A DNA stretch of 64,000 nt, taken from NCBI GenBank assembly GCA_029861865.1, contig JAOTYL010000001.1, positions 196,066 to 260,065 on the forward strand, given 5' to 3'. The notes beneath the pieces were generated by a model, which saw only the letters and a list, made by a program, of their open reading frames with translations, had not been told where the DNA came from and made no database searches. The DNA is from Myxococcales bacterium (lineage in GTDB: Bacteria; Myxococcota_A; Polyangia; Polyangiales; Houyiibacteriaceae). This document shows, piece after piece, positions 1 to 64,000 of the stretch. How positions within the stretch are numbered: position 1 is the stretch's first letter; each line of letters begins with the position of its first letter. A program made the translations under genes and the position numbers.

Positions 1-357
1 CGGGCCTTGCGCGGTGATGATGTGCAAGTCGTCTCGCGCTTTTAGGTCCACGTCCTCCATGATGATGTAGCGGTCTAGCCGTTCGAGCAGGGCATCGACT
101 TGGTGTCTAGGGACGTCCAACCACACCTCAGCTTCGCGAAACAGGGCCCACACGTCGGCAAGGATTCTACCTTTGAGCGTGAGAACGAAACCGTAGATGG
201 AGTCTCCGGGCTTGGCGCCTTCGAGCTGGTTGGTGATCTGTCCTTGAAGCCAATCGCGGGCGTCATCACCGCCGACCGTGATCACCGCACGGTCGCGGAG
301 CACACGGACCCCAACGGTGTTCTCGAGCCAGTGCACTTCCTCTTCGATACCCGTCAT
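1..357 (-). CDS. ygfZ: YgfZ/GcvT-family folate-binding protein, N-terminal part (runs off window)
   Basis: The first 119 codons of a leftward gene are visible, from an ATG at 357; the frame is open to base 1. The translation has the start of the aminomethyltransferase (GcvT) fold: a GDDARDWLQGQITNQ segment at about residues 30-44, a FVLTLKGRILADVW strand and LERLDRYIIMEDVDL near residue 100. In the family this fold binds tetrahydrofolate, and YgfZ/IBA57 members assist Fe-S cluster enzymes. The gene follows birA by 28 bp on the same strand, so it is probably the distal gene of that operon. The C-terminal YgfZ signature lies outside the window, so YgfZ versus another GcvT paralogue cannot be settled. 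Confidence 0.75.
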   Translation of the reverse strand, partial: MTGIEEEVHWLENTVGVRVLRDRAVITVGGDDARDWLQGQITNQLEGAKPGDSIYGFVLTLKGRILADVWALFREAEVWLDVPRHQVDALLERLDRYIIMEDVDLKARDDLHIITAQGP

Positions 358-385
358 GCGAGTTCTTCTGGTGCGTCGGCCGCCT

Positions 386-1189
386 TCAGGCAAGCGCTTC
401 GGTATCGCCACCCGCAGGCTCTAGGCGAGCGGCGTGAAGTGACGTGGTCGTCCCGTCGATCCTGATCCGTGCCGCTCCATCGTGGTCGATTCCTTCGAAT
501 ATGCCGATGCCGTCTTCCCATCGAACCTGCTCTCCCACTAAGGCGAGATGGGGTTCGAGTGCGCCGACGATAAGCGGTGGGCCGACGTCCACGAATCGCT
601 CCACCCATTGCTCCATCCGAGAGAGCACGTCGGCGAAGACCTGCTCGCGGTCGAGCGGATCGTCTTCCGCCCGTTCTGCTCGAATGGATGTGGCAATCCC
701 CGCAAGCTCGACGGGCCAATCGAGCCGGTTGACGTTGACGCCGACGCCGATGATCAGCGAATCGATCGAGGTGCCGACCGTTCTGCTCTCGACGAGGACC
801 CCGGCGCACTTCCGGCGGTCGATCCAAATGTCGTTCGGCCACTTCACGGTGACCGCGCGCCCAGGTACCCGGGCCGCCACCGCTTCGCGTACCCCGAGCC
901 CCACAGCCAAGGTCACCATAGCGCTTGAGGATGGTTCTACGGTGGGGCGAACGACCACCGAAAAGTAGATGTCGGTACCAGGCGGCGAGAGCCACTCTCG
1001 TCCGTGAGCTCCTCTTCCGCGCGTTTGCTGGTCGGCGAGCACCACGTGACCGTCGGGTGCTCCTGCGGCTGCGGCCTCGGCCGCGTCGTCCATTGTCGAG
1101 CCCGTGGTCGCATGGACGTCGAGCGATTGTCCCCATCGCCCTCCCGACAGGAGCTGTCGCAGTCTCTCCACATCGAAGTCGTGAGCCAT
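386..1189 (-). CDS. birA: Biotin--[acetyl-CoA-carboxylase] ligase
   Basis: Attaches biotin, via biotinyl-AMP, to the carrier lysine of acetyl-CoA carboxylase and related enzymes in the cytoplasm. The 267-residue protein has the ligase core: TTGSTMDDA near residue 28, the nucleotide-binding GRGAHGREW at 58-66, KWPNDIW with the catalytic-site lysine at about 116, and GVGVNVN downstream. It starts directly with the ligase domain, so it lacks the N-terminal winged helix of E. coli BirA. It is therefore a monofunctional (class I) enzyme, not a repressor. It lies 11 bp downstream of nadC in the same leftward run. Confidence 0.95.
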   Translation of the reverse strand: MAHDFDVERLRQLLSGGRWGQSLDVHATTGSTMDDAAEAAAAGAPDGHVVLADQQTRGRGAHGREWLSPPGTDIYFSVVVRPTVEPSSSAMVTLAVGLGVREAVAARVPGRAVTVKWPNDIWIDRRKCAGVLVESRTVGTSIDSLIIGVGVNVNRLDWPVELAGIATSIRAERAEDDPLDREQVFADVLSRMEQWVERFVDVGPPLIVGALEPHLALVGEQVRWEDGIGIFEGIDHDGAARIRIDGTTTSLHAARLEPAGGDTEALA

Positions 1190-1200
1190 GCGGTCCTTGA

Positions 1201-2049
1201 CTAGCCCCAGTCGAGGCCGATGTCTCTCGATGGAGAAGAATGGGTCAACGCTCCCACGCTGATAACATCGACCCCCAAGGAGCCGAGCGTCGCAACTCGT
1301 TCGATGGTGATGCCGCCGGACACCTCGACGATCGCTCGACCTGCGATGAGTGCGAGGGCGTCACGAACCTGATTGTCGTCGAAATTGTCCAGCATGATGA
1401 TATCGGCGCCGGCGGCGAGCGCCTCTTCGAGTTGAGCCCATGAGTCGACCTCACATTCGATTCGACAGGTGTGTGGCGCATGGGCGCGGGCCCTTTCAAT
1501 TGCCTGTGCGCATCCGCCCGCCGCAGCGATGTGGTTGTCCTTGATGAGAACGGCCGCGCCGAGGTCTTCGCGATGGTTGTGCCCGCCTCCGCATCGCACC
1601 GCGTAGCGCTCGAATACACGGAGGCCAGGCGTAGTCTTGCGAGTGTCGGTGATCCGCGTGGAGCACCCCTCGGGCAAGGCGTCGACGAACCGCCTGGTCA
1701 TCGTGGCCACACCGGCGAGGCGCTGGATGAAGTTGAGCGCCACCCGTTCGCCGAGCAAGATAGAGGACGCCGGGCCCGAGAGAGTGGCGAGCGCCGCGCC
1801 CTTGTCGACATCGTCTCCATCGGTGACGTGCGCCTCCACATCGACCAACAGGTCGACTTGAGCGTAGACCTCTTCGAGAATCGGGAGCCCGCAGCACACC
1901 ATCGCTTCGCGTGCGTGTACGATAGCCGTTCCGATAGCCGTCGGCGGCACGCATGCTTCGGTCGTGATGTCACCGCGGTCGATATCCTCGGAGAGCGCGC
2001 GCCGCACGGTTTCAGAAAGGATCGTAGGGGCGGGCGGGGTCGCCGGCAT
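1201..2049 (-). CDS. nadC: Nicotinate-nucleotide pyrophosphorylase (carboxylating)
   Basis: Quinolinate phosphoribosyltransferase of de novo NAD synthesis: quinolinate plus PRPP gives nicotinate mononucleotide, CO2 and PPi. The 282-residue length is normal. Family residues are present: GDITTEA near 26, ERVALNFIQRLAGVAT at 101-116, TRKTTPGLR at 136-144, CGGGHNHR at 153-160 and LIKDNH at 168-173, which together line the quinolinate and PRPP sites. The gene sits 7 bp after the CPBP protease gene and 11 bp before birA, so the three are probably co-transcribed. No nadA or nadB is in view. Confidence 0.96.
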   Translation of the reverse strand: MPATPPAPTILSETVRRALSEDIDRGDITTEACVPPTAIGTAIVHAREAMVCCGLPILEEVYAQVDLLVDVEAHVTDGDDVDKGAALATLSGPASSILLGERVALNFIQRLAGVATMTRRFVDALPEGCSTRITDTRKTTPGLRVFERYAVRCGGGHNHREDLGAAVLIKDNHIAAAGGCAQAIERARAHAPHTCRIECEVDSWAQLEEALAAGADIIMLDNFDDNQVRDALALIAGRAIVEVSGGITIERVATLGSLGVDVISVGALTHSSPSRDIGLDWG

Positions 2050-2056
2050 GGCTGAG

Positions 2057-2797
2057 TTATAGCCAACTCCGCGACAAAATCTCGGAATAAAGATTGCTCA
2101 TCGCGTGCAGCGCCATCGCGGCGCCGATTCCGCCACGCCAGGCGCGAACCCAGCCGAACAAGAGAGCCGGAAAGAAGACCGCAAGCCTTGCCGGGTGGGG
2201 CTCGACGATCAAATGAACGATGGCAAAGAGTACCGCTTGGGCGACCCATGCAACGGGGGCGAGCTCTACACCTAGCACTCGAATGCGCCTTGGCTCCGTG
2301 TCGCTCAGGGCGGTTTGAATGTAGCCGCGAAAGAACGCCTCCTCGGGAAGCGCGACGACGACTAGTTGCGCAAGCGCGAGGCTTGCGAGATCCGGCGGGA
2401 GTGCAAGAGAGAAAGATTCGGCAGGCTCGTTCCACAAGTAGAAACCGATCGCGTACAACGGAAAGACGACTGCTGCGACTCCCAGCGCGATGCTCAGCTC
2501 CTTCACCGCGGTAGGGAGGGCGGCACGCAACGCTCGTGCGAGGTCCCACAGGCCTAACGGACCACGCGGACGTTTGTCGGTGGGCGGCTCGAGTAGGCCG
2601 CCTAGCGCCATGCCAAAGTGGCTGATCTCTTCGCGTGCGATTCGAATCGAAGTGAGCAGAAAGATCGCCGCCACGACGAGATGCACGTACTCGCCGATCG
2701 GGGGCACATCTTCGAGTCTGGTCACGCCGAAGACCGCGACACACACCAGGACGTAAACCCACAGGATTCGTCCTACCGACCCTCGCGCGTGGCCCAT
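2057..2797 (-). CDS. CPBP-family intramembrane glutamic protease
   Basis: Polytopic membrane protein of about 246 residues with the CPBP (Abi/Rce1-like) signature: EEAFFRG (motif 1, EExxxR), then FAIVHL and HAMSN, which supply the other conserved polar residues. Such proteins are putative intramembrane peptidases; the substrate is unknown. The ATG at 2797 is chosen because the protein then begins MGHARGSVGR followed by the first hydrophobic helix. The frame is open further upstream, to 2962, but that part overlaps dnaG coding sequence. It is the first gene of the leftward run and is divergent from dnaG. Confidence 0.85.
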   Translation of the reverse strand: MGHARGSVGRILWVYVLVCVAVFGVTRLEDVPPIGEYVHLVVAAIFLLTSIRIAREEISHFGMALGGLLEPPTDKRPRGPLGLWDLARALRAALPTAVKELSIALGVAAVVFPLYAIGFYLWNEPAESFSLALPPDLASLALAQLVVVALPEEAFFRGYIQTALSDTEPRRIRVLGVELAPVAWVAQAVLFAIVHLIVEPHPARLAVFFPALLFGWVRAWRGGIGAAMALHAMSNLYSEILSRSWL

Positions 2798-2897
2798 CGC
2801 GCCACAACTACAGCGGCGGGCACCGCTTGCCAAGAACCCTGTGAAGCCTACACTCCTCCGACTTTCCCGAAACGGCGAGCAGGCGCGAGGCGGTGCG

Positions 2898-4733
2898 TTG
2901 ATTTCCGAAGACAAGATTGCTGAGATCCGCGACCGCGCCCCCATAGCCGACGTGATCGGCAACTACGTGGCCCTCAAGAAGTCCGGGAGCAGTCTCAAGG
3001 GTCTGTGCCCGTTCCACAACGAGAAGACCCCATCGTTCTATGTGCATCCCAACCGGGGCTTCTACCACTGTTTCGGGTGCAAGGCTTCGGGCGACGTGTT
3101 CTCTTTTTTGATGCACGTGGAGGGCAAGACGTTCCCCGAGGTGGCGCGGGACTTGGCCGAGCAAACGGGGGTGCAGCTTCCGGTCTACGACCCCCAACGA
3201 GAGGCCGAGCACCAACGACACAAGAAAGAGTCCGAACGTTTGGCGTCGTTGATGCAAGCCGCGACCGAGTTCTATTGCGACCAGCTTCGCGAGCATCCAG
3301 ACGCTGCCATAGCCAGAGACGAGCTTGCAAAACGCGGCATCTCCGACGACTGGGTTCGAAACTTTCGTTTGGGGTACGCTCCACACGGCTGGGACTCGCT
3401 CGTGCGCTTCTTCGAGCGTGCAGGCTCCTCGCCTGCCGACGCCGAGGCCGTCGGGCTGATCGTGTCACGGCGCTCCGGTCGTGGGCACTACGACCGTTTT
3501 CGCCACCGCTTGATGTTCCCGATCGCCGATGTGCATGGGAAAGTCGTCGCGTTCAGTGGTAGGGCGCTCGACCCGGCACCCTCCATGGAGGAGCACAAGG
3601 AACCTCCGGCGAAGTACCTCAACAGCCCGGAGAGCGCGCTCTACCACAAAGGTGAGGTGCTCTATGGTTTGCACGAAGGTCGTGTCGAGATTCGCCGTGA
3701 GGATGCGACGATCCTTTGTGAAGGGAACTTCGACTTGGTAGCCCTCCACCAAGCGGGCTTCACCAATGCCGTGGCGCCGATGGGCACGGCGTTTACCGAA
3801 GGTCATGCCAAGCTCATCAAACGTTTTGCAACCAGGCTATTCCTGCTCTTCGATGGCGATGAGGCTGGACGCAAGGCCGTTCGCGAAGCCTACGGGGTCT
3901 TGGACAAAGTCGGCCTCTCCGCACACGCGGTGACGCTCCCTCAAGGCTCGGACCCTGATAGCTTCTTGCGAGAGCAAGGCACAGATGCGCTTCGGGCACG
4001 TGTGACGAACGCTCCGACCATTATCGAGTATCTAATCGATGACGCCGCCGGGCGCGTCGAACCGAATCCCCGCGCCAAGGCAGAGGCGATTGCGAAACTT
4101 GGTCCGATTCTTGCTCGAGTCGAAAGCCCGATCGAGCGCGGCCTTTATGTAGAGCGCGTGGCGCGTAAGTTCGGGATTACCGATCTTGCGCTGGTGCGGC
4201 GTGAGCTGCGTCGCGGTCTGGGTCGTGGTAACGAGCGTCGCCGCACAGCTCGTGACGCGGTGCAGCAGGATATTGCACCCCGGGTGTCAGAGTTACAGTC
4301 GAAGTTGATCTCAGCGTTGATCGACCAACCGACTCTGATCCAAGAAGACGAAGCGCAGAAGTTACCGAGCCTTTTGACGAACAAAGATCTTCGCGCCATC
4401 TTTGATTCTATCTTGCGGATGGTGGACAGCCAGGGATCGCTCGAAGTCACGGCGCTACTCGAAGAGCTTCACAGCAATCAGCTTCGGCCGTGGTTAGAGG
4501 AACAGCTAGCTGTGCAACGTCACAGCCTGGAAGAAGCACGTCGAATTGTTTGCGACGGCGTTCTTCTTCTGGAACAACGAAACATCGAACGTGAGCTACC
4601 CCTCTTACAGCAGCGCATCGTCGAAGCGCGACGCGTGGGCGATGACGCACTCGCTGCAGGGTTGACTCAAGAGTTTGTCGAGCTTTCGCGAAGCGCACAC
4701 AGACTCAAACAAACAAACGCGAAGCAGAGGTGA
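2898..4733 (+). CDS. dnaG: DNA primase
   Basis: Makes RNA primers for lagging-strand synthesis. The N-terminal CHC2 zinc finger is visible ([11 protein letters not shown], then [10 protein letters not shown] about 20 residues later). It is followed by the catalytic core and a TOPRIM domain ([14 protein letters not shown] and [12 protein letters not shown], carrying the metal-binding acidic residues), then a less conserved helicase-binding C-terminus. I prefer the TTG start at 2898 because homologues begin ISEDKIAEI and a GAGG lies 7 bp upstream; a GTG at 2841 would add 19 unlike residues. Only a few bases separate it from rpoD, the classic macromolecular-synthesis pairing, here without rpsU in view. 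Confidence 0.95.
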
Positions 4734-4735
4734 AA

Positions 4736-6586
4736 ATGGCGAGCAAGAGCTCAGCACGCGATCAAGCGTCGAAAGAATCCGACTTCAACTCTGAACCGGC
4801 CTCTCGCGTAATTCCAAAGATAAAGGGTCGAGAACGAAAAGAGGTGCAGCTGCTTCTCGAGCGTGGCCGCATGCAGGGGCACCTCACCTACGACGAGCTC
4901 AACGAAGCGTTGCCTCCCGACATGGTGACCTCGGACCAAATCGACGACTTGATGGTGTGGCTCAAGAGCGAAGACATCGACGTCGTCGATGGCGCACCAG
5001 AAGGACAGAGTCGCACCAGTGAAGCACCCGTCGCCGCTGTGCGAAGTGTCTCGCGACGACCCTCCACGATTCCGCCTCCCGTGGGCGACAACTACGCGCA
5101 GAAGTCGAACGACCCCGTCCGGATGTATCTCCGCAAGATGGGCTCGGTCTCGCTCCTGACGCGCGAGGGCGAAGTCGAGATCGCAAAACGCATCGAAGAC
5201 GGCGAGAGCAAGATTTTCGAGGTGATTCTCAACTCCCGGGTCGGCGTCTCGGAGATCCTCGAGATCGGCGAGCGCCTTCGAAAGGGCAAGCTTCGTGTCA
5301 AAGACATAGTCCGCGACCTCGACAAAGAAGAGGAAGTGGATTTCGAGGCGGCCAAGGTTCGGGCGCTCAAGCTCTTTGACAAGGTCAAGCGCATCGAGTC
5401 ATCGATGACTAAGGTGCAGAACGAGCTCGACGGCAAGCGCCGCGTCTCCGACCGGAGCAAGAGGCAATACACCGCCCAGATCGACAAACATCTAGATGAG
5501 CGGGTGGCATTGCTGCGCGAGCTCAACCTCACCAAGAAGCAGATCGACCGAGTCGTTGCTCGCATCAAGAACTACATTCGGCGCGTCGAGCGTGCCGAGC
5601 GAGAGATGAACGAAGCCGAAGAGCGTGTCGGTGGCCTCAAGTTCAAAGACATGAAGCGGGTTGTCCGCGACATGCAAGAGAGCAAGGCGGTCGAAAAACG
5701 AGTCCATCGTCGATACGGCTCCGAAGAGCAAATCCTCCTTTCCGAAGAGAACATCCGCGAAGCGCAAAAGGCCATAGTGGAGGTCGAAGAGGACATGGGC
5801 CAGGAGGTCGAGCACCTCCAAGAGACTTACAGGGCCCTTGCCGAAGGCGAGCGTCAGACCGAACGCGCCAAGGCGGAGCTGGTCGAGGCCAACCTTCGTC
5901 TCGTGGTTTCAATCGCCAAGAAGTACACGAACCGAGGTCTACAGTTCCTCGACCTGATTCAAGAAGGCAACATCGGTTTGATGAAAGCGGTGGACAAGTT
6001 CGAGTACCGCCGTGGCTACAAGTTTTCGACCTATGCGACGTGGTGGATCCGCCAGGCGATCACGCGGGCGATTGCCGACCAGGCCCGGACGATTCGAATT
6101 CCGGTCCACATGATCGAGACGATCAACAAACTCATCCGGACCTCTCGCTACCTCGTGCAAGAGCTTGGCCGTGAGCCGGATCCAGAAGAGATCGCCGAGC
6201 GGATGGAGATGCCGCTCGAGAAGGTGCGAAAGGTTCTCAAGATCGCCAAGGAGCCAATCAGCCTGGAGACCCCAATCGGTGAAGAGGAAGACAGTCATCT
6301 CGGTGACTTCATCGAGGACAAGAACGCCGTGTCGCCCGTCGAGGCGGTCATCGGTGGCAATCTCGAAGACCAGACCCGGCGCGTCCTCAAGACCCTGACG
6401 CCCCGAGAAGAGAAGGTCCTCCGGATGCGCTTTGGCATAGGCGAGAAGAGCGACCACACCCTCGAGGAGGTCGGACAAGACTTCGAAGTGACCCGCGAAC
6501 GAATCCGCCAAATCGAAGCCAAAGCCCTCCGCAAGCTTCGCCACCCCAGCCGCTCGAAGCAGCTGCGGTCGTTCATGGATAGCTAA
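4736..6586 (+). CDS. rpoD: RNA polymerase primary sigma factor (sigma70)
   Basis: Housekeeping sigma factor of about 616 residues. Region 1.2 is visible ([16 protein letters not shown]), then a long charged coiled non-conserved region, region 2 ([42 protein letters not shown]), region 3 and the region 4 helix-turn-helix ([20 protein letters not shown]). The ATG at 4736 has an AGAGG 5 bp upstream; a GTG at 4730 is also in frame but has no such spacing. It follows dnaG directly. A weak stem-loop lies downstream at 6650-6668. Confidence 0.97.
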
Positions 6587-6606
6587 CCGCGCGCGCGGGA
6601 TCCACC

Positions 6607-6774
6607 GGTGAGCCGGAGTGCGGCGCACGGCACGCCCTCGCCCGCTCAGACATCCTCGGCGGGGATGTTTGGAAACGGTGTTAGAGCCCTCTAGTTGGCC
6701 GGCGTCGGCAAGGTGGGTTGGCGCCTGCGGAACTCGCGTTCGAGGACATGCCGCGCGCCGCACTCCGGCTCACC
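6607..6774. repeat. 20-bp perfect inverted repeat between rpoD and the tRNA
   Basis: Bases 6607-6626 are the exact reverse complement of 6755-6774, with a spacer of about 128 bp. A further direct partial copy (about 14 bp) begins at about 7017, just after the tRNA. No gene is supported between rpoD and the tRNA. The arms could form a long cruciform or mark a small repetitive element. Confidence 0.6.
6650..6670 (+). terminator. Possible rpoD terminator
   Basis: A 6-bp stem (6650-6655 with 6663-6668) and a 7-base loop, followed by only two or three T residues, 64 bp after the rpoD stop. Weak. Confidence 0.3.
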
Positions 6775-6927
6775 TGCTCCGCAGCACAGCGCTGGGGAGG
6801 AGCGTGCGCGCGGATCCGTATGGAGACGAAAACGCGACCGGGGCCCCAGCGCGAGCGCGCCCGTCCCGGGCCATCATCCGATCGATCATTCGCGTTCCGT
6901 TCCGGTTCAAGCTAGAACCTTCGACGA

Positions 6928-7004
6928 GGGCCCATAGCTCAATTGGTTAGAGTCCCCGGCTCATAACCGGGTAGTTCCTGGTTCGAGTCCAGGTGGGCCT
7001 ACCA
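6928..7004 (+). tRNA. tRNA with CAU anticodon (elongator Met or Ile2)
   Basis: A 77-base cloverleaf: acceptor GGGCCCA pairs with TGGGCCT (terminal G-T wobble), the D-arm contains AGCTCAATTGGTTAGAG, the anticodon arm is CCGG-CTCATAA-CCGG, the T-arm contains GGTTCGAGTCC, and CCA is encoded at 7002-7004. The CAU anticodon could be elongator Met or, if lysidinylated by TilS (encoded at 16.4 kb), Ile2. It is not the initiator type, since the three G-C pairs and the 1-72 mismatch are absent. Confidence 0.9.
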
Positions 7005-7164
7005 CGCGCACGGACTACCGGTGAGCCGGAGCACGGAGCGCCCTCGGCCCCGGGTCACCGCTTGACGCAGATGAAGCACACTGGCGCTGACGCTGCTTGC
7101 GCTTGCGCCTTTGGGATAGGCACGCTAGAGCCCCGCGAGCTTCGGGATAGATGGGAGGCGGTCC

Positions 7165-7878
7165 TTGCGCGACGAGCTGGTAGCCCTGGCCAAACTTGCA
7201 AAGATGGACGACTCGGCTCGAGACATCGAGAACGAGCTCAAGCAAATCCCTGAACGCCTCCAAGAGCTCCGAACCGGAGTGCAGACGCTCGAGAGCATGC
7301 TCGCCCAGGAACGCGAGCAACTAAATGTCGCCAGACAACTCAAGGTCGAACAGAGCGGCGAGTTGAAGGAGCGCACCGAGGGTCTTCAGCGCGCGCGCAA
7401 GAAGGCCGCGCAGGCAACCAGCGCTCGTGAGGCGGACGCGGCCGAGCGCGAAATCGAAGCGAACCGCCGTGGGATCAAGGAGCGGGAAGACGAGCTCGCG
7501 CGGATCGGTCAGACGATTAAGGCCAAAGAAGCATCGCTCGTAGAGCGCGAAAAAGACTTCGAAGAAGCCAAAGGCGTGCTCCAGTCCGAGGAGGAGTCCT
7601 CGAAGACACGTGTTACCGAGCTAGAGGTAGAGCGCGGCAAGTTGCTGAACGGTCGGGACGAGTTGGTCGTGAAGATTCCGAAGACTGTCGTCAAGCGATA
7701 CGACCGTCTCCGCACCGGTATTGCGAACGCGGTCATCATCATCGACGACGGCACCTGCACTGCATGTCGGATGGCGCTTCCGCCGCAGCTCAGCATCGAG
7801 CTTCAGCGGGCTGACGCTCTCCATCAGTGTCCCCACTGTCGCCGGATCATCATCCACAAGAAGGTCATCGAGGACTGA
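7165..7878 (+). CDS. C4-type zinc-ribbon coiled-coil protein (COG1579/DUF164)
   Basis: A 237-residue protein. Residues 1-175 are a continuous heptad-like helix rich in E, R and K; the C-terminus carries a four-cysteine zinc ribbon (CTACRMALP ... CPHCRRI). This is the architecture of the widespread COG1579 family, whose molecular role is not well defined; a nucleic-acid-binding role is often suggested. The TTG start at 7165 has GGGAGG 6 bp upstream. It is followed after 5 bp by the BKACE gene, so the two are probably co-transcribed. Confidence 0.85.
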   Translation: MRDELVALAKLAKMDDSARDIENELKQIPERLQELRTGVQTLESMLAQEREQLNVARQLKVEQSGELKERTEGLQRARKKAAQATSAREADAAEREIEANRRGIKEREDELARIGQTIKAKEASLVEREKDFEEAKGVLQSEEESSKTRVTELEVERGKLLNGRDELVVKIPKTVVKRYDRLRTGIANAVIIIDDGTCTACRMALPPQLSIELQRADALHQCPHCRRIIIHKKVIED

Positions 7879-7883
7879 GCGCC

Positions 7884-8741
7884 GTGGACAAGGCCATTCT
7901 CACCTGTGCGGTGAATGGGGTGCTCACCAATCCGAAGGAGCATCCTGTCCCGGTCACGCCCGCCGAAATGGCGGCGTCCGCAAAGGAGGCGTATGACGCC
8001 GGCGCTTCGATCTTCCACATTCACTTCCGACGCCAGGAGCCGAACCTGGGGCACCTGCCTTCATGGGATCCCGAGGTGGCATTGGCGGCGAGCGATGCGA
8101 TTCGCGAAGCATGTCCGGGTGCGGTCATCAATCAGACCACAGGCGTGATGGACGATGACGTCTCCGGTCCTATCGCGTGCCTTCTCCGCATCAAGCCAGA
8201 GATCGCAGCCTGCAATGCGGGAAGCCTGAACTACCTGAAGCTCAAGAAGGACGGAAGCTGGGCCTGGCCGCCGATGCTCTTCCCGAACACTGTCGAGAAA
8301 ATCCAGGAGATGATCAATGCCATGGACGAGGTCGGGGCGATTCCAGAGATGGAGTGCTTCGATGTCGGTATTGCGCGCTCGGTCGACCTCTACGTACGCG
8401 CTGGGATGACAGACAATCCGCACTACAACTTCGTCATGGGAGTCGCCTCGGGCATGCCTGCAGATTCCGACCTCCTCGAGCTGCTTCTTCGATACAAACG
8501 CGAAGGCGCCCACTGGCAAGTTACGTTGATCGGCCGCGAAGAGATCTGGCCGGTGCATCAAAAAGCGGCGGATCTCGGAGGCATGCTTCGCACGGGCGTC
8601 GAAGACACCTTCTATCTTCCGAACGGAGACAAGACGACCGGCAATGGCCAGTTGATCGAGGCGCTCGCAAAGTGCGCCGAGAACGCCGGCCGCTCGGTTG
8701 CCTCGCCGCAAGAAGCCCGAGAAATGCTCGGCCTCAACTAA
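7884..8741 (+). CDS. BKACE-family enzyme (beta-keto acid cleavage, DUF849)
   Basis: Members condense a beta-keto acid with acetyl-CoA and cleave it; the founding member Kce cleaves 3-keto-5-aminohexanoate in lysine fermentation. The 285-residue protein has the zinc-binding HIH at residues 45-47 (IFHIHFRR), NQTTGVMDDD, MECFDVGIARS and the conserved acidic segment GREEIW near residue 213. GTG at 7884 is chosen because homologues begin near KAILTCAVNG and an upstream ATG (7827) would overlap the previous gene. No other lysine-fermentation genes are nearby, so the substrate is open. Confidence 0.88.
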   Translation: MDKAILTCAVNGVLTNPKEHPVPVTPAEMAASAKEAYDAGASIFHIHFRRQEPNLGHLPSWDPEVALAASDAIREACPGAVINQTTGVMDDDVSGPIACLLRIKPEIAACNAGSLNYLKLKKDGSWAWPPMLFPNTVEKIQEMINAMDEVGAIPEMECFDVGIARSVDLYVRAGMTDNPHYNFVMGVASGMPADSDLLELLLRYKREGAHWQVTLIGREEIWPVHQKAADLGGMLRTGVEDTFYLPNGDKTTGNGQLIEALAKCAENAGRSVASPQEAREMLGLN

Positions 8742-8743
8742 AG

Positions 8744-8764
8744 TAAAGGGGACAGTCCCCTTTT
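8744..8764. terminator. Bidirectional rho-independent terminator between BKACE gene and ilvE
   Basis: A near-perfect palindrome (AAAGGGGACAGTCCCCTTTT) with A-rich left and T-rich right flanks, lying between two convergent genes only 23 bp apart, so it can end transcription from both sides. Confidence 0.8.
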
Positions 8765-9682
8765 CTAGACGATGCTGAGCCAGCGGTCGTCGGGGATGGT
8801 CACGCCCTTGACCGCGTCGAAGTAGGCCTTCTGAACCTTTTCCGTGATGGGGCCGCGGGTGCCGGCGCCGATCGCTCTGTGGTCTAGCTCGCGAACGGGA
8901 GTGACCTCGGCCGCGGTGCCCACCATGAACATCTCGTCGGCGATGTAGAGCTCGTCTCGGGAGACGAGTCGTTCTTCGACTTGGATGCCCATGTTGCGCA
9001 TCAGGGTGATGACCGTGTCTCGCGTGATGCCGACTAGGAGCGAGCCCCCTTGCGCGGGTGTGCTCACTTTTCCGTCACGAGCGATGAAGATGTTCTCGCC
9101 CGAAGCCTCGGAAACGTAGCCCTGCGGGTCGAGCATGATCGCTTCGTCGTATCCGGCGGCCACGACTTCCCGCTTGGCGAGTATCGAGTTCACGTAGTGG
9201 CCCGTGATCTTGCCCTTGGCCATCAGGGAGTCGATCCCCGCGCGCTTGAACGAGCTAACCTTTGCGTGGATGCCTTTGGTCAAACCCTCGTCCCCCAGGT
9301 AAGCCCCCCAGCGCCACGCGATGATGGCGACGCGGGTGGGGTTCTCGGCGCCAAGGCCCATGGCGCCGTCAGCCATGAAGGCGATCGGCCGGATGTAACA
9401 CTCGTCGAGCCCGTTCGTGCGGACCGTCTCGACGCACGCTTCGACGATCTCTTTCGCCGTGTAAGGTATTGGGAGCGTGCAGATGTGAGCGGACTCGAAC
9501 AGACGCCGGATGTGATCCTCCAGTCGAAAGACCGCGCTTCGGCCGTCAGCCAGCTTGTAACAACGGATGCCCTCGAAGACGCCCAGCCCGTAATGAAGGG
9601 TGTGTGTCAGCACGTGGACGTTGGCCTGTTCCCAGGGAATGAGCTTCCCGTCGAACCAAATCTTGTCCACTTTATCCACCAT
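8765..9682 (-). CDS. ilvE: Branched-chain amino-acid aminotransferase
   Basis: Class IV PLP-dependent transaminase of valine, leucine and isoleucine metabolism; 305 residues, a typical length. Visible motifs: THTLHYGLGVFEGIRCY near residue 26, the PLP lysine in AKGKITGHYVNS (about residue 158), EAIMLDPQGYVSEASGENIF, and a C-terminal GTAAEVTPVRELD. It is convergent with the BKACE gene and divergent from yajC. No other ilv or leu genes are in view, so this is a stand-alone copy. Confidence 0.95.
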   Translation of the reverse strand: MVDKVDKIWFDGKLIPWEQANVHVLTHTLHYGLGVFEGIRCYKLADGRSAVFRLEDHIRRLFESAHICTLPIPYTAKEIVEACVETVRTNGLDECYIRPIAFMADGAMGLGAENPTRVAIIAWRWGAYLGDEGLTKGIHAKVSSFKRAGIDSLMAKGKITGHYVNSILAKREVVAAGYDEAIMLDPQGYVSEASGENIFIARDGKVSTPAQGGSLLVGITRDTVITLMRNMGIQVEERLVSRDELYIADEMFMVGTAAEVTPVRELDHRAIGAGTRGPITEKVQKAYFDAVKGVTIPDDRWLSIV

Positions 9683-9751
9683 TGGTGCTCCTGACGTGCC
9701 CGTTTGGCTGGGCGTCGCGCGTATGTAGCATATTTCCGCAATTCCGCTGAG

Positions 9752-9780
9752 TTGACGTGCTTGGGGGCATGGAGTAGACC
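9752..9780 (+). promoter_or_regulatory. Candidate sigma70 promoter for yajC-secDF-recJ
   Basis: TTGACG at 9752-9757 and TAGACC at 9775-9780, separated by 17 bp, about 65 bp upstream of yajC in the 163-bp divergent intergenic region. The -10 box is imperfect. Confidence 0.4.
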
Positions 9781-9845
9781 TGCGCGCGCTTCAGGAGCCC
9801 GGATAGCGGCATGCGTCCGGGCTCTGCACGCTTCGAGGTCGCACC

Positions 9846-10226
9846 GTGCTGTATTCGTTATTTCATATTCTGCTTCAGCCGGACGTGAGTGGTGGCCCGG
9901 CGGCGCCTCCAGTCAACGGCGGCGGCGCTCCGTCTCCGATTCCTGGCTGCGGTGGCGGTCCCATGGACCTCGGCCTCATCCTCCTGATGTTTGCCGTCCT
10001 GTACTTCTTGATGATCCGCCCGCAACAAAAGCGCGCCAAGGAGCACGACAACTTGATGGGCGCCCTCAAGAAGGGTGACATCGTGCGAACCAACGGGGGA
10101 ATCCGCGGCGAGGTCACGGCTCTCGACGAACGCGATGTGACGATCGAGATCGCTGACCGCACACGCGTCAGGGTGTTGAAGAGTCACATCGCCGGACTGG
10201 ATCAGCCCCCAGCAGAGAAGAGCTGA
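9846..10226 (+). CDS. yajC: Preprotein translocase subunit YajC
   Basis: Small single-span inner-membrane partner of SecDF. The 126-residue protein has a Gly/Pro-rich N-terminus, a hydrophobic helix (LGLILLMFAVLYFLMI) followed by RPQQKRAKEH, then the conserved LKKGDIVRTNGGIRGEV soluble domain. The N-terminal extension before the helix (about 40 residues) is longer than in E. coli YajC. It lies 12 bp before secD. Confidence 0.95.
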   Translation: MLYSLFHILLQPDVSGGPAAPPVNGGGAPSPIPGCGGGPMDLGLILLMFAVLYFLMIRPQQKRAKEHDNLMGALKKGDIVRTNGGIRGEVTALDERDVTIEIADRTRVRVLKSHIAGLDQPPAEKS

Positions 10227-10238
10227 ACGCACGGAATT

Positions 10239-12041
10239 ATGGATCGAGGCTGGTACTTTCGTTTGGCAATCGTGGTCGGGTCCACCGTTTTGGGCCTTCT
10301 TGCCCTGTGGCCGAGCGTCGACCGCTGGCTGCCCGCACCAGACATCGTCAAGGAGTACTTCGACAATCAGATCAACCCCGGGCTCGACATCAAGGGCGGC
10401 CTTCGGTTGATGTACGAGGTCGAGGTCGACGAGTACATTCGCGACCGCCGTGACCGCATCGCCGAGCAGGTGCAGCGCCAATGTGGCGTGCTCATCGGCG
10501 TGGTATCCGAGGAGGACGCAGACGACATCGACAAAGAGACGATGTCGAAGATCCAGGAGCGCTGCAAAGTCGAGCGCGTCGACAAAGACGGCGGTGCCGT
10601 TCGCGCGATTCGGCTCACCTTCTCGAATCAAGCCGACGCCGACAAGCTGTCCAAGACCTGGGTGCGCGACTACTTCCGCGATTTGCGCGTTGCAAGCGGG
10701 GTGGGCGACCTAGTCGTCGACCTTCACATGCGCGAAGAGCAGCTTGGCAACATGCGCGAGACGGCCGTTCGTCAGTCTGAGCGCACGATCACCAACCGCA
10801 TCGACAACCTCGGCGTCCTCGAGCCAACCGTCATCGCTCGTCCCAATGACGGCGACATCATCATCGAGGTGCCGGGCGCGCAGGAGAGCTCGTTCGAGCG
10901 AATCAAGGCGATCATCAGCCGCACTGCGCAACTACAATTCAAGATCGTCGACGACGAAGCCGCAGACCTCGGGGCCCTCCTTTCGAACCCGCCGCCCGGG
11001 ATTTACCTCAACGCCGACTCACAACCGTACCTCGAGGCGTTCGGCAAAGATGCCCGCGAGCTTTTGCGCGACCACATCGCGACCATCCCGGTGCCGGACG
11101 ACCACGAGATCGCGCTCGGACGGCAGGAACCAGATCCCGATCGCGGAGGCGAGGGGTGGCGCACCTATTACATGTACCGCGTCGCAGACGTGACCGGTGA
11201 GGACTTGGACGATGCTGCGGTGGGCTTCGACCCGCAGAGCGGCAGCCCCGAGGTCGACTTCACGATGAACACGCGCGGTGCGTCGCGCATGGCGGACCTC
11301 ACGGGCGCCAGCATCGGCAAGCGCATGGCGATCGTCTTGGACGACCGCGTCGAATCGGCACCGGTGATTCAGGGGCAGATCGGTGCTCGCGGCCGCATCA
11401 CGCTGGGCGCTTACCTCGACCGAAACACGCTCCTCCAAGAGGCCAAAGACCTCGTCGTCGTGCTTCAAGCAGGTGCTCTCCCGGCACCACTCCGCCCGGC
11501 CAACGAACAGCTCATCGGGCCGACGCTTGGTCAGGACTCGGTGACCAAGGGAGCCCGCGCTGCCTTGATCGGAGTCTTACTCGTCTTGATCTTCATGGCC
11601 TTCTACTACCAAGTCGCTGGCTTGGTGGCCGACACGATGGTCGTCCTCAACCTCTTGTTGCTCCTCGGTGTCATGTCCGGCATCGGTGCTACCCTGACAT
11701 TGCCAGGCGTGGCGGCGATCGCGCTCACCGTCGGTATGGCGGTCGACGCGAACGTGCTGATCACCGAGCGCATTCGTGAGGAACTGAGACTCGGCAAATC
11801 TCCGCGTTCCGCTGTCGAGCAGGGCTTCGCACGCGCTTACTCGTCCGTCTTTGACAGTCAGCTCACGACTGCCATCGCCGGTGTGGTGCTGTGGCAGTTC
11901 GGCACGGGGCCGATTAAGGGCTTTGCAACGATGCTGTTGATCGGCATCGCCACGTCGCTCTTCACCGGCACGTTCTGCTCCAAGGTGCTCTTCGATTGGA
12001 TCGTTCGCGGCTTGCGCGTCCAGAGACTCCGGGTGGGTTGA
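10239..12041 (+). CDS. secD: Protein-export membrane protein SecD
   Basis: Uses the proton gradient to complete translocation through SecYEG. The 600-residue protein has an N-terminal helix, DIKGGLRLMYEV, the P1 periplasmic domain (SERTITNRIDNLGVLEP), VDFTMNTRGASRMADLT, and a C-terminal five-helix block with GMAVDANVLITERIREEL, the conserved TM4 motif. It is followed one base later by secF, so the pair is translationally linked, as is usual. Confidence 0.97.
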   Translation: MDRGWYFRLAIVVGSTVLGLLALWPSVDRWLPAPDIVKEYFDNQINPGLDIKGGLRLMYEVEVDEYIRDRRDRIAEQVQRQCGVLIGVVSEEDADDIDKETMSKIQERCKVERVDKDGGAVRAIRLTFSNQADADKLSKTWVRDYFRDLRVASGVGDLVVDLHMREEQLGNMRETAVRQSERTITNRIDNLGVLEPTVIARPNDGDIIIEVPGAQESSFERIKAIISRTAQLQFKIVDDEAADLGALLSNPPPGIYLNADSQPYLEAFGKDARELLRDHIATIPVPDDHEIALGRQEPDPDRGGEGWRTYYMYRVADVTGEDLDDAAVGFDPQSGSPEVDFTMNTRGASRMADLTGASIGKRMAIVLDDRVESAPVIQGQIGARGRITLGAYLDRNTLLQEAKDLVVVLQAGALPAPLRPANEQLIGPTLGQDSVTKGARAALIGVLLVLIFMAFYYQVAGLVADTMVVLNLLLLLGVMSGIGATLTLPGVAAIALTVGMAVDANVLITERIREELRLGKSPRSAVEQGFARAYSSVFDSQLTTAIAGVVLWQFGTGPIKGFATMLLIGIATSLFTGTFCSKVLFDWIVRGLRVQRLRVG

Positions 12042-12042
12042 G

Positions 12043-13179
12043 ATGGAGTTCGTCAAGCCTGGCACCTACATCGACTTCATGAAGTACCGAGCCCCGGTGG
12101 TGAGTTTCCTCGCGCTTCTTGCGACTCTGAGCTTGGTCTCGCTCTTCTACCCCGGTCCGAACTACGGGATCGACTTCGCTGGTGGCACGGAAATTCAGCT
12201 CCAGTTCAGCGGCGACGCTTCGCCAAGTGAAGTCCGCACTGCACTAACGGAGGCTGGGTACTCGCGACCCGACGTGATCAGTGTCGAAGACTCCGATCAC
12301 GAGTACATCATTCGCGTGCGCGAGGTCTCGTCGCTTCCCGAGGATCAGATCGAAAAGATTCGCGAGTCCGTGAGCTCCATCCTCGGCGAAGACGTTGTCC
12401 GCGAAATGAAAGTTTCGCCGGGCGGCGACAAGATCACACTCCGCGTGTCTGGCGAGGTTCACGAGCAACAGCTTCAGGAGGCGCTCGAGGCCGGCGGCGC
12501 GCGCGTACGTTCTGTGAGCTCCCTCGCTGGAAGCCGTGATCCTCGATACGAAGCCCAGCTCGTCGGTGTCGCAGACGAGCTCCTGACATCGCTCCAGAAG
12601 GCTTTTGCCGATCGCGCACCGGAGGTACCGCTTCGAGTCGAGTGGGTCGGACCCAAGGCCGGCCAGCAACTTCGAGACGCGGCTATCCAATCATTTCTCT
12701 ACGCGATCGCGTTCATCATGCTCTACGTGGCGTTCCGGTTCGATATGAGGTTCGCACCGGGGGGCGTCATCGCGATGTTCCACGACGCGCTGATCACGCT
12801 CGGCGTCTACGTGCTCCTTCAAAAAGAGGTCAACCTGACCACGGTCGCAGCGCTTTTGACCATCATGGGTTACTCGATCAACGACACCATCGTCGTTTAC
12901 GACCGAATCCGCGAGAACATGGTACGCGTGCGTGACAAGAGCCTTCGCGAGCTGATCAACATCAGCACTTCGCAGATGCTCTCGCGAACCATAATCACCT
13001 CGGTCACCACGCTCCTTTCGGTCTCTGCCTTCTTCTTCCTCGGCACCGGTGTCATCCAGGACATCGCTTTTGCCCTCGGAATCGGCATCTTGATCGGCAC
13101 ACTTTCATCGGTCTTCATCGCAGCGCCGATCACCGAGCTCATGGATCGACGACTGTTCAGCCGCGCGACCGGGAGCTAG
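12043..13179 (+). CDS. secF: Protein-export membrane protein SecF
   Basis: Partner of SecD in the SecDF complex. The 378-residue protein contains FYPGPNYGIDFAGGTEIQLQF near residue 35, a periplasmic domain, and the C-terminal membrane block with MGYSINDTIVVYDRIREN, the family's conserved D-R motif. The periplasmic domain is longer than in E. coli SecF (323 residues). recJ begins 4 bp downstream. Confidence 0.97.
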   Translation: MEFVKPGTYIDFMKYRAPVVSFLALLATLSLVSLFYPGPNYGIDFAGGTEIQLQFSGDASPSEVRTALTEAGYSRPDVISVEDSDHEYIIRVREVSSLPEDQIEKIRESVSSILGEDVVREMKVSPGGDKITLRVSGEVHEQQLQEALEAGGARVRSVSSLAGSRDPRYEAQLVGVADELLTSLQKAFADRAPEVPLRVEWVGPKAGQQLRDAAIQSFLYAIAFIMLYVAFRFDMRFAPGGVIAMFHDALITLGVYVLLQKEVNLTTVAALLTIMGYSINDTIVVYDRIRENMVRVRDKSLRELINISTSQMLSRTIITSVTTLLSVSAFFFLGTGVIQDIAFALGIGILIGTLSSVFIAAPITELMDRRLFSRATGS

Positions 13180-13183
13180 CCAC

Positions 13184-14902
13184 GTGGAGCCGGCGGACTC
13201 CACTCTTCCGAATCCACTTCCAAAACGAGTCTCCGAATACCGCGTCCGGCCCGCCAACGAGCTAGCTTCTGAAACGCTTGCGAGCGCATGCGACCTCGGT
13301 GCGACAGCCGCGCAGGTCTTACTCCATCGTGGGATTCGAGATGTCGATGAAGCCAAGAGCTTTCTCGATGCCGCGCTTCGCGGGCTTAGCTCGCCAGAGT
13401 CGATGGCCGACCGCGCGATTGCAGCTGACCGACTGTGCCGTGCCATTCGCAAGGGCGAGCGCATCGTCGTGTTTGGTGACTACGATGTCGACGGAACGAC
13501 CTCTGCCTTGATTCTCACCGAAGTCATCGAAGCGCTCGGCGGCGAGGCCCAAACCCTGATCGCGGATCGATTCCGCGGCGGATATGGGCTGAGTGACCCC
13601 GCGCTCGATCGATGCCTGGCACAGAGCCCGGCGTTGATCGTGACCTGCGATTGTGGCTCGAGCGATCACGAGCGGATCGGCCGCGCCAATTCCCTTGGCA
13701 TCGACGTGATCGTCGTCGACCACCACCTCGTGCCAGAAGAGACGCTTCCCGCTTTCGCATTCCTCAATCCGCATCGTCCCCAATGCGGCTTCCCCTACAA
13801 GGGCCTGTGTAGCGCGGGGCTTGCCTTCTCTCTCGGGGCTGCGCTTCGCACCGAGTTGAAAGCGAAGCTCGACTTGCGCGCTTGGCTCGACTTGGTCGCC
13901 ATCGGAACCATTGCCGATCTCGCACCTCTGACAGGGGACAACAGGCGCTTGGTTCGCGCGGGGCTCAGAGCGCTCGGGTCGTCGCGCGCGAGGCCAGCGT
14001 TTCACGCGCTTCGTCAGCTTACGAAGCTTCCCGAGTCGGCGCTGCTCACCTCCCGCGATGTCGCGTTCCGTTTTGCGCCCCGGCTCAATGCACCGGGGCG
14101 GTTGGGCGAGGCCGATCTAACCCTCCGGTTTCTGCAAGCCAAGACGGCGCGCGATGCCTGGAACCTCGTCGAAGAGGTCGAGCGCAAGAACGACGAACGG
14201 AAGTCGTTGGCCCATCGGGCGACCGAGGAGGCACGTGACCAGGTTCGCGAGCTGTACGGCGATGCACCAACGACTAGCATCGTCGTCGAGAGCAATGGGT
14301 GGCACCGCGGTGTCGTCGGTATCGTGGCGGCACGATTGGTCGATTCCTTTGGCGTCCCGGCGGTAGTCGTCGCCTTCGATGGCGATGACGGCCACGGCAG
14401 TGTGCGAACGACCGGCGGCTTCGATGCGTACGGCGCGCTCGAACGCTGTGCCGAAGACCTCATCGCGTGGGGAGGACACCGTGCAGCCGCCGGCCTCTCG
14501 CTTACCAAGGGAAAGCTCGAGTCGTTTCGCGCGTCTTTTTCGGGAATGAGCTGCGAGCCACGGGTTTCGGGCGAGGGGGCTCTGATCGATGTGGAGCTCG
14601 GGGGCGTTTATCGGGTCCCCACCCTAGACGATCTCGTTCGGCTGGGGCCCTTCGGAGAGAGCAATCCCGCGCCGAGATTTCTTCTCAACGCGGAGATCAT
14701 CGAGGCGACGGCGGTGGGTCAAGATCGCTCCCATGCCAAGCTTCGATTGCGGATTGCAGAGGACTCGGTGCGCGCGTTTGCGCCCGGGATGTTCTCGCGG
14801 TTCGAAGGCCAGAAGAACGTGCGACTCGTCGGAGAGTTTCAACCCGACCATTGGGTCGGAGGTCACGCGGTCGAGCTCCTCGTCACCGACGTCTTGTCCT
14901 AG
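13184..14902 (+). CDS. recJ: Single-stranded-DNA-specific exonuclease RecJ
   Basis: 5'-3' single-strand exonuclease of recombination and mismatch repair. The 572-residue protein has the DHH phosphoesterase motifs VVFGDYDVDGTTSA, TCDCGSSDH and VVDHHLVPE, and the DHHA1 motif with GGHRAAAGLSL near residue 430. It starts with GTG at 13184, 4 bp after secF, as in other bacteria where recJ follows secDF. Its last 4 bases overlap the convergent crotonase gene. Confidence 0.95.
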   Translation: MEPADSTLPNPLPKRVSEYRVRPANELASETLASACDLGATAAQVLLHRGIRDVDEAKSFLDAALRGLSSPESMADRAIAADRLCRAIRKGERIVVFGDYDVDGTTSALILTEVIEALGGEAQTLIADRFRGGYGLSDPALDRCLAQSPALIVTCDCGSSDHERIGRANSLGIDVIVVDHHLVPEETLPAFAFLNPHRPQCGFPYKGLCSAGLAFSLGAALRTELKAKLDLRAWLDLVAIGTIADLAPLTGDNRRLVRAGLRALGSSRARPAFHALRQLTKLPESALLTSRDVAFRFAPRLNAPGRLGEADLTLRFLQAKTARDAWNLVEEVERKNDERKSLAHRATEEARDQVRELYGDAPTTSIVVESNGWHRGVVGIVAARLVDSFGVPAVVVAFDGDDGHGSVRTTGGFDAYGALERCAEDLIAWGGHRAAAGLSLTKGKLESFRASFSGMSCEPRVSGEGALIDVELGGVYRVPTLDDLVRLGPFGESNPAPRFLLNAEIIEATAVGQDRSHAKLRLRIAEDSVRAFAPGMFSRFEGQKNVRLVGEFQPDHWVGGHAVELLVTDVLS

Positions 14903-15684
14903 CGCCCCTTCCACTCAGGCTCGCGTTTCTCAAAGAACGCAGCGAGCCCCTCTTTGGCGTCTTCGGTGTTCAGCAGCGCGTAAAGCTGCTCGCGGAGATA
15001 GGGCAGGGCCTTTTCGACCGGCATCGTGCGTTGCTCGTTGTAGGCGCGGAGGCCCATCTGCATCGCCATTGGAGACCGACTGGCGAGTTCGGTGGCAAGG
15101 TCAGCAACGCGTGCATCGAGCTGGTCGTCCGGCACCACCTCGGTTACCAGCCCGATCTCTTTGGCCTTGGCCGCAGAGATCCTTTCGCCAACGAGCATGA
15201 GGTTGAGCAGGTCGCGGGGCTGAATCACCCGTCGGAGAACAGCCATGATCATCATGGGAAAGAGCCCGCGCTTGATCTCGGGTGTCGCGAAGATCGCACT
15301 TTCGCAGGCCACTACGAAGTGACAGCAGGCGACGATGCCCATCGCGCCGCCCATCACGTAACCTGGCACCCGTGCGATGATCGGTTTGTCGAGCCGGTCG
15401 AACCGCAGGAGCAAGTCGTCGAACTCGCCCTTCTTCTCGAGCTTGCCTCGGCTGGAGCTCATGCCTTTGAGGTCTGCCCCCGCGCTGAACGCATTGCCGG
15501 CGCCGGTGAGAACGATGACCCGCACGTCGTCTGCTTCTTCGGCGTCATCGAGGGCCCACAGGAGCTCGTTGACCAGTGCTTGGCTCAGAGGGTTCTTCTT
15601 TTCAGGCCGATTGAACGTGAGGGTCACGACATGGCCTTCCTGCCGCACGAGCAGGGCTTCGAATTCGCGATCGCCGATCGGCAT
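14899..15684 (-). CDS. Enoyl-CoA hydratase/isomerase (crotonase) family protein
   Basis: A 261-residue crotonase-fold protein: TLNRPEKKNPLS-like N-terminus, the oxyanion-hole segment FSAGADLKGM near residue 65, and the second segment VMGGAMGIVACCHFVVACE followed by FATPEIKRGLFP. The glutamate equivalent to E164 of rat crotonase is present in PEIKRG. The position of E144, usually in GGGCELA, is occupied by a hydrophobic residue (MGIVAC). It may therefore catalyse isomerisation or another crotonase reaction instead of hydration. No other fatty-acid oxidation genes are adjacent. Confidence 0.85.
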   Translation of the reverse strand: MPIGDREFEALLVRQEGHVVTLTFNRPEKKNPLSQALVNELLWALDDAEEADDVRVIVLTGAGNAFSAGADLKGMSSSRGKLEKKGEFDDLLLRFDRLDKPIIARVPGYVMGGAMGIVACCHFVVACESAIFATPEIKRGLFPMMIMAVLRRVIQPRDLLNLMLVGERISAAKAKEIGLVTEVVPDDQLDARVADLATELASRSPMAMQMGLRAYNEQRTMPVEKALPYLREQLYALLNTEDAKEGLAAFFEKREPEWKGR

Positions 15685-15804
15685 GAACCGATTCTTCGGT
15701 GCGCCCGCAGTGAATTCAAGGCGAACCGGGACATCGGTAACTTCGTGGAGTTGCCCGCTTTTCGGGGGGCGTGTAAGGTCCTACAGAGACGGGCCGGAGG
15801 GGAA

Positions 15805-16404
15805 TTGAGCTGGCAGCGCATCGGTTGTGGAGTCGTACTCGCGGTGATTTTGTCGCTGTCGGCGTACTCGCGCGCAGCCCACGCCCAGGCGCTATCGCCC
15901 GATACGATCCGCGCAACGCCCAAGGCCACCATCGGCTTGGGCCTGGTGGGCGCGGAGCTCGGTCTCATCATTCCAGCAGCAGCGGGTCTCACCGACCCAT
16001 GGGCTTTGACGGTGTTCCCCGTCGTCGGGGCTGCAGGTGGTGCGCTTGCCGGGTACTTCGCGTTGGACGAACCCGGACGTGAAAAGGGCTCCGTGGCGGC
16101 GCTAGTTGTCGGGCTTGCGGGGATTATTCCCGCGATTCTCGTCACCGTGAAGGGCGTGCGCAAAGAACGACAGGAGGCTTACGAGCCTCCGGCGATAGAG
16201 ATCCGCAGCGACAAAGAGCAGCGAGCTCTCGAGCTAGTCGAAGCGGGCCCGGGATTGCTTCGCCGGTCTCGCTCGGGGCTGCGTGTCTCCATGCCCGGGG
16301 TTTCGTTCAGTCGAGGTCCGGCGCTCGATGCCGAAACCGCCAAGCTCGGCGAAGTGAAGGGCCGAACGGAGTTGCGGCTTTCCCTCGCGTCGGGCGTGTT
16401 CTAG
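15805..16404 (+). CDS. Exported or membrane protein of unknown function
   Basis: The 199-residue translation starts at TTG 15805 with GGAGG 4 bp upstream. This start places a good signal peptide at the N-terminus (GVVLAVILSLSAYSRAAHA followed by Q). Three Gly/Ala-rich hydrophobic stretches follow (about residues 38-60, 66-85 and 98-118), then a charged C-terminal tail of about 80 residues. I recognise no family. The frame is open far upstream, but that part is antisense to the crotonase gene. It ends 10 bp before tilS. Confidence 0.65.
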   Translation: MSWQRIGCGVVLAVILSLSAYSRAAHAQALSPDTIRATPKATIGLGLVGAELGLIIPAAAGLTDPWALTVFPVVGAAGGALAGYFALDEPGREKGSVAALVVGLAGIIPAILVTVKGVRKERQEAYEPPAIEIRSDKEQRALELVEAGPGLLRRSRSGLRVSMPGVSFSRGPALDAETAKLGEVKGRTELRLSLASGVF

Positions 16405-16414
16405 CGTTCCGTTC

Positions 16415-17377
16415 ATGGTCACCTCCACGGTGCGACGGACCCTTCGCGAGCGTGTGCTCGTCGAGGCTGGGGACCACGTGTTGGTCGCGTGCTCCGGAGG
16501 GCCTGATTCGACCGTGCTGCTGCACGTGCTCCATCGGCTCCGAGCCGACACGGGGATCACCGTGTGTGCGGCGTCGATCGACCATGCCCTCCGGGCAGAA
16601 TCCGCGTCGGAAGTCGCGCAGGTCGGTGACTTTGCCGATGCCCTGGGGGTTCCGTTTCGGTCGGCACGAATCGAGGTGCTCGATGAGGGGGCATCGATTC
16701 AAGCCCGCGCGCGGGAGCTTCGGTACCGGGCGCTTCACGAAATCGCGCGCAAGATGAAGGCAACGCGTATCGCCGTCGGGCACACGCAAGACGATCAGGC
16801 CGAAACCGTGCTCTCGCGGATGCTTCGGGGTGCCGGCCTTCGAGGCCTAAGCGGGATCGAAGCACGCAGAGCCGACGGAGTGATCCGCCCACTTTTCGAT
16901 TGTCGCCGCGCCGATGTCCTCGCCTATGCCCAGCAACGCGGCCTTCCCTTCATCGAAGACCCCTCGAACCACAAGCGGGGGTACGAACGGGTTCGGATCC
17001 GGCACGAAGTCATGCCGACGCTCCTCAGGGAGGACCCTCGCGTCGTCGAGCATCTATGCGCGATCGGAGACGAGGCCGCCGAGCTCAACGCGGCGCTCGA
17101 TGCCGAAGTGCCCGAGCTCCCGGCTCCCGGCGACCGATCATTCGCGGTCGATCGAGTGGCGCGCCTTGCTCCTCCGATGCGGGTGCGTTGGCTTCGGCTC
17201 TGGTTGGCTCGGGAAACGGGATTAACCCCCACCCGGAGCCACCTTACGGACGTGGGCCGGCTTCTTACGTCTCCCGGTGAGGTCCTGCTAGGATCTGGGT
17301 GGTCCCTTCGCCGCGACGGTGATGGGCTTTCGTTGGAATATCGTGAGCATCGACGTACACGCAGCAGCCTCCCATGA
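16415..17377 (+). CDS. tilS: tRNA(Ile)-lysidine synthetase
   Basis: Converts C34 of the CAU-anticodon tRNA-Ile2 to lysidine using ATP and lysine, which allows AUA decoding. The PP-loop SGGPDS is at residues 27-32; GHTQDDQAETVLSRMLRGAG and the RGYERVRIRHEVMPTL region follow. At 320 residues it is shorter than E. coli TilS (432), lacking much of the C-terminal recognition domains, as in other short TilS proteins. The tRNA at 6928 is a possible substrate. Confidence 0.95.
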   Translation: MVTSTVRRTLRERVLVEAGDHVLVACSGGPDSTVLLHVLHRLRADTGITVCAASIDHALRAESASEVAQVGDFADALGVPFRSARIEVLDEGASIQARARELRYRALHEIARKMKATRIAVGHTQDDQAETVLSRMLRGAGLRGLSGIEARRADGVIRPLFDCRRADVLAYAQQRGLPFIEDPSNHKRGYERVRIRHEVMPTLLREDPRVVEHLCAIGDEAAELNAALDAEVPELPAPGDRSFAVDRVARLAPPMRVRWLRLWLARETGLTPTRSHLTDVGRLLTSPGEVLLGSGWSLRRDGDGLSLEYREHRRTRSSLP

Positions 17378-17487
17378 CCCGAGGATCGACCAGCGGTTGC
17401 CAAATCGTGTCCGGAGCCTCACAAAGATTGAAGGGGTAAGGGCCCTATGCTAGCCCAAAGAATGCTCCGGGCGGCCTGCTTAAGCCT

Positions 17488-19437
17488 ATGAAACAAAGCC
17501 AAAAAACACTGCTCTTCTGGGTCCTCGTGATCCTGATGTGCATCGTGATCTTCAATTTCGTCGCTCGCGAGGAACAGCCACGAAGCGTGCCGTTCAACGA
17601 GTTCATCAGTCAAGTCACCGAGGGTAACGTCAAGAAGGTCAAGATCCGACCGCAAGAGAAGCTCGGTGAATACACTTACTGGCTGAAGACCGACGACGAG
17701 AGCGCGCCCGCCAGCGGCAACCGGGCGGCTCGCTCCGAAAAGGTCACGGTCGGGATCATGGGGGAGGAGACCAACCAAAAGCTCCTAGACGCCAAAGTCA
17801 GCGTCGAGTACCTGCCCGAGGACCAAAACAGCCTTTGGACGAGCATCCTGGTGACCTGGCTTCCGATGATCTTCCTCGTCGGCATCCTGCTATTTTTCAT
17901 GCGTCAGCTTCAGGCTTCGGGCGGCAAGGCGATGAGCTTCGGAAAGTCGCGCGCCCGGTTGCTGAACGAATCTCAAAACAAAGTCACCTTTACCGACGTC
18001 GCCGGCATCGACGAGGCCAAGGACGACTGCGAAGAGATCATCGCATTCCTGAAAGACCCCAAGAAATTCCAACGCCTGGGGGGTCGGATTCCCAAGGGAG
18101 TCCTTCTGATGGGCGCTCCGGGTACGGGCAAGACGTTGCTGGCTCGGGCGATCGCCGGAGAAGCGGGCGTCCCCTTCTTCAGCATTTCTGGGTCAGACTT
18201 CGTCGAGATGTTCGTCGGGGTCGGTGCCTCGCGCGTTCGCGATCTGTTCGAGCAGGGCAAGAAGCACGCCCCATGCATCATCTTCATCGACGAGATCGAT
18301 GCCGTCGGTCGGCACCGTGGCTCGGGTCTCGGCGGCGGGCACGATGAGCGCGAGCAGACGCTGAACCAACTTCTAGTCGAGATGGACGGGTTCGAGTCGA
18401 GTGAGGGTGTCATCATCATCGCGGCCACCAACCGCCCCGACGTTCTCGACCCCGCGATCTTGCGTCCCGGTCGTTTCGACCGACGCATCATCGTTCCGAG
18501 GCCCGACCTCAACGGCCGTCAGGGCATCCTCGCGGTTCACACCCGCCGGGTTCCACTGGGCGACGACGTTCAGCTCGGCATCATCGCACGCGGGACCCCG
18601 GGTTTCTCGGGGGCCGACCTCGAGAACCTAGTCAACGAGGCGGCGCTCCTGGCGGCTCGCCAAGACAAGGACTTAGTGTCGATGGCCGACTTCGAGATGG
18701 CCAAAGACAAGGTCATGATGGGCTCCGAGCGGCGCTCGATGGTCATTAGCGAGCACGAGCGCAAGACCACGGCATATCACGAGGCAGGTCATACCTTGGT
18801 CGCCTGGATGCTCCCGAACCATGACCCGATCCACAAAGTCACGATCATCCCCCGCGGGCCTGCGTTGGGTCTCACCATGGCGCTCCCCGAGGAAGACCGT
18901 CAGAGCTACAGCGCCGAGTGGATTCGGGACCGGATCGCCATGGCGCTCGGAGGGCGGCTAGCCGAAGAGGTGGTCTTCGGCCAGCTCACGACCGGCGCCG
19001 CCGACGACTTCAAAAAGGCCACCCAGCTCGCCCGCTCGATGGTGACCGAGTGGGGAATGAGCACCCGCCTCGGCCCGCTGTCTTACGTCGAGAAGGAAGA
19101 GACCGGGTTCCTCGGTCAGAGCTACCACAAGGATTACTCCGAGGAGACCGCCAAAGAGATCGATGACGAAGTGCGGCGCATCATCAACGCGCAATACGAT
19201 CGCGCCAAGATTGTCCTCGAGGGGCATCGCGAGAAGCTCGACGCCATCGCTGAGGCCTTGCTCGAGCGCGAGACCCTTGGCCGCGAGGAGATCGAAGCGA
19301 TCATGGCCGGGGAAGAGCTCCCGCCACCGGTCATCGTGACCATTCCCACTTACGCGGAGAAGCGCCGCGAAAGCGAAGAAAAGCGGAAGGGCGCGATTTT
19401 TCAGCCGCGTCCGCGCGAGGTCCCCAGCGCTGGGTAA
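17488..19437 (+). CDS. ftsH: ATP-dependent zinc metalloprotease FtsH
   Basis: Hexameric membrane-anchored AAA+ protease for membrane-protein quality control. The 649-residue protein has two N-terminal transmembrane segments ([18 protein letters not shown] and [12 protein letters not shown]) flanking a periplasmic domain. Walker A GAPGTGKT is at 209-216, followed by Walker B IIFIDEID, the SRH arginines (LRPGRFDRR) and the zinc site HEAGH at 431-435. Order tilS-ftsH-folP is the common bacterial arrangement. folP follows with overlapping or adjacent ends. Confidence 0.98.
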
Positions 19438-19451
19438 TGACGGAGGTTCGG

Positions 19452-20294
19452 ATGCCGGAGCTGTGGGGTGTCATCAATGTGACGCCAGATTCATTCAGCG
19501 ACGGTGGCCGGTTCCTCGATGCCCAGGCCGCGATCGCTCACGGCAAGCGTCTACTCGACGAGGGAGCGGACGTGCTCGATGTGGGTGGCGAGTCGTCGAG
19601 GCCTGCCGGGAAGACGTATGGGGCCGGATTCACGACTGTTTCGGCGAAAGAGGAGATCGCCCGGGTCGTCCCCGTGATCGAGCAGCTGGCCGGAGAGCTT
19701 CGAGCCCGCGTCTCGATCGATACGGTCAAGCCCGAGGTCGCGAAAGCGGCCCTCGGCGCCGGTGCCTCGATCGTGAATGACGTGGGCTGTGCACGAATCC
19801 CCGCCCTGGCCGAGGTGGCGGCGGCGGCCGGGGCCGAATACGTCGTGATGCACAACCGCGGGAGCGGTGAGGTCCGACCCCCCCACACCAGCTACGACGA
19901 CGTCGTTTCGGATGTGCTCGAGGAGCTGCTCGAGGGCGCGGGTCGGGTCGAGGCGGCGGGCGTCCCTCCGGCTTCGATCTGGCTCGACCCGGGCCTCGGC
20001 TTCGCCAAGACGGCCCCGCAGACCTTAGCGCTTCTAAGATCTCTTGGGCGTTTTCGAAAGAGCGGATACCGTGTACTTGTGGGGCCTTCTCGGAAATCCT
20101 TCATTAGCGAGCTTGCGCCCAATCCGAGCGGCGGTGCGCCTTCGGCCGATGACCGCCTCGGAGGCACTGCTGCGGCCGTCGCGCATTGCGTCGCGTCGCG
20201 GGTCGACGCCGTTCGAGTACACGATGTCCACGTGATGCGTCAGCTCATCGACGTGATGAACGCGCTCACCCAACCCGCCGAGGGGGCACCATGA
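19452..20294 (+). CDS. folP: Dihydropteroate synthase
   Basis: Joins 4-aminobenzoate to hydroxymethyl-dihydropterin diphosphate in folate synthesis; the sulfonamide target. It contains VINVTPDSFSDGGRF at the N-terminus, DVGGESSRP, SIDTVKPEVAKAAL and GPSRKSF. ATG 19452 is preferred over an in-frame ATG at 19437 because GGAGG lies 5 bp upstream and homologues begin close to the INVTPDSFSDGG motif. Its stop overlaps the start of cdaA by 4 bases (ATGA). Confidence 0.96.
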   Translation: MPELWGVINVTPDSFSDGGRFLDAQAAIAHGKRLLDEGADVLDVGGESSRPAGKTYGAGFTTVSAKEEIARVVPVIEQLAGELRARVSIDTVKPEVAKAALGAGASIVNDVGCARIPALAEVAAAAGAEYVVMHNRGSGEVRPPHTSYDDVVSDVLEELLEGAGRVEAAGVPPASIWLDPGLGFAKTAPQTLALLRSLGRFRKSGYRVLVGPSRKSFISELAPNPSGGAPSADDRLGGTAAAVAHCVASRVDAVRVHDVHVMRQLIDVMNALTQPAEGAP

Positions 20295-21217
20295 TCGAAG
20301 TGCTCACCGGTGCGTTGAGTCAGCTCGTCAACGGCTTCGTTGCCTTCTTTCAGCGTGGGGCCTGGGACGTGCTTCACGACTGCCTCGATATCGGCTTGGT
20401 CGCCGTTCTGATCTACTGGGCTTTGGTGATTCTACGCGGCACGCGCGCCATGCAAGTCGCGATCGGGCTTTGCCTCGTCTTCGTAGGCTATCTTTTCGCG
20501 CGTCGTGTGGGATTGGTGACGGTGACCACGATCTTGGACTCGGTGTTGGCATATCTCGCCGTGATCGTGGTGATCATCTTTCAATCTGACATCCGTCGCG
20601 CACTGGCGCGGATGGGCCGGCGTCCGCTGCTTCGTGGGCAACGCACCGCCAAGGAAACGCAAACCATCGAAGAAGTGATCAAGGCAGCTGGCACGCTCGC
20701 CCAAAAACGCATCGGTGCCCTCGTGGCATTCGAGCGAGGTGCCGCGCTCGACGAGTTCATCGAACGCGGAGCCGAGGTCGATGCACGGGTGAGCAAAGAG
20801 CTGCTTCACAGCATCTTCGTGCCGAGCTTCGAAAACCCGATGCACGACGGCGCCGTCATCATTCGCGAAGGACGCATCTGGCAAGCGGGGGTGTTCTTGC
20901 CGATGGCTGGCACCGCCGGCGGTGACCGAACGCTCGGCGCGCGTCACCGGGCAGGGCTCGGCATCACCGAGGAGACCGATGCCGTCGTCATCGTCGTCAG
21001 TGAAGAACGGGGCGCGATCTCTCTGTGTTTCGACGGCAATATCGTCCGCAATCTCGATGTGACTTCCCTTCGAGATGCCCTTTACGGCCTCTTTTACGCG
21101 CCGAAGCCCGCTCGCCGGAAATCCGACCGACGGAGCACCGCGGTACCCCCCGAGCCCGCTCGGACTCCGAGTCAGGACGCGGTGCTCACGGTCAGCAAGG
21201 CTGAGGAGACTTCGTGA
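20291..21217 (+). CDS. cdaA: Diadenylate cyclase CdaA
   Basis: Makes the second messenger cyclic di-AMP from two ATP at the membrane. The 308-residue protein has three N-terminal hydrophobic helices (about residues 28-100) and a DAC domain with the catalytic DGA at 186-188 and RHR at 218-220. The start at 20291 overlaps the folP stop, and its own end overlaps the next gene by 4 bases (GTGA). The linkage of folP, cdaA and ybbR/cdaR is a recognised conserved arrangement. Confidence 0.96.
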   Translation: MIEVLTGALSQLVNGFVAFFQRGAWDVLHDCLDIGLVAVLIYWALVILRGTRAMQVAIGLCLVFVGYLFARRVGLVTVTTILDSVLAYLAVIVVIIFQSDIRRALARMGRRPLLRGQRTAKETQTIEEVIKAAGTLAQKRIGALVAFERGAALDEFIERGAEVDARVSKELLHSIFVPSFENPMHDGAVIIREGRIWQAGVFLPMAGTAGGDRTLGARHRAGLGITEETDAVVIVVSEERGAISLCFDGNIVRNLDVTSLRDALYGLFYAPKPARRKSDRRSTAVPPEPARTPSQDAVLTVSKAEETS

Positions 21218-22179
21218 GCGCGTTCCTCGACGGGCTTCAAGCCGTCCGCTTCTTTTTTACCGAGAATCTCGGGCTCAAGGCTGGCGCGCTCGGAGTTGCC
21301 ATTCTGATGTTCTCCCTCGTCCATGGGGCAGAGGACATGGAACGAAACGTGTACATCGACGTCGTGGTCCAGCCGCCCCCGGATGCCCAGGACTTGATCC
21401 TGGTGACCGACATTCCGGATCGGGTTCGCGTGCGGCTCAAGGGTAGCCGCGCCCGCCTGAACGCGATTCGTCAAGAGAACTTGCCCCCGGCGGATATAGA
21501 GCTCAAGACTGTCGAAGAGCCACGGTACTACTTCGAGAAAGAGGCTTTCGATCTGCCCGCTGGTGTCACCGTGGTGGGTGTGGTGCCGCCCTCCTTGGCC
21601 TTCAAGTGGGTCCCGCAGGCGACTCGCGAGCTTCCCGTGGAACTGTTCCTCGACGGAGAGCTCCCCGACGACCTCGAGTGGGCTGGAGAGGCCGAGGTGT
21701 TTCCGCCAAAAGTTAACGTGGAAGGCCCCCGCGACGTCGTGAACTCGATGAGGACGGTAAGAGCGATGGAGATCGATGTATCCGCGCTCGGAGCCGGCGT
21801 TACCCAACGCGAGATCCCCTTGGTCGGGGCGCCCGCGAACACCACATTCGAGGCGCAGTCCGTGCTGGTAACGCTGCGAGTACAACCCAAGATGTCCGAG
21901 CGTGTGCTTTCGCCGCTCCGCGTCGACGCAGAAGGTGCTGTACCTCGATCCCTTCGACCTCGCGCGGTCACCGCGCGGATCCGCGGTCCGCAGAGCATCG
22001 TTAACGACCTCAATCCCGCTTCGGTGCTCGCCATCGTCAATCTGGGCGCGTTCGAGTCACAGAAAGGGAACTTTCGTGTTCCCGTAGAGCTTCGGGGTCT
22101 TCCGGATGGCGTCGAGGCCGTCGAGGTCCAGCCGGGCGAGATCACGGTCGAGCTCGAGGAGCGTAGCGCGACAAACTGA
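21214..22179 (+). CDS. ybbR: YbbR/CdaR-like protein
   Basis: A 321-residue protein with an N-terminal membrane anchor (LGLKAGALGVAILMFSLVHG) and repeated YbbR domains, beta-rich units of about 80 residues (for example VRVRLKGSRARLNAI, VEGPRDVVNSMRTV and RIRGPQSIVNDL). In Firmicutes the homologue CdaR binds and modulates CdaA. The GTG start is coupled to the cdaA stop, which supports the same partnership here. It is convergent with glmM, with 13 bp between stops. Confidence 0.9.
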   Translation: MSAFLDGLQAVRFFFTENLGLKAGALGVAILMFSLVHGAEDMERNVYIDVVVQPPPDAQDLILVTDIPDRVRVRLKGSRARLNAIRQENLPPADIELKTVEEPRYYFEKEAFDLPAGVTVVGVVPPSLAFKWVPQATRELPVELFLDGELPDDLEWAGEAEVFPPKVNVEGPRDVVNSMRTVRAMEIDVSALGAGVTQREIPLVGAPANTTFEAQSVLVTLRVQPKMSERVLSPLRVDAEGAVPRSLRPRAVTARIRGPQSIVNDLNPASVLAIVNLGAFESQKGNFRVPVELRGLPDGVEAVEVQPGEITVELEERSATN

Positions 22180-22192
22180 GTCCGCGGGCGAC

Positions 22193-23569
22193 TCACTGAG
22201 GCGCGGGGGCCGCTTCGACCTCGCGCTCCGCCTGAGAGGCGATGTCCTGGGCCATCGCCTGGATGCGGTCCTCCTTGGGGCCTTCGATCATGACGCGCAG
22301 CTTGGGCTCGGTGCCGCTCCAACGGACGAGCACGCGGCCGTTCTTGCCGAGCGCCTTTTCCGCGCGCGCGATCGCGTGGGTGGTCTTGGGGAGCTCCTCG
22401 AGGGGGCGTCGGTCTCGGAGCGTGACGTTGACGAGCACCTGGGGGACCCGTTCCATCACTTGCGATGCGAGCTCCGAGAGGGGACGCCCTTCACGAAGCA
22501 AGATGGCGAGCACCTGCATCGCCGCCACTAGCCCATCGCCCGTCGTTGCATGGTCGAGAAAGATCAAATGCCCCGACTGTTCGCCGCCAAAATTCAGTCC
22601 GCGCTTGCGCATGGCCTCGACGACATAACGATCGCCGACGCTGCATCGCAGCAGCTTTCCGTTGTCGTCTTCGAGCGCGCGTTCCAGGCCGAGGTTGCTC
22701 ATCACGGTCGCAACCAGCGTCCGCCTGCGCAAGCGGTTCGCTCGCAGCATGCGAGTTGCGCACAGGGCCATGATCACGTCTCCGTCGATCCGCTGGCCTT
22801 TTTCGTCGATCATGATGACTCGGTCGGCATCGCCGTCCAGGGCGATGCCGAGGTCTGCATGGCGCCGCCGCACCTCTTTGGCGCAGGTTTCGGGGTGCAA
22901 GGCTCCGACCCGATGGTTGATGTTCTTGCCGTCGGGTTTTACCCCGATCGAGTGGGTCGTGGCGCCCAGCTCGGAGAACACGAGCGGCGCCGTGCGGTAC
23001 GCAGCACCGTGAGCCGCGTCGACGACGATACGAACCCCTTCGAGCGTGAGCTCGCTCGGAAACGAAGCCTTGACGAAAGCCACGTAGCGCCCCGGCGCAT
23101 CATCCAGGCGCTCGGCGCGACCCACTCGCGTCTTCGTAGGGCGGTTCTTGTCCAGCTCGGATCCGAAGATGAGCGCCTCGACCTCCTGCTCGACTTCGTC
23201 GGCGAGCTTGAAGCCGTCTGACCCGAAGATCTTGATCCCGTTGTCTTGGTAGGGGTTGTGCGAAGCGCTGATGACTACGCCGGCATCGGCGCGCATGCTA
23301 GTCGTGAGGTGGGCGATCGCCGGCGTTGGGAGCGGGCCTGAGAGCAGCACCTCGCCACCTTGCGTGCAGATCCCCGAAGCAACGGCTGTCTCGAAGAGGT
23401 AGCCCGAAAGCCTCGTGTCTTTGCCAACGACGATTCGGGGGATGTGTTTCACCCGTTGGCGGGCTTGATAGGCGATCGCGGCGCCGATCCGAAAGGCGAC
23501 TTCGGGAGACATGTCCCCTCGGTTGGCAAGACCACGAATGCCGTCGGTTCCAAAGAGTTTTCGGCTCAT
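22193..23569 (-). CDS. glmM: Phosphoglucosamine mutase
   Basis: Interconverts glucosamine-6-phosphate and glucosamine-1-phosphate for UDP-GlcNAc synthesis. From the ATG at 23569 the protein is 458 residues with FGTDGIRG at 6-13, the phosphoserine loop SASHNP at 101-106 (Ser103), the metal site DGDADR, and GEQSGH for sugar recognition. An upstream in-frame start at 23623 would overlap tamB and is rejected. It is the last gene of the tamA-like/tamB/glmM leftward operon, 7 bp after tamB. Confidence 0.97.
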
Positions 23570-23576
23570 CCTGACT

Positions 23577-26500
23577 TCAGGGCTCCCACGTAACGTCGAT
23601 ACTCCAGTTCGACGGGGGCGCAAACGTCCCGGTAGTCACGAAGCTTAGCGGCCAAAGCGCCTCAACCAAAAAACCAGGGCGCTGCGCCTGGCCGGTCGAG
23701 TTTGGACCGCCTTCGTTTCTGCGGGCCACGAACTGGCCTTCTACGTAGAGCCCGCGAATGGGCACGTTGTCGGGGAGAATCGAGTCCACGCTGAACCCGA
23801 CCTGCACGGTGGTCTCGGAGTCGAACTCACTGACGCCCGACCCGCCCTTCACCCCGAACGTCGGCGCAAGCCCACCGAACTGAGACTGTAGTGATGCGGA
23901 GAACAGACCGGCCGCGACCCCGGAAAGAAAGCTCGTCGTTTCGGCGTTGGCACCTTCCGTGGTCGCCGCGAGGCCTCTTTCCTGGCGGGTTGTCCCGGTG
24001 ACGAGGAGCGCAATGACCTGGGCCTCGCTCGTCGTTGGGGCCGTCGAGGTGAATTCGATCGTCGGATTGCTGAGGCGCCCGGACACCGTGACGGTCACCG
24101 AGTCCGTGCTGCCGCGCAGAAGATGCCGGGCCACCAAGTCGACCTTCGCGTCCATCTCAGGATCACCGTCGAACACCATGCTTCCCGAACGGAGCTCGAA
24201 GCGCTTGCCAAAGACCTGGAAGTTGCCCCGCTGGAAGTTCACGTTGCCCTTGACGATGAACTCCTCGTCGATCGTCGTGTCCAAGCGTGTGTTGGCTTCT
24301 ACGTAAAAGCCTTGATCCCTGCTGCGGATTACGATCACGTCGTCCGACCGAATCTCGAGGTGCACTCGGTAGGGAACCTTTGGGACCGGTGGAGTGTAGT
24401 CTTCGCCGATGAAGAACACCTCCGGGTGGCGTGCCAGGTCCTGAGGCGTGGCCGAGCTTTCGGGGATGTCGAGATGGAGCTTGCGTAGCCGGACGTCTCC
24501 GTCGAGGCCGTCGTCTTCGAAGGTGGCGCGCAATCGCGCGTTCCCGTCCAGGCGCGCCATGATCGAGCCCTCTTGCCGAACGGGGAACGAATCGGCTTGT
24601 AGTTCGATGTCGAGCTTGTGTGGACTCAGTCCCTTGAGCACCAAGCGACCGTCAGCTTGCGCCAAGCCCTTGGCATCGCTTGCCTTCAGACCCGTAATCG
24701 CGATCCCATCCTCGTCAAAAATCGCTCTGCCAGCGACTTTATCCAGTGTTTGGCCCACGTTTCGGAGGTCGACACGCCCGTCCGATAGGTCCACGCTCCC
24801 GACGAAGTTCGGCTTCTCGACCGTGCCCTGCGCGCTCACGCTTCCGAGAAGCGTTCCCTGAACGTTCACGACCCCGGCCATCCAGGCCAGCACCGCCTGG
24901 AGGGGCATGCGATCGAAGTTGGCCTGGCCCTTCAGCTCGCCGCGCTCCGCGAGGACGGGCACAAGATGCTCTCGATCCCAGAGCAGCGGGGCTTCAGCGG
25001 CGATATCGGTGAAGCCCGCGTTCCACCAGCTCACCTTCGCATCGAGCCTGCCGATCCCCTTTTGGTACTCTGCCTTGATCTCGCCCTCGGCCGGCGGCGT
25101 TTCGACGATGGTGTTCACCGTCAGGCCCCGATGCCCCGGCTGGATACGGCGTGCCCGAAGCTCGTCGGTGTTCAGCGAGAGTGACAGGGTGGGGTCGCTG
25201 CCGAACAGGTTTGCAATCCGCAAACGTGCCTTGACGAGTCCGGCGGCGTATCGACATACGTACGGAATGTTCTCTACGGGAGCGTTATAGAGGTCTGCGC
25301 TCACTCGTGTGACCGGTAGCTCGGGCACCTTCGCCGCCCTGAGCCAGTCATCGAGGGGTGTCTCCGCGGTGGCGTCGAGCCGAAGGACCTGCGACGAGCC
25401 AACCACGCCATCCATCGTGATCTCGGTGACATCGTCCGCCAGCTCGGCCCGCAAGGTCGCGCGCGGGTGAGCTTCGCTGCCGCAAAGACCTTCGGAGACA
25501 TCCGAACGCCAGTCGAAGCTCGCATAGAAGTCACCGCGCGTTCGAAACGCGCCACCGGCGAGGGTCAAGCTCGCTGCAAGCTGCAGCCTCTCCGCGTCTG
25601 GCAAGGCGCGCCGGCCGAAAATGTCCGGCAGCTCGCTCAAACGCCGCGGGGGAACGCGCATCGACAATCGCCAAGGTGATGTATCGAGCGTTTCGACCGT
25701 CTCGCTCGGATGTTGCACGAGGTTCACGAGGTCCACGAGAAGGCTTCCCTCGCCGTCAAACAACGCCCCTTGATCATCCGCGAAACCCAGTCGTGCCAGC
25801 AGAGCACCGTACTCGTAGCGGAACTTCGACGAAAACCTGACCGGTCCCCAGTTCCGGATCTGCAACGCGGGAACGCTGATCAGTCCCTTGAACGAAGGAG
25901 CGTCGATCGATCCGGAGAGGGTAATGCTGGCATCCGCGTATCCGGTGATGTCGGGCATGTCGTCTTCGAGGATGAGCTCGAGCAAGGTGAGGTCCATGGC
26001 GCCCGTGCTCAAGGTCGTCTCATAAACGCCTCGACGTAGTGCCTTTTGAATGCTTCCGGCCCTCGGATCGACGAGGCCCGTCGTGCTGAGGGTGAAGTTC
26101 CCGCGGCCGCCGAGGTTTACCTGCGCGTCTGCGTCCACCTGACTCTCGTCGTAGTTGATCAAGTAGGCCGCATTGACGGGAGAGATGTCCCACAGGGTTG
26201 CATCAGTGAGGGTGCCTTCCGCCACGATCGTCGGTTGGCGATCGAGGTCTCCACGGAACTCGAAGTGAAGATCGACACGGCCCGTGAAATCGGGCGCCTT
26301 CTCCGGATAGAGGATCTTCAGGACCGCGAGGTCGAAGTTCTGGAGATCGGCTTCAATGTCGTCCGGCCCGTTGAATTGCCATTCGCCGCTCGCCTCGAGG
26401 CGTTGGCTTTCTTTGCCCATGAGGAACCGGTCGAAGGTGATACCGTTGACCGGGTCGAGGACGAGGTTGTTTACCGATCCTCGCCAGGATAGGTCCCCGA

Positions 26501-28181
26501 CCGCCAACTCAATCGTGTCGACGTCGAGCCGATAGCGACCCTCGCTCGCCTCGACACGCGCTTGGAACTCCGCACGTCGCTCGCCAGGGGCCGCGAATGA
26601 GCCATCGGCTTTGTATCGGTCTGGTCCCCCGGTGACGACCGCCTCTCCCTGCCCGATCGGGTAGCCCGTTACGCGGATCTCCGAGCCCTCGAGCTGCACG
26701 TCGATTTTGGGCTTCTTTGGATCGCCCCAAACGCGGCCCTGGAGGAAGAGCGTTCGGGCCTCGAACGCACCGTACCTGAAATCGTCGAATCGGACCCAGC
26801 CTCGCGTATCGAAATCCCCGGCCATACTGGTTCGAATTTCGAGGTCAAACTTGGCGCCGCCTTTGATTCCGGGTGCCCATTCGACGAAGTTCGGATCCGC
26901 GCTGACGTTGGGAATTGAACCGCGGGCGTAGATCTCGAAAACGCCGCTGTATTCGAAGTGCCCGCTCAACGAGAGTTGGCCGCCCGCGTACTGGGTCTCG
27001 AGCGACTGAACGTCGACGCCGTCCGGACGCGACCGAGCCTTGGCGACGAAGGCCGGGATCTGGATGTCTTCATAGCGAAAACCGTTGGTTTCGATTTCGA
27101 CTCCGATGATGCCCTCTTGTTTGGGATCGGCCGAGAGCTTGAGCACTCCGTTCGCGTCGACGTTGGGTGCGCCATTGATCATCTCCGAGAGCCGCAAGCT
27201 GTTGGATTCGATCTCGATCTTCGTGACTCCCTCGTCGGGAAGGTCTCCTTTGATGCGCGTGCGTCCACCTGCGGTCATCAGGTCGGCCTGCAGGCGGTAG
27301 TCGTTTTCCGAGCCCCACAGGCGGACCCAGCCGTTCGCATTCCCCTTCAAAGACTCCGCCCAGTCGAAGCCGACGTCTCGAAGGGTTTCTGTGCTCACCG
27401 GGTCAACCCGAACATAAAGGTCGAGGTCGAACGGGTCGTCGTAGGTGCCGCCGGACGGCGGGCGATACACCACTTCAGCGACCATGTGCTCCGCGCCTCG
27501 GCTGGTTTCGGCGAGCACTTGGGTGCCCCGCATGTCGGTGTAGACGGTACCGACGACGTTGTTGATCTGCCCCTCGAAGGGGAACGGGCTCACGATTCGG
27601 CCGTCGCCGGACCAAATTTCGATCTCGGTTATCTCGTAGAACTCCATTCGGCCGCGTGCGTTCAGGTCGATGATGCGGAGCCCCTGGAGGCCGAGGATCT
27701 CGCCAAACACCTCGATGTTCTTGAGGTCCATGTCGTCCACGATGGCGTGGAAGGGCTCCCCCTCCGAAGGCGTGGTGTCTGCTGGTTCGAAGGCATCGAG
27801 GAAAGTGGGCGAGCCTTCGCCGTTGTCGATTAAACGCACCCATCCGTTCGTGAGGTCTGCGTAGTAGAAGCGTAGCTTGCCGCGCAGTCCGGCGATGGGG
27901 TCGATGCCGAGCTCGATGTGTTCGCCATAGATGATGGGAGTCCCATTGGGGTCGAACACGAAAGCGTCTTTCACGATCGTTTTCCAAAGGCGGAGCTGGG
28001 TGATGTAGCCCGCCTGCAGACGACCCTGCATCTCGCCCGTGACGAACTCATTCAAGATGTCTCGGGCGAGTCGATGGCCCAAATTGGTGTCCAGATGGAA
28101 CAGAACGCTCGCGATCAACGAGAACACCGCAAGGGCCGGCCAACCGAGAAACCAACTCACCAATCGGGAAATCCAGCGCAT
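23577..28181 (-). CDS. tamB: TamB-like translocation and assembly module protein
   Basis: A 1534-residue AsmA/TamB-type protein: an N-terminal inner-membrane anchor ([21 protein letters not shown] truncated view, residues 7-27), a very long beta-rich periplasmic body of alternating strands, and the conserved C-terminal DUF490/TamB domain ([19 protein letters not shown], followed by [20 protein letters not shown]). TamB proteins bridge the envelope and work with TamA in outer-membrane protein assembly or lipid transport. It begins at the last base of the TamA-like gene (28181), which fits a two-gene module. Confidence 0.93.
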
Positions 28182-30325
28182 CAGAACGCCTCGCCGATCG
28201 TGAACTGAATAGCCCCTGGCACCCCGCCGCGAATGAAGCGGAAGATGTTGAACGCGTTCGGCGGCGGCGGCTCACCGACGATCTGCCACTGCGGGATGAG
28301 GAAACCGAAATCGAGACGAATCGGCCCCACTGGAGTTTGGTAACGGAAACCAAAACCGGCGGCAGCGCGGATGTAATTGAATCGGTAAGCCTTGCCTCGA
28401 TTGACGTCGCCGAAGTCCATGAAGAACGCCGTCGCGAAGTTCTGCGTAATGGGAAGACGCCATTCGACGCTCGCCTCCCATCGACGAAGGCCTCCGTCGT
28501 TTCGCGCATCGTTGCCCTCCTCGGTCAGGGAGTCGATGCTGGCTGGGTCGCCCAAGAAGCCGGGGAAAAACCCACGGTGGCTGGTTGGGCCACCCGAACG
28601 CAGGCGGTAGCTCTGGGGTCCGAGCTGTTGACCGATCAAGTCGAGTCGCTGGCTGTCTCTCGAGAATAGAAACATTGCGCCGATGCCGAACTTGAAGGCT
28701 AGAGTGGAGGACAACGGAAGCGGAAGGTAGCCGCGGACCTCGGGCGTGACGCGTACGTATTGCCACGAGCGTTTGAGCTTGGCCGGTGACTGCTGACTTC
28801 CCACCTGGAAGAAGAACCCCGACCGGGGGCTTCGTGAGTCGTCGCGCAAGTCTACCACGATACGCTCATCGAAGAACGCGACCTGATAGCTCGTCGGGAA
28901 CCGAGGATCTTGGTCGACCACTAGATACGCGTCGTAGTTCAAACCTCCTGCCACCAGCAGTCGCCCATCGAAAAACGGACGGGAGAGCTGACCGGACACT
29001 TGAATATCGTGCCGCCGAAAAAGCTCGTAGGGGTCCGGCCCCCAGTCGTGACGAAAGCGAATGGCCGACGTGGTCCGAGCCTCGATGAAAGCTGGCCGTT
29101 GGTACGAGATCCGGACCTCGTTGCCGAGGATGAATCCCCGTCCGAACCGGAAGAACGGATCGGTGGCCACGATTTTGGGGCGGTCCTCGATGCGCAAGTT
29201 GCGAAAGCCATCGATGAAATTGCGGTGCTCGAACCGGCCGAGCAAGTGGACGTCCGAAATGCGGGTATCCTGCTCGAGAGTGAGGGTCGAGATGGTGCCG
29301 CTTTGGACGCCTGCGCCGATTCCCCAGCGGATCTGTCTTCCTGGCTCGACGGCGATGTTGATGTCGACGATGCCCGTGCAGACCTGATTTTCGTCGACTC
29401 TAGCCGTGTCGACGACGTTCACCGACGCCAAGGCTCCAAGAGCATAGACTGCGCGTTGCGCGTCGGCGAGCTTCAGCCGGCTGTAGGCTTGGCCTCGCTT
29501 CAAGTTGGCAACGGCCAGGATCGTTTTGGCGGGCAGGTCCTGGTTGCCGGTCACGACGATGTTGCCAATCTTGCAAGATGGGCCGCTCTCGACACTGAAC
29601 TGGACGAAAGCCTCGCGCGCGTCTCGGTGGATTTCGACCCGTCCCCAGGCGCGGCCGCACGCGTAACTGGCATCCTGGAGCTGACGCCGGATCTCGCGTT
29701 TGCTTCGCTCATAGAGCGCTTCGTCGAAAGGTTTGCCGATCTCGAGCGCGATGGCTTCGTCGATCTTGCTGCGGTTCTCCGCGCTCCACCCTTCGTAGCC
29801 CAGGATATCGATCGAGCGCACCAGCACCGGCAGTCCTTCCTCGACCTCGATTCCGATCTCTAGCTCGCATCCCTCGCCGTCACCTTCTCTCTCGCATGGG
29901 GCGTCCCCGTCGGGTTCGACAATGATGCGGTCGGAGGTCGCGGCCGAAGGTGGGTCGAGCTCGGTGCTGACGACTGCAGCGTCGTAGTAGCCGCGTGCCT
30001 TGTACCAGCGTTCAATCCTGTCTAGGTCGCGTTCGAAAACTGCCGAATCGAGCGTCGGCCATCCCTTACGAAGCTTCCTCCAGAGGTCGAACGACGCCCG
30101 CTTCCCGTCGAACGGCGGGACCCCACACTCGCGATCGACGCTGGTCCCGAACGCGATGGTCACCCGATCGCGTGGATGGCTGGCCAAGCAAGCTTGAAGA
30201 GCCTCAGGATCGAGATCTTCCATGCCGCTGAAACGAATCTTGTCGATGCCGTAGCTATCTTCTGGAATCGTCTTGCAGCCGCTCGCCAGTACGAGCAGTA
30301 GGCAGATGCATCGCTGGCGAGCCAT
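28181..30325 (-). CDS. tamA: TamA/BamA-like outer-membrane protein with lipoprotein signal
   Basis: A 714-residue Omp85-superfamily protein: POTRA-like domains (about residues 25-340, including LVRSIDILGYEGWSAENRSK and KIGNIVVTGNQDLPAKTIL) and a C-terminal 16-strand barrel region (AGFGFRYQTPVGPIRLDFGF near the end). The N-terminus CLLLVLASGCKTI is a lipoprotein signal with the acylated cysteine at residue 17. Canonical TamA and BamA have ordinary signal peptides; a lipidated TamA (TamL) is known from Bacteroidetes. The tamB partner follows immediately. Confidence 0.9.
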   Translation of the reverse strand: MARQRCICLLLVLASGCKTIPEDSYGIDKIRFSGMEDLDPEALQACLASHPRDRVTIAFGTSVDRECGVPPFDGKRASFDLWRKLRKGWPTLDSAVFERDLDRIERWYKARGYYDAAVVSTELDPPSAATSDRIIVEPDGDAPCEREGDGEGCELEIGIEVEEGLPVLVRSIDILGYEGWSAENRSKIDEAIALEIGKPFDEALYERSKREIRRQLQDASYACGRAWGRVEIHRDAREAFVQFSVESGPSCKIGNIVVTGNQDLPAKTILAVANLKRGQAYSRLKLADAQRAVYALGALASVNVVDTARVDENQVCTGIVDINIAVEPGRQIRWGIGAGVQSGTISTLTLEQDTRISDVHLLGRFEHRNFIDGFRNLRIEDRPKIVATDPFFRFGRGFILGNEVRISYQRPAFIEARTTSAIRFRHDWGPDPYELFRRHDIQVSGQLSRPFFDGRLLVAGGLNYDAYLVVDQDPRFPTSYQVAFFDERIVVDLRDDSRSPRSGFFFQVGSQQSPAKLKRSWQYVRVTPEVRGYLPLPLSSTLAFKFGIGAMFLFSRDSQRLDLIGQQLGPQSYRLRSGGPTSHRGFFPGFLGDPASIDSLTEEGNDARNDGGLRRWEASVEWRLPITQNFATAFFMDFGDVNRGKAYRFNYIRAAAGFGFRYQTPVGPIRLDFGFLIPQWQIVGEPPPPNAFNIFRFIRGGVPGAIQFTIGEAF

Positions 30326-30433
30326 CTACCTACGGCTTGTAGCGCGGCGACCCCTGGTTCCGCCAGCGATCGGCGTAATTTCGGCCGTTTGGCGCTTGCC
30401 GCCTCGACTGCTACAGCTACCGTCCCTCGCCGC

Positions 30434-31864
30434 ATGAAGCAGTACTTCGTCCAGACCTTCGGTTGCCAGATGAATGTCCACGATTCGCGCCGGATCGAGG
30501 AGGTGCTGCATGCCCATGGGTACCGTGAGGCCAGCGAGCCTGCCCTGGCCGATCTTCTGTTGGTCAATACATGCAGCGTCCGCGACAAAGCGGAGCACAA
30601 GCTGATGAGCCTCCTCGGGACGTTTCGGCCTTTCAAGGATGCCCGCCGCGGCACGGTGCTGGCCGTCGCCGGCTGTGTTGCCCAACAAGAAGGGGAGCGA
30701 CTCCTCAAAAAGGCGCCGTTCGTCGACATCGTGCTAGGGCCGGACAACATCCCGGAGCTGCCGGCCCTCATCCGGGAGGCGGAGCAAGGTGCGCCCCCGA
30801 TCACCCGCACCGTGTTCGACATGGACCACCCGCAGTTCCTTCGGGCCAAGCCTCGCGAGGATCGTCGAGAGGTCACCGCGTATGTGACGGTCATGAAAGG
30901 CTGTGACGAGCGCTGCACATTTTGTATCGTTCCTCATACGCGCGGCTCCGAGCGTTATCGCCCCGCGGACGAGATCGTCGAGGAGATCGTCGACTTGGTC
31001 GCTGAGGGGGTGCGGGAGATCACCCTGCTTGGGCAGACCGTGAACTCGTGGCACGAGCCAGGGCTTCGAGCACAGGCGAAGCCGGCTTCCAAGCTTGCTC
31101 CGTCGACCTCCGACTTCGCGGCGTTGCTGCGTCGGATCGCGCGCGAGGTCCCCGGCCTCCTCAGGCTCCGCTATACGTCACCCCATCCTCGGCATGTCAC
31201 CCCGGAGCTCGTCGCCGCACATGCCGAGCTTGCCGTGCTTCCGGCCCACGTCCACCTGCCTGTGCAGTCCGGTTCCGATCGAGTTCTCAAACGGATGGCC
31301 CGCCGCTACACGGCTCGCGACTACATCGAGCGAACGCGCGCGCTAAGAGAAGCCAAGCCTGGGCTTACCCTGTCGTCGGACTTCATCGTCGGCTTTCCCG
31401 GGGAAACGGACGACGACTTCGAGCGGACCCTCGAGCTCGTGCAGGAGGTCGGATTCGTCTCCGCATTCGGTTTCAAGTATTCGCCGCGCCCATACACCCC
31501 CGCGCTTCAGCTCGGGCATGAAGTGCCGGAGCCCGTCAAAGATGAGCGGCTCGCACGGCTGTTTGCAGTCGTCGGGACCCAGCAGCGCGCGCATTTGGAG
31601 TCTTTGGTCGGAACCGATCAACGGGTGCTGGTCGAGGGGCGGTCGCCAGGCGATTCGGGGCGCTTCGCCGGGCGCACCGCTCGAAACGAGATCGTGCACT
31701 TCGTGGCTCCCAAGGGGTACGACCCGACCGGTGAGCTCGTGGCCGTGACCATCGACGCGCCGTTTCGGCACAGCCTCTCTGGATTCATGACCGGGGCCGG
31801 GCACCTGGCGCCGTCGGGGCCACGCACGCGCCTTTCGGTGCTCGACGCTGGAGGTCCGGTCTGA
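30434..31864 (+). CDS. miaB: tRNA-2-methylthio-N6-dimethylallyladenosine synthase
   Basis: Radical-SAM methylthiotransferase acting at A37 of tRNAs. The 476-residue protein has the N-terminal UPF0004 domain with its three cluster cysteines (TFGCQMN, NTCSVRDKAE, AGCVAQQ), the radical-SAM CDERCTFC motif in GCDERCTFCIVPHTRG, and a C-terminal TRAM domain. ATG 30434 is chosen because homologues begin KxYFVQTFGCQMN. It is divergent from the tamA-like gene, and vanZ is directly downstream. Confidence 0.95.
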   Translation: MKQYFVQTFGCQMNVHDSRRIEEVLHAHGYREASEPALADLLLVNTCSVRDKAEHKLMSLLGTFRPFKDARRGTVLAVAGCVAQQEGERLLKKAPFVDIVLGPDNIPELPALIREAEQGAPPITRTVFDMDHPQFLRAKPREDRREVTAYVTVMKGCDERCTFCIVPHTRGSERYRPADEIVEEIVDLVAEGVREITLLGQTVNSWHEPGLRAQAKPASKLAPSTSDFAALLRRIAREVPGLLRLRYTSPHPRHVTPELVAAHAELAVLPAHVHLPVQSGSDRVLKRMARRYTARDYIERTRALREAKPGLTLSSDFIVGFPGETDDDFERTLELVQEVGFVSAFGFKYSPRPYTPALQLGHEVPEPVKDERLARLFAVVGTQQRAHLESLVGTDQRVLVEGRSPGDSGRFAGRTARNEIVHFVAPKGYDPTGELVAVTIDAPFRHSLSGFMTGAGHLAPSGPRTRLSVLDAGGPV

Positions 31865-32250
31865 CCACCGACGTCTGGTGGGAGCGCCTTCGCGCATGGC
31901 GCTTCGCGATTTTGTACATGGCCCTCATCTTCGTGGTCTCGTCGATCGAGGTGCGGGTGCCGGCGTTGCGGCATTTTCCGCTTCGAGACAAGGGCGTTCA
32001 TTTCATCGAGTACGGCGTGCTCGGGTGGCTTTGCGCAGCCGCCTCATCGCGCACTTGGCCCTCCGCCACGGCCTGGCGCACGGCTTCCTTCGCTGTGTTC
32101 GTGGCTGTGCTTTGGGGGCTCTCGGATGAGATTCACCAAGCGCTGGTGCCGGGTCGATCGTCGGAGCTCGGCGACCTGGTTGCGGATGCGCTCGGGGCGT
32201 TCGCAGGCACCGTCGGATGGCATCGATTTTCGAACAGAACTGTGAGCTAA
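31861..32250 (+). CDS. VanZ-like membrane protein
   Basis: A small polytopic protein with the VanZ signature: DKGVHFIEYGVLGWL, then SDEIHQALVPGRSSELGDLVADALGAF. The function of stand-alone VanZ-like proteins is unclear; VanZ itself is linked to teicoplanin resistance. The first helix (WRFAILYMALIFVVSS) begins before the TTG at 31912, so I prefer a non-standard CTG start at 31861. It has GGAGG 6 bp upstream (31850-31854) and overlaps the miaB stop. This start is uncertain. Confidence 0.75.
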   Translation: MTTDVWWERLRAWRFAILYMALIFVVSSIEVRVPALRHFPLRDKGVHFIEYGVLGWLCAAASSRTWPSATAWRTASFAVFVAVLWGLSDEIHQALVPGRSSELGDLVADALGAFAGTVGWHRFSNRTVS

Positions 32251-32365
32251 TCCACCGGTAAACGCAGCTAAAAGGCGTACCTGCCATTGACGGTTCCGTT
32301 GTGGGTGTTTAAGTTTTAATCCATGAGGACCTACGGGTTCTCATGACATCAAAAATCCAAATTTT

Positions 32366-32393
32366 CCGGTGGACCCCCCTAAAAATCCACCGG
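32366..32393. repeat. Stem-loop downstream of vanZ
   Basis: An 8-bp perfect inverted repeat (32366-32373 with 32386-32393) around a 12-base loop, followed 7 bp later by a stronger terminator hairpin. Confidence 0.45.
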
Positions 32394-32399
32394 TTGCCC

Positions 32400-32448
32400 T
32401 CGCCCGGTCGTACGTCTCCCCCCCTCCAACGACCGGGCGACTCTTTTT
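32400..32448 (+). terminator. Rho-independent terminator after miaB-vanZ
   Basis: Perfect arms CGCCCGGTCG (32401-32410) and CGACCGGGCG (32430-32439) with an outer T-A pair, followed by a run of five T at 32444-32448. It lies 150 bp after the vanZ stop; no gene is visible between. Confidence 0.75.
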
Positions 32449-32451
32449 AAG

Positions 32452-32645
32452 CAGCGGCAGCGCCAGCGCCTGTGTCAGCGGCAGTGTCAGCGGCAGTGCC
32501 AGTGTCAGTTCCAGCGCCTGTGTCAGCGCCAGTGCCAGTGTCCGCACCCGTTCTCGTTCTCGTTCGCGTTCCCGTTCGGCGTACTCGTACACGTACTGGT
32601 ACTCGTAGTCGTGCACGTGCTCGAACTCACGCTCAAGCCGGCCAC
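32452..32645. repeat. Degenerate 6-bp-period repeat tract
   Basis: About 190 bp read in strict hexamer phase. The unit drifts from CAGCGG/CAGTGT to TCGTTC to CTCGTA/CTCGTG. No gene is supported in it: frames across it translate to low-complexity peptides. It lies between vanZ and the HAD gene. A related tract in the opposite orientation is at about 37465-37541. Confidence 0.8.
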
Positions 32646-32725
32646 TGCTGGTGACAGGGGGCGCTGGTACCGACACCGGCCGCCGCTCATTGACTCCCGA
32701 GTACAGCACTTCTACATTCCGCGCC

Positions 32726-33763
32726 ATGATCGTGCTTCGAAGCCGACTTGGGGTCCTGAGCGTCGCACTTCTGGCGATTTTTCTTTGGTGCTGCGGGGGG
32801 GGCCAGCCTGCGCCCGTCGAGCCCATCACAACGCCCGAGTCCCCGCGGGACCCCCTGCCTTCGTGGAACGACACCGCGGCCAAGTCGCAGATCATCGCAT
32901 TCGTGAACCGGGTTACGGACCCCAGCAGCTCCGCGTTCGTCGAGGAGCAGAAGCGGATCGCGACTTTCGACAATGACGGCACGCTTTGGGTCGAGCAGCC
33001 TCTCTACACCGAGCTCACGTTTGCCGTCTCCCGCGTCAAGGAGCTGGCCCCAACACATCCCGAGTGGAAGCGGCAAGAGCCGTTCAAGTCGTTGCTGGCC
33101 GGCAATACCGAGGGGGTCGTGGCAACCGGGCAACGAGGGCTTGTGGAGATCGTGTTGGCGTCCCACACCGGCATGAGCACCGCGCTCTTCAACACGATCG
33201 TGGTCGATTGGTTGAATCAGGCCCGCCATCCACGCTTCGGCCGCCCTTACACCGCGCTCGCCTATCAACCCCAGCTCGAGCTGCTCGCGTATCTCAGGGA
33301 AAATGGTTTCAAGACATTCATCGTGTCGGGCGGCAGTGTCGACTTCATGCGACCGTGGACCGAGCGCGTCTACGGCATCCCGCCGGAGCAGGTGGTCGGC
33401 TCTGCCGTGGCGACCCGGTTCGAGGTCCAGGGAGGCCAACCATCGCTTCTGCGGCTGCCCGAGGTCGCCTTCGTCGACGACAAGGCGGGTAAGCCCGTCG
33501 GCATCCATCACTTCATCGGGCGACAGCCGATCCTCGCGTTCGGCAACTCCGACGGCGACCTCGAAATGCTGCAATGGACCACCATCGGCAGCGGCGGGGC
33601 AAGACTCGGGCTCCTCCTCCATCACGATGACGCGGAACGCGAGTACGCCTATGACCGCGACTCGATGGTCGGCAGGCTCGACGAAGCACTCGATGCCGCC
33701 CCGACCGCCAACTGGGTCGTAGTCTCCATGAAAAACGACTGGACCACCGTCTTCCCAGAATAG
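32726..33763 (+). CDS. Exported HAD-superfamily phosphatase
   Basis: A 345-residue protein with an N-terminal hydrophobic signal (LGVLSVALLAIFLWCCGGG) and HAD motifs: motif I FDNDGTLW at about residues 78-85, motif II FIVSGGSVDF, and motif IV FGNSDGDLEML. It belongs with the phosphoserine-phosphatase-like HAD hydrolases. The double cysteine after the signal resembles a lipoprotein junction but lacks a canonical lipobox. ATG 32726 gives the signal peptide; an in-frame upstream start at 32651 is less likely. The substrate is unknown. Confidence 0.8.
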   Translation: MIVLRSRLGVLSVALLAIFLWCCGGGQPAPVEPITTPESPRDPLPSWNDTAAKSQIIAFVNRVTDPSSSAFVEEQKRIATFDNDGTLWVEQPLYTELTFAVSRVKELAPTHPEWKRQEPFKSLLAGNTEGVVATGQRGLVEIVLASHTGMSTALFNTIVVDWLNQARHPRFGRPYTALAYQPQLELLAYLRENGFKTFIVSGGSVDFMRPWTERVYGIPPEQVVGSAVATRFEVQGGQPSLLRLPEVAFVDDKAGKPVGIHHFIGRQPILAFGNSDGDLEMLQWTTIGSGGARLGLLLHHDDAEREYAYDRDSMVGRLDEALDAAPTANWVVVSMKNDWTTVFPE

Positions 33764-33829
33764 GGGAGTGTGCCCCCTAGACGGCCTTCGGCCTCGGTTG
33801 GTCCCGCCCCACCGCCCCCACGCTATCGC

Positions 33830-35626
33830 CTAGCTGTCGACCTTGAGGATTGCGTGGAATGCGTCCTGTGGGATGTCAACGCTGCCGACGGCCTTCATGC
33901 GCTTCTTGCCCTCTTTTTGTTTTTCGAGGAGCTTGCGCTTTCGGGTGACGTCGCCGCCATAACATTTGGCAGTGACGTCTTTACGGAGAGCGCGCACCGT
34001 CTCGCGGGAAATGATCTTCGAGCCGATAGCCGCCTGAATGATCACCTCGTATTGCTGGCGCGGCACGATCTTCTTGAGCTTGGCGGCGAGTGCCCGGCCT
34101 AGATAATAGGCCTTGTCTTTGTGGACCACGGCGCTCAACGCGTCGACCTTTTGGCCGTTGAGCAGCATGTCGAGGCGAACCAGCGGGTTCTCGCGATATC
34201 CGGAAAGCTCGTAATCCATCGACGCGTATCCGCGCGTGGCGCTCTTGAGCTTGTCGAAGAAGTCGAAGAGCACTTCGGCAAGCGGCATTTGATACGTGAT
34301 GATCACCCGGTCCGTGGACGCGTAGAGGATTCCATCCTGCTCTCCCCGCCGGTCTTGGCAGAGCTTGAGGACGGCCCCGACGAACTCCGCGGGCACGTGG
34401 ATCGAGACCTTGAAGTAGGGCTCCTCGATCCGGATGCGCCCATCGGGAATCCGCGAGGGGTTGTCGATCTCGAGTGTCTCTTCCTCGGTGTGGACGCGAT
34501 AGACCACGCTTGGCGCGGTGGTGATCAGCCCGATGTCGTATTCGCGCTCGAGCCGCTCTTGAATGATCTCCATGTGGAGCAGCCCGAGAAAGCCGCACCG
34601 AAACCCAAACCCGAGCGCATCGGAGCTCTCCGGCTCGAACATGAACGCCGCGTCGTTGAGGTTGAGCTTCTCGAGGGCTTCGCGAAGCTCGGTGTACTGG
34701 TCGCTGTCGGTCGGGAAGATCCCGCAGAACACCATCGGCTTGACCTCTTTGAAGCCAGCCAAGGGCTCCTCGGCGCGGTTGTGGGCGAGGGTGATCGTGT
34801 CGCCGACCTTCGCGTCGTGGATCGATTTGATGCTGGCCGCGAGATAGCCGACCTCTCCCGGGCCCAGATGGCTGAGCTCCTTCTGAAATGGCGTGTACAC
34901 CCCCAGCTCGGTGACCTCATATTCGGCGCCCGTGGCCATGAGCCGGATTTTTTCGCCCTTCGAAACGGTGCCGTCTTTGATTCGGATCATGCACACCGCG
35001 CCGCGATAGCTGTCGTACCAGGTGTCGAAAATCAATGCCCTGAGTGGACCACCTTCGAGGGTTTCGGGTGGCGGGATGCGTTTGACGACGGCTTCGAGGA
35101 TCTCTTTGACGCCTTCGCCCGTCTTGGCGCTGCACGCCAACACGTGGGAGCAATCGAGGCCGACGACGTCTTCGACTTCTTGGCGAACCCGCTCGACGTC
35201 AGCGCTCGGAAGGTCGACCTTGTTGAAGACGGGGATGATCTCGAGATCGTTCTCGACAGCCAGATAGACATTGGCCAGCGTTTGTGCTTCGACTCCCTGC
35301 GTGGCGTCCACGACCAGGAGGGCGCCGTCACATGCCGCGAGCGAGCGCGATACCTCATAGCTGAAGTCGACGTGTCCGGGCGTATCGATGAGGTTCATTT
35401 GATACGTTCGGCCATCCGCGGCCGTGAACGGCAGCCGGACCCCCTGGGCCTTGATGGTGATCCCGCGCTCCTGTTCGAGCTCCATGCGGTCGAGGAGCTG
35501 CTCTTTTTGCTCGCGCGCAGAGACCGCTCCCGTCACATCGAGAAACCGGTCGGCGAGGGTGCTCTTGCCGTGGTCGATGTGGGCGATGATGCAAAAGTTA
35601 CGAATGAGCTGGAGATCGCTGCTCAA
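33830..35626 (-). CDS. lepA: Elongation factor 4 (LepA)
   Basis: Ribosome-associated GTPase that promotes back-translocation or initiation under stress. The 598-residue length is standard. G1 AHIDHGKST is near residue 15, G3 [11 protein letters not shown] follows, then NKVDLPSAD (G4) and the characteristic LepA C-terminal domain ([21 protein letters not shown]). No signal peptidase gene follows, unlike in many proteobacteria. Confidence 0.98.
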
Positions 35627-35689
35627 AGTGCGACCTCTCTAACCTCCGGCCGTCGCTGCAGCAATGCGGCCGTGTCGATTGTACCTCGC

Positions 35690-35878
35690 CTATTTCTCGG
35701 AGCTAGCATCCAGCGTCATTTGGCCGGGTAGCTCCTCTTTGTGTTGATCGAGGACAAGATCGATACCTTCGCGAATGTAGACCGCCACAGGCACCTTGGT
35801 GCGCTCGTGCAGAAGCTTGAGCCGTTCGTTCTGCTCGGCTGTGATGTAAACCGTGGTCGAGATCTTTTTGCGCGCCAT
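35690..35878 (-). CDS. Ribbon-helix-helix DNA-binding protein
   Basis: A 62-residue protein: a beta-strand (KKISTTVYIT) followed by two helices (AEQNERLKLLHERTKV, PVAVYIREGIDLVLD), the CopG/Arc-type fold that binds DNA as a dimer through the strand. The upstream region carries a good sigma70 promoter and a 14-bp palindrome, so autoregulation is plausible. No toxin gene is adjacent. It reads toward lepA. Confidence 0.8.
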   Translation of the reverse strand: MARKKISTTVYITAEQNERLKLLHERTKVPVAVYIREGIDLVLDQHKEELPGQMTLDASSEK

Positions 35879-35904
35879 CTGTGACCCTCAAAAACGTGGC
35901 ATGA

Positions 35905-35933
35905 AGCTACATGGCACCATATATATTGTCAAA
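35905..35933 (-). promoter_or_regulatory. sigma70 promoter of the ribbon-helix-helix gene
   Basis: On the minus strand, TTGACA (35933-35928) and TAGCTT (35910-35905) are separated by 17 bp, about 27 bp upstream of the ATG at 35878. The spacer is AT-rich. Confidence 0.6.
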
Positions 35934-35974
35934 CGACTCCGCCAGGTACTTGCGCAGCGGCCCAAGTGACCCCT

Positions 35975-35988
35975 ATCCTTATAAGGAT
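35975..35988. promoter_or_regulatory. 14-bp palindrome, candidate operator
   Basis: The perfect dyad ATCCTTATAAGGAT lies in the 145-bp divergent region between the ribbon-helix-helix gene and the lipoprotein pair, 36 bp upstream of the lipoprotein start. It is unusually AT-rich for this genome. Confidence 0.4.
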
Positions 35989-36023
35989 CCGGGTTTCCGG
36001 GGGAAGCCAAACTGTCTGTAAAC

Positions 36024-36782
36024 ATGAGCATTTTTGCGGGTGCCGTGTTCGGGCTTGCCGCGGGGGCATGCCTGATCGCGTCAGGCTGCGCGAAGGGCTC
36101 GTCTCGGTCGCTTCCAAGCGGCTCGAAGATGGAAGCGTTCTCGTGCAGCGGCCGTGAGGTGACCCGGACCGACATCAATGAAGACGGCCAACCCGATATT
36201 GAACATGTGGGGCGCGGCGGGCGTCGGTTCTGCTCGAAGGCAGACATGAACTTCGACGGCAAGATGGACATGGAGCGGTTCTACGAAGACGACGGAGAGA
36301 CCGTCGCCCACGAGCGGCACGATTTCGACTTCGACGGCCGGATTGACCAGCTGTCCTTCTATGAGGACGGTCGGCTGGCCCGCAAAGAGCTCGACACCAA
36401 TTTCAACAACGCCATCGATACCTGGCTCTGGTGCAGCGAAGGCTGGGTGACCCGCTCGGAGCGCGACCGGAAATCGAACGGGCGTCCCGACGTGTGGGAG
36501 GTCTACGAGGAAGGGCTCATCGTCGAGGCGAGTTACGACGACAACAATGACGGCCGTCCCGAAAAGTGGGACGTGTTTCGGGGCGGCAAGGTCGTCCTGA
36601 CCAAATATGACGATGATGGAGATGGCACGCCTGACCGCACTGATGAAATGCCTCTCTTGAGCATGGGCGCCGCCGACGACGCGCTTCGTTGTGAGCAGGT
36701 CGAGGAAGCGGAGATCGCGACAACTGAACCCAAGGAACCCGCAGCCGAGGGGTCTGAAGAGGTGTCGCAGGGAGAACCGTAA
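36024..36782 (+). CDS. Acidic-repeat lipoprotein A (calcium-binding-like repeats)
   Basis: A 252-residue lipoprotein: lipobox IASGC with Cys22, then six or so repeats of about 20 residues with the pattern D-x-N/D-x-D-G-x-x-D (DINEDGQPDIEH, DMNFDGKMDMERF, DFDFDGRIDQLSF, DDNNDGRPEKWD, DDDGDGTPDR). This resembles EF-hand-like or thrombospondin type-3 calcium-binding loops; calcium binding is inferred. Its TAA/ATG junction overlaps the next gene by one base, and the two are paralogues. Function unknown. Confidence 0.75.
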   Translation: MSIFAGAVFGLAAGACLIASGCAKGSSRSLPSGSKMEAFSCSGREVTRTDINEDGQPDIEHVGRGGRRFCSKADMNFDGKMDMERFYEDDGETVAHERHDFDFDGRIDQLSFYEDGRLARKELDTNFNNAIDTWLWCSEGWVTRSERDRKSNGRPDVWEVYEEGLIVEASYDDNNDGRPEKWDVFRGGKVVLTKYDDDGDGTPDRTDEMPLLSMGAADDALRCEQVEEAEIATTEPKEPAAEGSEEVSQGEP

Positions 36783-37459
36783 TGAGATACGCATTGATCA
36801 TTGTAATGAGCCTCACGTTGGTGGGTTGTGGCTCGAAGAACGCGGAGCCCGTGACGAGCCCTGGCTCCGAGGACATGGAAGCGAGCACCGGGGGCGAGGT
36901 GTACGACGCCGGCCGCTGCATGCCGCCTGGCCCCGGTTACGAAGTCACCGAATACGACACATCGGGCGACGAGGTGCCGGATGTGCGCAAGCTTTTCAAG
37001 ACCATGGGCGAGGGGAGTCTCGCGCGTTTGGTGTTGGTGTGTCGCGAGGCGGACCTGAACGGCGACCGTCGCAAAGACATCGTGAGGCTTTACACCGATG
37101 AGGGGCGACCGAAGCGTGAGGACGCCGACCGCGATTTCGACGGCCGGACCGACGAGGTCACCCACTTCGCCGAGGGCCGGGTGCGCCTCCAAGAGCTCGA
37201 CACCACTGGCAACGGCCTGATCGATACCAAGATTTTCTACGAAGGCGGGCAACCCATGCGTGCCGAGCGCGATACGGCGAACCGGAGCACCGCAGCCGAG
37301 TGGAAGCCCGACCGCTGGGAGTACTTCGTAGACGGCCGCACGGTTCGCATTGGGACTGACGTCAACGGCGACGGCAAAGTCGACCGCTGGGACCGCGACG
37401 AAGAAAGACTCCGCAACTCGGCCCTAGCCAAGCAAGAAGCCGAAGCCGCCAGCCAGTAA
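36782..37459 (+). CDS. Acidic-repeat lipoprotein B (paralogue of A)
   Basis: A 225-residue lipoprotein with lipobox TLVGC (Cys16) and the same repeat type as its neighbour: DTSGDEVPDVRK, DLNGDRRKDIVR, DRDFDGRTDEVTH, DTTGNGLIDTKIF, DVNGDGKVDRWDRD. Both proteins keep a cysteine pair around the second repeat (GRCMPPGP and VCREADLN here). The start overlaps the stop of the upstream paralogue, so the pair arose by tandem duplication and is co-translated. Confidence 0.75.
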   Translation: MRYALIIVMSLTLVGCGSKNAEPVTSPGSEDMEASTGGEVYDAGRCMPPGPGYEVTEYDTSGDEVPDVRKLFKTMGEGSLARLVLVCREADLNGDRRKDIVRLYTDEGRPKREDADRDFDGRTDEVTHFAEGRVRLQELDTTGNGLIDTKIFYEGGQPMRAERDTANRSTAAEWKPDRWEYFVDGRTVRIGTDVNGDGKVDRWDRDEERLRNSALAKQEAEAASQ

Positions 37460-37464
37460 CTTCC

Positions 37465-37541
37465 TGAGGCACTGGCAGTGACACTGACACTGGCTCTGGC
37501 ACTGACACTGTCGCTGACGCCGGCACTGGCGCGGTGGCTGC
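37465..37541. repeat. Degenerate 6-bp-period repeat tract, opposite orientation
   Basis: About 75 bp in hexamer phase with units CTGGCA, GTGACA, CTGACA, CTGTCG. The reverse complement (TGCCAG/TGTCAG) is the same unit family as the CAGTGY part of the tract at 32.5 kb. It lies in the gap between lipoprotein B and the pseudouridine synthase gene. Confidence 0.75.
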
Positions 37542-37560
37542 AACAAGCTAGCTTCTGCCG

Positions 37561-38316
37561 GTGGAGCGCCTGCAAAAGGTTTTGGCTCGTGCTGGTGTCG
37601 CGTCGCGGCGTGCGTCCGAGGAGCTGATCACGGCCGGGCGGGTGCGCGTCAATGGGCGTATCGTGACCGAGCTTGGGACCAAGGTGGACCCGCACAAAGA
37701 CCGCGTGGAAGTCGATGGCAAGCGGGTCGTCGCCGAGAAGCCGGTCTACTACTTCCTCCACAAGCCGCGGGAGATGGTGACCACGCTCGATGATCCCGAG
37801 GGGAGGGCGACCATTGGCGACATCTTGAGGAGGATTCCCGAGCGTGTAGTTCCTGTGGGGCGGCTCGACTATCACACCAGCGGCGCCCTCCTGGTGACCA
37901 ATGACGGCGACATGGTCGACGCGCTCCTCCGGCCTCGTTCTGCCGTGCCCAAGGTCTACGCGGTGAAGTTTCAGGGGCACCTCGATGTCCCCGAGCTCGA
38001 CGCGCTTCGCAACGGGGTCACTCTCGACGACGGCTACCGCACCCAAAAAGCCGAGGTCTTCGTGCTGCGCCAGGAGCAAAACCACAGCTGGGTGCAGATC
38101 ACCCTGACCGAAGGGAAAAACCGCCAGGTGCACCGGATGGGCGATGCGATCGGCCACCGCGTGATGCGGCTTACCCGGCAGTCGTTTGCGGGGCTCAGCA
38201 TCGAGGGCCTCAGGCCTGGCGAATACCGGGAGCTCACGCGCGATGAACTCAGTCGGCTCAAGAAGCAGTATCTCAATCCGTATCGACGTGCCCGCGAAGC
38301 CTCCAAAGGAGGGTGA
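37561..38316 (+). CDS. RNA pseudouridine synthase, RsuA/RluB family
   Basis: A 251-residue protein: an N-terminal S4 RNA-binding domain (ERLQKVLARAGVASRRASEEL) and the synthase core with the catalytic aspartate in VGRLDYHTSGALLVTNDG. GKNRQVHRM is the conserved C-terminal motif. It modifies rRNA uridines, most likely 23S (RluB-like), but RsuA-like 16S activity cannot be excluded. It starts with GTG. Its last 44 bases overlap the convergent RND permease gene. Confidence 0.92.
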   Translation: MERLQKVLARAGVASRRASEELITAGRVRVNGRIVTELGTKVDPHKDRVEVDGKRVVAEKPVYYFLHKPREMVTTLDDPEGRATIGDILRRIPERVVPVGRLDYHTSGALLVTNDGDMVDALLRPRSAVPKVYAVKFQGHLDVPELDALRNGVTLDDGYRTQKAEVFVLRQEQNHSWVQITLTEGKNRQVHRMGDAIGHRVMRLTRQSFAGLSIEGLRPGEYRELTRDELSRLKKQYLNPYRRAREASKGG

Positions 38317-41300
38317 AGGCGCTTGGCACGACGAACAGGGTAAGCACGGTCGACAGCAACAACCCGCCGAGCACGATCGCGCCAACGCCCCGGTAGAGCT
38401 CCGACCCCGAGCCGGAAAAAATCACCATCGGCAAGAGGCCGGCCAGCGAGGTGGCGGTGGTCATGAAGATCGGCCGAACGCGCGCCTCGACCGCCTGCGG
38501 CACCGCGTCACTGAGCGATTTTCCCTGGCGCAAGCGCGCGAGCGAGCCGTCGACGACCAGGATGGCGTTGTTCACCACGACGCCGATCAGGATCAAGAAC
38601 CCGAGCGCAGTCATCAAATCGAGCGGCTGCTTTCCAAGGAGCGCGTTGACGAGCCACAACCCGCCCGCGCCACCCGCCGCAGCCAGGGGGACGCTCATCA
38701 ACACCGCCAAAGGCGAGACGAAGTCCTCGAAGAGGGCGGCGATCAACAAGAAACAGATGACCAGCGCCAACAGCAAAATATTGCCGAACTGCGCCTGGGC
38801 GAGCTCGAGCTTGCCGGCGGCACCGCTCAACCCGAACTCGACTCCCGGTGGCACTGCGCCTGACTCTTCGAGCTCGGCGAGCACGTCGTTCTTGATGATC
38901 CGAATCGCCTCTTCGAGCGCAAGATCCTCAGGCGGCGAGACGTTCAGGGTGATCGCGCGTCGGCGTTCGAGGTGGCGAATCACCGACGGCCCGAGCGTTT
39001 CTTCGATCTCGGCCAGGGCGCCAAGGGGGACGGTCCTGCCGCTCGGGGTGGCCACCGGCGCCGACAGCAAAGCCGAGGCGTCGGGCAGGAGCTCATCGTC
39101 CTCGGTCACCGCCCGGAGCACGACATCGAGCTTCGGTTGCCCCTCGGGGGTGTACTCGCCGATGATCGCGCCATCGATCAACGCGTCGACGACCAAACCA
39201 AGCTCTGCGCCCGGCATCTGGAGCCGCGCGGCCTCCTTTCGTTTGGGAATGACGTGGAGCTCGGGCGCGCCCGGGTCGAGGCTCGGGACCGGACGGATCT
39301 GCGCCCCCGGAAGCGCCTCCCGAAGCGCCACGAAAAGCGTGCCGCCCAGGTCGGTCATCGTCGGGAGGTCCGAGCCTTTGATGTCGATTTCGACGACGCG
39401 ACCCCCGCCGATGGTGCGCCCAAAGAGCGAAGCCTGGGTGGCAAACGAGATCATGCCGGGGATCTTCGACTGCACGCGCCGAAGAAGGCTCAGCATGCGC
39501 CCGACGTCCTTGCCGTCTTCCGCAACGGCACCTGCAAACACTCGGTCCGGGCTCCCGACGAAAAAGCTTCGTTTGATGTTGGCCTCGCCGTCGGTCTCGA
39601 CCCCCGTGTAGCGCGCCATTTGGTTTTGGAGCCGGTTGCCCGTCTCTTCGAGCTCGTCGATCGAGTACCCCGGCGGCGGGACCAGAATCCCAAACACCAG
39701 ATTGCGATTGCCGGTGGGGAGGTATTCCATCGGCGGGAGCAACGCCCAGGTCACCAGCACCGAGCCGACGATCGCCGCCAGCAATGTCGTCAGCGAGCGC
39801 CGGGGCGAGCTACAGAGCCAGCGCACCTTCTCGGTGATGTTCGCCCGAAACCGAACGCCGAAGCCGGCGAGCCCCCCGATGTCGAGCGACTGGCCTTGCG
39901 ACAGCAAGCGCGCCGCCAGGCTTGGAATCACCAAAACCGACACCACCAATGAGATCGCGACCGCCAGCGAGATCGCCACCGCCACATCGCGAAGGAGCTC
40001 GCCGACCTCGCCCTCCCAGAGCACGATCGGAATGAACACCGCCACGGTGGTGGCCGTCGAGGCGATCAACGCCCCCCAGACCTCGCGGATGCCGCGGTAG
40101 GCGGCGAGCTTGGTGTCGGGGGTGCGGTTTTTCCAGGTGTCGATGCTTTCGAGGGAGACGATCGAGTTGTCGACCACCATCCCAATCGCAAAGGTGATGC
40201 CCGCAAGCGAGACGACATTGATCGTACGCCCAAGAGCCTGCATCCCGAGCGCCGTCGCAAAGGCGCAGACCGGGATGGCGATGCTCACCACCGCCGAGGC
40301 CCCAAACGTCCGCAAAAACAAAAAGAGCACGATGATCGCCAAGAACGCACCGAGCAGGAGGTTTTGGCGCACCAGGTCCAAGGCGCCTTCGATGTACTCG
40401 ACCTGGTCGGCGAGGATCTCGATCTGAAGGCCCTCGCGGTCGAAGAAGTCACGCTGCAAGCGGTCGACCACTTGATGCACCTCGCGCGTCACCTCGAGCA
40501 CATTGGTGCCGGCCTCGCGCGAAAGGAGCATCACCATCGCCGGCCGGTCTTGCACGATCGCGACCCCGGTCGGCTTTCGAAGGGCCATCTTTACGGCGGC
40601 CACATCGCCGAGCAGGATCGGCGTCCCGTCGGCTGCGGCGCCGAGGACGATCTCTTCGAAGGCGGTGGCGTTCTTGGGGGCGATGGTGGTCCGCACCAGG
40701 TAGCGCCGCTTGCCGAGGGTGACATCGCCGCCCGATAGATCGCGAAGCTCGCTTCGCACCCGGTCGGCCACCCCTTGCATCGAAAGGCCGCGGGCGGCGA
40801 GCGCCTCGGGGTTGAAGAGCACGTGGACTTCGCTGTTCTGGCCGCCGATGAAAAAGATGCCGGCGACGCCGGGGATGCGATCGATTTCGGGAAGGATGGT
40901 GTCCTCGACCCAGGTGCGATAGGCGGCGACGCTTCCTTTTTGCGGATCGCGGATCGCGATGACGGCCAGGGGAGGGCCGGCGCTGTTGGCGGTTTCGACG
41001 ATCGGCTCGCGCACTGCAGTCGGATAGCTCGCGACCTGGCTCAGCTTGTTGGTTACCCGGACCAGCGCCTCCTCGATGTCGGTGTCGACCTCGAACTCGA
41101 GCGTGATGCTGCCGCTGTCCATGCTGGCGTTCGATTCCATGAGCGTCAGGCCCTGGACATTCTTGAGGACCTCTTCTTGAGGCTCGAGGATTTCGGTTTC
41201 GATTTCGACCGGTGCGGCGCCGGGCCAGACCGTGCTCACCGAGATCGTCGGGGTGGCGATGTCGGGGGTGAGCTGGATCGGGAGGTCGACGACCGACAAG

Positions 41301-41413
41301 GCCCCAAACAAGACCACCAGCACGATACCGACGATGACCGTGATCGGCCGCTGAATCGCGATCCACGTCAGGCCCGCAGGCTGCTCTTCGTGCGCGTGCG
41401 CGTCGTCGGCCAT
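38273..41413 (-). CDS. Efflux RND transporter permease
   Basis: Inner-membrane proton-driven pump subunit of 1046 residues with twelve predicted helices and two large periplasmic loops. The N-terminus (ITVIVGIVLVVLFGALSVVDLP) and TM4 (GITFAIGMVVDNSIVSLESID) carry family motifs; the second half repeats them (LTALGFLILIGVVVNNAILVVDG). The sequence lies between the HAE (drug) and HME (metal) types, so the substrate is open. The lipoprotein adaptor is encoded 6 bp upstream; no outer-membrane channel gene is adjacent. Confidence 0.95.
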   Translation of the reverse strand: MADDAHAHEEQPAGLTWIAIQRPITVIVGIVLVVLFGALSVVDLPIQLTPDIATPTISVSTVWPGAAPVEIETEILEPQEEVLKNVQGLTLMESNASMDSGSITLEFEVDTDIEEALVRVTNKLSQVASYPTAVREPIVETANSAGPPLAVIAIRDPQKGSVAAYRTWVEDTILPEIDRIPGVAGIFFIGGQNSEVHVLFNPEALAARGLSMQGVADRVRSELRDLSGGDVTLGKRRYLVRTTIAPKNATAFEEIVLGAAADGTPILLGDVAAVKMALRKPTGVAIVQDRPAMVMLLSREAGTNVLEVTREVHQVVDRLQRDFFDREGLQIEILADQVEYIEGALDLVRQNLLLGAFLAIIVLFLFLRTFGASAVVSIAIPVCAFATALGMQALGRTINVVSLAGITFAIGMVVDNSIVSLESIDTWKNRTPDTKLAAYRGIREVWGALIASTATTVAVFIPIVLWEGEVGELLRDVAVAISLAVAISLVVSVLVIPSLAARLLSQGQSLDIGGLAGFGVRFRANITEKVRWLCSSPRRSLTTLLAAIVGSVLVTWALLPPMEYLPTGNRNLVFGILVPPPGYSIDELEETGNRLQNQMARYTGVETDGEANIKRSFFVGSPDRVFAGAVAEDGKDVGRMLSLLRRVQSKIPGMISFATQASLFGRTIGGGRVVEIDIKGSDLPTMTDLGGTLFVALREALPGAQIRPVPSLDPGAPELHVIPKRKEAARLQMPGAELGLVVDALIDGAIIGEYTPEGQPKLDVVLRAVTEDDELLPDASALLSAPVATPSGRTVPLGALAEIEETLGPSVIRHLERRRAITLNVSPPEDLALEEAIRIIKNDVLAELEESGAVPPGVEFGLSGAAGKLELAQAQFGNILLLALVICFLLIAALFEDFVSPLAVLMSVPLAAAGGAGGLWLVNALLGKQPLDLMTALGFLILIGVVVNNAILVVDGSLARLRQGKSLSDAVPQAVEARVRPIFMTTATSLAGLLPMVIFSGSGSELYRGVGAIVLGGLLLSTVLTLFVVPSAFTLLWRLRGHVDTD

Positions 41414-41419
41414 GCGCGA

Positions 41420-42511
41420 TCAGTCTTCCGGCACGATCGTGAGAGGCTGACCGGGAAAGACCCGTTCGTTGCCACGCGTGACCACCGCATCGCCCGCCGC
41501 AAGCCCGTCTGCCTTGATCAGGATCTCATCGCGGCCTCGCGCGATGACCTCGATGGGGACCGGTTCGGCATGCCCGTCGTTGACCTTGATCACTTGAAGG
41601 TCGGCGATGCCATAGACCAACGCGTCTCGCGGGATCACCACCGCACCTGGCTCGCTTCGCTCGATGGTGAGGACCACGTCGATCGCCGCGCCTGGAAGGA
41701 GCCACACTGCGTTCTCGTCAGGAACGAGACGAACCTTAACGGTCCGCGACTCGTCATCCAACGCACGAACCACCCCAACGACGGTGGCCGGCACAGCTGC
41801 GTCTTTGTAGCGAAGGAGCGCTTTGTCGCCGGCCTCGAGGTAGAGCGCAACGTCGGGCGGGGTAGAGACCAAGACCTCGACCCCGGCATCGTCGACCAGC
41901 TCGATGACCTCGACTCCGGGCTCGACCCAGTCGCCCGGGTCGACCGCACGGTTTGCGACCACCCCATCGAAGGGTGCCCTCACCCGATGCCGACCGAGCT
42001 GCGCGCGCGCCTCGGCCTCGGCGGCCTTGAGTCGCCCTCGTTCGGCCACGGCGCGCTTGCGCTCGGAGGTCGCCTGCTCGATCTCGGCACGGGCCGCGAT
42101 GTCGGGACCCGCGACAGTCAGCCGTTCGGCATCACGCTGCGCTCGTTCGAGGTCAGCGGCCCCCGCTTGTTTGGATGCTTGTGCTGCCCGAACCCGCGCT
42201 GTTGCGAGAGAAGGATCGATGTCGACGAGCAGGTCGCCCTTCTTCACGTGATCCCCGACGCGCACCCGTACCTCGCGCACCTCGCCCCCAGCGCCTGCGG
42301 CGAGCTTGGCTCGCTTGAGCGCGCGCACATCGCCGAGGAACGACCATTCGGCCTGAATGCTGCCGCCCCGCACCTCTGCCACTTGGACGCGGGCGGGCGG
42401 CGGCCCCTCGTTGGCATCGCTCTTCGCGGGAGCCTCACCCTTGCAGCCCAAAGCCACCAGAGAGGCACCTGCCAACAGCAACCCGAGTCGCCGCGAACCC
42501 AACGAAATCAT
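41420..42511 (-). CDS. RND efflux periplasmic adaptor lipoprotein
   Basis: Membrane-fusion protein of 363 residues with lipobox VALGC (Cys23). The barrel-sandwich segments are RVRVGDHVKKGDLLVDIDP and RVRAPFDGVVANRAVDPGDWV, flanking a helical hairpin (about residues 100-160). The C-terminus is the usual beta-barrel (GAAIDVVLTIERSEPGAVVIPRDALVY). It links the RND pump to an outer-membrane channel encoded elsewhere. First gene of the two-gene leftward operon. Confidence 0.93.
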   Translation of the reverse strand: MISLGSRRLGLLLAGASLVALGCKGEAPAKSDANEGPPPARVQVAEVRGGSIQAEWSFLGDVRALKRAKLAAGAGGEVREVRVRVGDHVKKGDLLVDIDPSLATARVRAAQASKQAGAADLERAQRDAERLTVAGPDIAARAEIEQATSERKRAVAERGRLKAAEAEARAQLGRHRVRAPFDGVVANRAVDPGDWVEPGVEVIELVDDAGVEVLVSTPPDVALYLEAGDKALLRYKDAAVPATVVGVVRALDDESRTVKVRLVPDENAVWLLPGAAIDVVLTIERSEPGAVVIPRDALVYGIADLQVIKVNDGHAEPVPIEVIARGRDEILIKADGLAAGDAVVTRGNERVFPGQPLTIVPED

Positions 42512-42538
42512 CCGGAAAATTTAGTCCTTTGGCTCGTT

Positions 42539-42566
42539 TTGACAAGTCAAAGCCCCTGACTATAGT
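42539..42566 (+). promoter_or_regulatory. sigma70 promoter of tRNA-fMet
   Basis: TTGACA at 42539-42544 and TATAGT at 42561-42566 with a 16-bp spacer, ending 6 bp before the first base of the tRNA. Confidence 0.85.
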
Positions 42567-42572
42567 GGCGCC

Positions 42573-44315
<1,743 letters not shown>

Positions 44316-44316
44316 C

Positions 44317-44499
44317 CTATCGTTCCTTGATCAGACTTGCCACCGCCGCGCGCACGAGGATCGTCAGCGCGTGCCGCTCGGGTGGGGATAGCCGCTCGTG
44401 CTGACGTCGACCGTTGAATCGGTTGCCTTGCTTGCGCTGGTGCTTCGGCAGGGGGCGCGATGTGCGCGCAGGTTCGCTTGTGCGAGGCGTTCCGGCCAT
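44317..44499 (-). CDS. Small basic protein upstream of the recombinase
   Basis: A 60-codon frame, rich in Arg with a C-terminal helix (SPPERHALTILVRAAVASLIKER). Its TAG stop lies 1 base before the recombinase ATG, and the recombinase ribosome-binding site sits in its last codons, so the two would be translationally coupled. A directionality factor or regulator would fit this place, but I recognise no family and the ribosome-binding site is poor. Confidence 0.35.
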   Translation of the reverse strand: MAGTPRTSEPARTSRPLPKHQRKQGNRFNGRRQHERLSPPERHALTILVRAAVASLIKER

Positions 44500-44596
44500 T
44501 CCTTGTTATCGGTTTTGCCCCCCGAAAAGTTGCGCGAGCCCATTGGCGGCCCGCCGCGCGGCCGAGACCTTGCTCAGCTTTGCCGAAAGTTGCTCC

Positions 44597-44685
44597 GGTG
44601 TCGCTACTTGGCGCGACCTGGCGCTACTTGTCGCTCGCGGTGCACTCGTTGTCACTCGCGCGACACTTCGTGTCACTTCTTGTCG
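44597..44685. repeat. Iteron-like imperfect repeats upstream of the recombinase
   Basis: About four imperfect copies, roughly 22-23 bp apart, of a motif like GTCRCTNNTTGTCGC, with a short dyad GACAC-TTC-GTGTC inside. No gene is supported from 44500 to 44926; frames through here are low-complexity. Confidence 0.5.
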
Positions 44686-44718
44686 TTTTTGCCAGAGAGT
44701 GTCGCGGTAATGACAGAA

Positions 44719-44770
44719 AGCGCCAGGTTGTGACTCACCGAGGACAACCAGCGTCAGTTTGTGACTCACC
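44719..44770. repeat. Pair of 21-bp direct repeats
   Basis: 44719-44739 and 44750-44770 are identical except for two positions, with a 31-bp period; both end TTGTGACTCACC. Together with the neighbouring iteron-like repeats they form a cluster of likely protein-binding sites between the recombinase and its cargo. Confidence 0.6.
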
Positions 44771-44926
44771 ACCGGAGGGCAAGGCATAGTTTTGGCAGAC
44801 ACCAAAACTGCACGGCACTCGCTTCGGGCCTCCGTCCCGAACTCGACCGTGAACCGTGCGCTCAACGCCTTCGGCTTATTCGCGCGCGCAGGGGCAGCGC
44901 TTGGACGGCTTGTACCCTCGGCACGC

Positions 44927-46141
44927 CTACGGCTGCACCTCAAACGCACCCACGTCGCACAGGGTGCCGCCTGTTTCTGGTCGTGGCTCTCCGCGCTGAT
45001 CGGTATCAACCTGACAGTCAGCTTCGGGAATGACGTCGATGGCGACGCTGCCGGGAAGCAGCGCATGCGTCTCGGTCGGTCCGCCGTTGTCGGCAAGCGG
45101 TCCAAGGTTCAAGTCCTCAGCGCTGATGTTGACCTGGTCGGTCGGGTCGTTGAAGCCGCAGGTGTCGCCGGGGCTTTCGAGGTTGCCGCCACCCGACAGC
45201 GCCGTGCCACCACCGCAATCGTTATCGACCAAGGTGTTGGTCAGCGTCAGTTCCCCGAAGTTGTCAATGCCGCCGCCCACCTCCGCGACATTCCCCGACA
45301 CGGTGCTGTTGATCAGCATTACCGTCCCCTGATTGTAAATACCGCCGGCGCCGCCGAATATGCCGTCGCCCGACACCGCGGTATTGTGCGACACGGTGCT
45401 GTTGGTCAGCGTCAGTTCCCCGAAGTTGTCAATGCCGCCGCCCGACTCCGCGGTATTGCGCGACACGGTGCTGTTGGTCAGCGTCAGGTCCCCTTCGTTG
45501 AAAATGCCGCCGCCGAGGAGCGCGCTATTCCCCGACACGGTGCTGTTGGTCAGCGTCAGGTCCCCTTCGTTGAAAATGCCGGCGCCGCGGCCACCGGGGT
45601 TCCCGCCAGTCACCAACAATCCGCGCAACTCCACCGCTACGCCCTCTGGGACCGAAAACACACGATGGTCTTCATCGCCATCGACCATCAGGTTACCTTC
45701 GCCGTCGAGGGTGACGTCGTTGTCGATGACGGTTTCCGCCGCGGTCACCACCGTCTTCGGCCCGTCGCAATCAAACGTGTAGGGTCCACCGCCCGCGGCA
45801 ATGGCGTCGCGGATGCCTTGCTCCGTGCACGCTACCTGGCAGCTACCCTGCTGACACGTGCCCGCGTCGTTGCCACACACCGTGCCGTCAGCGACGGGCA
45901 CACACATCCCCTCTCCGCACATACCCGTGCTGCACTCGTTGCCTTCCTCGCAAGCCGTGCCGTCATCGACCGGAGTGTAGTCGCACATACCGTCCGCCGG
46001 GTCGCATAGATCGTGGGTGCATTCGTTCCCGTCGTCGCAGTCGACGCCTTCACACAGGTCGGTCCCTTCGCAGCCACTGCACCCGACCATCAGAGGGAGG
46101 CTCAGTGCGAGGGCACCTATGAATCGGAATACGTAACGCAT
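44927..46141 (-). CDS. Choice-of-anchor-Q domain lipoprotein 1
   Basis: A 404-residue outer-surface lipoprotein: lipobox LMVGC (Cys21), a cysteine-rich linker (DLCEGVDCDDGNECTHDLC and two similar units), then a right-handed beta-helix built from about five repeats of the type LTLTNSTVSGNSA..GGGIFN. It ends in the choice-of-anchor-Q domain (NLGPLADNGGPTETHALLPG ... CDVGAFEV). ATG 46141 is chosen because it gives the signal peptide and has GGGAGGTG upstream; the frame is open to 46426. It shares domain order and leader DNA with the gene at 47172. Function unknown; adhesion or polysaccharide binding is possible from the fold. Confidence 0.85.
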   Translation of the reverse strand: MRYVFRFIGALALSLPLMVGCSGCEGTDLCEGVDCDDGNECTHDLCDPADGMCDYTPVDDGTACEEGNECSTGMCGEGMCVPVADGTVCGNDAGTCQQGSCQVACTEQGIRDAIAAGGGPYTFDCDGPKTVVTAAETVIDNDVTLDGEGNLMVDGDEDHRVFSVPEGVAVELRGLLVTGGNPGGRGAGIFNEGDLTLTNSTVSGNSALLGGGIFNEGDLTLTNSTVSRNTAESGGGIDNFGELTLTNSTVSHNTAVSGDGIFGGAGGIYNQGTVMLINSTVSGNVAEVGGGIDNFGELTLTNTLVDNDCGGGTALSGGGNLESPGDTCGFNDPTDQVNISAEDLNLGPLADNGGPTETHALLPGSVAIDVIPEADCQVDTDQRGEPRPETGGTLCDVGAFEVQP

Positions 46142-46277
46142 GGAGCACCTCCCGATCTGGTGCGCTTGCCACCGTGAGCTGAAGAGTAAGCATGAGACAT
46201 GCCAACCACCTGAAGGCGTTCTTTCCGGGGCATCCTGTGTAGTGAAGTGCCGGAATCGCGGTTTCCGGCGAAATATT

Positions 46278-46320
46278 TGCGGCATACGTGATTGTTCACC
46301 CGCTGGCTTTGTCCGTTGAC
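46278..46320 (-). promoter_or_regulatory. Conserved leader block of lipoprotein 1
   Basis: A 43-bp block (containing GACAAAGC, CGGGTGAA and ACGTATGC) matched at 36 of 43 positions by 46969-47011 upstream of the paralogue, at a comparable distance (137 and 160 bp) from each start. It is probably a promoter or regulatory leader; no clear -35/-10 pair is assigned. Confidence 0.5.
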
Positions 46321-46514
46321 AATGCGGCGCTTCTGAGACTCGCGACTCCCGCGCAAATGGCTGGTCGCGCTGTGGCCTCGCAGACACGACAGACTGCCGA
46401 GCAACCGGCTTGCAAGTCGGCTTCACCGCTGGAAGTGGTGCAGGGCGCGGCCCGCGGCCGCCGGGGTGACAACGAAGCGACGGAGGCAGATCATTGCGTT
46501 CTTCGGCCAGCTAC

Positions 46515-46570
46515 GCGGCAATCACCACCTCCATCGGCACCCGAAAGTCTACCGGACAACGCTGTGCGTA
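46515..46570. repeat. 56-bp flank repeat left of att2
   Basis: 51 of 56 bases match 51775-51830, which lies left of att5. With the core, the repeat extends to 72 bp. No gene is seen from 46321 to here. Confidence 0.75.
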
Positions 46571-46586
46571 TCCGGCCCCCGCAACC
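46570..46586 (+). repeat. att2 core: 17-bp copy of tRNA-fMet 3' end
   Basis: Identical to 42632-42648 of the tRNA (ATCCGGCCCCCGCAACC). Confidence 0.75.
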
Positions 46587-46590
46587 GCTC

Positions 46591-46619
46591 AAGGGCCTGC
46601 CACGTCGGCAGGCCCTTTT
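46591..46619 (+). terminator. T2: terminator after att2
   Basis: A perfect 11-bp stem (46591-46601 with 46607-46617), loop ACGTC, then T residues. Confidence 0.75.
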
Positions 46620-46715
46620 CGCATCTGCGGAGGCCATCTTCGGCTCGCACATGCAAAGCGTCCGGCTCCACGGACTGGCGTCCGCTCCGCTTCGGACGTT
46701 TGCAGTGGACGAGAG

Positions 46716-46736
46716 CAAATCTGGCCCCCGCAACCA
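46716..46736 (+). repeat. att3 core: tRNA-fMet 3' end copy
   Basis: Matches tRNA bases 42629-42648 with one mismatch, the same C-to-T change seen in att4. The 146 bp between att2 and att3 hold only T2 and no gene. Confidence 0.75.
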
Positions 46737-46742
46737 ATGATG

Positions 46743-46775
46743 ACGCGCACTTGGGAAAACCTGGGTGCGCGTTTT
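46743..46775 (+). terminator. T3: terminator after att3
   Basis: Perfect stem ACGCGCAC/GTGCGCGT (46743-46750 with 46765-46772) followed by TTT. It is related in sequence to T5. A second small hairpin (7-bp stem) is at 46816-46832. Confidence 0.65.
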
Positions 46776-46968
46776 CAATTGGCCGGGGCCATTTTGGGGC
46801 CATTCGATCTTCCTGAAACCGATGGTCGGTTTGTTTGAGGGGTGCGGCGGCCTTGCTCGAGATAGGAGCAAGAGCCGCAGATACGCGTTCCACCAATCGA
46901 GAGGTGGATGTCCAATCTGATTTTCGTTCACGATGAGCGCCGGGTTCGCTAACCACGGTGAACCCCGT

Positions 46969-47011
46969 GTCAATCGACAAAGCGAACGGGTGAAGAATTA
47001 CGTATGCTGCA
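46969..47011 (+). promoter_or_regulatory. Conserved leader block of lipoprotein 2
   Basis: Counterpart of 46278-46320 (36 of 43 identical), 160 bp before the start at 47172. Between T3 and this block (46776-46968) I see no gene. Confidence 0.5.
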
Positions 47012-47171
47012 TTGCGTGCGCAGTGACTACGGGTCGAAACGCAAGGCGTTCGTCATCAATCTTGTGGCCCGCACGTAATTGCGAACGATTCACAGTTGGC
47101 ACGTCCGATGCACCTTAAGGACCCCACCCGGTGATGCTCCGGTGGGGAGCGTCGCAGCCGGGGAGGTTGTC

Positions 47172-48704
47172 ATGCGTTATTTATTCGGATTTATGTGCGT
47201 CTGCGCGCTGGGCGTAGTTCCGCTGGTTGGGTGCGGTGAGAACGGCAATGGTCCGGGCGGTAGCGGCGGCACGGCGGCAACGGGTGGCGGCGGTAGTGGC
47301 GGCACGGCGGCAACGGGTGGCGGCGGTAGTCGCGGCACCGACCTGTGCGAAGGCGTTGACTGTGACGACGGCAATGAATGCACCGACGACACGTGCGTCG
47401 ATAGCACGTGCAGTCACACGGCCGTCGAGGATGACACTTCTTGCGGCGATGGTGCAGGGACCTGCCATGCGGGCAGCTGTTCCGGGACCTTCGCCTGCAC
47501 CGAAGCGGGGATTGGTGAGGCCATCGCCGTGGGTGGCGGACCACACACATTTGACTGCGGCGGTCCGAAGACGGTGACGACCGATGCAGAAATCGGCATC
47601 GACAGGGACGTCATCCTTGATGGGGAGGGCAACCTGACGGTCGATGGCGGCGGCGAACATGCCGACGCACTCGATGACCACCGTATCTTCTCTGTGGCTG
47701 AGGGCGTGACGGCGGAGCTGCGTGCGCTCACCGTGAGCGGAGGTGCGAGCACGGGCGACATCTTAGCCGGGGAGGGATTCGGCGGTGGCATTCACAACGA
47801 TAGGGGTGGGATACTCACTTTGACGAACAGCACCGTGTCCGGGAACACCGCGATTGTAGCTGGCGGCGGCATTTACAACCTCGGGTGGCTCACTTTGACG
47901 AACAGCACCGTGTCCGGGAACACCGCGATTGTAGCTGGCGGTGGCATTCTCACCTTTGGAACGCTAACGCTGACGAACAGCACCGTCTCGGGGAATGCGG
48001 CGACTCAGGGCGGCGGCGGCATTGCCAATTCCGGCACACTAACGCTGATGGACAGCACGGTGTCGGAGAATACCTCGCAGTTCGGCGGCGGCGGCATCGC
48101 CGTCTTCGCAGGCACGGCGACCCTGACGAACAGCACGGTGTCAGGCAATGACGGATTCGGCGTCGCTAGTGAGGGAGTTGCGACACTGATAAACAGCACA
48201 ATATCAGGCAACTCAGAAGGAAGTCTTGCGGTGGAGTGTAGCTTCGCCTTTACTATCGAGTGCGGTCGGTTCGACCTCATCAACAGCACCATGTCTGGGG
48301 ACACCGCATGTCTAAGTAGCACCGGCTTCGAATGCGACGAGCCCCAAGCCTTCAACGTCAGTACATTGACGAACACCGTTATCGACGGAGTCTGTGGTGA
48401 ACTTTGGGTGGCCACCTCCAACGGCTACAACATCGAAAGCCCCGGCAACACCTGTGGCTTCGACCAGCTGACCGACCAGGCCAGCGTTACCGAAATGCAG
48501 CTGAACCTCGGACCGCTTGCCGATAACGGCGGACCCACTCAAACGCATGCGCTCGGGCCGGGAAGCTTCGCTATCGACCAAATTCCGGTGACGGAGTGCG
48601 TCGACGTCGACAGCATGCCGCTGACCGAAGACCAGCGCGGCGTAACGCGGCCGCAGGGACCCGCGTGTGACGTTGGAGCCTTTGAACTGGAGGTGGGACC
48701 ATGA
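47172..48704 (+). CDS. Choice-of-anchor-Q domain lipoprotein 2
   Basis: A 510-residue paralogue of the gene at 44927. Lipobox PLVGC (Cys21) is followed by a Gly/Thr-rich linker made by a 33-bp DNA tandem duplication, one cysteine-rich unit (DLCEGVDCDDGNECTDDTC), six or more beta-helix repeats (LTLTNSTVSGNTAIVAGGGI) and the C-terminal choice-of-anchor-Q domain (NLGPLADNGGPTQTHALGPG ... CDVGAFELE). The ATG at 47172 has GGGAGG 5 bp upstream. The stop overlaps the next gene (ATGA), so both are made together. Confidence 0.85.
   Translation: MRYLFGFMCVCALGVVPLVGCGENGNGPGGSGGTAATGGGGSGGTAATGGGGSRGTDLCEGVDCDDGNECTDDTCVDSTCSHTAVEDDTSCGDGAGTCHAGSCSGTFACTEAGIGEAIAVGGGPHTFDCGGPKTVTTDAEIGIDRDVILDGEGNLTVDGGGEHADALDDHRIFSVAEGVTAELRALTVSGGASTGDILAGEGFGGGIHNDRGGILTLTNSTVSGNTAIVAGGGIYNLGWLTLTNSTVSGNTAIVAGGGILTFGTLTLTNSTVSGNAATQGGGGIANSGTLTLMDSTVSENTSQFGGGGIAVFAGTATLTNSTVSGNDGFGVASEGVATLINSTISGNSEGSLAVECSFAFTIECGRFDLINSTMSGDTACLSSTGFECDEPQAFNVSTLTNTVIDGVCGELWVATSNGYNIESPGNTCGFDQLTDQASVTEMQLNLGPLADNGGPTQTHALGPGSFAIDQIPVTECVDVDSMPLTEDQRGVTRPQGPACDVGAFELEVGP
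47265..47330 (+). repeat. Two tandem 33-bp repeats in the lipoprotein 2 linker
   Basis: Exact duplicates 47265-47297 and 47298-47330, each encoding GGTAATGGGGS in frame; copy number could vary without a frameshift. Confidence 0.85.
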
Positions 48705-50683
48705 CTCGATACTTAGTCGGCTTTCTATGCGTCTGCGCGCTGGGCGCCGCCGCTGGTTGCGGAGAACTGTACCCGCCATGGGGTGGCGGCGGGGGCCATC
48801 ACAAGGTTCTGATGTGCCACGTGCCACCGGGGAACCCCGATAACGCACATGAGATCTGGGTCGGCGAAAGCGCGGTCCCTGCGCACCTCGATCACGGCGA
48901 CACGCTCGGCGCTTGCCCCTTTGCATGCACGGAGCAGGAGATTGAGGACGCCGAATGGGCCTCATTCGGGCGGGACCTCGACAACAGCCGTTGGCAGAAG
49001 TGCGAGACGCAGATCTCCCCGGAGAGTGCGGCTAGGCTCGAACTGAAGTGGGTGTTCGACGGTTTCACTGAGAACGACGTGCACCACCCGGTCGGAGACA
49101 TCTCCGCTACGCCCAGCGTCGTCGGCGACGGCGTCTTTTTCGTCGATTGGACGGAAGGCCTGGAGGAGGCGAAGGTCTATCGAATCCACAAGGAGACACG
49201 AGAGGTCGTGTGGTGGCGCTACATCTGGGACATCGCCGACTTCGTCGAGGTCGACGCCGCAGGAAACCGCACTCCCATCCCAGGCCTCGTCTCCCGCACC
49301 AGCCCGCTGGTCGTGGGCGACTCCGTCATCATTGGTACCCAACGGAGGCGGCCTGAGCTGTTCAGAGATCCGCGACCGAATGCCTGGATCATCTCGTTGG
49401 ACAAGAATACAGGCGCCGTCCAGTGGAAGACCGAGCCGCCCCGCGATCCGCTCTGGCCGACACCCGCTCAGGACCCGAGCCCGAAGGACGAAGCGGGCAA
49501 CGAGCTCTTGCCTATTCCCGACGGTTCGGAGATCGTCATCACTGCCTCTCCTGTTGCTCACGACAACCGCATTTACGTCGGCGTGTCGGGCTGGGCGGAG
49601 TTTCTCTCGTTCTGGGCGCACTACCGGTTCTTCTACCGTGGAAGCGTCTTGTGCCTGGATGCCACGAACGGGGACGTGATTTGGCAGAGCTTCATGGTCG
49701 ATGATGACCTTTACGTGACGAGCGAGGAGCCGGAGACGGACCCCAACACCGGCCAGCCCATCCCCCGCGACCGGCGCCGCTACACAGGGAACTCGGTGTG
49801 GTCGAGCGCGCCGGCGATCGATGTCAAGCGAGAGCGGCTCTACGTAACAACCGGCAACAATCACACCGCCCCAAAAAGCGTGTTGGAGGGTGTTGGTTCG
49901 GGGGAGATTGTCGACCTGCCTCAACCCGGGAACTACATGGACTCGATCGTCGCTCTGGATCTCGGGACCGGTGCCGCCGAATGGTCTTACAGCCCCGTCG
50001 GCAACCTGGTCGATGTCTGGCAAATCTTCTGCAGGGACACCGACTCCGACTCCTGCGCGGAGGGACCTGACTTCGATTACGGTGCCGGGGCGAACCTTTT
50101 CTCTGTGGAGATCGGTGGCGAGCGGCGCGATGTCGTGGGCGCTGGCTCCAAAGCCGGGACCTACAGCGCCGTCGAGGCTGACACCGAAGACCCGCGACCC
50201 GCTCCCCTCTGGGAGACCCAGGTGGGACCGGGGTCCTTTTTTGGCGGCATTCACTGGGGCACGTCTGTCGCCAACGGCGTCGTCTATGCTCCCCTGGGGG
50301 ATGGCTTTAGAGAGTCGGGCGACAACGGCTTCTTCGCCGCTCTTGACGGCGCGACAGGACAGTTCGTTTGGAAGGTCCCCAACCCGATCGCAGATGAGGG
50401 TTTCCCGCCGGCGAATTATCCAGCCGCTTTCGGGGGAATTCACATGAGCATCCATGCACCAACGACGGTTGCAAACGGGGTCGTCTTCGGGGCTCCCTTC
50501 GACCTCGAGGGGCACATGCTCGCCCTTGACGCGGCAACGGGCGATCTTCTCTGGTCCTACCCGAGCGGTGCCACGGTGTACGGCGGTCCGGCGGTGGTCG
50601 ATGGGGTCGTCTACTGGGGGAACGGCTATCAGACAGTAGCCGGGACACGGGGCAAGGGGCTCTTCGCCTTCCACGTACCTTAG
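48701..50683 (+). CDS. PQQ-type beta-propeller lipoprotein
   Basis: A 660-residue lipoprotein (AAAGC, Cys20) whose signal peptide resembles that of the upstream gene. After a Gly-rich stretch comes a CHVPPGNPDNAHEIWVG motif, a known small module of surface proteins. Residues from about 80 form an eight-bladed PQQ-like propeller (WASFGRDLDNSRW, GDVIWQSFMVDDD, GAAEWSYSPVGN, GDLLWSYPSGATVYG). The closest type I recognise is the polyvinyl-alcohol/quinohaemoprotein dehydrogenase family. No haem c CxxCH motif is visible, so electron transfer would need a partner. The start is coupled to lipoprotein 2. Confidence 0.85.
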   Translation: MTRYLVGFLCVCALGAAAGCGELYPPWGGGGGHHKVLMCHVPPGNPDNAHEIWVGESAVPAHLDHGDTLGACPFACTEQEIEDAEWASFGRDLDNSRWQKCETQISPESAARLELKWVFDGFTENDVHHPVGDISATPSVVGDGVFFVDWTEGLEEAKVYRIHKETREVVWWRYIWDIADFVEVDAAGNRTPIPGLVSRTSPLVVGDSVIIGTQRRRPELFRDPRPNAWIISLDKNTGAVQWKTEPPRDPLWPTPAQDPSPKDEAGNELLPIPDGSEIVITASPVAHDNRIYVGVSGWAEFLSFWAHYRFFYRGSVLCLDATNGDVIWQSFMVDDDLYVTSEEPETDPNTGQPIPRDRRRYTGNSVWSSAPAIDVKRERLYVTTGNNHTAPKSVLEGVGSGEIVDLPQPGNYMDSIVALDLGTGAAEWSYSPVGNLVDVWQIFCRDTDSDSCAEGPDFDYGAGANLFSVEIGGERRDVVGAGSKAGTYSAVEADTEDPRPAPLWETQVGPGSFFGGIHWGTSVANGVVYAPLGDGFRESGDNGFFAALDGATGQFVWKVPNPIADEGFPPANYPAAFGGIHMSIHAPTTVANGVVFGAPFDLEGHMLALDAATGDLLWSYPSGATVYGGPAVVDGVVYWGNGYQTVAGTRGKGLFAFHVP

Positions 50684-50848
50684 GCCTGCGGACAAGTGGA
50701 GGACGGCCGCAACTGAACGACTTACCGTGGCCATCTTGGGTCCACAGAGCTACCGAACAGCACAAGAACCACAACCTCAGCAAGTCACAACGTGCGCGAA
50801 ACGTGGTAGAAACGCACGACACAACATGAGCAAGGCTGCTCGCGCGTC

Positions 50849-50889
50849 CTCATAACCCGAAGGTCGTCGGTTCAAATCTGGCCCCCGCA
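50849..50889 (+). repeat. att4 core: 41-bp copy of tRNA-fMet 3' half
   Basis: Matches 42605-42645 at 40 of 41 positions. One A of the discriminator region is missing just after it, so it is a remnant and not a working tRNA end. Bases 50684-50848 hold no visible gene. Confidence 0.85.
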
Positions 50890-50894
50890 CCTGC

Positions 50895-50930
50895 GAAAAG
50901 CCCGCCGAGGTTCGGCGGGCTTTTCTTGTT
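50895..50930 (+). terminator. T4: strong terminator after att4
   Basis: A perfect 14-bp stem (50895-50908 with 50912-50925), 3-base loop, T-rich tail. It looks like the original tRNA terminator displaced by insertion. Confidence 0.8.
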
Positions 50931-51087
50931 CGGTTGGGGCGCGGATTCAGCTCATCACGAATCGAGCAGCTCCCCAAATCCGGCCTGGACCATCGCCGAT
51001 CGCGAAGCGGGATCGCGGACACGCTCGACCGGCGACAAGGTCCGCCCCCGGTTGGCTTGCGCGGCGCAAGCGGTGTAGCCTCCGGTC

Positions 51088-51270
51088 GTGTCCCACGAGC
51101 CAAACCAAATGCCTGACGTCGAAGAGCTCGTTCGACAGGCTGCGCGCGAGGTTGACCGCACGCTCATTGATTGGGCGCTATCGCTTTCGCCGCTGGAGCG
51201 ACTACGTGCTTCGATGCGCTCTGCCGCCTCGCTCGAGGCCTTGAGAGATGCCAAGTCCAAGGGACACTGA
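51088..51270 (+). CDS. Small partner protein (antitoxin-like) of the nucleotidyltransferase
   Basis: A 60-residue acidic-helical protein from a GTG at 51088: PDVEELVRQAAREVDRTL followed by LSPLERLRASMRSAASLEAL. Small LSPxERL proteins often precede nucleotidyltransferase-type genes. It overlaps the next gene by 23 bp, in another frame, which suggests coupled translation. Antitoxin function is inferred only from size and position. Confidence 0.55.
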   Translation: MSHEPNQMPDVEELVRQAAREVDRTLIDWALSLSPLERLRASMRSAASLEALRDAKSKGH

Positions 51271-51748
51271 CGTTGGGGAGCTCCTCAGGCAGCTCTCCGA
51301 TGCTGGGGTGGAGTTCATCGTCGTGGGGGGCGCCGCGGCAGTGCTTCACGGGGCGCCCATCACGACGGAGGACCTCGACATCGTTCATCGCAGAAGCCCG
51401 GAAAACGTAGCCCGGCTCGAGACTCTACTGGACGAGCTCGGCGCCCACGTTCGCGAGGTTGCGAACCGTCGTTTGCCTCCCCAAGAATCGGCCCTGCTCG
51501 GCGAGGGACACGTGCTCTTATCGACGCGTCTCGGGCCGCTCGATTGCCTTGGAACGCTGATCGACGGCCGCGGCTTCGAAGAGCTGGTCTCCCATAGCGA
51601 GTCGATCAAGGATGAGGGCGTCGAATTCCTAGTGGTGGATTTACCAACCTTGATCGAGCTCAAGACAAAGACCGGGCGAGCCAAGGACCGCCTCATGCTG
51701 CCCGTGCTCATCGCCTTGGCGGAGCAGCTTGAAGACTCCAAAGGCTAG
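51248..51748 (+). CDS. Nucleotidyltransferase-superfamily protein (toxin-like)
   Basis: A 166-residue protein with the nucleotidyltransferase fold: FIVVGGAAAVLHGAPITTEDLDIVH near residues 19-43 holds the GG and D-x-D-type motif, and later come DCLGTL and VVDLPTLIELKTKTGRAKDRL. The family includes AbiEii/MNT-like toxins that add nucleotides to tRNA or to partner proteins. With the overlapping small gene it forms a plausible toxin-antitoxin or defence pair inside module D. Confidence 0.75.
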   Translation: MPSPRDTDVGELLRQLSDAGVEFIVVGGAAAVLHGAPITTEDLDIVHRRSPENVARLETLLDELGAHVREVANRRLPPQESALLGEGHVLLSTRLGPLDCLGTLIDGRGFEELVSHSESIKDEGVEFLVVDLPTLIELKTKTGRAKDRLMLPVLIALAEQLEDSKG

Positions 51749-51774
51749 GCGCAGGTCAGAGGATTGTGACTCAG

Positions 51775-51830
51775 GCGGCGATCACCACCTCCATCGGCAC
51801 CCCAAATCCCACCGGACAACGCTGTGCGTA
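51775..51830. repeat. 56-bp flank repeat left of att5
   Basis: Second copy of the flank at 46515-46570 (51 of 56 identical), 26 bp after the nucleotidyltransferase stop. Confidence 0.75.
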
Positions 51831-51833
51831 GCG

Positions 51834-51846
51834 GGCCCCCGCAACC
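51834..51846 (+). repeat. att5 core: 13-bp copy of tRNA-fMet 3' end
   Basis: GGCCCCCGCAACC, the shortest core. Its right flank matches that of att3 for about 70 bp with gaps. Confidence 0.6.
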
Positions 51847-51854
51847 AATGATGG

Positions 51855-51880
51855 CGCGCACTTGGCCCGGTGCGCGTTGT
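51855..51880 (+). terminator. T5: terminator-like hairpin after att5
   Basis: Stem CGCGCAC/GTGCGCG (51855-51861 with 51870-51876), then TTGT; the sequence is related to T3. The T-run is weak. Confidence 0.45.
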
Positions 51881-51959
51881 CAATTGCGCTTGGGCCAATC
51901 TTGGGCCAATCGGCCGTTGGGCGTCCTGACACGAGTGGCCCGCTCGTGTCATTGCTTCG

Positions 51960-52562
51960 CTATGTTTTCTTGCTTTTCTTGAACCCGAAGTCCGGCTTCT
52001 CTCCGCGGATGAGCATGTCCAGGAACTTGTCGAAGCGCCTCTGTCTGGTTTCGGGTCGCTTGGCCGTCGTGAGTCCGTAAGCGATGGCGTATCGATCGGT
52101 TTTGTTCAACGTTTCAAAGCATTGTTTCGCTTTGGGCTTGCGTTCGACCGCTGCCAGGAAATCCGCGGGCACTGTCATTTCGCTTGCCGCGTAGGCATTC
52201 TTCCAGCGTCCGTCCGCCTTCGCGGCGCGGACCTGCACCAGCCCCGGCTCTTGCATCCGGCCCTCGCCGATCAAACGCTCCGCGTGCTCTCGGTTCCGCT
52301 TGGACCAACTGCTTCGAGGTTTTCGTGGCGTGATCCGTTGGAGGTAGGCTTCGCCATCGATGGACTTTTTGACGCCGTCGATCCAGCCCCAGCACAGCGT
52401 TTCAATGACAATCTCAGTCCAACTGACGCTTGGTTTGCCCGTCTTCACTTTGAATACCTTGATCCAAAGTTCATTTTCGGAGGCATGGTTTGCTTTGAGC
52501 CATTGATTCAGCTTCCTTGCTGACGCAAAGGTTTTGATCTTCGCTGGATCGGGTTCGGGCAT
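51960..52562 (-). CDS. YdeI/OmpD-associated family protein
   Basis: A 200-residue protein of the YdeI (bacteriocin-protection, OmpD-associated) family: FASARKLNQWLKANHASENELWIKV-type N-terminus (about residues 11-35), the conserved ETLCWGWIDGVKK and RITPRKPRSSWSKRNREHAERL, and a C-terminal helical DUF with ETRQRRFDKFLDML. The exact role is unclear. ATG 52562 is chosen since the family starts close to the KTFxSxxxLxxWL motif; the frame is open to 52724. Confidence 0.85.
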   Translation of the reverse strand: MPEPDPAKIKTFASARKLNQWLKANHASENELWIKVFKVKTGKPSVSWTEIVIETLCWGWIDGVKKSIDGEAYLQRITPRKPRSSWSKRNREHAERLIGEGRMQEPGLVQVRAAKADGRWKNAYAASEMTVPADFLAAVERKPKAKQCFETLNKTDRYAIAYGLTTAKRPETRQRRFDKFLDMLIRGEKPDFGFKKSKKT

Positions 52563-52602
52563 GGGATCAGAAACCAGTGGCGCAAGAGTTATCGTGTCCC
52601 GA

Positions 52603-53082
52603 CTAACCCACCGGCGTGCGACCGCGCGCCTTTTCTGGGTCGCGCATGTCGAGGAGAGACACCCCGACGCCGTAGGTCGCGAAGTGGCCGGTTGGACGAA
52701 TTTCGATGATGGAGTTGTCGTCATTGTTCGCGTGATCGATCATCCGTCCCAGAAGAGCTTCGAGGAGCTTCGGTTCGACCTCGCTCATTGGAAGCACGCG
52801 CGCGGTGCCGCTGAACGCGATCGTCGCGTCGGGGATGTCGATCCAGGGCATGAACGGAACGCGTTTGGAAATGGTCACATTGAGTGCGACGTGGGGGTTC
52901 CGCCGGATGTGCTTTGCCTTCCACGACTCCGTGGCCACCCGTACGTAGAGGACCCGGTCGATCGGGACATAGACGATGCCGGAGGAGCGGGCCTGGCCTT
53001 TGGGATTCACATAGGAAAGCACGGCGAACGAGCGCTTCTCGATCTCTCTCCAAACGAGGTCCGAGGTGACGGGAGCTGGCAT
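52603..53082 (-). CDS. Pyridoxamine-5'-phosphate-oxidase-fold flavoprotein
   Basis: A 159-residue split-barrel (PPOX) protein: SFAVLSYVNPKGQARSSGIVYV, LYVRVATESWKAKHIRRNPHVAL and a C-terminal IIEIRPTGHFATYGVGVSL strand. Such proteins bind FMN, F420 or haem and reduce small molecules; the cofactor cannot be told from sequence. It is divergent from the oxidoreductase at 53228. Confidence 0.85.
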   Translation of the reverse strand: MPAPVTSDLVWREIEKRSFAVLSYVNPKGQARSSGIVYVPIDRVLYVRVATESWKAKHIRRNPHVALNVTISKRVPFMPWIDIPDATIAFSGTARVLPMSEVEPKLLEALLGRMIDHANNDDNSIIEIRPTGHFATYGVGVSLLDMRDPEKARGRTPVG

Positions 53083-53227
53083 GGAGCTGTGGTAGATCTT
53101 CGCTGGCTCCCGTCAAGGAGAGCTCCACGGGCAAAGATCATGCGATTCTCACAAGCATTGACGCGCCGCCACTCTTGCGGTTATCTGACTGCCCGGTCCG
53201 GCTCTGAGCGGGCTCGGGGGAGCACCA

Positions 53228-54766
53228 ATGAGCGAATTCGACGTCATCGTCATCGGGTCGGGCATGGGCGGCATGACCACCGCAACCGCGCTGTCCCGGT
53301 TGGAACACAAAGTTCTGCTTCTCGAGCAGGCGCAGTCGATCGGAGGGCTGACCCACTCCTTCTCTCGCGAGGGCTTCAGCTGGGACGTGGGCCTTCACTA
53401 CTGCGGCTTGTTTGGCCGTGACCAATCCGCAGGAAAGATCTTGGACTGGCTCAGCGGCGGCACCATCGAGTTTCGCTCCGTCGGCACGGTCTACGACACC
53501 CTGCACTTCCCAGATGGCTTCGACATCTCGGTGGCGCGCCCCGAGGCCGCTTACAAGATGGAGCTCAAAGACCGGTTCCCCGACAACGCCGCCGAAATCG
53601 ACACCTACTTCGAGGCGATAGAGTCGGCGGAGACCGTTGCGACCATGGTCGCCGGCGGGCGATCGGTTCCCGAGCCGTTCCGCGCCGCGCAGCGCTGGCT
53701 CAACAGGCGCAAGATCGAGCGTTGGGTCGGTCGCACCACCGGCGAAGTCATCGAAGACATCATCACCGACCCGAAGCTCGCGGCCGTGCTGTCTGCGCAG
53801 TGGGGCACCTATGGCGGCAAACCAAAAGAAGCCAGCTTCGGCGTGCATGCCATCATCATGCGCCACTACCTCGAGGGCGCGGGCTATCCGGTGGGCGGCG
53901 CGAGCTCAATCGCGGCGGGGCTCGTTCCGGTGATCGAAGCAGCGGGCGGAAGCGCTCGCCCGGCCACGCCCGTCGCCGCGATTCTGTTTGAAGACGGCAA
54001 AGCCATCGGCGTGCGCACGAGCGCGGGCGAAGAATTCAAAGCGCCCGCCGTCGTCTCGGCAATCGGCGCCGGCGAAACGGTGAAGCGATTGCTGCCCGAG
54101 GACATTCGCGAGCAGGAGTGGGCCCGCGAGATCGCTTCGTTCAAGCCAGCGGTTTGCCACTTCGAAGTCTACCTCGGCTTCGAGGGGGACATCGCCCGGC
54201 ACGGAGCCACGCGCTCCAACCACTGGTTCCACGAGAACTGGGACTCCGATGACGGCATCTGGGCGGTCGCCGACGGCAGCCCGATCCCGATGCTGTTCGT
54301 GTCGTTCCCGTCGCTCAAAGATCCCGAGCACGACCCAGGCCCGTCCAACAGACACACTGGTCAGGCGATGGTGTGGGCCGATTGGTCCTCGGTGGCCGAG
54401 TTCGCCGACCGCGAGCCCGGCGAGCTCGCCGCCGAATGGACAGCCTTCAAGCAGGACGTCGAGGCCAAGTTGATGGCGTTCTTCGAGGAGAAGTTTCCGG
54501 CGCTCGCGCCGCTCGTCGTCTACCGCGAGCTCGGCACCCCGCTCGCCACCGCCGCGTTCACCCGCCACGAAAAAGGCGGCTTCTACGGCGTCGAAACCAC
54601 GCCGCGCCGCATGTTGTCGGAGGCGCTTGCCGCCCGCACCCCCGTCCCCGGCCTGTTCCTGACGGGCCAGGATGTCATGACCCCCGGCATCGCTGGGGCC
54701 CTCGCGGGCGGCATGCTCGGCGCCGCGGCGATCGATCCTCGGGTCTACCGGAAGTTCGTCTGGTGA
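53228..54766 (+). CDS. FAD-dependent oxidoreductase, RetSat/phytoene-desaturase type
   Basis: A 512-residue flavoprotein with the N-terminal dinucleotide fold VIVIGSGMGGMTTATAL and the acidic LLLEQAQSIGGLTHSF, followed by SWDVGLHYCG. This order is typical of all-trans-retinol saturase, CrtI and carotenoid isomerase relatives. The C-terminal FAD motif GLFLTGQDVMTPGIAGALAGG is also present. The substrate is probably a polyene or isoprenoid. No crt genes are nearby. Confidence 0.85.
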   Translation: MSEFDVIVIGSGMGGMTTATALSRLEHKVLLLEQAQSIGGLTHSFSREGFSWDVGLHYCGLFGRDQSAGKILDWLSGGTIEFRSVGTVYDTLHFPDGFDISVARPEAAYKMELKDRFPDNAAEIDTYFEAIESAETVATMVAGGRSVPEPFRAAQRWLNRRKIERWVGRTTGEVIEDIITDPKLAAVLSAQWGTYGGKPKEASFGVHAIIMRHYLEGAGYPVGGASSIAAGLVPVIEAAGGSARPATPVAAILFEDGKAIGVRTSAGEEFKAPAVVSAIGAGETVKRLLPEDIREQEWAREIASFKPAVCHFEVYLGFEGDIARHGATRSNHWFHENWDSDDGIWAVADGSPIPMLFVSFPSLKDPEHDPGPSNRHTGQAMVWADWSSVAEFADREPGELAAEWTAFKQDVEAKLMAFFEEKFPALAPLVVYRELGTPLATAAFTRHEKGGFYGVETTPRRMLSEALAARTPVPGLFLTGQDVMTPGIAGALAGGMLGAAAIDPRVYRKFVW

Positions 54767-55058
54767 GGCGCTAGAGAAACTCATCAGTCGCTGTCCAACG
54801 TGTCGGAAGTGTCCTGCCGAGAGGTGACCGCCGTAGGACCTCGAACGACGACGAGAAACAACTCGTGCACCGATGTCTCGAGCCCATGCCGAAGCGAAGA
54901 TAAGCTACCCAGCGTCGTGATGTGGTCGGCGAGGCGGCATAAGAGCTAGTTACGCGAAATTGCCGAATCTACCGACTGGATGCCCTGCGCGTAGCCGCCA
55001 AAAACCGAAGCCACCTTTCTTCTCGAATCTGAGCCATTGAAGTGGTAATTGCTCACCC
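54767..55058. other. Intergenic region without recognisable feature
   Basis: About 290 bp between the oxidoreductase and the penicillin-acylase gene. I see no gene, repeat or clear hairpin here; the acylase promoter is presumably within it. Confidence 0.5.
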
Positions 55059-57569
55059 ATGCTTCTACCAACTGATGAAATCCGCGCAAGCTCCCTCGTG
55101 TGCCCCCGTGCGCTCCAAGGCTTGCTGTTCTTGGGCGCACTTGCCTTGTTCGTTCCAGGATGCTCCGACGACTCCGATGATTCACCGCCGGCAGAAGATC
55201 GCGCGTACTACATCCTGCCGCCGGGGAACTTCGGGGGCTTGAATTTTAACGACAACTCGCGGGACCAACTCCCGCTCTACGACGGATTGACGCCGCTACG
55301 CGCCGACGTCACCGACGAAGACATCGAGCAGCTGTTCATCCCGGAGAACCTGGAGCCGGTCGGGGAGACGACCGAGGAGCCCACCGGTCGTCCTGGCACG
55401 ACGATTCTCTACGACGAGTACGGCGTGGCCCACATCACTGGCGAAACGCGAGCCGACATGGCGTTCGGCGCAGGCTGGGTCGTAAATAGGGACCGCGCCT
55501 TTCTGCTGAACCTCGGGCGTGGCCCTGCTCGTGCGGCGGTCGCGGACATCCCCGGCATCGACGCGTTTCAGCTCCTGCTCTCCGCGCAAGACTTCGTGCC
55601 TAGCGCGGAGACAGAGCAGCTCGTCACCGACCAAGTCGATCTCATCGTGGAGGTCTACGGGGACGAGGGAACGGAAATCATCGCGGACGCGCAAGCCTAT
55701 GTGGACGGCCTCAACGCGTACGACGACGCGCACCGCGACAACCAGGAGCCTTGGACCGTCAACGACGTCGTCGCCGTCACTGCTTTCATCGGGCAGATCT
55801 TCGGTGCCGGTGGCGGCGCCGAGGCGTCCAACGCCGATTTCTTGTCGGCCTTGATCGACGGGCTCGGAGAACAGCAAGGACGGGCGGCATGGGATGACGC
55901 CATGCTGTTTGAAGACCCCGAGGCACCCACGACCATCGATGAACGTTTCGAGTATGGCCCGATCACCGGCGGCGAAGTCACGGGTGCGGTCGCGATCGAC
56001 GCAGGTTCGATTGTGTCGCTTGATCCTGTCGAGTCGAGCGACAGTGCCGAACCCGAGGAGCAGGCCGCATTCATCCCCGCGGCAGGTCCGCCGGCCGATC
56101 GGCAAGCATCGAACTTCCTGATCGTAGACTCCCCACAGTCGGTCAACGACACCACCCTCGCCGTGATGGGCCCGCAGCTCGGCTATTTCTATCCCGAGAT
56201 CGTCATGCAGACCCACCTCAGCGCGCCGGGAATCGAGGCGCAGGGCGCGGCGGTGCCCGGGCTGTCGATGTACATCCTCATTGGGCGCACCGAGGACTAT
56301 GCCTGGAGCCTCACCTCGGCGAATCACGACGTCCGCGACATCTTCGCCGAGTTTCTTTGCAACCCCGACGATTCTGAGCCGACCCGCGAGTCGACCCACT
56401 ACGAGTTTAACGGCGAGTGCATCCCCTTCGAAATCTTCGACGCGGGAACGCTCAACGGTGACCCAGTGCGCTACCCGGTGTCAGTCCACGGGCCGGTGAT
56501 CGGAACCGCGACCTCCAACGGCCGGCCGGTCGCGTTGACCCGCAAGCGGTCGACGTTTGGGCGCGACGGGCTGAACCTCGCGGCACTCAAGGACATGACC
56601 GAGGGCGAAGCGACGACGCCGGAACAGTTCTGGCAGATTGCCAACAAGTTCGAGTTTACCTTCAACTGGGGTTACGTCTCGCGCAGCAACACCGCGTACT
56701 TCACTTCGGGGCGTCTGCCGGTGCGGGCCCCGGGCCTCGACCGGCGATTGCCCACACTGGGGAACGGTGATTACGAGTGGCAAGGTTTCCTCTCGGAGGC
56801 TGAGCACCCGCACGCCGTGGACGGCCCCTCAGGACGGATTCTCAACTGGAACAATCAGTCGGCACCAGGTTTCATGCACGGCGACGGCACCCCCTACGGA
56901 TCGGTGCACCGTGTCCAACTGTTCGATCAGTTCCCCGAGCAGGTCGCCCTGGCGGGCGTCGTCGGCGTGATGAACCGTGCTGCCACCGAGGAAGTACGAT
57001 CCCCTGCTTGGCCGGCGGTAAGTGAGATCCTGCGCGGCGGCGAGGCCCCGAGCGCGCTTGCGGCCGAAGTCGTCGACCTGCTCGACGCCTGGGTGGCCGA
57101 CGACGCCCCGCGACTGGATGCGGACGACGATGGCTTCAACGACAGTGCGGGTCCGACCATCATGGACGAGCTCTGGGAGCCGCTGGTCGCCGCGGCGATG
57201 CGCCCGGTTTTTGGAGACCTCGTCCAGGACCTCGACAACGTACGAAATCTCAGCGGCAACAACGGCAGCAGCTTGATCGACAAAGACCTTCGCACGCTCC
57301 TGGGCCAAGACGTCCAGGGCCCCTTCAACCTGAGCTACTGCGGCAACGGCGTTGTCGAAGACTGCAGGGCCTCGCTCTGGCAAGTCGTCGACGAGGTCTC
57401 GCAGGCACTTGCCTCCGAGCGCGGCGACGACCCGAGCACGTGGCTCAAAGAAGGCTCGAGGACGGGCTTCAGCCCCGGACTCTTCGCCGAGACCTTCCGC
57501 ACCACCAATCGGCCAACCTTTCAACAGGTGCTCGAGTTCGCCCCAACGGCGCCGGCTTCAGGCGAGTGA
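55059..57569 (+). CDS. Penicillin acylase family lipoprotein
   Basis: An 836-residue Ntn-hydrolase precursor. The N-terminus carries a lipobox (FVPGC, Cys35). An alpha-chain region includes ILYDEYGVAHITGETRADMAFGAGWV, then a linker. The catalytic serine is the Ser of QASNFLIV (Ser351), which becomes the N-terminus of the beta chain after self-cleavage. Downstream are NDTTLAVMGPQLGYFYPE and YAWSLTSANHDVRD. It hydrolyses an acyl amide, possibly a beta-lactam side chain, acyl-homoserine lactone or lipopeptide. The lipid anchor suggests a periplasmic or surface location. Confidence 0.88.
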   Translation: MLLPTDEIRASSLVCPRALQGLLFLGALALFVPGCSDDSDDSPPAEDRAYYILPPGNFGGLNFNDNSRDQLPLYDGLTPLRADVTDEDIEQLFIPENLEPVGETTEEPTGRPGTTILYDEYGVAHITGETRADMAFGAGWVVNRDRAFLLNLGRGPARAAVADIPGIDAFQLLLSAQDFVPSAETEQLVTDQVDLIVEVYGDEGTEIIADAQAYVDGLNAYDDAHRDNQEPWTVNDVVAVTAFIGQIFGAGGGAEASNADFLSALIDGLGEQQGRAAWDDAMLFEDPEAPTTIDERFEYGPITGGEVTGAVAIDAGSIVSLDPVESSDSAEPEEQAAFIPAAGPPADRQASNFLIVDSPQSVNDTTLAVMGPQLGYFYPEIVMQTHLSAPGIEAQGAAVPGLSMYILIGRTEDYAWSLTSANHDVRDIFAEFLCNPDDSEPTRESTHYEFNGECIPFEIFDAGTLNGDPVRYPVSVHGPVIGTATSNGRPVALTRKRSTFGRDGLNLAALKDMTEGEATTPEQFWQIANKFEFTFNWGYVSRSNTAYFTSGRLPVRAPGLDRRLPTLGNGDYEWQGFLSEAEHPHAVDGPSGRILNWNNQSAPGFMHGDGTPYGSVHRVQLFDQFPEQVALAGVVGVMNRAATEEVRSPAWPAVSEILRGGEAPSALAAEVVDLLDAWVADDAPRLDADDDGFNDSAGPTIMDELWEPLVAAAMRPVFGDLVQDLDNVRNLSGNNGSSLIDKDLRTLLGQDVQGPFNLSYCGNGVVEDCRASLWQVVDEVSQALASERGDDPSTWLKEGSRTGFSPGLFAETFRTTNRPTFQQVLEFAPTAPASGE

Positions 57570-57761
57570 CCCCTTAAGGACCGATCTGCAAAGAAAGCCA
57601 CTCAACCCTCTGCGTGCGCTTTGCGACGCGACATAACATCTAGTCCGAGGATGAGAGCCAAGGGCTAAAGAGCTGCGGCCACTTCTTACCAGAAGACGAG
57701 CCCGAGCGGGTAGGGCGGCTGATCGCGGAGTTCCTCGACTGACAGCGCGACCAACCGCGCC

Positions 57762-59375
57762 TCAGCTCGGATTCCGGCAGGCCTCGACGTCTTCTTTCGT
57801 CAAGCCGAGCGCGTCGGCCGCCTCTTCGAGGTCTTTGGCCGTCGCGTCGACCTTGTAGGCCTCTTGCGTCGCTCGTTCGACCTCCTGGCTGACGTTGCTT
57901 CCGCCGTAGCGCGATGCGGAATTCGCGGCGGCCTTCATCACCCTGCCGAACGCGCGCTTCTTCTTTTTCGCCGCGTCGATCTTCGCCTGCAGACACGCAC
58001 GCTGGGCTTCTTCGACCGACTGCGCATTGCCCCCTGACCCGGCACCGGAGCCGCCCGCGGCATCGCGCTTTGCGGCGAGGATGCCTGCAAGCTGTGGCGT
58101 GGCCTCGCCCGTCACCTCGAGCCCGTTTTCCGCCTGGAACTTCGAAATGGCGACGATGGTCGGCGTGCTCATTTTCCCGTCCGCGCTGCCCGGGTCGTAC
58201 CCGAGCGCAATCAAGTCTCGCTGAATCGACTGCAAGAGCGGATCTCCGCCTGCGTCCGCAACCAGGCCAGGAGCCGGCACGCCTTCGAGGCCGACATTGA
58301 CCCGAATCGCGCGCACCTCCGTCACTACGTCCAGCTCCCCGCCGTCGGCCATCTTCCGTAGCATCGCCATCTGCGAGCCGGCCATCCGTTCCACCTGCGC
58401 GCGCTGCTCGGGCGGCATCTCGGCGAGCTTCCTGTCGAAATCCGCAAGCTGCTTGCGCGCGTCTCCCATTTGCTGCTTCTGCTCCGGGCTCAGCACGCCC
58501 TGCATGCGCACAATGTTTCGGTACGGCATGTAGAGCTTGCTCTCCGGCACCGTTCGATAGTCCTGGTCGAGCCGCTCGATGACGATCTCGCGCGAATTCT
58601 TTCCCTGCCTCGCCACCCCCTCCATCCGCATCTTGAGCGGCACGTGCTTCGCCGCGTCGATCCAAAGGCTGATCGCCTGAATCTCCAGCTCCTCGCCGTC
58701 GGACTTCTCGACGATGTTCAGCTTGTCCGCGCGCGCATGGATCGCCCGCCGCTTGCCCACCGACTCCTTGCCGACGATCTTCGCCCGCTTCTTGAAGAGC
58801 GCCATGCTCTTCGCCATGTCGTTGTTGCGCGCATCCGCTTTGGCCTCCGCCGACGCCTTCCCGGCTGCGCCGGTGAGGTCGGCCATGCTCCCCATCATCG
58901 TGCTCGGGTTCGGTGAAGCCCAAGGCTCCGCCTCCGCGCCCGACCCCATCGCGCCGCGCATCGCGGGCGGAAGACCGGCGTCGTTCATGCCCTTGTCCAT
59001 CTCGCCGCCAACCGCCGCGCCCGTCTCCCGGATCGCCTTGGAGTGCGCGTCCCAAGCCTCGGGCGACATGCCTTGCCCCGCCTGCTGCCGACTCTGCATC
59101 TCCCCAAACGACACGAGCCGAAACATTTGCATCGGCTTTCCATCGGGCCCCTTCATCGATGCGCGCTCGTAGTAGAGCGTCTGCTCGTGCCCCATCACCG
59201 TCACGTCCATCGCATAGTTGTCGATGCCTTTGGCGCGCTGGCTCTCGAGCTTCAGCATCTTGTCGAGCAAGCCCTTGGCGCTTTGTCCAGCCACGACGGA
59301 GGGAACCCCAGCCACTAGCGCCACCGCGCTCAAGCACACGACCAGCCGCCAGACTCGATTCACCACGCGCCTCAT
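57762..59375 (-). CDS. Exported protein with peptidoglycan-binding-like domain
   Basis: A 537-residue protein: signal peptide (VCLSAVALVAGVPSVVAG), a long central region with an outer-membrane-lipoprotein-sorting-like beta pattern (NYAMDVTVMGHEQTLYYERASM, KHVPLKMRMEGVARQGKNSR) and a Met/Gln-rich helical part. A PG_binding_1-type domain follows near residue 395 (IQRDLIALGYDPGSADGKMS, then FQAENGLEVTGEATPQLAGIL), and the tail is charged. ATG 59375 has GAGGAG upstream; an in-frame start at 59456 would spoil the signal peptide. Function unknown. Bases 57570-57761 show no feature. Confidence 0.7.
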   Translation of the reverse strand: MRRVVNRVWRLVVCLSAVALVAGVPSVVAGQSAKGLLDKMLKLESQRAKGIDNYAMDVTVMGHEQTLYYERASMKGPDGKPMQMFRLVSFGEMQSRQQAGQGMSPEAWDAHSKAIRETGAAVGGEMDKGMNDAGLPPAMRGAMGSGAEAEPWASPNPSTMMGSMADLTGAAGKASAEAKADARNNDMAKSMALFKKRAKIVGKESVGKRRAIHARADKLNIVEKSDGEELEIQAISLWIDAAKHVPLKMRMEGVARQGKNSREIVIERLDQDYRTVPESKLYMPYRNIVRMQGVLSPEQKQQMGDARKQLADFDRKLAEMPPEQRAQVERMAGSQMAMLRKMADGGELDVVTEVRAIRVNVGLEGVPAPGLVADAGGDPLLQSIQRDLIALGYDPGSADGKMSTPTIVAISKFQAENGLEVTGEATPQLAGILAAKRDAAGGSGAGSGGNAQSVEEAQRACLQAKIDAAKKKKRAFGRVMKAAANSASRYGGSNVSQEVERATQEAYKVDATAKDLEEAADALGLTKEDVEACRNPS

Positions 59376-59534
59376 TGGTCTCCTCAGGAAGCGCCATTCT
59401 ACTCGAAAACCGAGCCGGTAATAGAGCACATCGTCCAGCCTTCGTTCAGTCCCCAATTCTCGCCCACCGAACGAGCTGCAGCGGTATCCCCGGTGCCCTC
59501 AGGGTGCCGCGCCACAAGAGTGGCTCCATCGCGG

Positions 59535-60245
59535 CTACGAGCGGACGCCTTGGATGACCCTGGGAATGTCGCCACCAAAAATCATGCTGAGCGCGGCCGG
59601 GGCATCATAGCGGTGCCGTTCCAACGCGGATTGAAGGACCTCGATTTCCACCGGAGCGTTGCATATCCGGTGGAGATACCGAGTCAAGGACGAGGGAACG
59701 CTGGTCACTGAGCGCGGCCGCAATTCATGTTCGAGTCGTTGGAGCTGAGACGCGAAGCCGATATTGGGAAGGACTTGAATCCGCTTCGATCGAACTTGAC
59801 AGAGGGCATCAAAGAAACTCATGCCCTCCGATTTCATCAGCAAGGCGATGACGAGAGTTGCGGATCGGCTGACGCCGACTTCACAATGGACAAACAGCTT
59901 GGCCTTTGGATCACTGGCCGTTGCAGCTGCTGCGAAGTCGAAGAACTGCGAAAACGTCCCTGCGATATCCTGATGCATTCCATCGTGAACACCGAGAAAC
60001 AGATGATGAAAGTCCTGCTGTAAGAACGCCATCTGCGAACGTTCATCCTCCATCAGGCAGCTCACAACATGGGTGACTCCGGCCCCCTTCAGCTCCTGAA
60101 CGCGCTCCCGGTCCGGCCGGGCGCCCAGATACAGAGTCCGAGTGATCGGACTGAAGAAGCTCTCACGCAGGTCTACAGAGAAGTCCAGTCCAAGACCGAG
60201 CCTTGAGAGCACACGGTCCGCGAAGTTGTCGAGTATGGTCTTCAT
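59535..60245 (-). CDS. Dual-specificity protein phosphatase
   Basis: A 236-residue cysteine phosphatase with the P-loop HCEVGVSRS at 120-128 (Cys121, Arg127) and the general-acid aspartate in VHDGM (Asp88). YLGARPDRERVQELKGAGVTHVV-like lines at 39-61 match the eukaryotic-type DSP fold. A C-terminal extension of about 80 residues resembles no domain I know. The start overlaps the end of the open frame of the decayed phospholipase D gene upstream. Confidence 0.88.
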   Translation of the reverse strand: MKTILDNFADRVLSRLGLGLDFSVDLRESFFSPITRTLYLGARPDRERVQELKGAGVTHVVSCLMEDERSQMAFLQQDFHHLFLGVHDGMHQDIAGTFSQFFDFAAAATASDPKAKLFVHCEVGVSRSATLVIALLMKSEGMSFFDALCQVRSKRIQVLPNIGFASQLQRLEHELRPRSVTSVPSSLTRYLHRICNAPVEIEVLQSALERHRYDAPAALSMIFGGDIPRVIQGVRS

Positions 60246-60332
60246 GGGGGGTCTCGCTGTGAGTCGAGTCGCCTAAGGACACAGGTCGCTCGCTGCGCCC
60301 GCCGTTGCATCGGCGCTAGCTCAGAGTCCGGG

Positions 60333-61261
60333 CTAGTCCCAACTCGTTGCCGTGGCTTTCGTCTTTCGCGCGCGCTTTGCCGCTTCAGCGAATCGTTTTG
60401 CCTCCTCGAGCCATGCGAGTCGCTCCGCGGGCGTGAGCCGGAGCCACGCTCTTCGCTGCTCCTCCTCGTGCGCCTTCCAGCCGTTCTCGAGCCTCTCGAC
60501 CTCGCGCACTTCGTCCCGGCTCCCGTAGTCAGGGAGCATGCGGGCAATCCCGACGTCCACTTGCTCGAGCTCGGGAGTGATGCTCGCCGGCCAAGGATCA
60601 TGCGCTGGGTCCCGCTCGAGATCGACGTCGACGGACTCTTGCCTTTGGGGTCCTTGCGTCTTTCGTCCTCGACGCGATGCTCGCAGGTGTCCCAGCGCCA
60701 CTGACTGAGATCGAGCCCACCACAAAATCCGAGGCAATCGTCGACGACTACGATTTTCTGGTGTTGTGACGCACCGAGCGGGTGCTCCCCATCGAGACAG
60801 AATCGAACGCGGTCGTGCGACTTCCACCGCAGCTTGTACTGGGGAAAGAACTCACGCTCCATGGCATAAATCATCGCGAAGTCCCAGCTCAGGATGTAGA
60901 TGTCGAGCTCCGGGCGCTCGTGCGCCACCGCATCGAGCAGTGGGCCGAGGGCGGTCGGTAGCTCATCGTCGCTACCGCCGTTGCGAATCAACTCAAGCTC
61001 GCTGTGGATGTCCCAGCCAACCGAAAAGATAGAGCGGCGCGCGCTTCGAACAGCCTCGCGCACCGCCCGAAAGTAGGATTCTCCATCGACGATGAAGGCG
61101 GCCCGCCCAGCCCGCGCCACACGCCAGCAGTTGTCCCCTTCTTCGAGAACGCGGCCCATCGGGGGTCTTCTACCCGACCCTCGATCCCGTGGGAAGGCGA
61201 TGAGGTCCGCAAAGTAGCTCCAGGGCTGGACCTCGGCATCGGACGCGTAGGCTTGACTCAA
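60333..61261 (-). pseudogene. Decayed phospholipase D gene with internal deletion and frameshift
   Basis: From 61261 to about 60650 the translation is a good PLD N-terminal half: GDNCWRVARAGRAAFIVDG, SIFSVGWDIHSELELI, and the first HKD motif HQKIVVVDD. After DPKGK the frame becomes nonsense, while the -1 frame resumes with a typical PLD segment (VDVDLERDPAHDPWP ... EVREVERL). The DNA between these two segments in normal PLDs is missing. The resumed frame then runs into an unrelated helical tail (RLTPAERLAWLEEAKRFAEA) and stops at 60333, without the second HKD motif. It should be catalytically dead. Confidence 0.75.
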
Positions 61262-61309
61262 CCCGTTGTAGCTGGCCCAGCCAAGTGAAACACGGCCGGC
61301 GACCGTGGT

Positions 61310-62830
61310 TTAGGGCGCGTCGCCGCCATTCAGCCTACGCCGCAACGCTTCGCAGGCCGTTCGGAGCACCTTGAGCCGCGCGGCTCGCTTGTCGTTCGCT
61401 GCGATCAGCGTCCAAGGCGCGTGACGTGTGTCCGTAGCCTCGAACATGTCGTGGACGGCCTGCTCGTAGTCCCACCAGCGCGCTCGATTCCGCCAATCGT
61501 CCTTTGTCAGCTTCCAGCGTTTGTAGGGCGTTTTAAGGCGCGCCTCGAAGCGCTTCCATTGTTCGTCGGGCGTAATGTGAAGGTAGAACTTCGCGAGCAC
61601 GATGCCGTACTCCGTGAGCTGTTCTTCGAAGTCGTTCATCTCCGCATAGGCCCGTCGCCATTCGTCCTGCGACGCAAATCCCTCGACGCGCTCCACTAGA
61701 ACCCGCCCGTACCACGAGCGATCGAACACGGTGAGACGCCCGGCCGCAGAGACGTGTCGCCAAAAACGCCAGAGGTAGTGTTGTGCGGCCTCTTCTTCGG
61801 TAGGGGCCGCGACTTGAATCACCTGGTAGTTGCGCGCATCGAGCGTGGCAACCAGACGTCTGATGCTGCCGCCTTTGCCGGCAGCGTCAGAGCCCTCGAA
61901 CACATAGATACTGGATATGCCTCGGTGTCGAGCCGTTCTCTGCAGGACATGATGCTCTGCCTGTAGCTCCAATAAGCGTTGCTGATACTCGTTCTTGTCG
62001 ACGCGCTCCGATTGGTCGAGGGTGGAGAGGATCGTCGGCGGGCCGGCCGGCTGTTTCGGAAGCGGATCTTTCTTCGGCGGTCGGGCGTGATCGTCGGCCT
62101 CGAAGGGTTCGATGTGTCGTTCCCTCAAGGCGTCGGCCAGCGCCTCGACGATTGTCTCTGCGATTGTGATATCGCGATAGCGCCCGTCTGCACTCTCCAC
62201 GATGTGCCACGGCGCCACGCCGGTATTGGTTTTTGTGATGACACGCTCGACGATGGAGATATACCGGTCGTACTCGTGCCAGTGCTTCCAGTCGATGTCG
62301 GTCACGCGCCAGCTCGTCGCCGGATCGGATTCGAGCTTCTTCAACCGCGTTGCTTGCGCGTCCTGACCGAGGTGCAGCCAGAATTTGAGGATCAATGCAC
62401 CGTCCGCCGACAGTTCGTCTTCGAACGCAGTGATGCGATCCAACTCGTTCTCGAGTTTCGCTTCGGTCATCTTACCGTCGAAGAAATCGATAATCAGTTG
62501 CCTGTAGCGGCCGCGCAGGAAGAGGCCGATGCGTCCCTTGGGCGGCAGGTCACGCCAGTAGCGCCAGTATGCCGGCCGCTGGCGTTCTTCCTCGGACGGC
62601 TCTGTATAGGAGCGCGTGGTTAGGAAGCGCGTATCGAGCCAGGTATGCAACGCATTGACCGCCATTCCCTTTCCCGCGCCGCCCACACCAGCGAGATCGA
62701 CGATGACCTGGAACGCCTTGCTCCGCTGCAACTGGTCCTGAGCGATCAACAGCTTCAGTCGCAGGTCCTCGGCGCGCTCATCGAATTCGTCCTTGGACAG
62801 CGAACGCCCCAACTCAGCTGTCCTGAACAT
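61310..62830 (-). CDS. pap: Polyphosphate:AMP phosphotransferase (PPK2 class II)
   Basis: A 506-residue tandem-PPK2 protein. The first half has a modified Walker A (LAGVGGAGKGMAVN) and the second half the intact EGSDAAGKGGSIRR, with lid motifs RSWYGRVLVERVEGF and PTEEEAAQHYLWRFW. Two-domain PPK2 enzymes transfer phosphate from polyphosphate to AMP to make ADP. An ATG at 62830 fits family length. It may help recover adenylate energy under stress. Confidence 0.93.
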   Translation of the reverse strand: MFRTAELGRSLSKDEFDERAEDLRLKLLIAQDQLQRSKAFQVIVDLAGVGGAGKGMAVNALHTWLDTRFLTTRSYTEPSEEERQRPAYWRYWRDLPPKGRIGLFLRGRYRQLIIDFFDGKMTEAKLENELDRITAFEDELSADGALILKFWLHLGQDAQATRLKKLESDPATSWRVTDIDWKHWHEYDRYISIVERVITKTNTGVAPWHIVESADGRYRDITIAETIVEALADALRERHIEPFEADDHARPPKKDPLPKQPAGPPTILSTLDQSERVDKNEYQQRLLELQAEHHVLQRTARHRGISSIYVFEGSDAAGKGGSIRRLVATLDARNYQVIQVAAPTEEEAAQHYLWRFWRHVSAAGRLTVFDRSWYGRVLVERVEGFASQDEWRRAYAEMNDFEEQLTEYGIVLAKFYLHITPDEQWKRFEARLKTPYKRWKLTKDDWRNRARWWDYEQAVHDMFEATDTRHAPWTLIAANDKRAARLKVLRTACEALRRRLNGGDAP

Positions 62831-62881
62831 CAGTCACATCCTCAAAGCAATGTTTAGCAGGAGGCGCCAGGCGATAGTACC

Positions 62882-62911
62882 GAAAAAAAAAGATCCAAAA
62901 AAAGATCCAAC
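62882..62911. repeat. Tandem A-run plus GATCC repeat
   Basis: Two successive units of seven to nine A followed by GATCC upstream of the polyphosphate phosphotransferase gene; a slippage-prone tract. Confidence 0.5.
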
Positions 62912-62946
62912 CGACGTCGAGCGAAACGCAGCAGGGCTTGGGGGGA

Positions 62947-62986
62947 TTGCGAAGTAGTTTCGCAAGTTGGCGGCCACCGGTGGCCG
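62947..62986. repeat. Two adjacent hairpins upstream of the transposase
   Basis: A 7-bp stem TTGCGAA/TTCGCAA (62947-62953 with 62959-62965) followed by a 16-bp perfect palindrome (62971-62986, CGGCCACCGGTGGCCG). Paired short hairpins next to a Y1 transposase gene resemble REP/BIME-like or IS200-end structures. Confidence 0.5.
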
Positions 62987-63072
62987 GCGACAAAACCGCC
63001 ACGATGGTGCGCGCAAGCTCCTGAAATCACCGACCGCCTTGTCGGCACGGCGTTCGCATCGGTCGAGACGGC

Positions 63073-63990
63073 ATGACCCGACCCCGCATCGTGCATGCCG
63101 GCGCTACCTTGGCCCTGTCTCGGCGCACCACCCGCCGCTACTTCCTCCTCAATCCCGATGAGACCCGGCAAATGGAGCAGGCGTATTGGTATTGCCTCGC
63201 CTATGCCGCGCAGCTCCATGGCGTCCTAGTCCATGCCGCCTGCCTCATGTCGACCCACGCGCACGAGGTCATCACTGACGTCCGTGGTGAATATCCACGG
63301 TTCTTGGGGACGTTTCACCGAAACCTGGCCTTGTGCGCCAAGGCCTTGCGGGGATGGCCGGAGGAGGTCTTCAACAAACGAAGCACCGGCGCTCATGACC
63401 TGCTGACCCCGGAGGCGATGATCGAGTCCATCGCCTACCTCATCGCCAATCCGGTCGAAGCGCTCGCGGTGCGCTACGCTAAGGATTGGCCCGGCGCGCA
63501 TACGCTTCCGGGGCACGTCGGTACCCGCGTCATCAAGGTCAAGCGACCGGCGCACTACTTCAATCCTGACAATTCCAAGTGGCCCGAGGAGATCGAGCTT
63601 CGGTTGGAGATGCCGGCGGCGCTCGAGCTCGACTATGGGCCGGAGCTCGCGCGGGAGCGCATTGCCGAGCGGGTGCGTGAGAAACAGCACCAGGCATGGA
63701 ACAAGGCCAAGCGCACCGGTATCCCCTTTGTCGGGCCGAGGCGGGTGCTCCGACTCCCGCACACCAAACGGGCCAAGAGCTACGAGGTGTTCGGGAGCCT
63801 GAATCCTCAGTTTGCCGCGGCAGGCCATCGTGGGGCGGCGACCAAAGCAGTGAAGCGCCTGCGTGCGTTCAAGGCGCAGTACGCGCGGGCGCTTGCGGCG
63901 TGGACTGCGGGAGACCGAAGCGTCTGCTTCCCGCAAGGCACTTGGTGGATGCGCGTGTGCCACGGGGCACGGTGTGGGCCGGCGCCGTAG
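63073..63990 (+). CDS. Y1 (HUH-type) REP-associated transposase
   Basis: A 305-residue IS200-like transposase. The HUH-type metal-binding pair is in CLMSTHAHEVITDVRG near residue 58, and the family helix SIAYLIANPVEALAV follows near 120. A C-terminal extension of about 150 residues, with a basic end, is longer than in IS200/IS605 TnpA (about 140 residues), as in REP-associated (RAYT) and related domesticated proteins. These nick and join single-stranded DNA at hairpins. No IS-type inverted ends flank it in view. Confidence 0.88.
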   Translation: MTRPRIVHAGATLALSRRTTRRYFLLNPDETRQMEQAYWYCLAYAAQLHGVLVHAACLMSTHAHEVITDVRGEYPRFLGTFHRNLALCAKALRGWPEEVFNKRSTGAHDLLTPEAMIESIAYLIANPVEALAVRYAKDWPGAHTLPGHVGTRVIKVKRPAHYFNPDNSKWPEEIELRLEMPAALELDYGPELARERIAERVREKQHQAWNKAKRTGIPFVGPRRVLRLPHTKRAKSYEVFGSLNPQFAAAGHRGAATKAVKRLRAFKAQYARALAAWTAGDRSVCFPQGTWWMRVCHGARCGPAP

Positions 63991-64000
63991 GGGCGCCTTC

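Follow-up and report, generated by a model that had tools for sequence, protein, structure and literature searches.

A predicted lipid-anchored TamA-like Omp85 protein encoded with TamB in a myxobacterium, and outer-membrane-protein-like domains at the lipid position in some of its relatives

Lipidated Omp85 proteins have been described throughout the Bacteroidetes and Chlorobi (Heinz and Lithgow 2014, PMC4104836), and the name TamL was given to those of both groups by Heinz et al. 2015 (PMC4494059). According to these papers and a third (PMC12045153), TamL is a three-POTRA Omp85 protein that carries an N-terminal lipobox and is associated with TamB. The lipid seems essential in Flavobacterium johnsoniae, where attempts to mutate the TamL lipidation site yielded no mutant, and the authors leave undecided whether it serves outer-membrane localization or activity (PMC12045153). 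TamA of Escherichia coli (NP_418641.1) is, according to that source, not a lipoprotein, in contrast to what is predicted for the family described here. Heinz and Lithgow also distinguished three myxobacterial groups of BamA paralogues, which resemble our family as additional Omp85 copies in these organisms and one of which is perhaps the subfamily described below; the section of their paper on these groups mentions neither lipid signals nor fused barrels (PMC4104836).

Among the literature matches listed, whose coverage leaves out most subscription papers, no lipidated Omp85 protein is described outside Bacteroidota and Chlorobi, and the titles and abstracts contain no report of a phylum-wide lipid signal or of barrels fused to Omp85. 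The same matches hold no prior description of a barrel-POTRA-barrel architecture.

A TamA-like Omp85 gene coupled to tamB

The window analyzed here, a stretch of 64,000 nucleotides from a Myxococcales genome (contig JAOTYL010000001.1), carries an omp85 gene whose product begins MARQRCICLLLVLASGCKTIPEDSYGIDKIRFSG (Table 1). A preliminary description of this DNA had recognized a lipobox with Cys17 at the N-terminus, and this is borne out: MARQRCICLLLVLASG comprises a basic n-region and an uncharged h-region and is followed by CKT, giving an A-S-G-C lipobox from which acylation of Cys17 is predicted. The first 30 codons contain no alternative start codon and an in-frame stop codon stands immediately 5′ of the ATG, so no other start would retain the homologous N-terminus; the different start, removing Cys17, that the preliminary description had considered was thus not found. 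Its operon with a large TamB and glmM is also confirmed, as the omp85 stop codon and the tamB start codon overlap in TGATG, glmM lies downstream of tamB, and both genes are identified by their model scores (Table 1).

Table 1. Features of the omp85 locus and its neighbors (positions in the window).
Feature	Position	Strand	Basis
Predicted lipidated TamA-like Omp85 gene, 714 aa	28181..30325	(-)	ORF from ATG, Pfam, NCBIfam, profile alignment
Predicted signal peptide, residues 1-16 (MARQRCICLLLVLASG)	30278..30325	(-)	Sequence pattern, same-genus conservation
Cys17 codon, predicted lipidation site; +2 residue Lys18	30275..30277	(-)	Pattern and family conservation
POTRA adjoining the barrel (PF07244), residues 252-329	29339..29572	(-)	Pfam, 66.5 bits
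Omp85 barrel portion matched by PF01103, residues 486-713	28187..28870	(-)	Pfam, 78.8 bits
tamB, 1534 aa, N-terminal hydrophobic segment; ATG overlaps omp85 stop	23577..28181	(-)	PF04357, 121.7 bits
glmM, start assigned at a Met	22193..23569	(-)	TIGR01455, 572.5 bits (cut-off 447.55)
miaB, divergent neighbor (context only)	30434..31864	(+)	Pfam/NCBIfam

A profile of 23 relatives (A1) aligns with residues 25 to 560 of E. coli TamA, covering its three POTRAs and its barrel, and the gene is paired with tamB in the same tamA-tamB order as in E. coli, where the overlap is 4 bases. The window protein differs from TamA in two respects: it has a lipobox with Cys17 instead of an ordinary signal peptide of the SPI type, and it scores only 82.3 bits with the TamA model (NF047950), for which the cut-off is 625. 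All 23 members of A1 match the BamA, TamA and TamL models of NCBIfam (bits not shown). Structure prediction by AlphaFold from the window protein and six close relatives (7 sequences) gave a mean pLDDT of 27.3.

Of these three models, that of BamA (TIGR03303) gives the window protein its highest score (121.5 bits, below the cut-off of 297.15), which, together with the three BamA groups described in myxobacteria (PMC4104836), would suit a duplicated BamA from those paralogue groups, one that works with BAM in the insertion of outer-membrane proteins and has tamB as a neighbor rather than a partner. We consider this unlikely. The alignment of the A1 profile with BamA starts only at BamA residue 176, so that three POTRAs are spanned and not the five of BamA, and BamA proper is encoded elsewhere in the window genome, where one of three Omp85 matches (C6:681068) exceeds the TIGR03303 cut-off. 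The family also separates from BamA in a 124-row tree, computed under LG+C20 by a quick search with SH-aLRT support values. This tree includes BamA and E. coli TamA and no TamL, and omits L068, L070, L071, L075 and near-copies such as L201. In it, the TamA-like family forms one group apart from BamA (support 99), which E. coli TamA joins on a very long branch, its exact place being unsure.

The association with tamB, which in the window extends to overlapping codons, also speaks against a duplicated BamA. In tblastn searches with the window TamB, tamB was found near all 15 loci L019-L033 and near 19 of the 20 loci L041-L060 (34/35 together), and near half (10/20) of the regions in a set that includes remoter members and Omp85 proteins of other types, in six further regions of which Pfam places TamB. 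Outside the window genus, glmM follows tamB at L044, L049, L053, L057, L061 and L064, and tamB is divergent from omp85 at L065. It follows from the coupled operon, and by analogy with E. coli and F. johnsoniae (PMC12045153), that TamB would be the partner of the window Omp85 protein.

A lipobox and a TamB are likewise what would be expected of a true TamL acquired from Bacteroidota, and the lipoprotein signal of TamL is indeed present in the window protein by a pattern rule (as distinct from LipoP or SignalP). Such an acquisition is nevertheless highly improbable: the window protein reaches 48.7 bits with the TamL model (NF052279) against a cut-off of 400, and none of 131 genomes of the phylum attained that cut-off in a search in which one of the two controls (Caulobacter vibrioides or Bacteroides ihuae) exceeded it. 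The window family differs from TamL further in belonging to another phylum, in forming one operon with tamB and in having relatives in which a putative barrel substitutes for the lipid. We file the window gene as encoding a putative lipid-anchored TamA-like protein that is, by the respective models, neither TamL nor strict TamA. The earlier proposal of a lipidated TamA-like Omp85 protein beside TamB in a 'deltaproteobacterium' holds in this form, with relatives assigned to Myxococcales, Polyangiaceae or Deltaproteobacteria.

Reach of the lipid signal

Relatives were drawn from 57 genomes, from 144 genomes of the class, 140 of the phylum and 10 of family f3, in sets that overlap and from which part of the matches was fetched; 64 of the 144 class genomes and 60 of the 140 phylum genomes gave no match at E 1e-40. 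BamA proteins (L077, L199, L200) and repeated loci were dropped before counting, and 179 family candidates were reduced to 175 by removing two with an N-terminus cut by a contig end (L018, L061) and two of another Omp85 type (L078, L079). These 175 readable members come from 104 genera in 41 families of the phylum.

The preliminary description had made its reading depend on Cys17 being kept in orthologues, and it is kept. Within the window genus it is present at all 14 loci translated from the N-terminus (L004-L017, the window included), a count that leaves out two further matches reaching the N-terminus (G014, G017). Across the phylum, a lipobox Cys is found in 159 of the 175 readable members (147 assigned by rule and 12 by eye); eight have an ordinary signal peptide and eight a fused domain. 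Counted by genus, 91 of the 104 have the lipid signal only, eight include an ordinary signal and five a fused domain. The predicted lipid signal is therefore not a local oddity of the window, which the preliminary description had not gone so far as to propose.

The lipobox rule was based on hydrophobicity because a strict PROSITE-like rule alone overlooked many plain lipoboxes. The members assigned by eye are L049, L056, L117, L129, L134, L138, L142, L150, L160, L193, L197 and L202, among which L150, L160 and L202 meet the strict PROSITE-like rule. A start codon lies in reach in 140 of the 147 rule-positive members, and a basic residue is present in 146. As a control, the hydrophobicity rule was positive in one (L216) of 30 BamA proteins from this phylum, a set in which the start was wrongly estimated in at least three (L212, L224, L232).

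That the Cys is incidental, with cleavage by signal peptidase I, is very unlikely, even though the lipoprotein signal is here known from pattern and eight members have ordinary signal peptides and no Cys. Conservation in 159 of 175 members argues against it, as does the small residue before the Cys (Gly in 110, Ala in 29 and Ser in 8 of 147), a position at which the rule itself demanded a small residue.

In the tree, which contains 89 lipid rows (11 of them assigned by eye), seven ordinary-signal rows form a clade (support 100) that adjoins the lipid clade (support 99). The remaining ordinary-signal protein, L175, falls within the lipid clade. This pattern would correspond to one gain or loss of the lipid near the base, the direction of which depends on the root of the tree, and to one further loss afterwards.

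Fused domains in place of the cysteine

At eight loci (L032, L085, L201, L203, L204, L206, L207, L208), the Cys is absent and the reading frame is open upstream of POTRA 1, where it encodes an additional domain. The eight come from seven of the nine family f3 genomes with a match (10 searched) and from one genome of family f1 (L032). The seven fusions with a complete upstream end begin with an ordinary signal peptide, followed by about 180 to 290 residues; the upstream end of L201 is cut by a contig end. In each of these seven, the fused domain ends directly before the conserved POTRA 1 motif (P..RYGV or similar), that is, at the expected position of the lipid. tamB lies beside seven of the eight loci; at the remaining one, L208, the contig stops within the gene.

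The fused domains are of three types, among which hhalign detected no similarity (probability at most 1.1 %), and they match outer-membrane proteins. Type 1 (L085, L201, L206, L207) resembles stand-alone proteins of ~300 aa, with homologues in 25 of 57 genomes, including 15 of 19 of the window genus and the window genome itself (G000:C2:82986-83861). A C-terminal Phe is typical of outer-membrane barrels. All eight of the stand-alone type 1 homologues that were read have Phe as their last residue (WGLRIGGGAAF, for example), and where they end the fused copy runs on into the POTRA. Type 2 (L203, L204, L208) resembles the N-terminal 200 residues of longer proteins, matched in 13 of 57 genomes including G043, in which Asp-rich repeats follow the domain at all 13 loci read and in 12 of which the protein closes with what we take, by eye, to be an OmpA-type end; Pfam identified OmpA (87.6 bits) and TSP3_bac in one of them (L256). 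The type 2 fused domain thus corresponds to the N-terminal domain of OmpA-family proteins with TSP3 repeats, the difference being that in those proteins the domain is followed by the repeats and the OmpA domain and in the fusions by the POTRAs and a second barrel. Type 3 (L032) is matched in 32 of the 57 genomes, among them its own genome G027, and all nine homologues read stop no more than three residues from the end of the domain, four of them with GF.

This comparison with the ends of stand-alone homologues carries the claim that the fused domains are barrels, a fold that they probably adopt. Pfam found no family in six fused N-terminal domains at E up to 1, nor in one stand-alone type 1 homologue and one homologue of the type 3 piece at E up to 0.1, and the type 1 profile, when searched against the PDB, returned chance-level matches only. 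A home-made amphipathic-strand score gave z values of 1.9 to 3.2 for the fused domains, 0.6 to 2.4 for five known E. coli barrels and -0.5 to 1.0 for seven soluble proteins (cysQ among them); it lends weak support to a barrel fold, because POTRA regions also score 1.6 to 2.4.

The fusions occupy three separate branches of the tree, all of them inside the lipid clade: L032 stands beside the lipidated L020 (support 100), L085, L206 and L207 group together (100), and L203, L204 and L208 group with the lipidated L202 (99). Assembly error is an unlikely source of the type 1 and type 2 fusions, because four genomes carry type 1 and three carry type 2, among the latter G043, which is a single contig. 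The type 3 fusion occurs in one draft genome, the sole genome of its genus in the set. Replacement of the lipid by a fused, putative beta-barrel in several lineages is the second respect in which the present results go beyond the preliminary description.

Side of the lipid and a proposed arrangement

Beta-barrels are found only in the outer membrane, and their ends face its periplasmic side. A POTRA that follows a barrel would thus begin at that face of the outer membrane and, since putative barrels and lipid substitute for one another at the same junction, the lipid most likely anchors the N-terminus, and with it POTRA 1, at the outer membrane.

The residue at +2 introduces a note of caution. 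It is Lys in all 14 members of the window genus, and in Myxococcus xanthus a +2 Lys is present in 8 of 12 inner-membrane lipoproteins, although a +2 Lys added to FibA did not retain that protein in the inner membrane (PMC3222651). By the M. xanthus pattern, the window-genus Lys would place the lipid at the inner membrane, and the POTRA arm of the protein would then staple the two membranes to each other. For the lipoproteins of Bacteroidetes, Heinz and Lithgow 2014 allow either membrane (PMC4104836), which also leaves room for such a staple. We nevertheless judge it improbable, given that domains matching outer-membrane proteins take the place of the lipid in eight relatives and that the +2 residue is not conserved: across the family (n = 147), 71 members have Ala there and 18 have Lys, 14 of the latter belonging to the window genus, which leaves Lys in 4 of 133 members elsewhere.

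The explanation that we favor, and hold with reasonable though not full confidence, has the lipid at the outer membrane. The Omp85 protein would be synthesized as a type II (lipoprotein) precursor, with acylation at Cys17, and the lipid would pin POTRA 1 at the outer membrane, so that the POTRA arm, anchored at each end, forms a loop or arch. TamB in the inner membrane would dock on this arm and deliver outer-membrane protein or phospholipid substrates. We further propose, somewhat more guardedly, that in the TamA-type proteins of this phylum POTRA 1 needs an outer-membrane nail that is interchangeable: the lipid would be the default, and in three lineages a complete, unrelated barrel would have been captured at the same place, yielding a two-barrel Omp85 protein with a POTRA arch between the barrels.

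A second phylum in which the predicted lipid is the rule would widen the occurrence of lipidated Omp85 proteins beyond the Bacteroidetes and Chlorobi, and barrel-POTRA-barrel would be an added domain architecture for Omp85. With the lipid as the rule and putative barrels as its stand-ins, the role of the lipid becomes testable by N-terminal swaps that supply lipid, barrel or nothing. If true, the interchangeable nail would constitute a natural experiment on what the lipid of lipidated TamA and TamL proteins is for.

TamB copy number in the order and in the genus

Several genomes of the order carry at least three TamB matches each (G022, G025, G026, G028 and G031, among others). In the window's genus, none of the 19 genomes has more than one. 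In the multi-TamB genomes, one pair is arranged as in the window, with omp85 followed by tamB, and another tamB sits upstream of a second Omp85 gene with a predicted lipobox; in G026, G033, G041 and G053, the third TamB match adjoins a larger Omp85. The same-genus genome G001, which is 92 % complete, returned no TamB match and nothing for the window's Omp85 beyond a weak match (E 5.6e-5), which may reflect either a gap or a loss.

Variation among the Omp85 proteins

Within the subfamily of TamA-like Omp85 proteins to which that of the window belongs, L169, L173, L177, L178, L182, L191 and L192 form one clade, spread over families f41, f45, f49 and f53, with ordinary signal peptides in place of the lipobox. 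Another genome (G130) has two putatively lipidated members of the subfamily as an adjacent, divergently oriented pair. The third Omp85 match of the window's own genome contains no POTRA domain detectable by Pfam in the matched piece of its open frame.

Loci outside the window
Feature	Locus	Genome:contig:positions	Remark
Third Omp85 match	L003	G000:C23:3180-3800	within a 581-codon open frame
Paired putatively lipidated Omp85 genes	L121/L123	G130:C17:198244-202206	
Stand-alone relative of the predicted barrel		G000:C2:82986-83861	

Relatives of the fused, predicted barrel domains

A stand-alone relative of the predicted barrel found as a fusion with the TamA-like protein in family f3 is also encoded by the window's own genome. 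Among the fused domains, type 2 (L203, L204, L208) corresponds to the first domain of the OmpA-type proteins L255-L265, L267 and L268 (a group for which the Pfam check covers L256 only), in which this N-terminal domain is followed by Asp-rich (TSP3) repeats and, mostly, by an OmpA-like end.

Follow-up and report, generated by a model that had tools for sequence, protein, structure and literature searches.

Behind the tRNA-Met gene of this genome, five copies of a short core are probably junctions left by recombination, where inserted elements have accumulated into an array, and the arrangement at 46.5 kb is probably the joint work of an element with a large serine recombinase (LSR), E1, and a gene-free mini-unit, E2, which would be the tRNA-Met representative of a wider set of H mini-units. 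The window analyzed here, the whole stretch of 64,000 nt, comes from contig C6; the genome measures 4.2 Mb. The anchor of the array and presumed attB is a tRNA-Met (CAT) gene on the plus strand at 42573 to 42648, found by ARAGORN and by Rfam (RF00005, 63 bits). The crossover core common to the stacked elements consists of the 13 bases of its 3′ end, GGCCCCCGCAACC (att1, 42636 to 42648, plus strand). The core recurs on the same strand at att2 (46574 to 46586), att3 (46723 to 46735, with the left arm GAGCAAATCT, an H unit end), att4 (50849 to 50892, where it ends a T arm, the 3′ half of tRNA-Met, 98% identical to the tRNA over 41 nt), and att5 (51775 to 51846, an M arm plus core). At each of the five sites, the core derived from the tRNA is flanked by a left arm and by a right arm, the latter usually with a terminator. 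The sequence GGCCCCCGCA occurs 5 times in the window, compared to 0.34 expected.

Like a tDNA island under the Islander definition, the locus has an intact tRNA gene (att1) and a displaced fragment of it in the same orientation (att4), and, as in accretion arrays of the CIME type, E2, E3, and E4 are bounded by cores and lack a recombinase of their own. No PF00589 match indicating a tyrosine integrase on the island is among those listed for the window (G000:C6:196066-260065); the recombinase found there is a serine recombinase. Comparison of the site region with phage records gave no match, and an exact match to M was absent from viral contigs.

An earlier note on this DNA had drawn attention to the resemblance between the 46.5-kb site and att5, and the alignments bear it out. 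The left flanks (46515 to 46570 and 51775 to 51830) are identical at 51 of 56 bases, exactly as claimed; aligned with the core included (46515 to 46586 against 51775 to 51846), they match at 90% over 72 bp (E value of 1.5e-21 for the whole genome). The right flanks, compared from 46723 at att3 and from 51834 at att5, are 80% identical over 84 bp (E value of 3.4e-14) and 97% identical over the first 32 bp. The similarity is far beyond what chance would give, and the flank alignments exclude one confined to the core. The note's reading of the sites as recombination junctions is supported, the core being tRNA derived, and its description of a gene-free stretch running from core to core was also correct, with two amendments: the period is 149 bp, not 146 bp (GGCCCCCGCA at 46574 and 46723), and the insert holds more than terminator T2, since 46626 to 46732 is in addition a large imperfect palindrome that includes a conserved hairpin. 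A search for the insert elsewhere, which the note had proposed, found a second gene-free unit in another species.

The left flank shared by att2 and att5, module M, has the properties of a coding end of the LSR gene. A 91-bp query of M gave 24 BLAST matches in 11 of the 19 genomes of the genus, with the copies ending at the core, whereas the family's other genera gave no match; named contigs with the module are MAGs labeled Myxococcales, Polyangiaceae, Deltaproteobacteria, or uncultured bacterium. The M arm at att2 (46511 to 46573, minus strand; identified by BLAST matches and codon bias) encodes ...GYAQRCPVDFRVPMEVVIAA* in the LSR frame, and minus-strand M continues that frame across the core. 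M is under coding constraint: changes among 22 copies comprise 47 synonymous and 40 nonsynonymous ones in the LSR frame (54% synonymous, compared to 24% expected), and the other two frames give 13% and 16%. An LSR remnant in G029 continues in frame into M. Considered as a folded site, M has no excess structure (z of 0.02). A further M-plus-core site, 93% identical to att2, lies at G000:C18:122619-122701 (L001 5620-5702); no tRNA was present within the 11 kb fetched around it, and its right arm is of a kind unseen elsewhere in this material.

The LSR gene (42606 to 44315, minus strand, 569 amino acids) lies directly behind tRNA-Met on the opposite strand and ends inside the tRNA gene, whose antisense strand encodes the C-terminal tail VAGAGFEPTTFGL*. 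Its translation has the Pfam Resolvase, Recombinase, and Zn_ribbon_recom domains that characterize serine integrases. E1 as a whole (42649 to 46586) consists of an R4 arm, the LSR gene, a choice-of-anchor-Q protein gene (44927 to 46144, minus strand), the M arm, and the core. The R4 arm starts with a P′ half-site, CATAGCGTTGACCG (42649 to 42662, plus strand), which is a 12/14 inverted, core-centered match to the P half-site CGGACAACGCTGTG in the M arm of att2 (46553 to 46566). Joined through the core, M and R4 form an inverted repeat of 12 to 13/14 centered on GGC|CCC; only 6 of 5,000 shuffles reach 12/14, and the symmetry of M with right arms other than R4 is 7 to 9/14 only. With its length of ~50 bp and its half-sites inverted about a short crossover, the site conforms to what is expected of a serine integrase attP. 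Elements of the form R4...M occur in three genomes (the window, G024:C169, and G029:C14, where the LSR is decayed). Because M lies in the LSR frame, M-core-R4 carries inverted half-sites, and R4...M elements exist, we read M-core-R4 as the putative attP of the LSR and, from sequence, att2 most simply as the right end of E1 inserted at tRNA-Met; att5 is best read as the same kind of end from an older, separate insertion. This LSR would also have made the M junctions; against that, full-length genes close to it were found in only 3 of the 19 genomes, whereas M sites are frequent, and most M junctions therefore lack a nearby recombinase.

Insertion at tRNA-Met would have cut the LSR gene at the core and replaced its M-encoded C terminus with one encoded by the tRNA antisense strand, such that the integrated protein would end in the tail given above instead of VAGA(R/G)YAQRCPVEFGVPMEVVIAA*. 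A tRNA gene as the target of an LSR whose C terminus is swapped by integration would be unusual. An element of this type would add a target class for a widely used group of enzymes, and the exchange of the C terminus upon integration would add a simple self-limiting switch.

Arms are reassorted at the core throughout the genus. The left arms there are of three kinds (the intact tRNA, the 44-nt tRNA 3′ half, and M) and the right arms of six or more, nearly all of them terminator-like, and the two sets combine freely: the R1 arm follows the tRNA 8 times, T 9 times, and M 10 times, and the R4 arm is found after all three. Free combination of this sort would be the expected outcome of repeated recombination at the core. 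The R1b arm, with its terminator, follows att3 (46736 to 46806, plus strand) as well as att5 (51847 to 51912, plus strand). Between these sites lie cassette E3 (46736 to 50892), with genes for a choice-of-anchor-Q and a PQQ-propeller protein, a T arm, and the core, and cassette E4 (50893 to 51846), with an R5-type arm, a nucleotidyltransferase-like gene (51248 to 51748), an M arm, and the core. In G025, a close relative with the same cassettes in another order, E3 has a different location, and the E4 region (51048 to 51866) has an 87% match in G013:C88. The repeat-rich choice-of-anchor-Q proteins encoded at 44927 to 46144 and 47079 to 48704, on opposite strands of neighboring cassettes, are related in sequence. 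Beyond att5, a ydeI/OmdA-type gene (51960 to 52724) contains a segment (51989 to 52596) that is inverted relative to G025, where it stands after an H cap.

Mini-unit E2 (46587 to 46735) contains no gene and is ordered as core, terminator, degenerate inverted core, covarying hairpin H, and core. Terminator T2 (46591 to 46620, plus strand) is recognizable in the sequence as a hairpin plus a T run; the degenerate inverted core TGCGGAGGCCA (46626 to 46636, minus strand) pairs with the att3 core and is intact at the matching place in G024:C167. The conserved H hairpin (46652 to 46705, plus strand) scores 64.4 bits (E value of 5e-16) with the covariance model, whose seed alignment includes this copy. 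Caps like that of E2 occur in the relatives G024:C167, G025:C24, and G013:C3, and in G021:C73, from another species, there is a complete 148-bp unit, likewise without genes, whose terminator differs.

The covariance model, built from nine copies including that of E2, matches 17 of the 19 genomes of the genus at an E value of 0.1 or better and 28 of 144 genomes of the order at the stricter threshold of 1e-6. The hairpin covaries, with a score of 0.307 compared to 0.121 for shuffled alignments (0 of 500), well above both shuffles and slid controls. H units are also associated with tRNA genes: 23 of the 42 copies inspected stand behind an intact tRNA (Leu, Asp, Lys, Asn, or Gln) or tmRNA gene on the same strand, in 22 cases at a distance of 47 to 116 nt and in the genus mostly at 82 to 116 nt, and several of the remaining copies are second units of a tandem pair or belong to the tRNA-Met array. 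Placement at tRNAs is found in this genus, and the tmRNA-associated units are from other families of the order. Tandem units of 149 to 165 bp occur behind tRNA-Leu and other genes. The stretch after H copies the 3′ end of its own tRNA at 14 to 16 of 16 bases in 12 of the 22 units tested, and the copy is partial or absent in the other 10; the inverted T-arm copy in the units has weak tRNA specificity. At tRNA-Lys of G025, the T-stem of the copy is that of the unoccupied gene in G000, from which the G025 gene itself differs; this pattern, a single case, would be expected of a unit that arrived with its own tRNA end. The right flanks of tRNA-Lys in G000 and G025 are not collinear and offer no clean empty site.

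H copies with no nearby tRNA also exist, by the tens in some genomes, and many of those in other genera lie away from tRNAs. G052, G008, G012, and G007 have tens of dispersed H hairpins each, mostly with no tRNA nearby in those read, and at L182 (G062:C11) and L188 (G040:C469), 17 and 7 tRNA genes within ~3 kb have H hairpins between them. An Rfam search with the H unit returned only tRNAs at E values up to 1 and no known structured RNA, a literature search for palindromic mini-elements at tRNA genes found nothing matching, and no protein could be linked to the units. We infer that H units are mobile; they would probably insert as nonautonomous units that carry their own tRNA 3′ end. We propose, tentatively, that they could represent an undescribed class of gene-free mobile units of Polyangiaceae-type bacteria, inserting at many tRNA and tmRNA 3′ ends, equipped with a folded hairpin and a tRNA 3′ end that matches the target, and sharing cores with arrays such as that of tRNA-Met. 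If mobile, they would be very small pieces of gene-free DNA able to occupy many different tRNA genes.

Other histories can be written for the 46.5-kb site. The earlier note had regarded att5 as its parent, and an M site followed by R1b, like att5, could have stood there until a mini-element inserted into its core and left M joined to T2 and H joined to R1b. Such an insertion yields the right topology, and the arm that most often follows M is of the R1 type (10 R1 and 1 R1b), so a parent of this kind could have existed. We nevertheless find it improbable: an intact E1, both attP half-sites included, separates tRNA-Met from att2, and its insertion between the tRNA and a preexisting mini-unit accounts for att2 with no need for that parent; elsewhere in the genus, intact tRNAs are directly followed by H units, which fits a mini-unit present before E1. 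Moreover, the left flank shared with att5 is a recombinase element end found at many places, and the right flank in common belongs to a set of several terminator arms that are interchangeable. The order of insertion at 46.5 kb, which the sequence alone does not decide, is inferred to be the mini-unit beside the tRNA first and E1 later, an order that needs no vanished parent and agrees with the H units directly behind other tRNAs. The note had also raised the idea of a scar, and a longer H-capped element might have lost its interior through recombination of the next core with a cryptic one in its cap, GCAAATCCGGCC. The cap does lead into a ydeI-type gene in G024:C167 and G025:C24, with GCAAATCCGGCC exactly at the place of the att3 core of the window. 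The 148-bp unit of G021:C73 and the tandem units show instead a gene-free form that is found repeatedly and often in multiple copies, and a simple scar of an excised element is less likely given that the hairpin is conserved; we give this history a minor but real chance.

The agents and nature of the units can also be construed differently. A tyrosine integrase might have made all of the junctions, with the LSR as a passenger: the gene for a 359-amino-acid tyrosine recombinase ends beside the R1 arm of tRNA-Met in G015:C89 (3236 to 4315; L100), and the 44-nt tRNA 3′ halves that make up the T arms are typical of such integrases. That M is coding in the LSR frame and that M-core-R4 alone among the arm combinations has symmetric half-sites of the serine type argue against this, and we find it improbable; the G015 integrase may have made the T junctions, and two recombinase classes appear to use the same tRNA-Met. 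H units, in turn, might be structured transcripts, or signals for the processing of tRNA operons, and not insertions; the covariation of the hairpin and its fairly fixed distance behind tRNA genes of the genus speak for this. Their second tRNA 3′ ends, tandem copies, and dispersed copies, together with their presence at some tRNAs and absence at the counterparts, make this rather unlikely. Our preferred reading thus remains E1 together with an H mini-unit at tRNA-Met.

The array resembles several known systems and differs from each. SCC elements of staphylococci use Ccr serine recombinases and, as at tRNA-Met, combine recombinase-bearing elements with recombinase-less cassettes at the 3′ end of a single gene with a short core, but here the target is a tRNA gene and the end of the recombinase gene overlaps attP. 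Ccr models are among the weak NCBIfam matches of the LSR, which stays far below the cutoffs of CcrA, CcrB, and CcrC (87 bits, compared to 900 for CcrB). Integron cassette arrays are characterized by an IntI integrase and folded attC sites with RYYYAAC/GTTRRRY ends; the cores seen at tRNA-Met are tRNA 3′ ends, and M is no more folded than expected. REP, MITE, and other dispersed palindromic repeats are short, gene free, and hairpin forming, as are H units, which likewise reach tens of copies in some genomes; unlike those repeats, H units in this genus stand behind tRNA genes, and many carry a duplicate of that gene's 3′ end.

The tandem accretion of ICEs, IMEs, and CIMEs at tRNA 3′ ends (PMC5704250) and the tandem tDNA islands cataloged by Islander (PMC4383910) share with the tRNA-Met array the stacking behind a tRNA, the copies of an attachment core between elements, the mixture of elements with and without a recombinase, and the chimeric internal att sites. 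The tRNA-Met array differs in having gene-free units down to 149 bp and in the presence, in different genomes, of serine and tyrosine recombinase genes at the same tRNA end; conjugation genes were not noticed among those annotated. Mycobacteriophages with integration-dependent immunity (PMC8092301) have attP within the 3′ end of a gene; integration changes the C terminus of the product, and the tails of the free form, ending in -AA, are read as ssrA-like degradation signals. Most M-encoded tails also end in AA and so recall, as a lead only, the phage proteins thought to be destabilized by such tails (PMC8092301); the protein that would be changed here is the recombinase itself and not a repressor.
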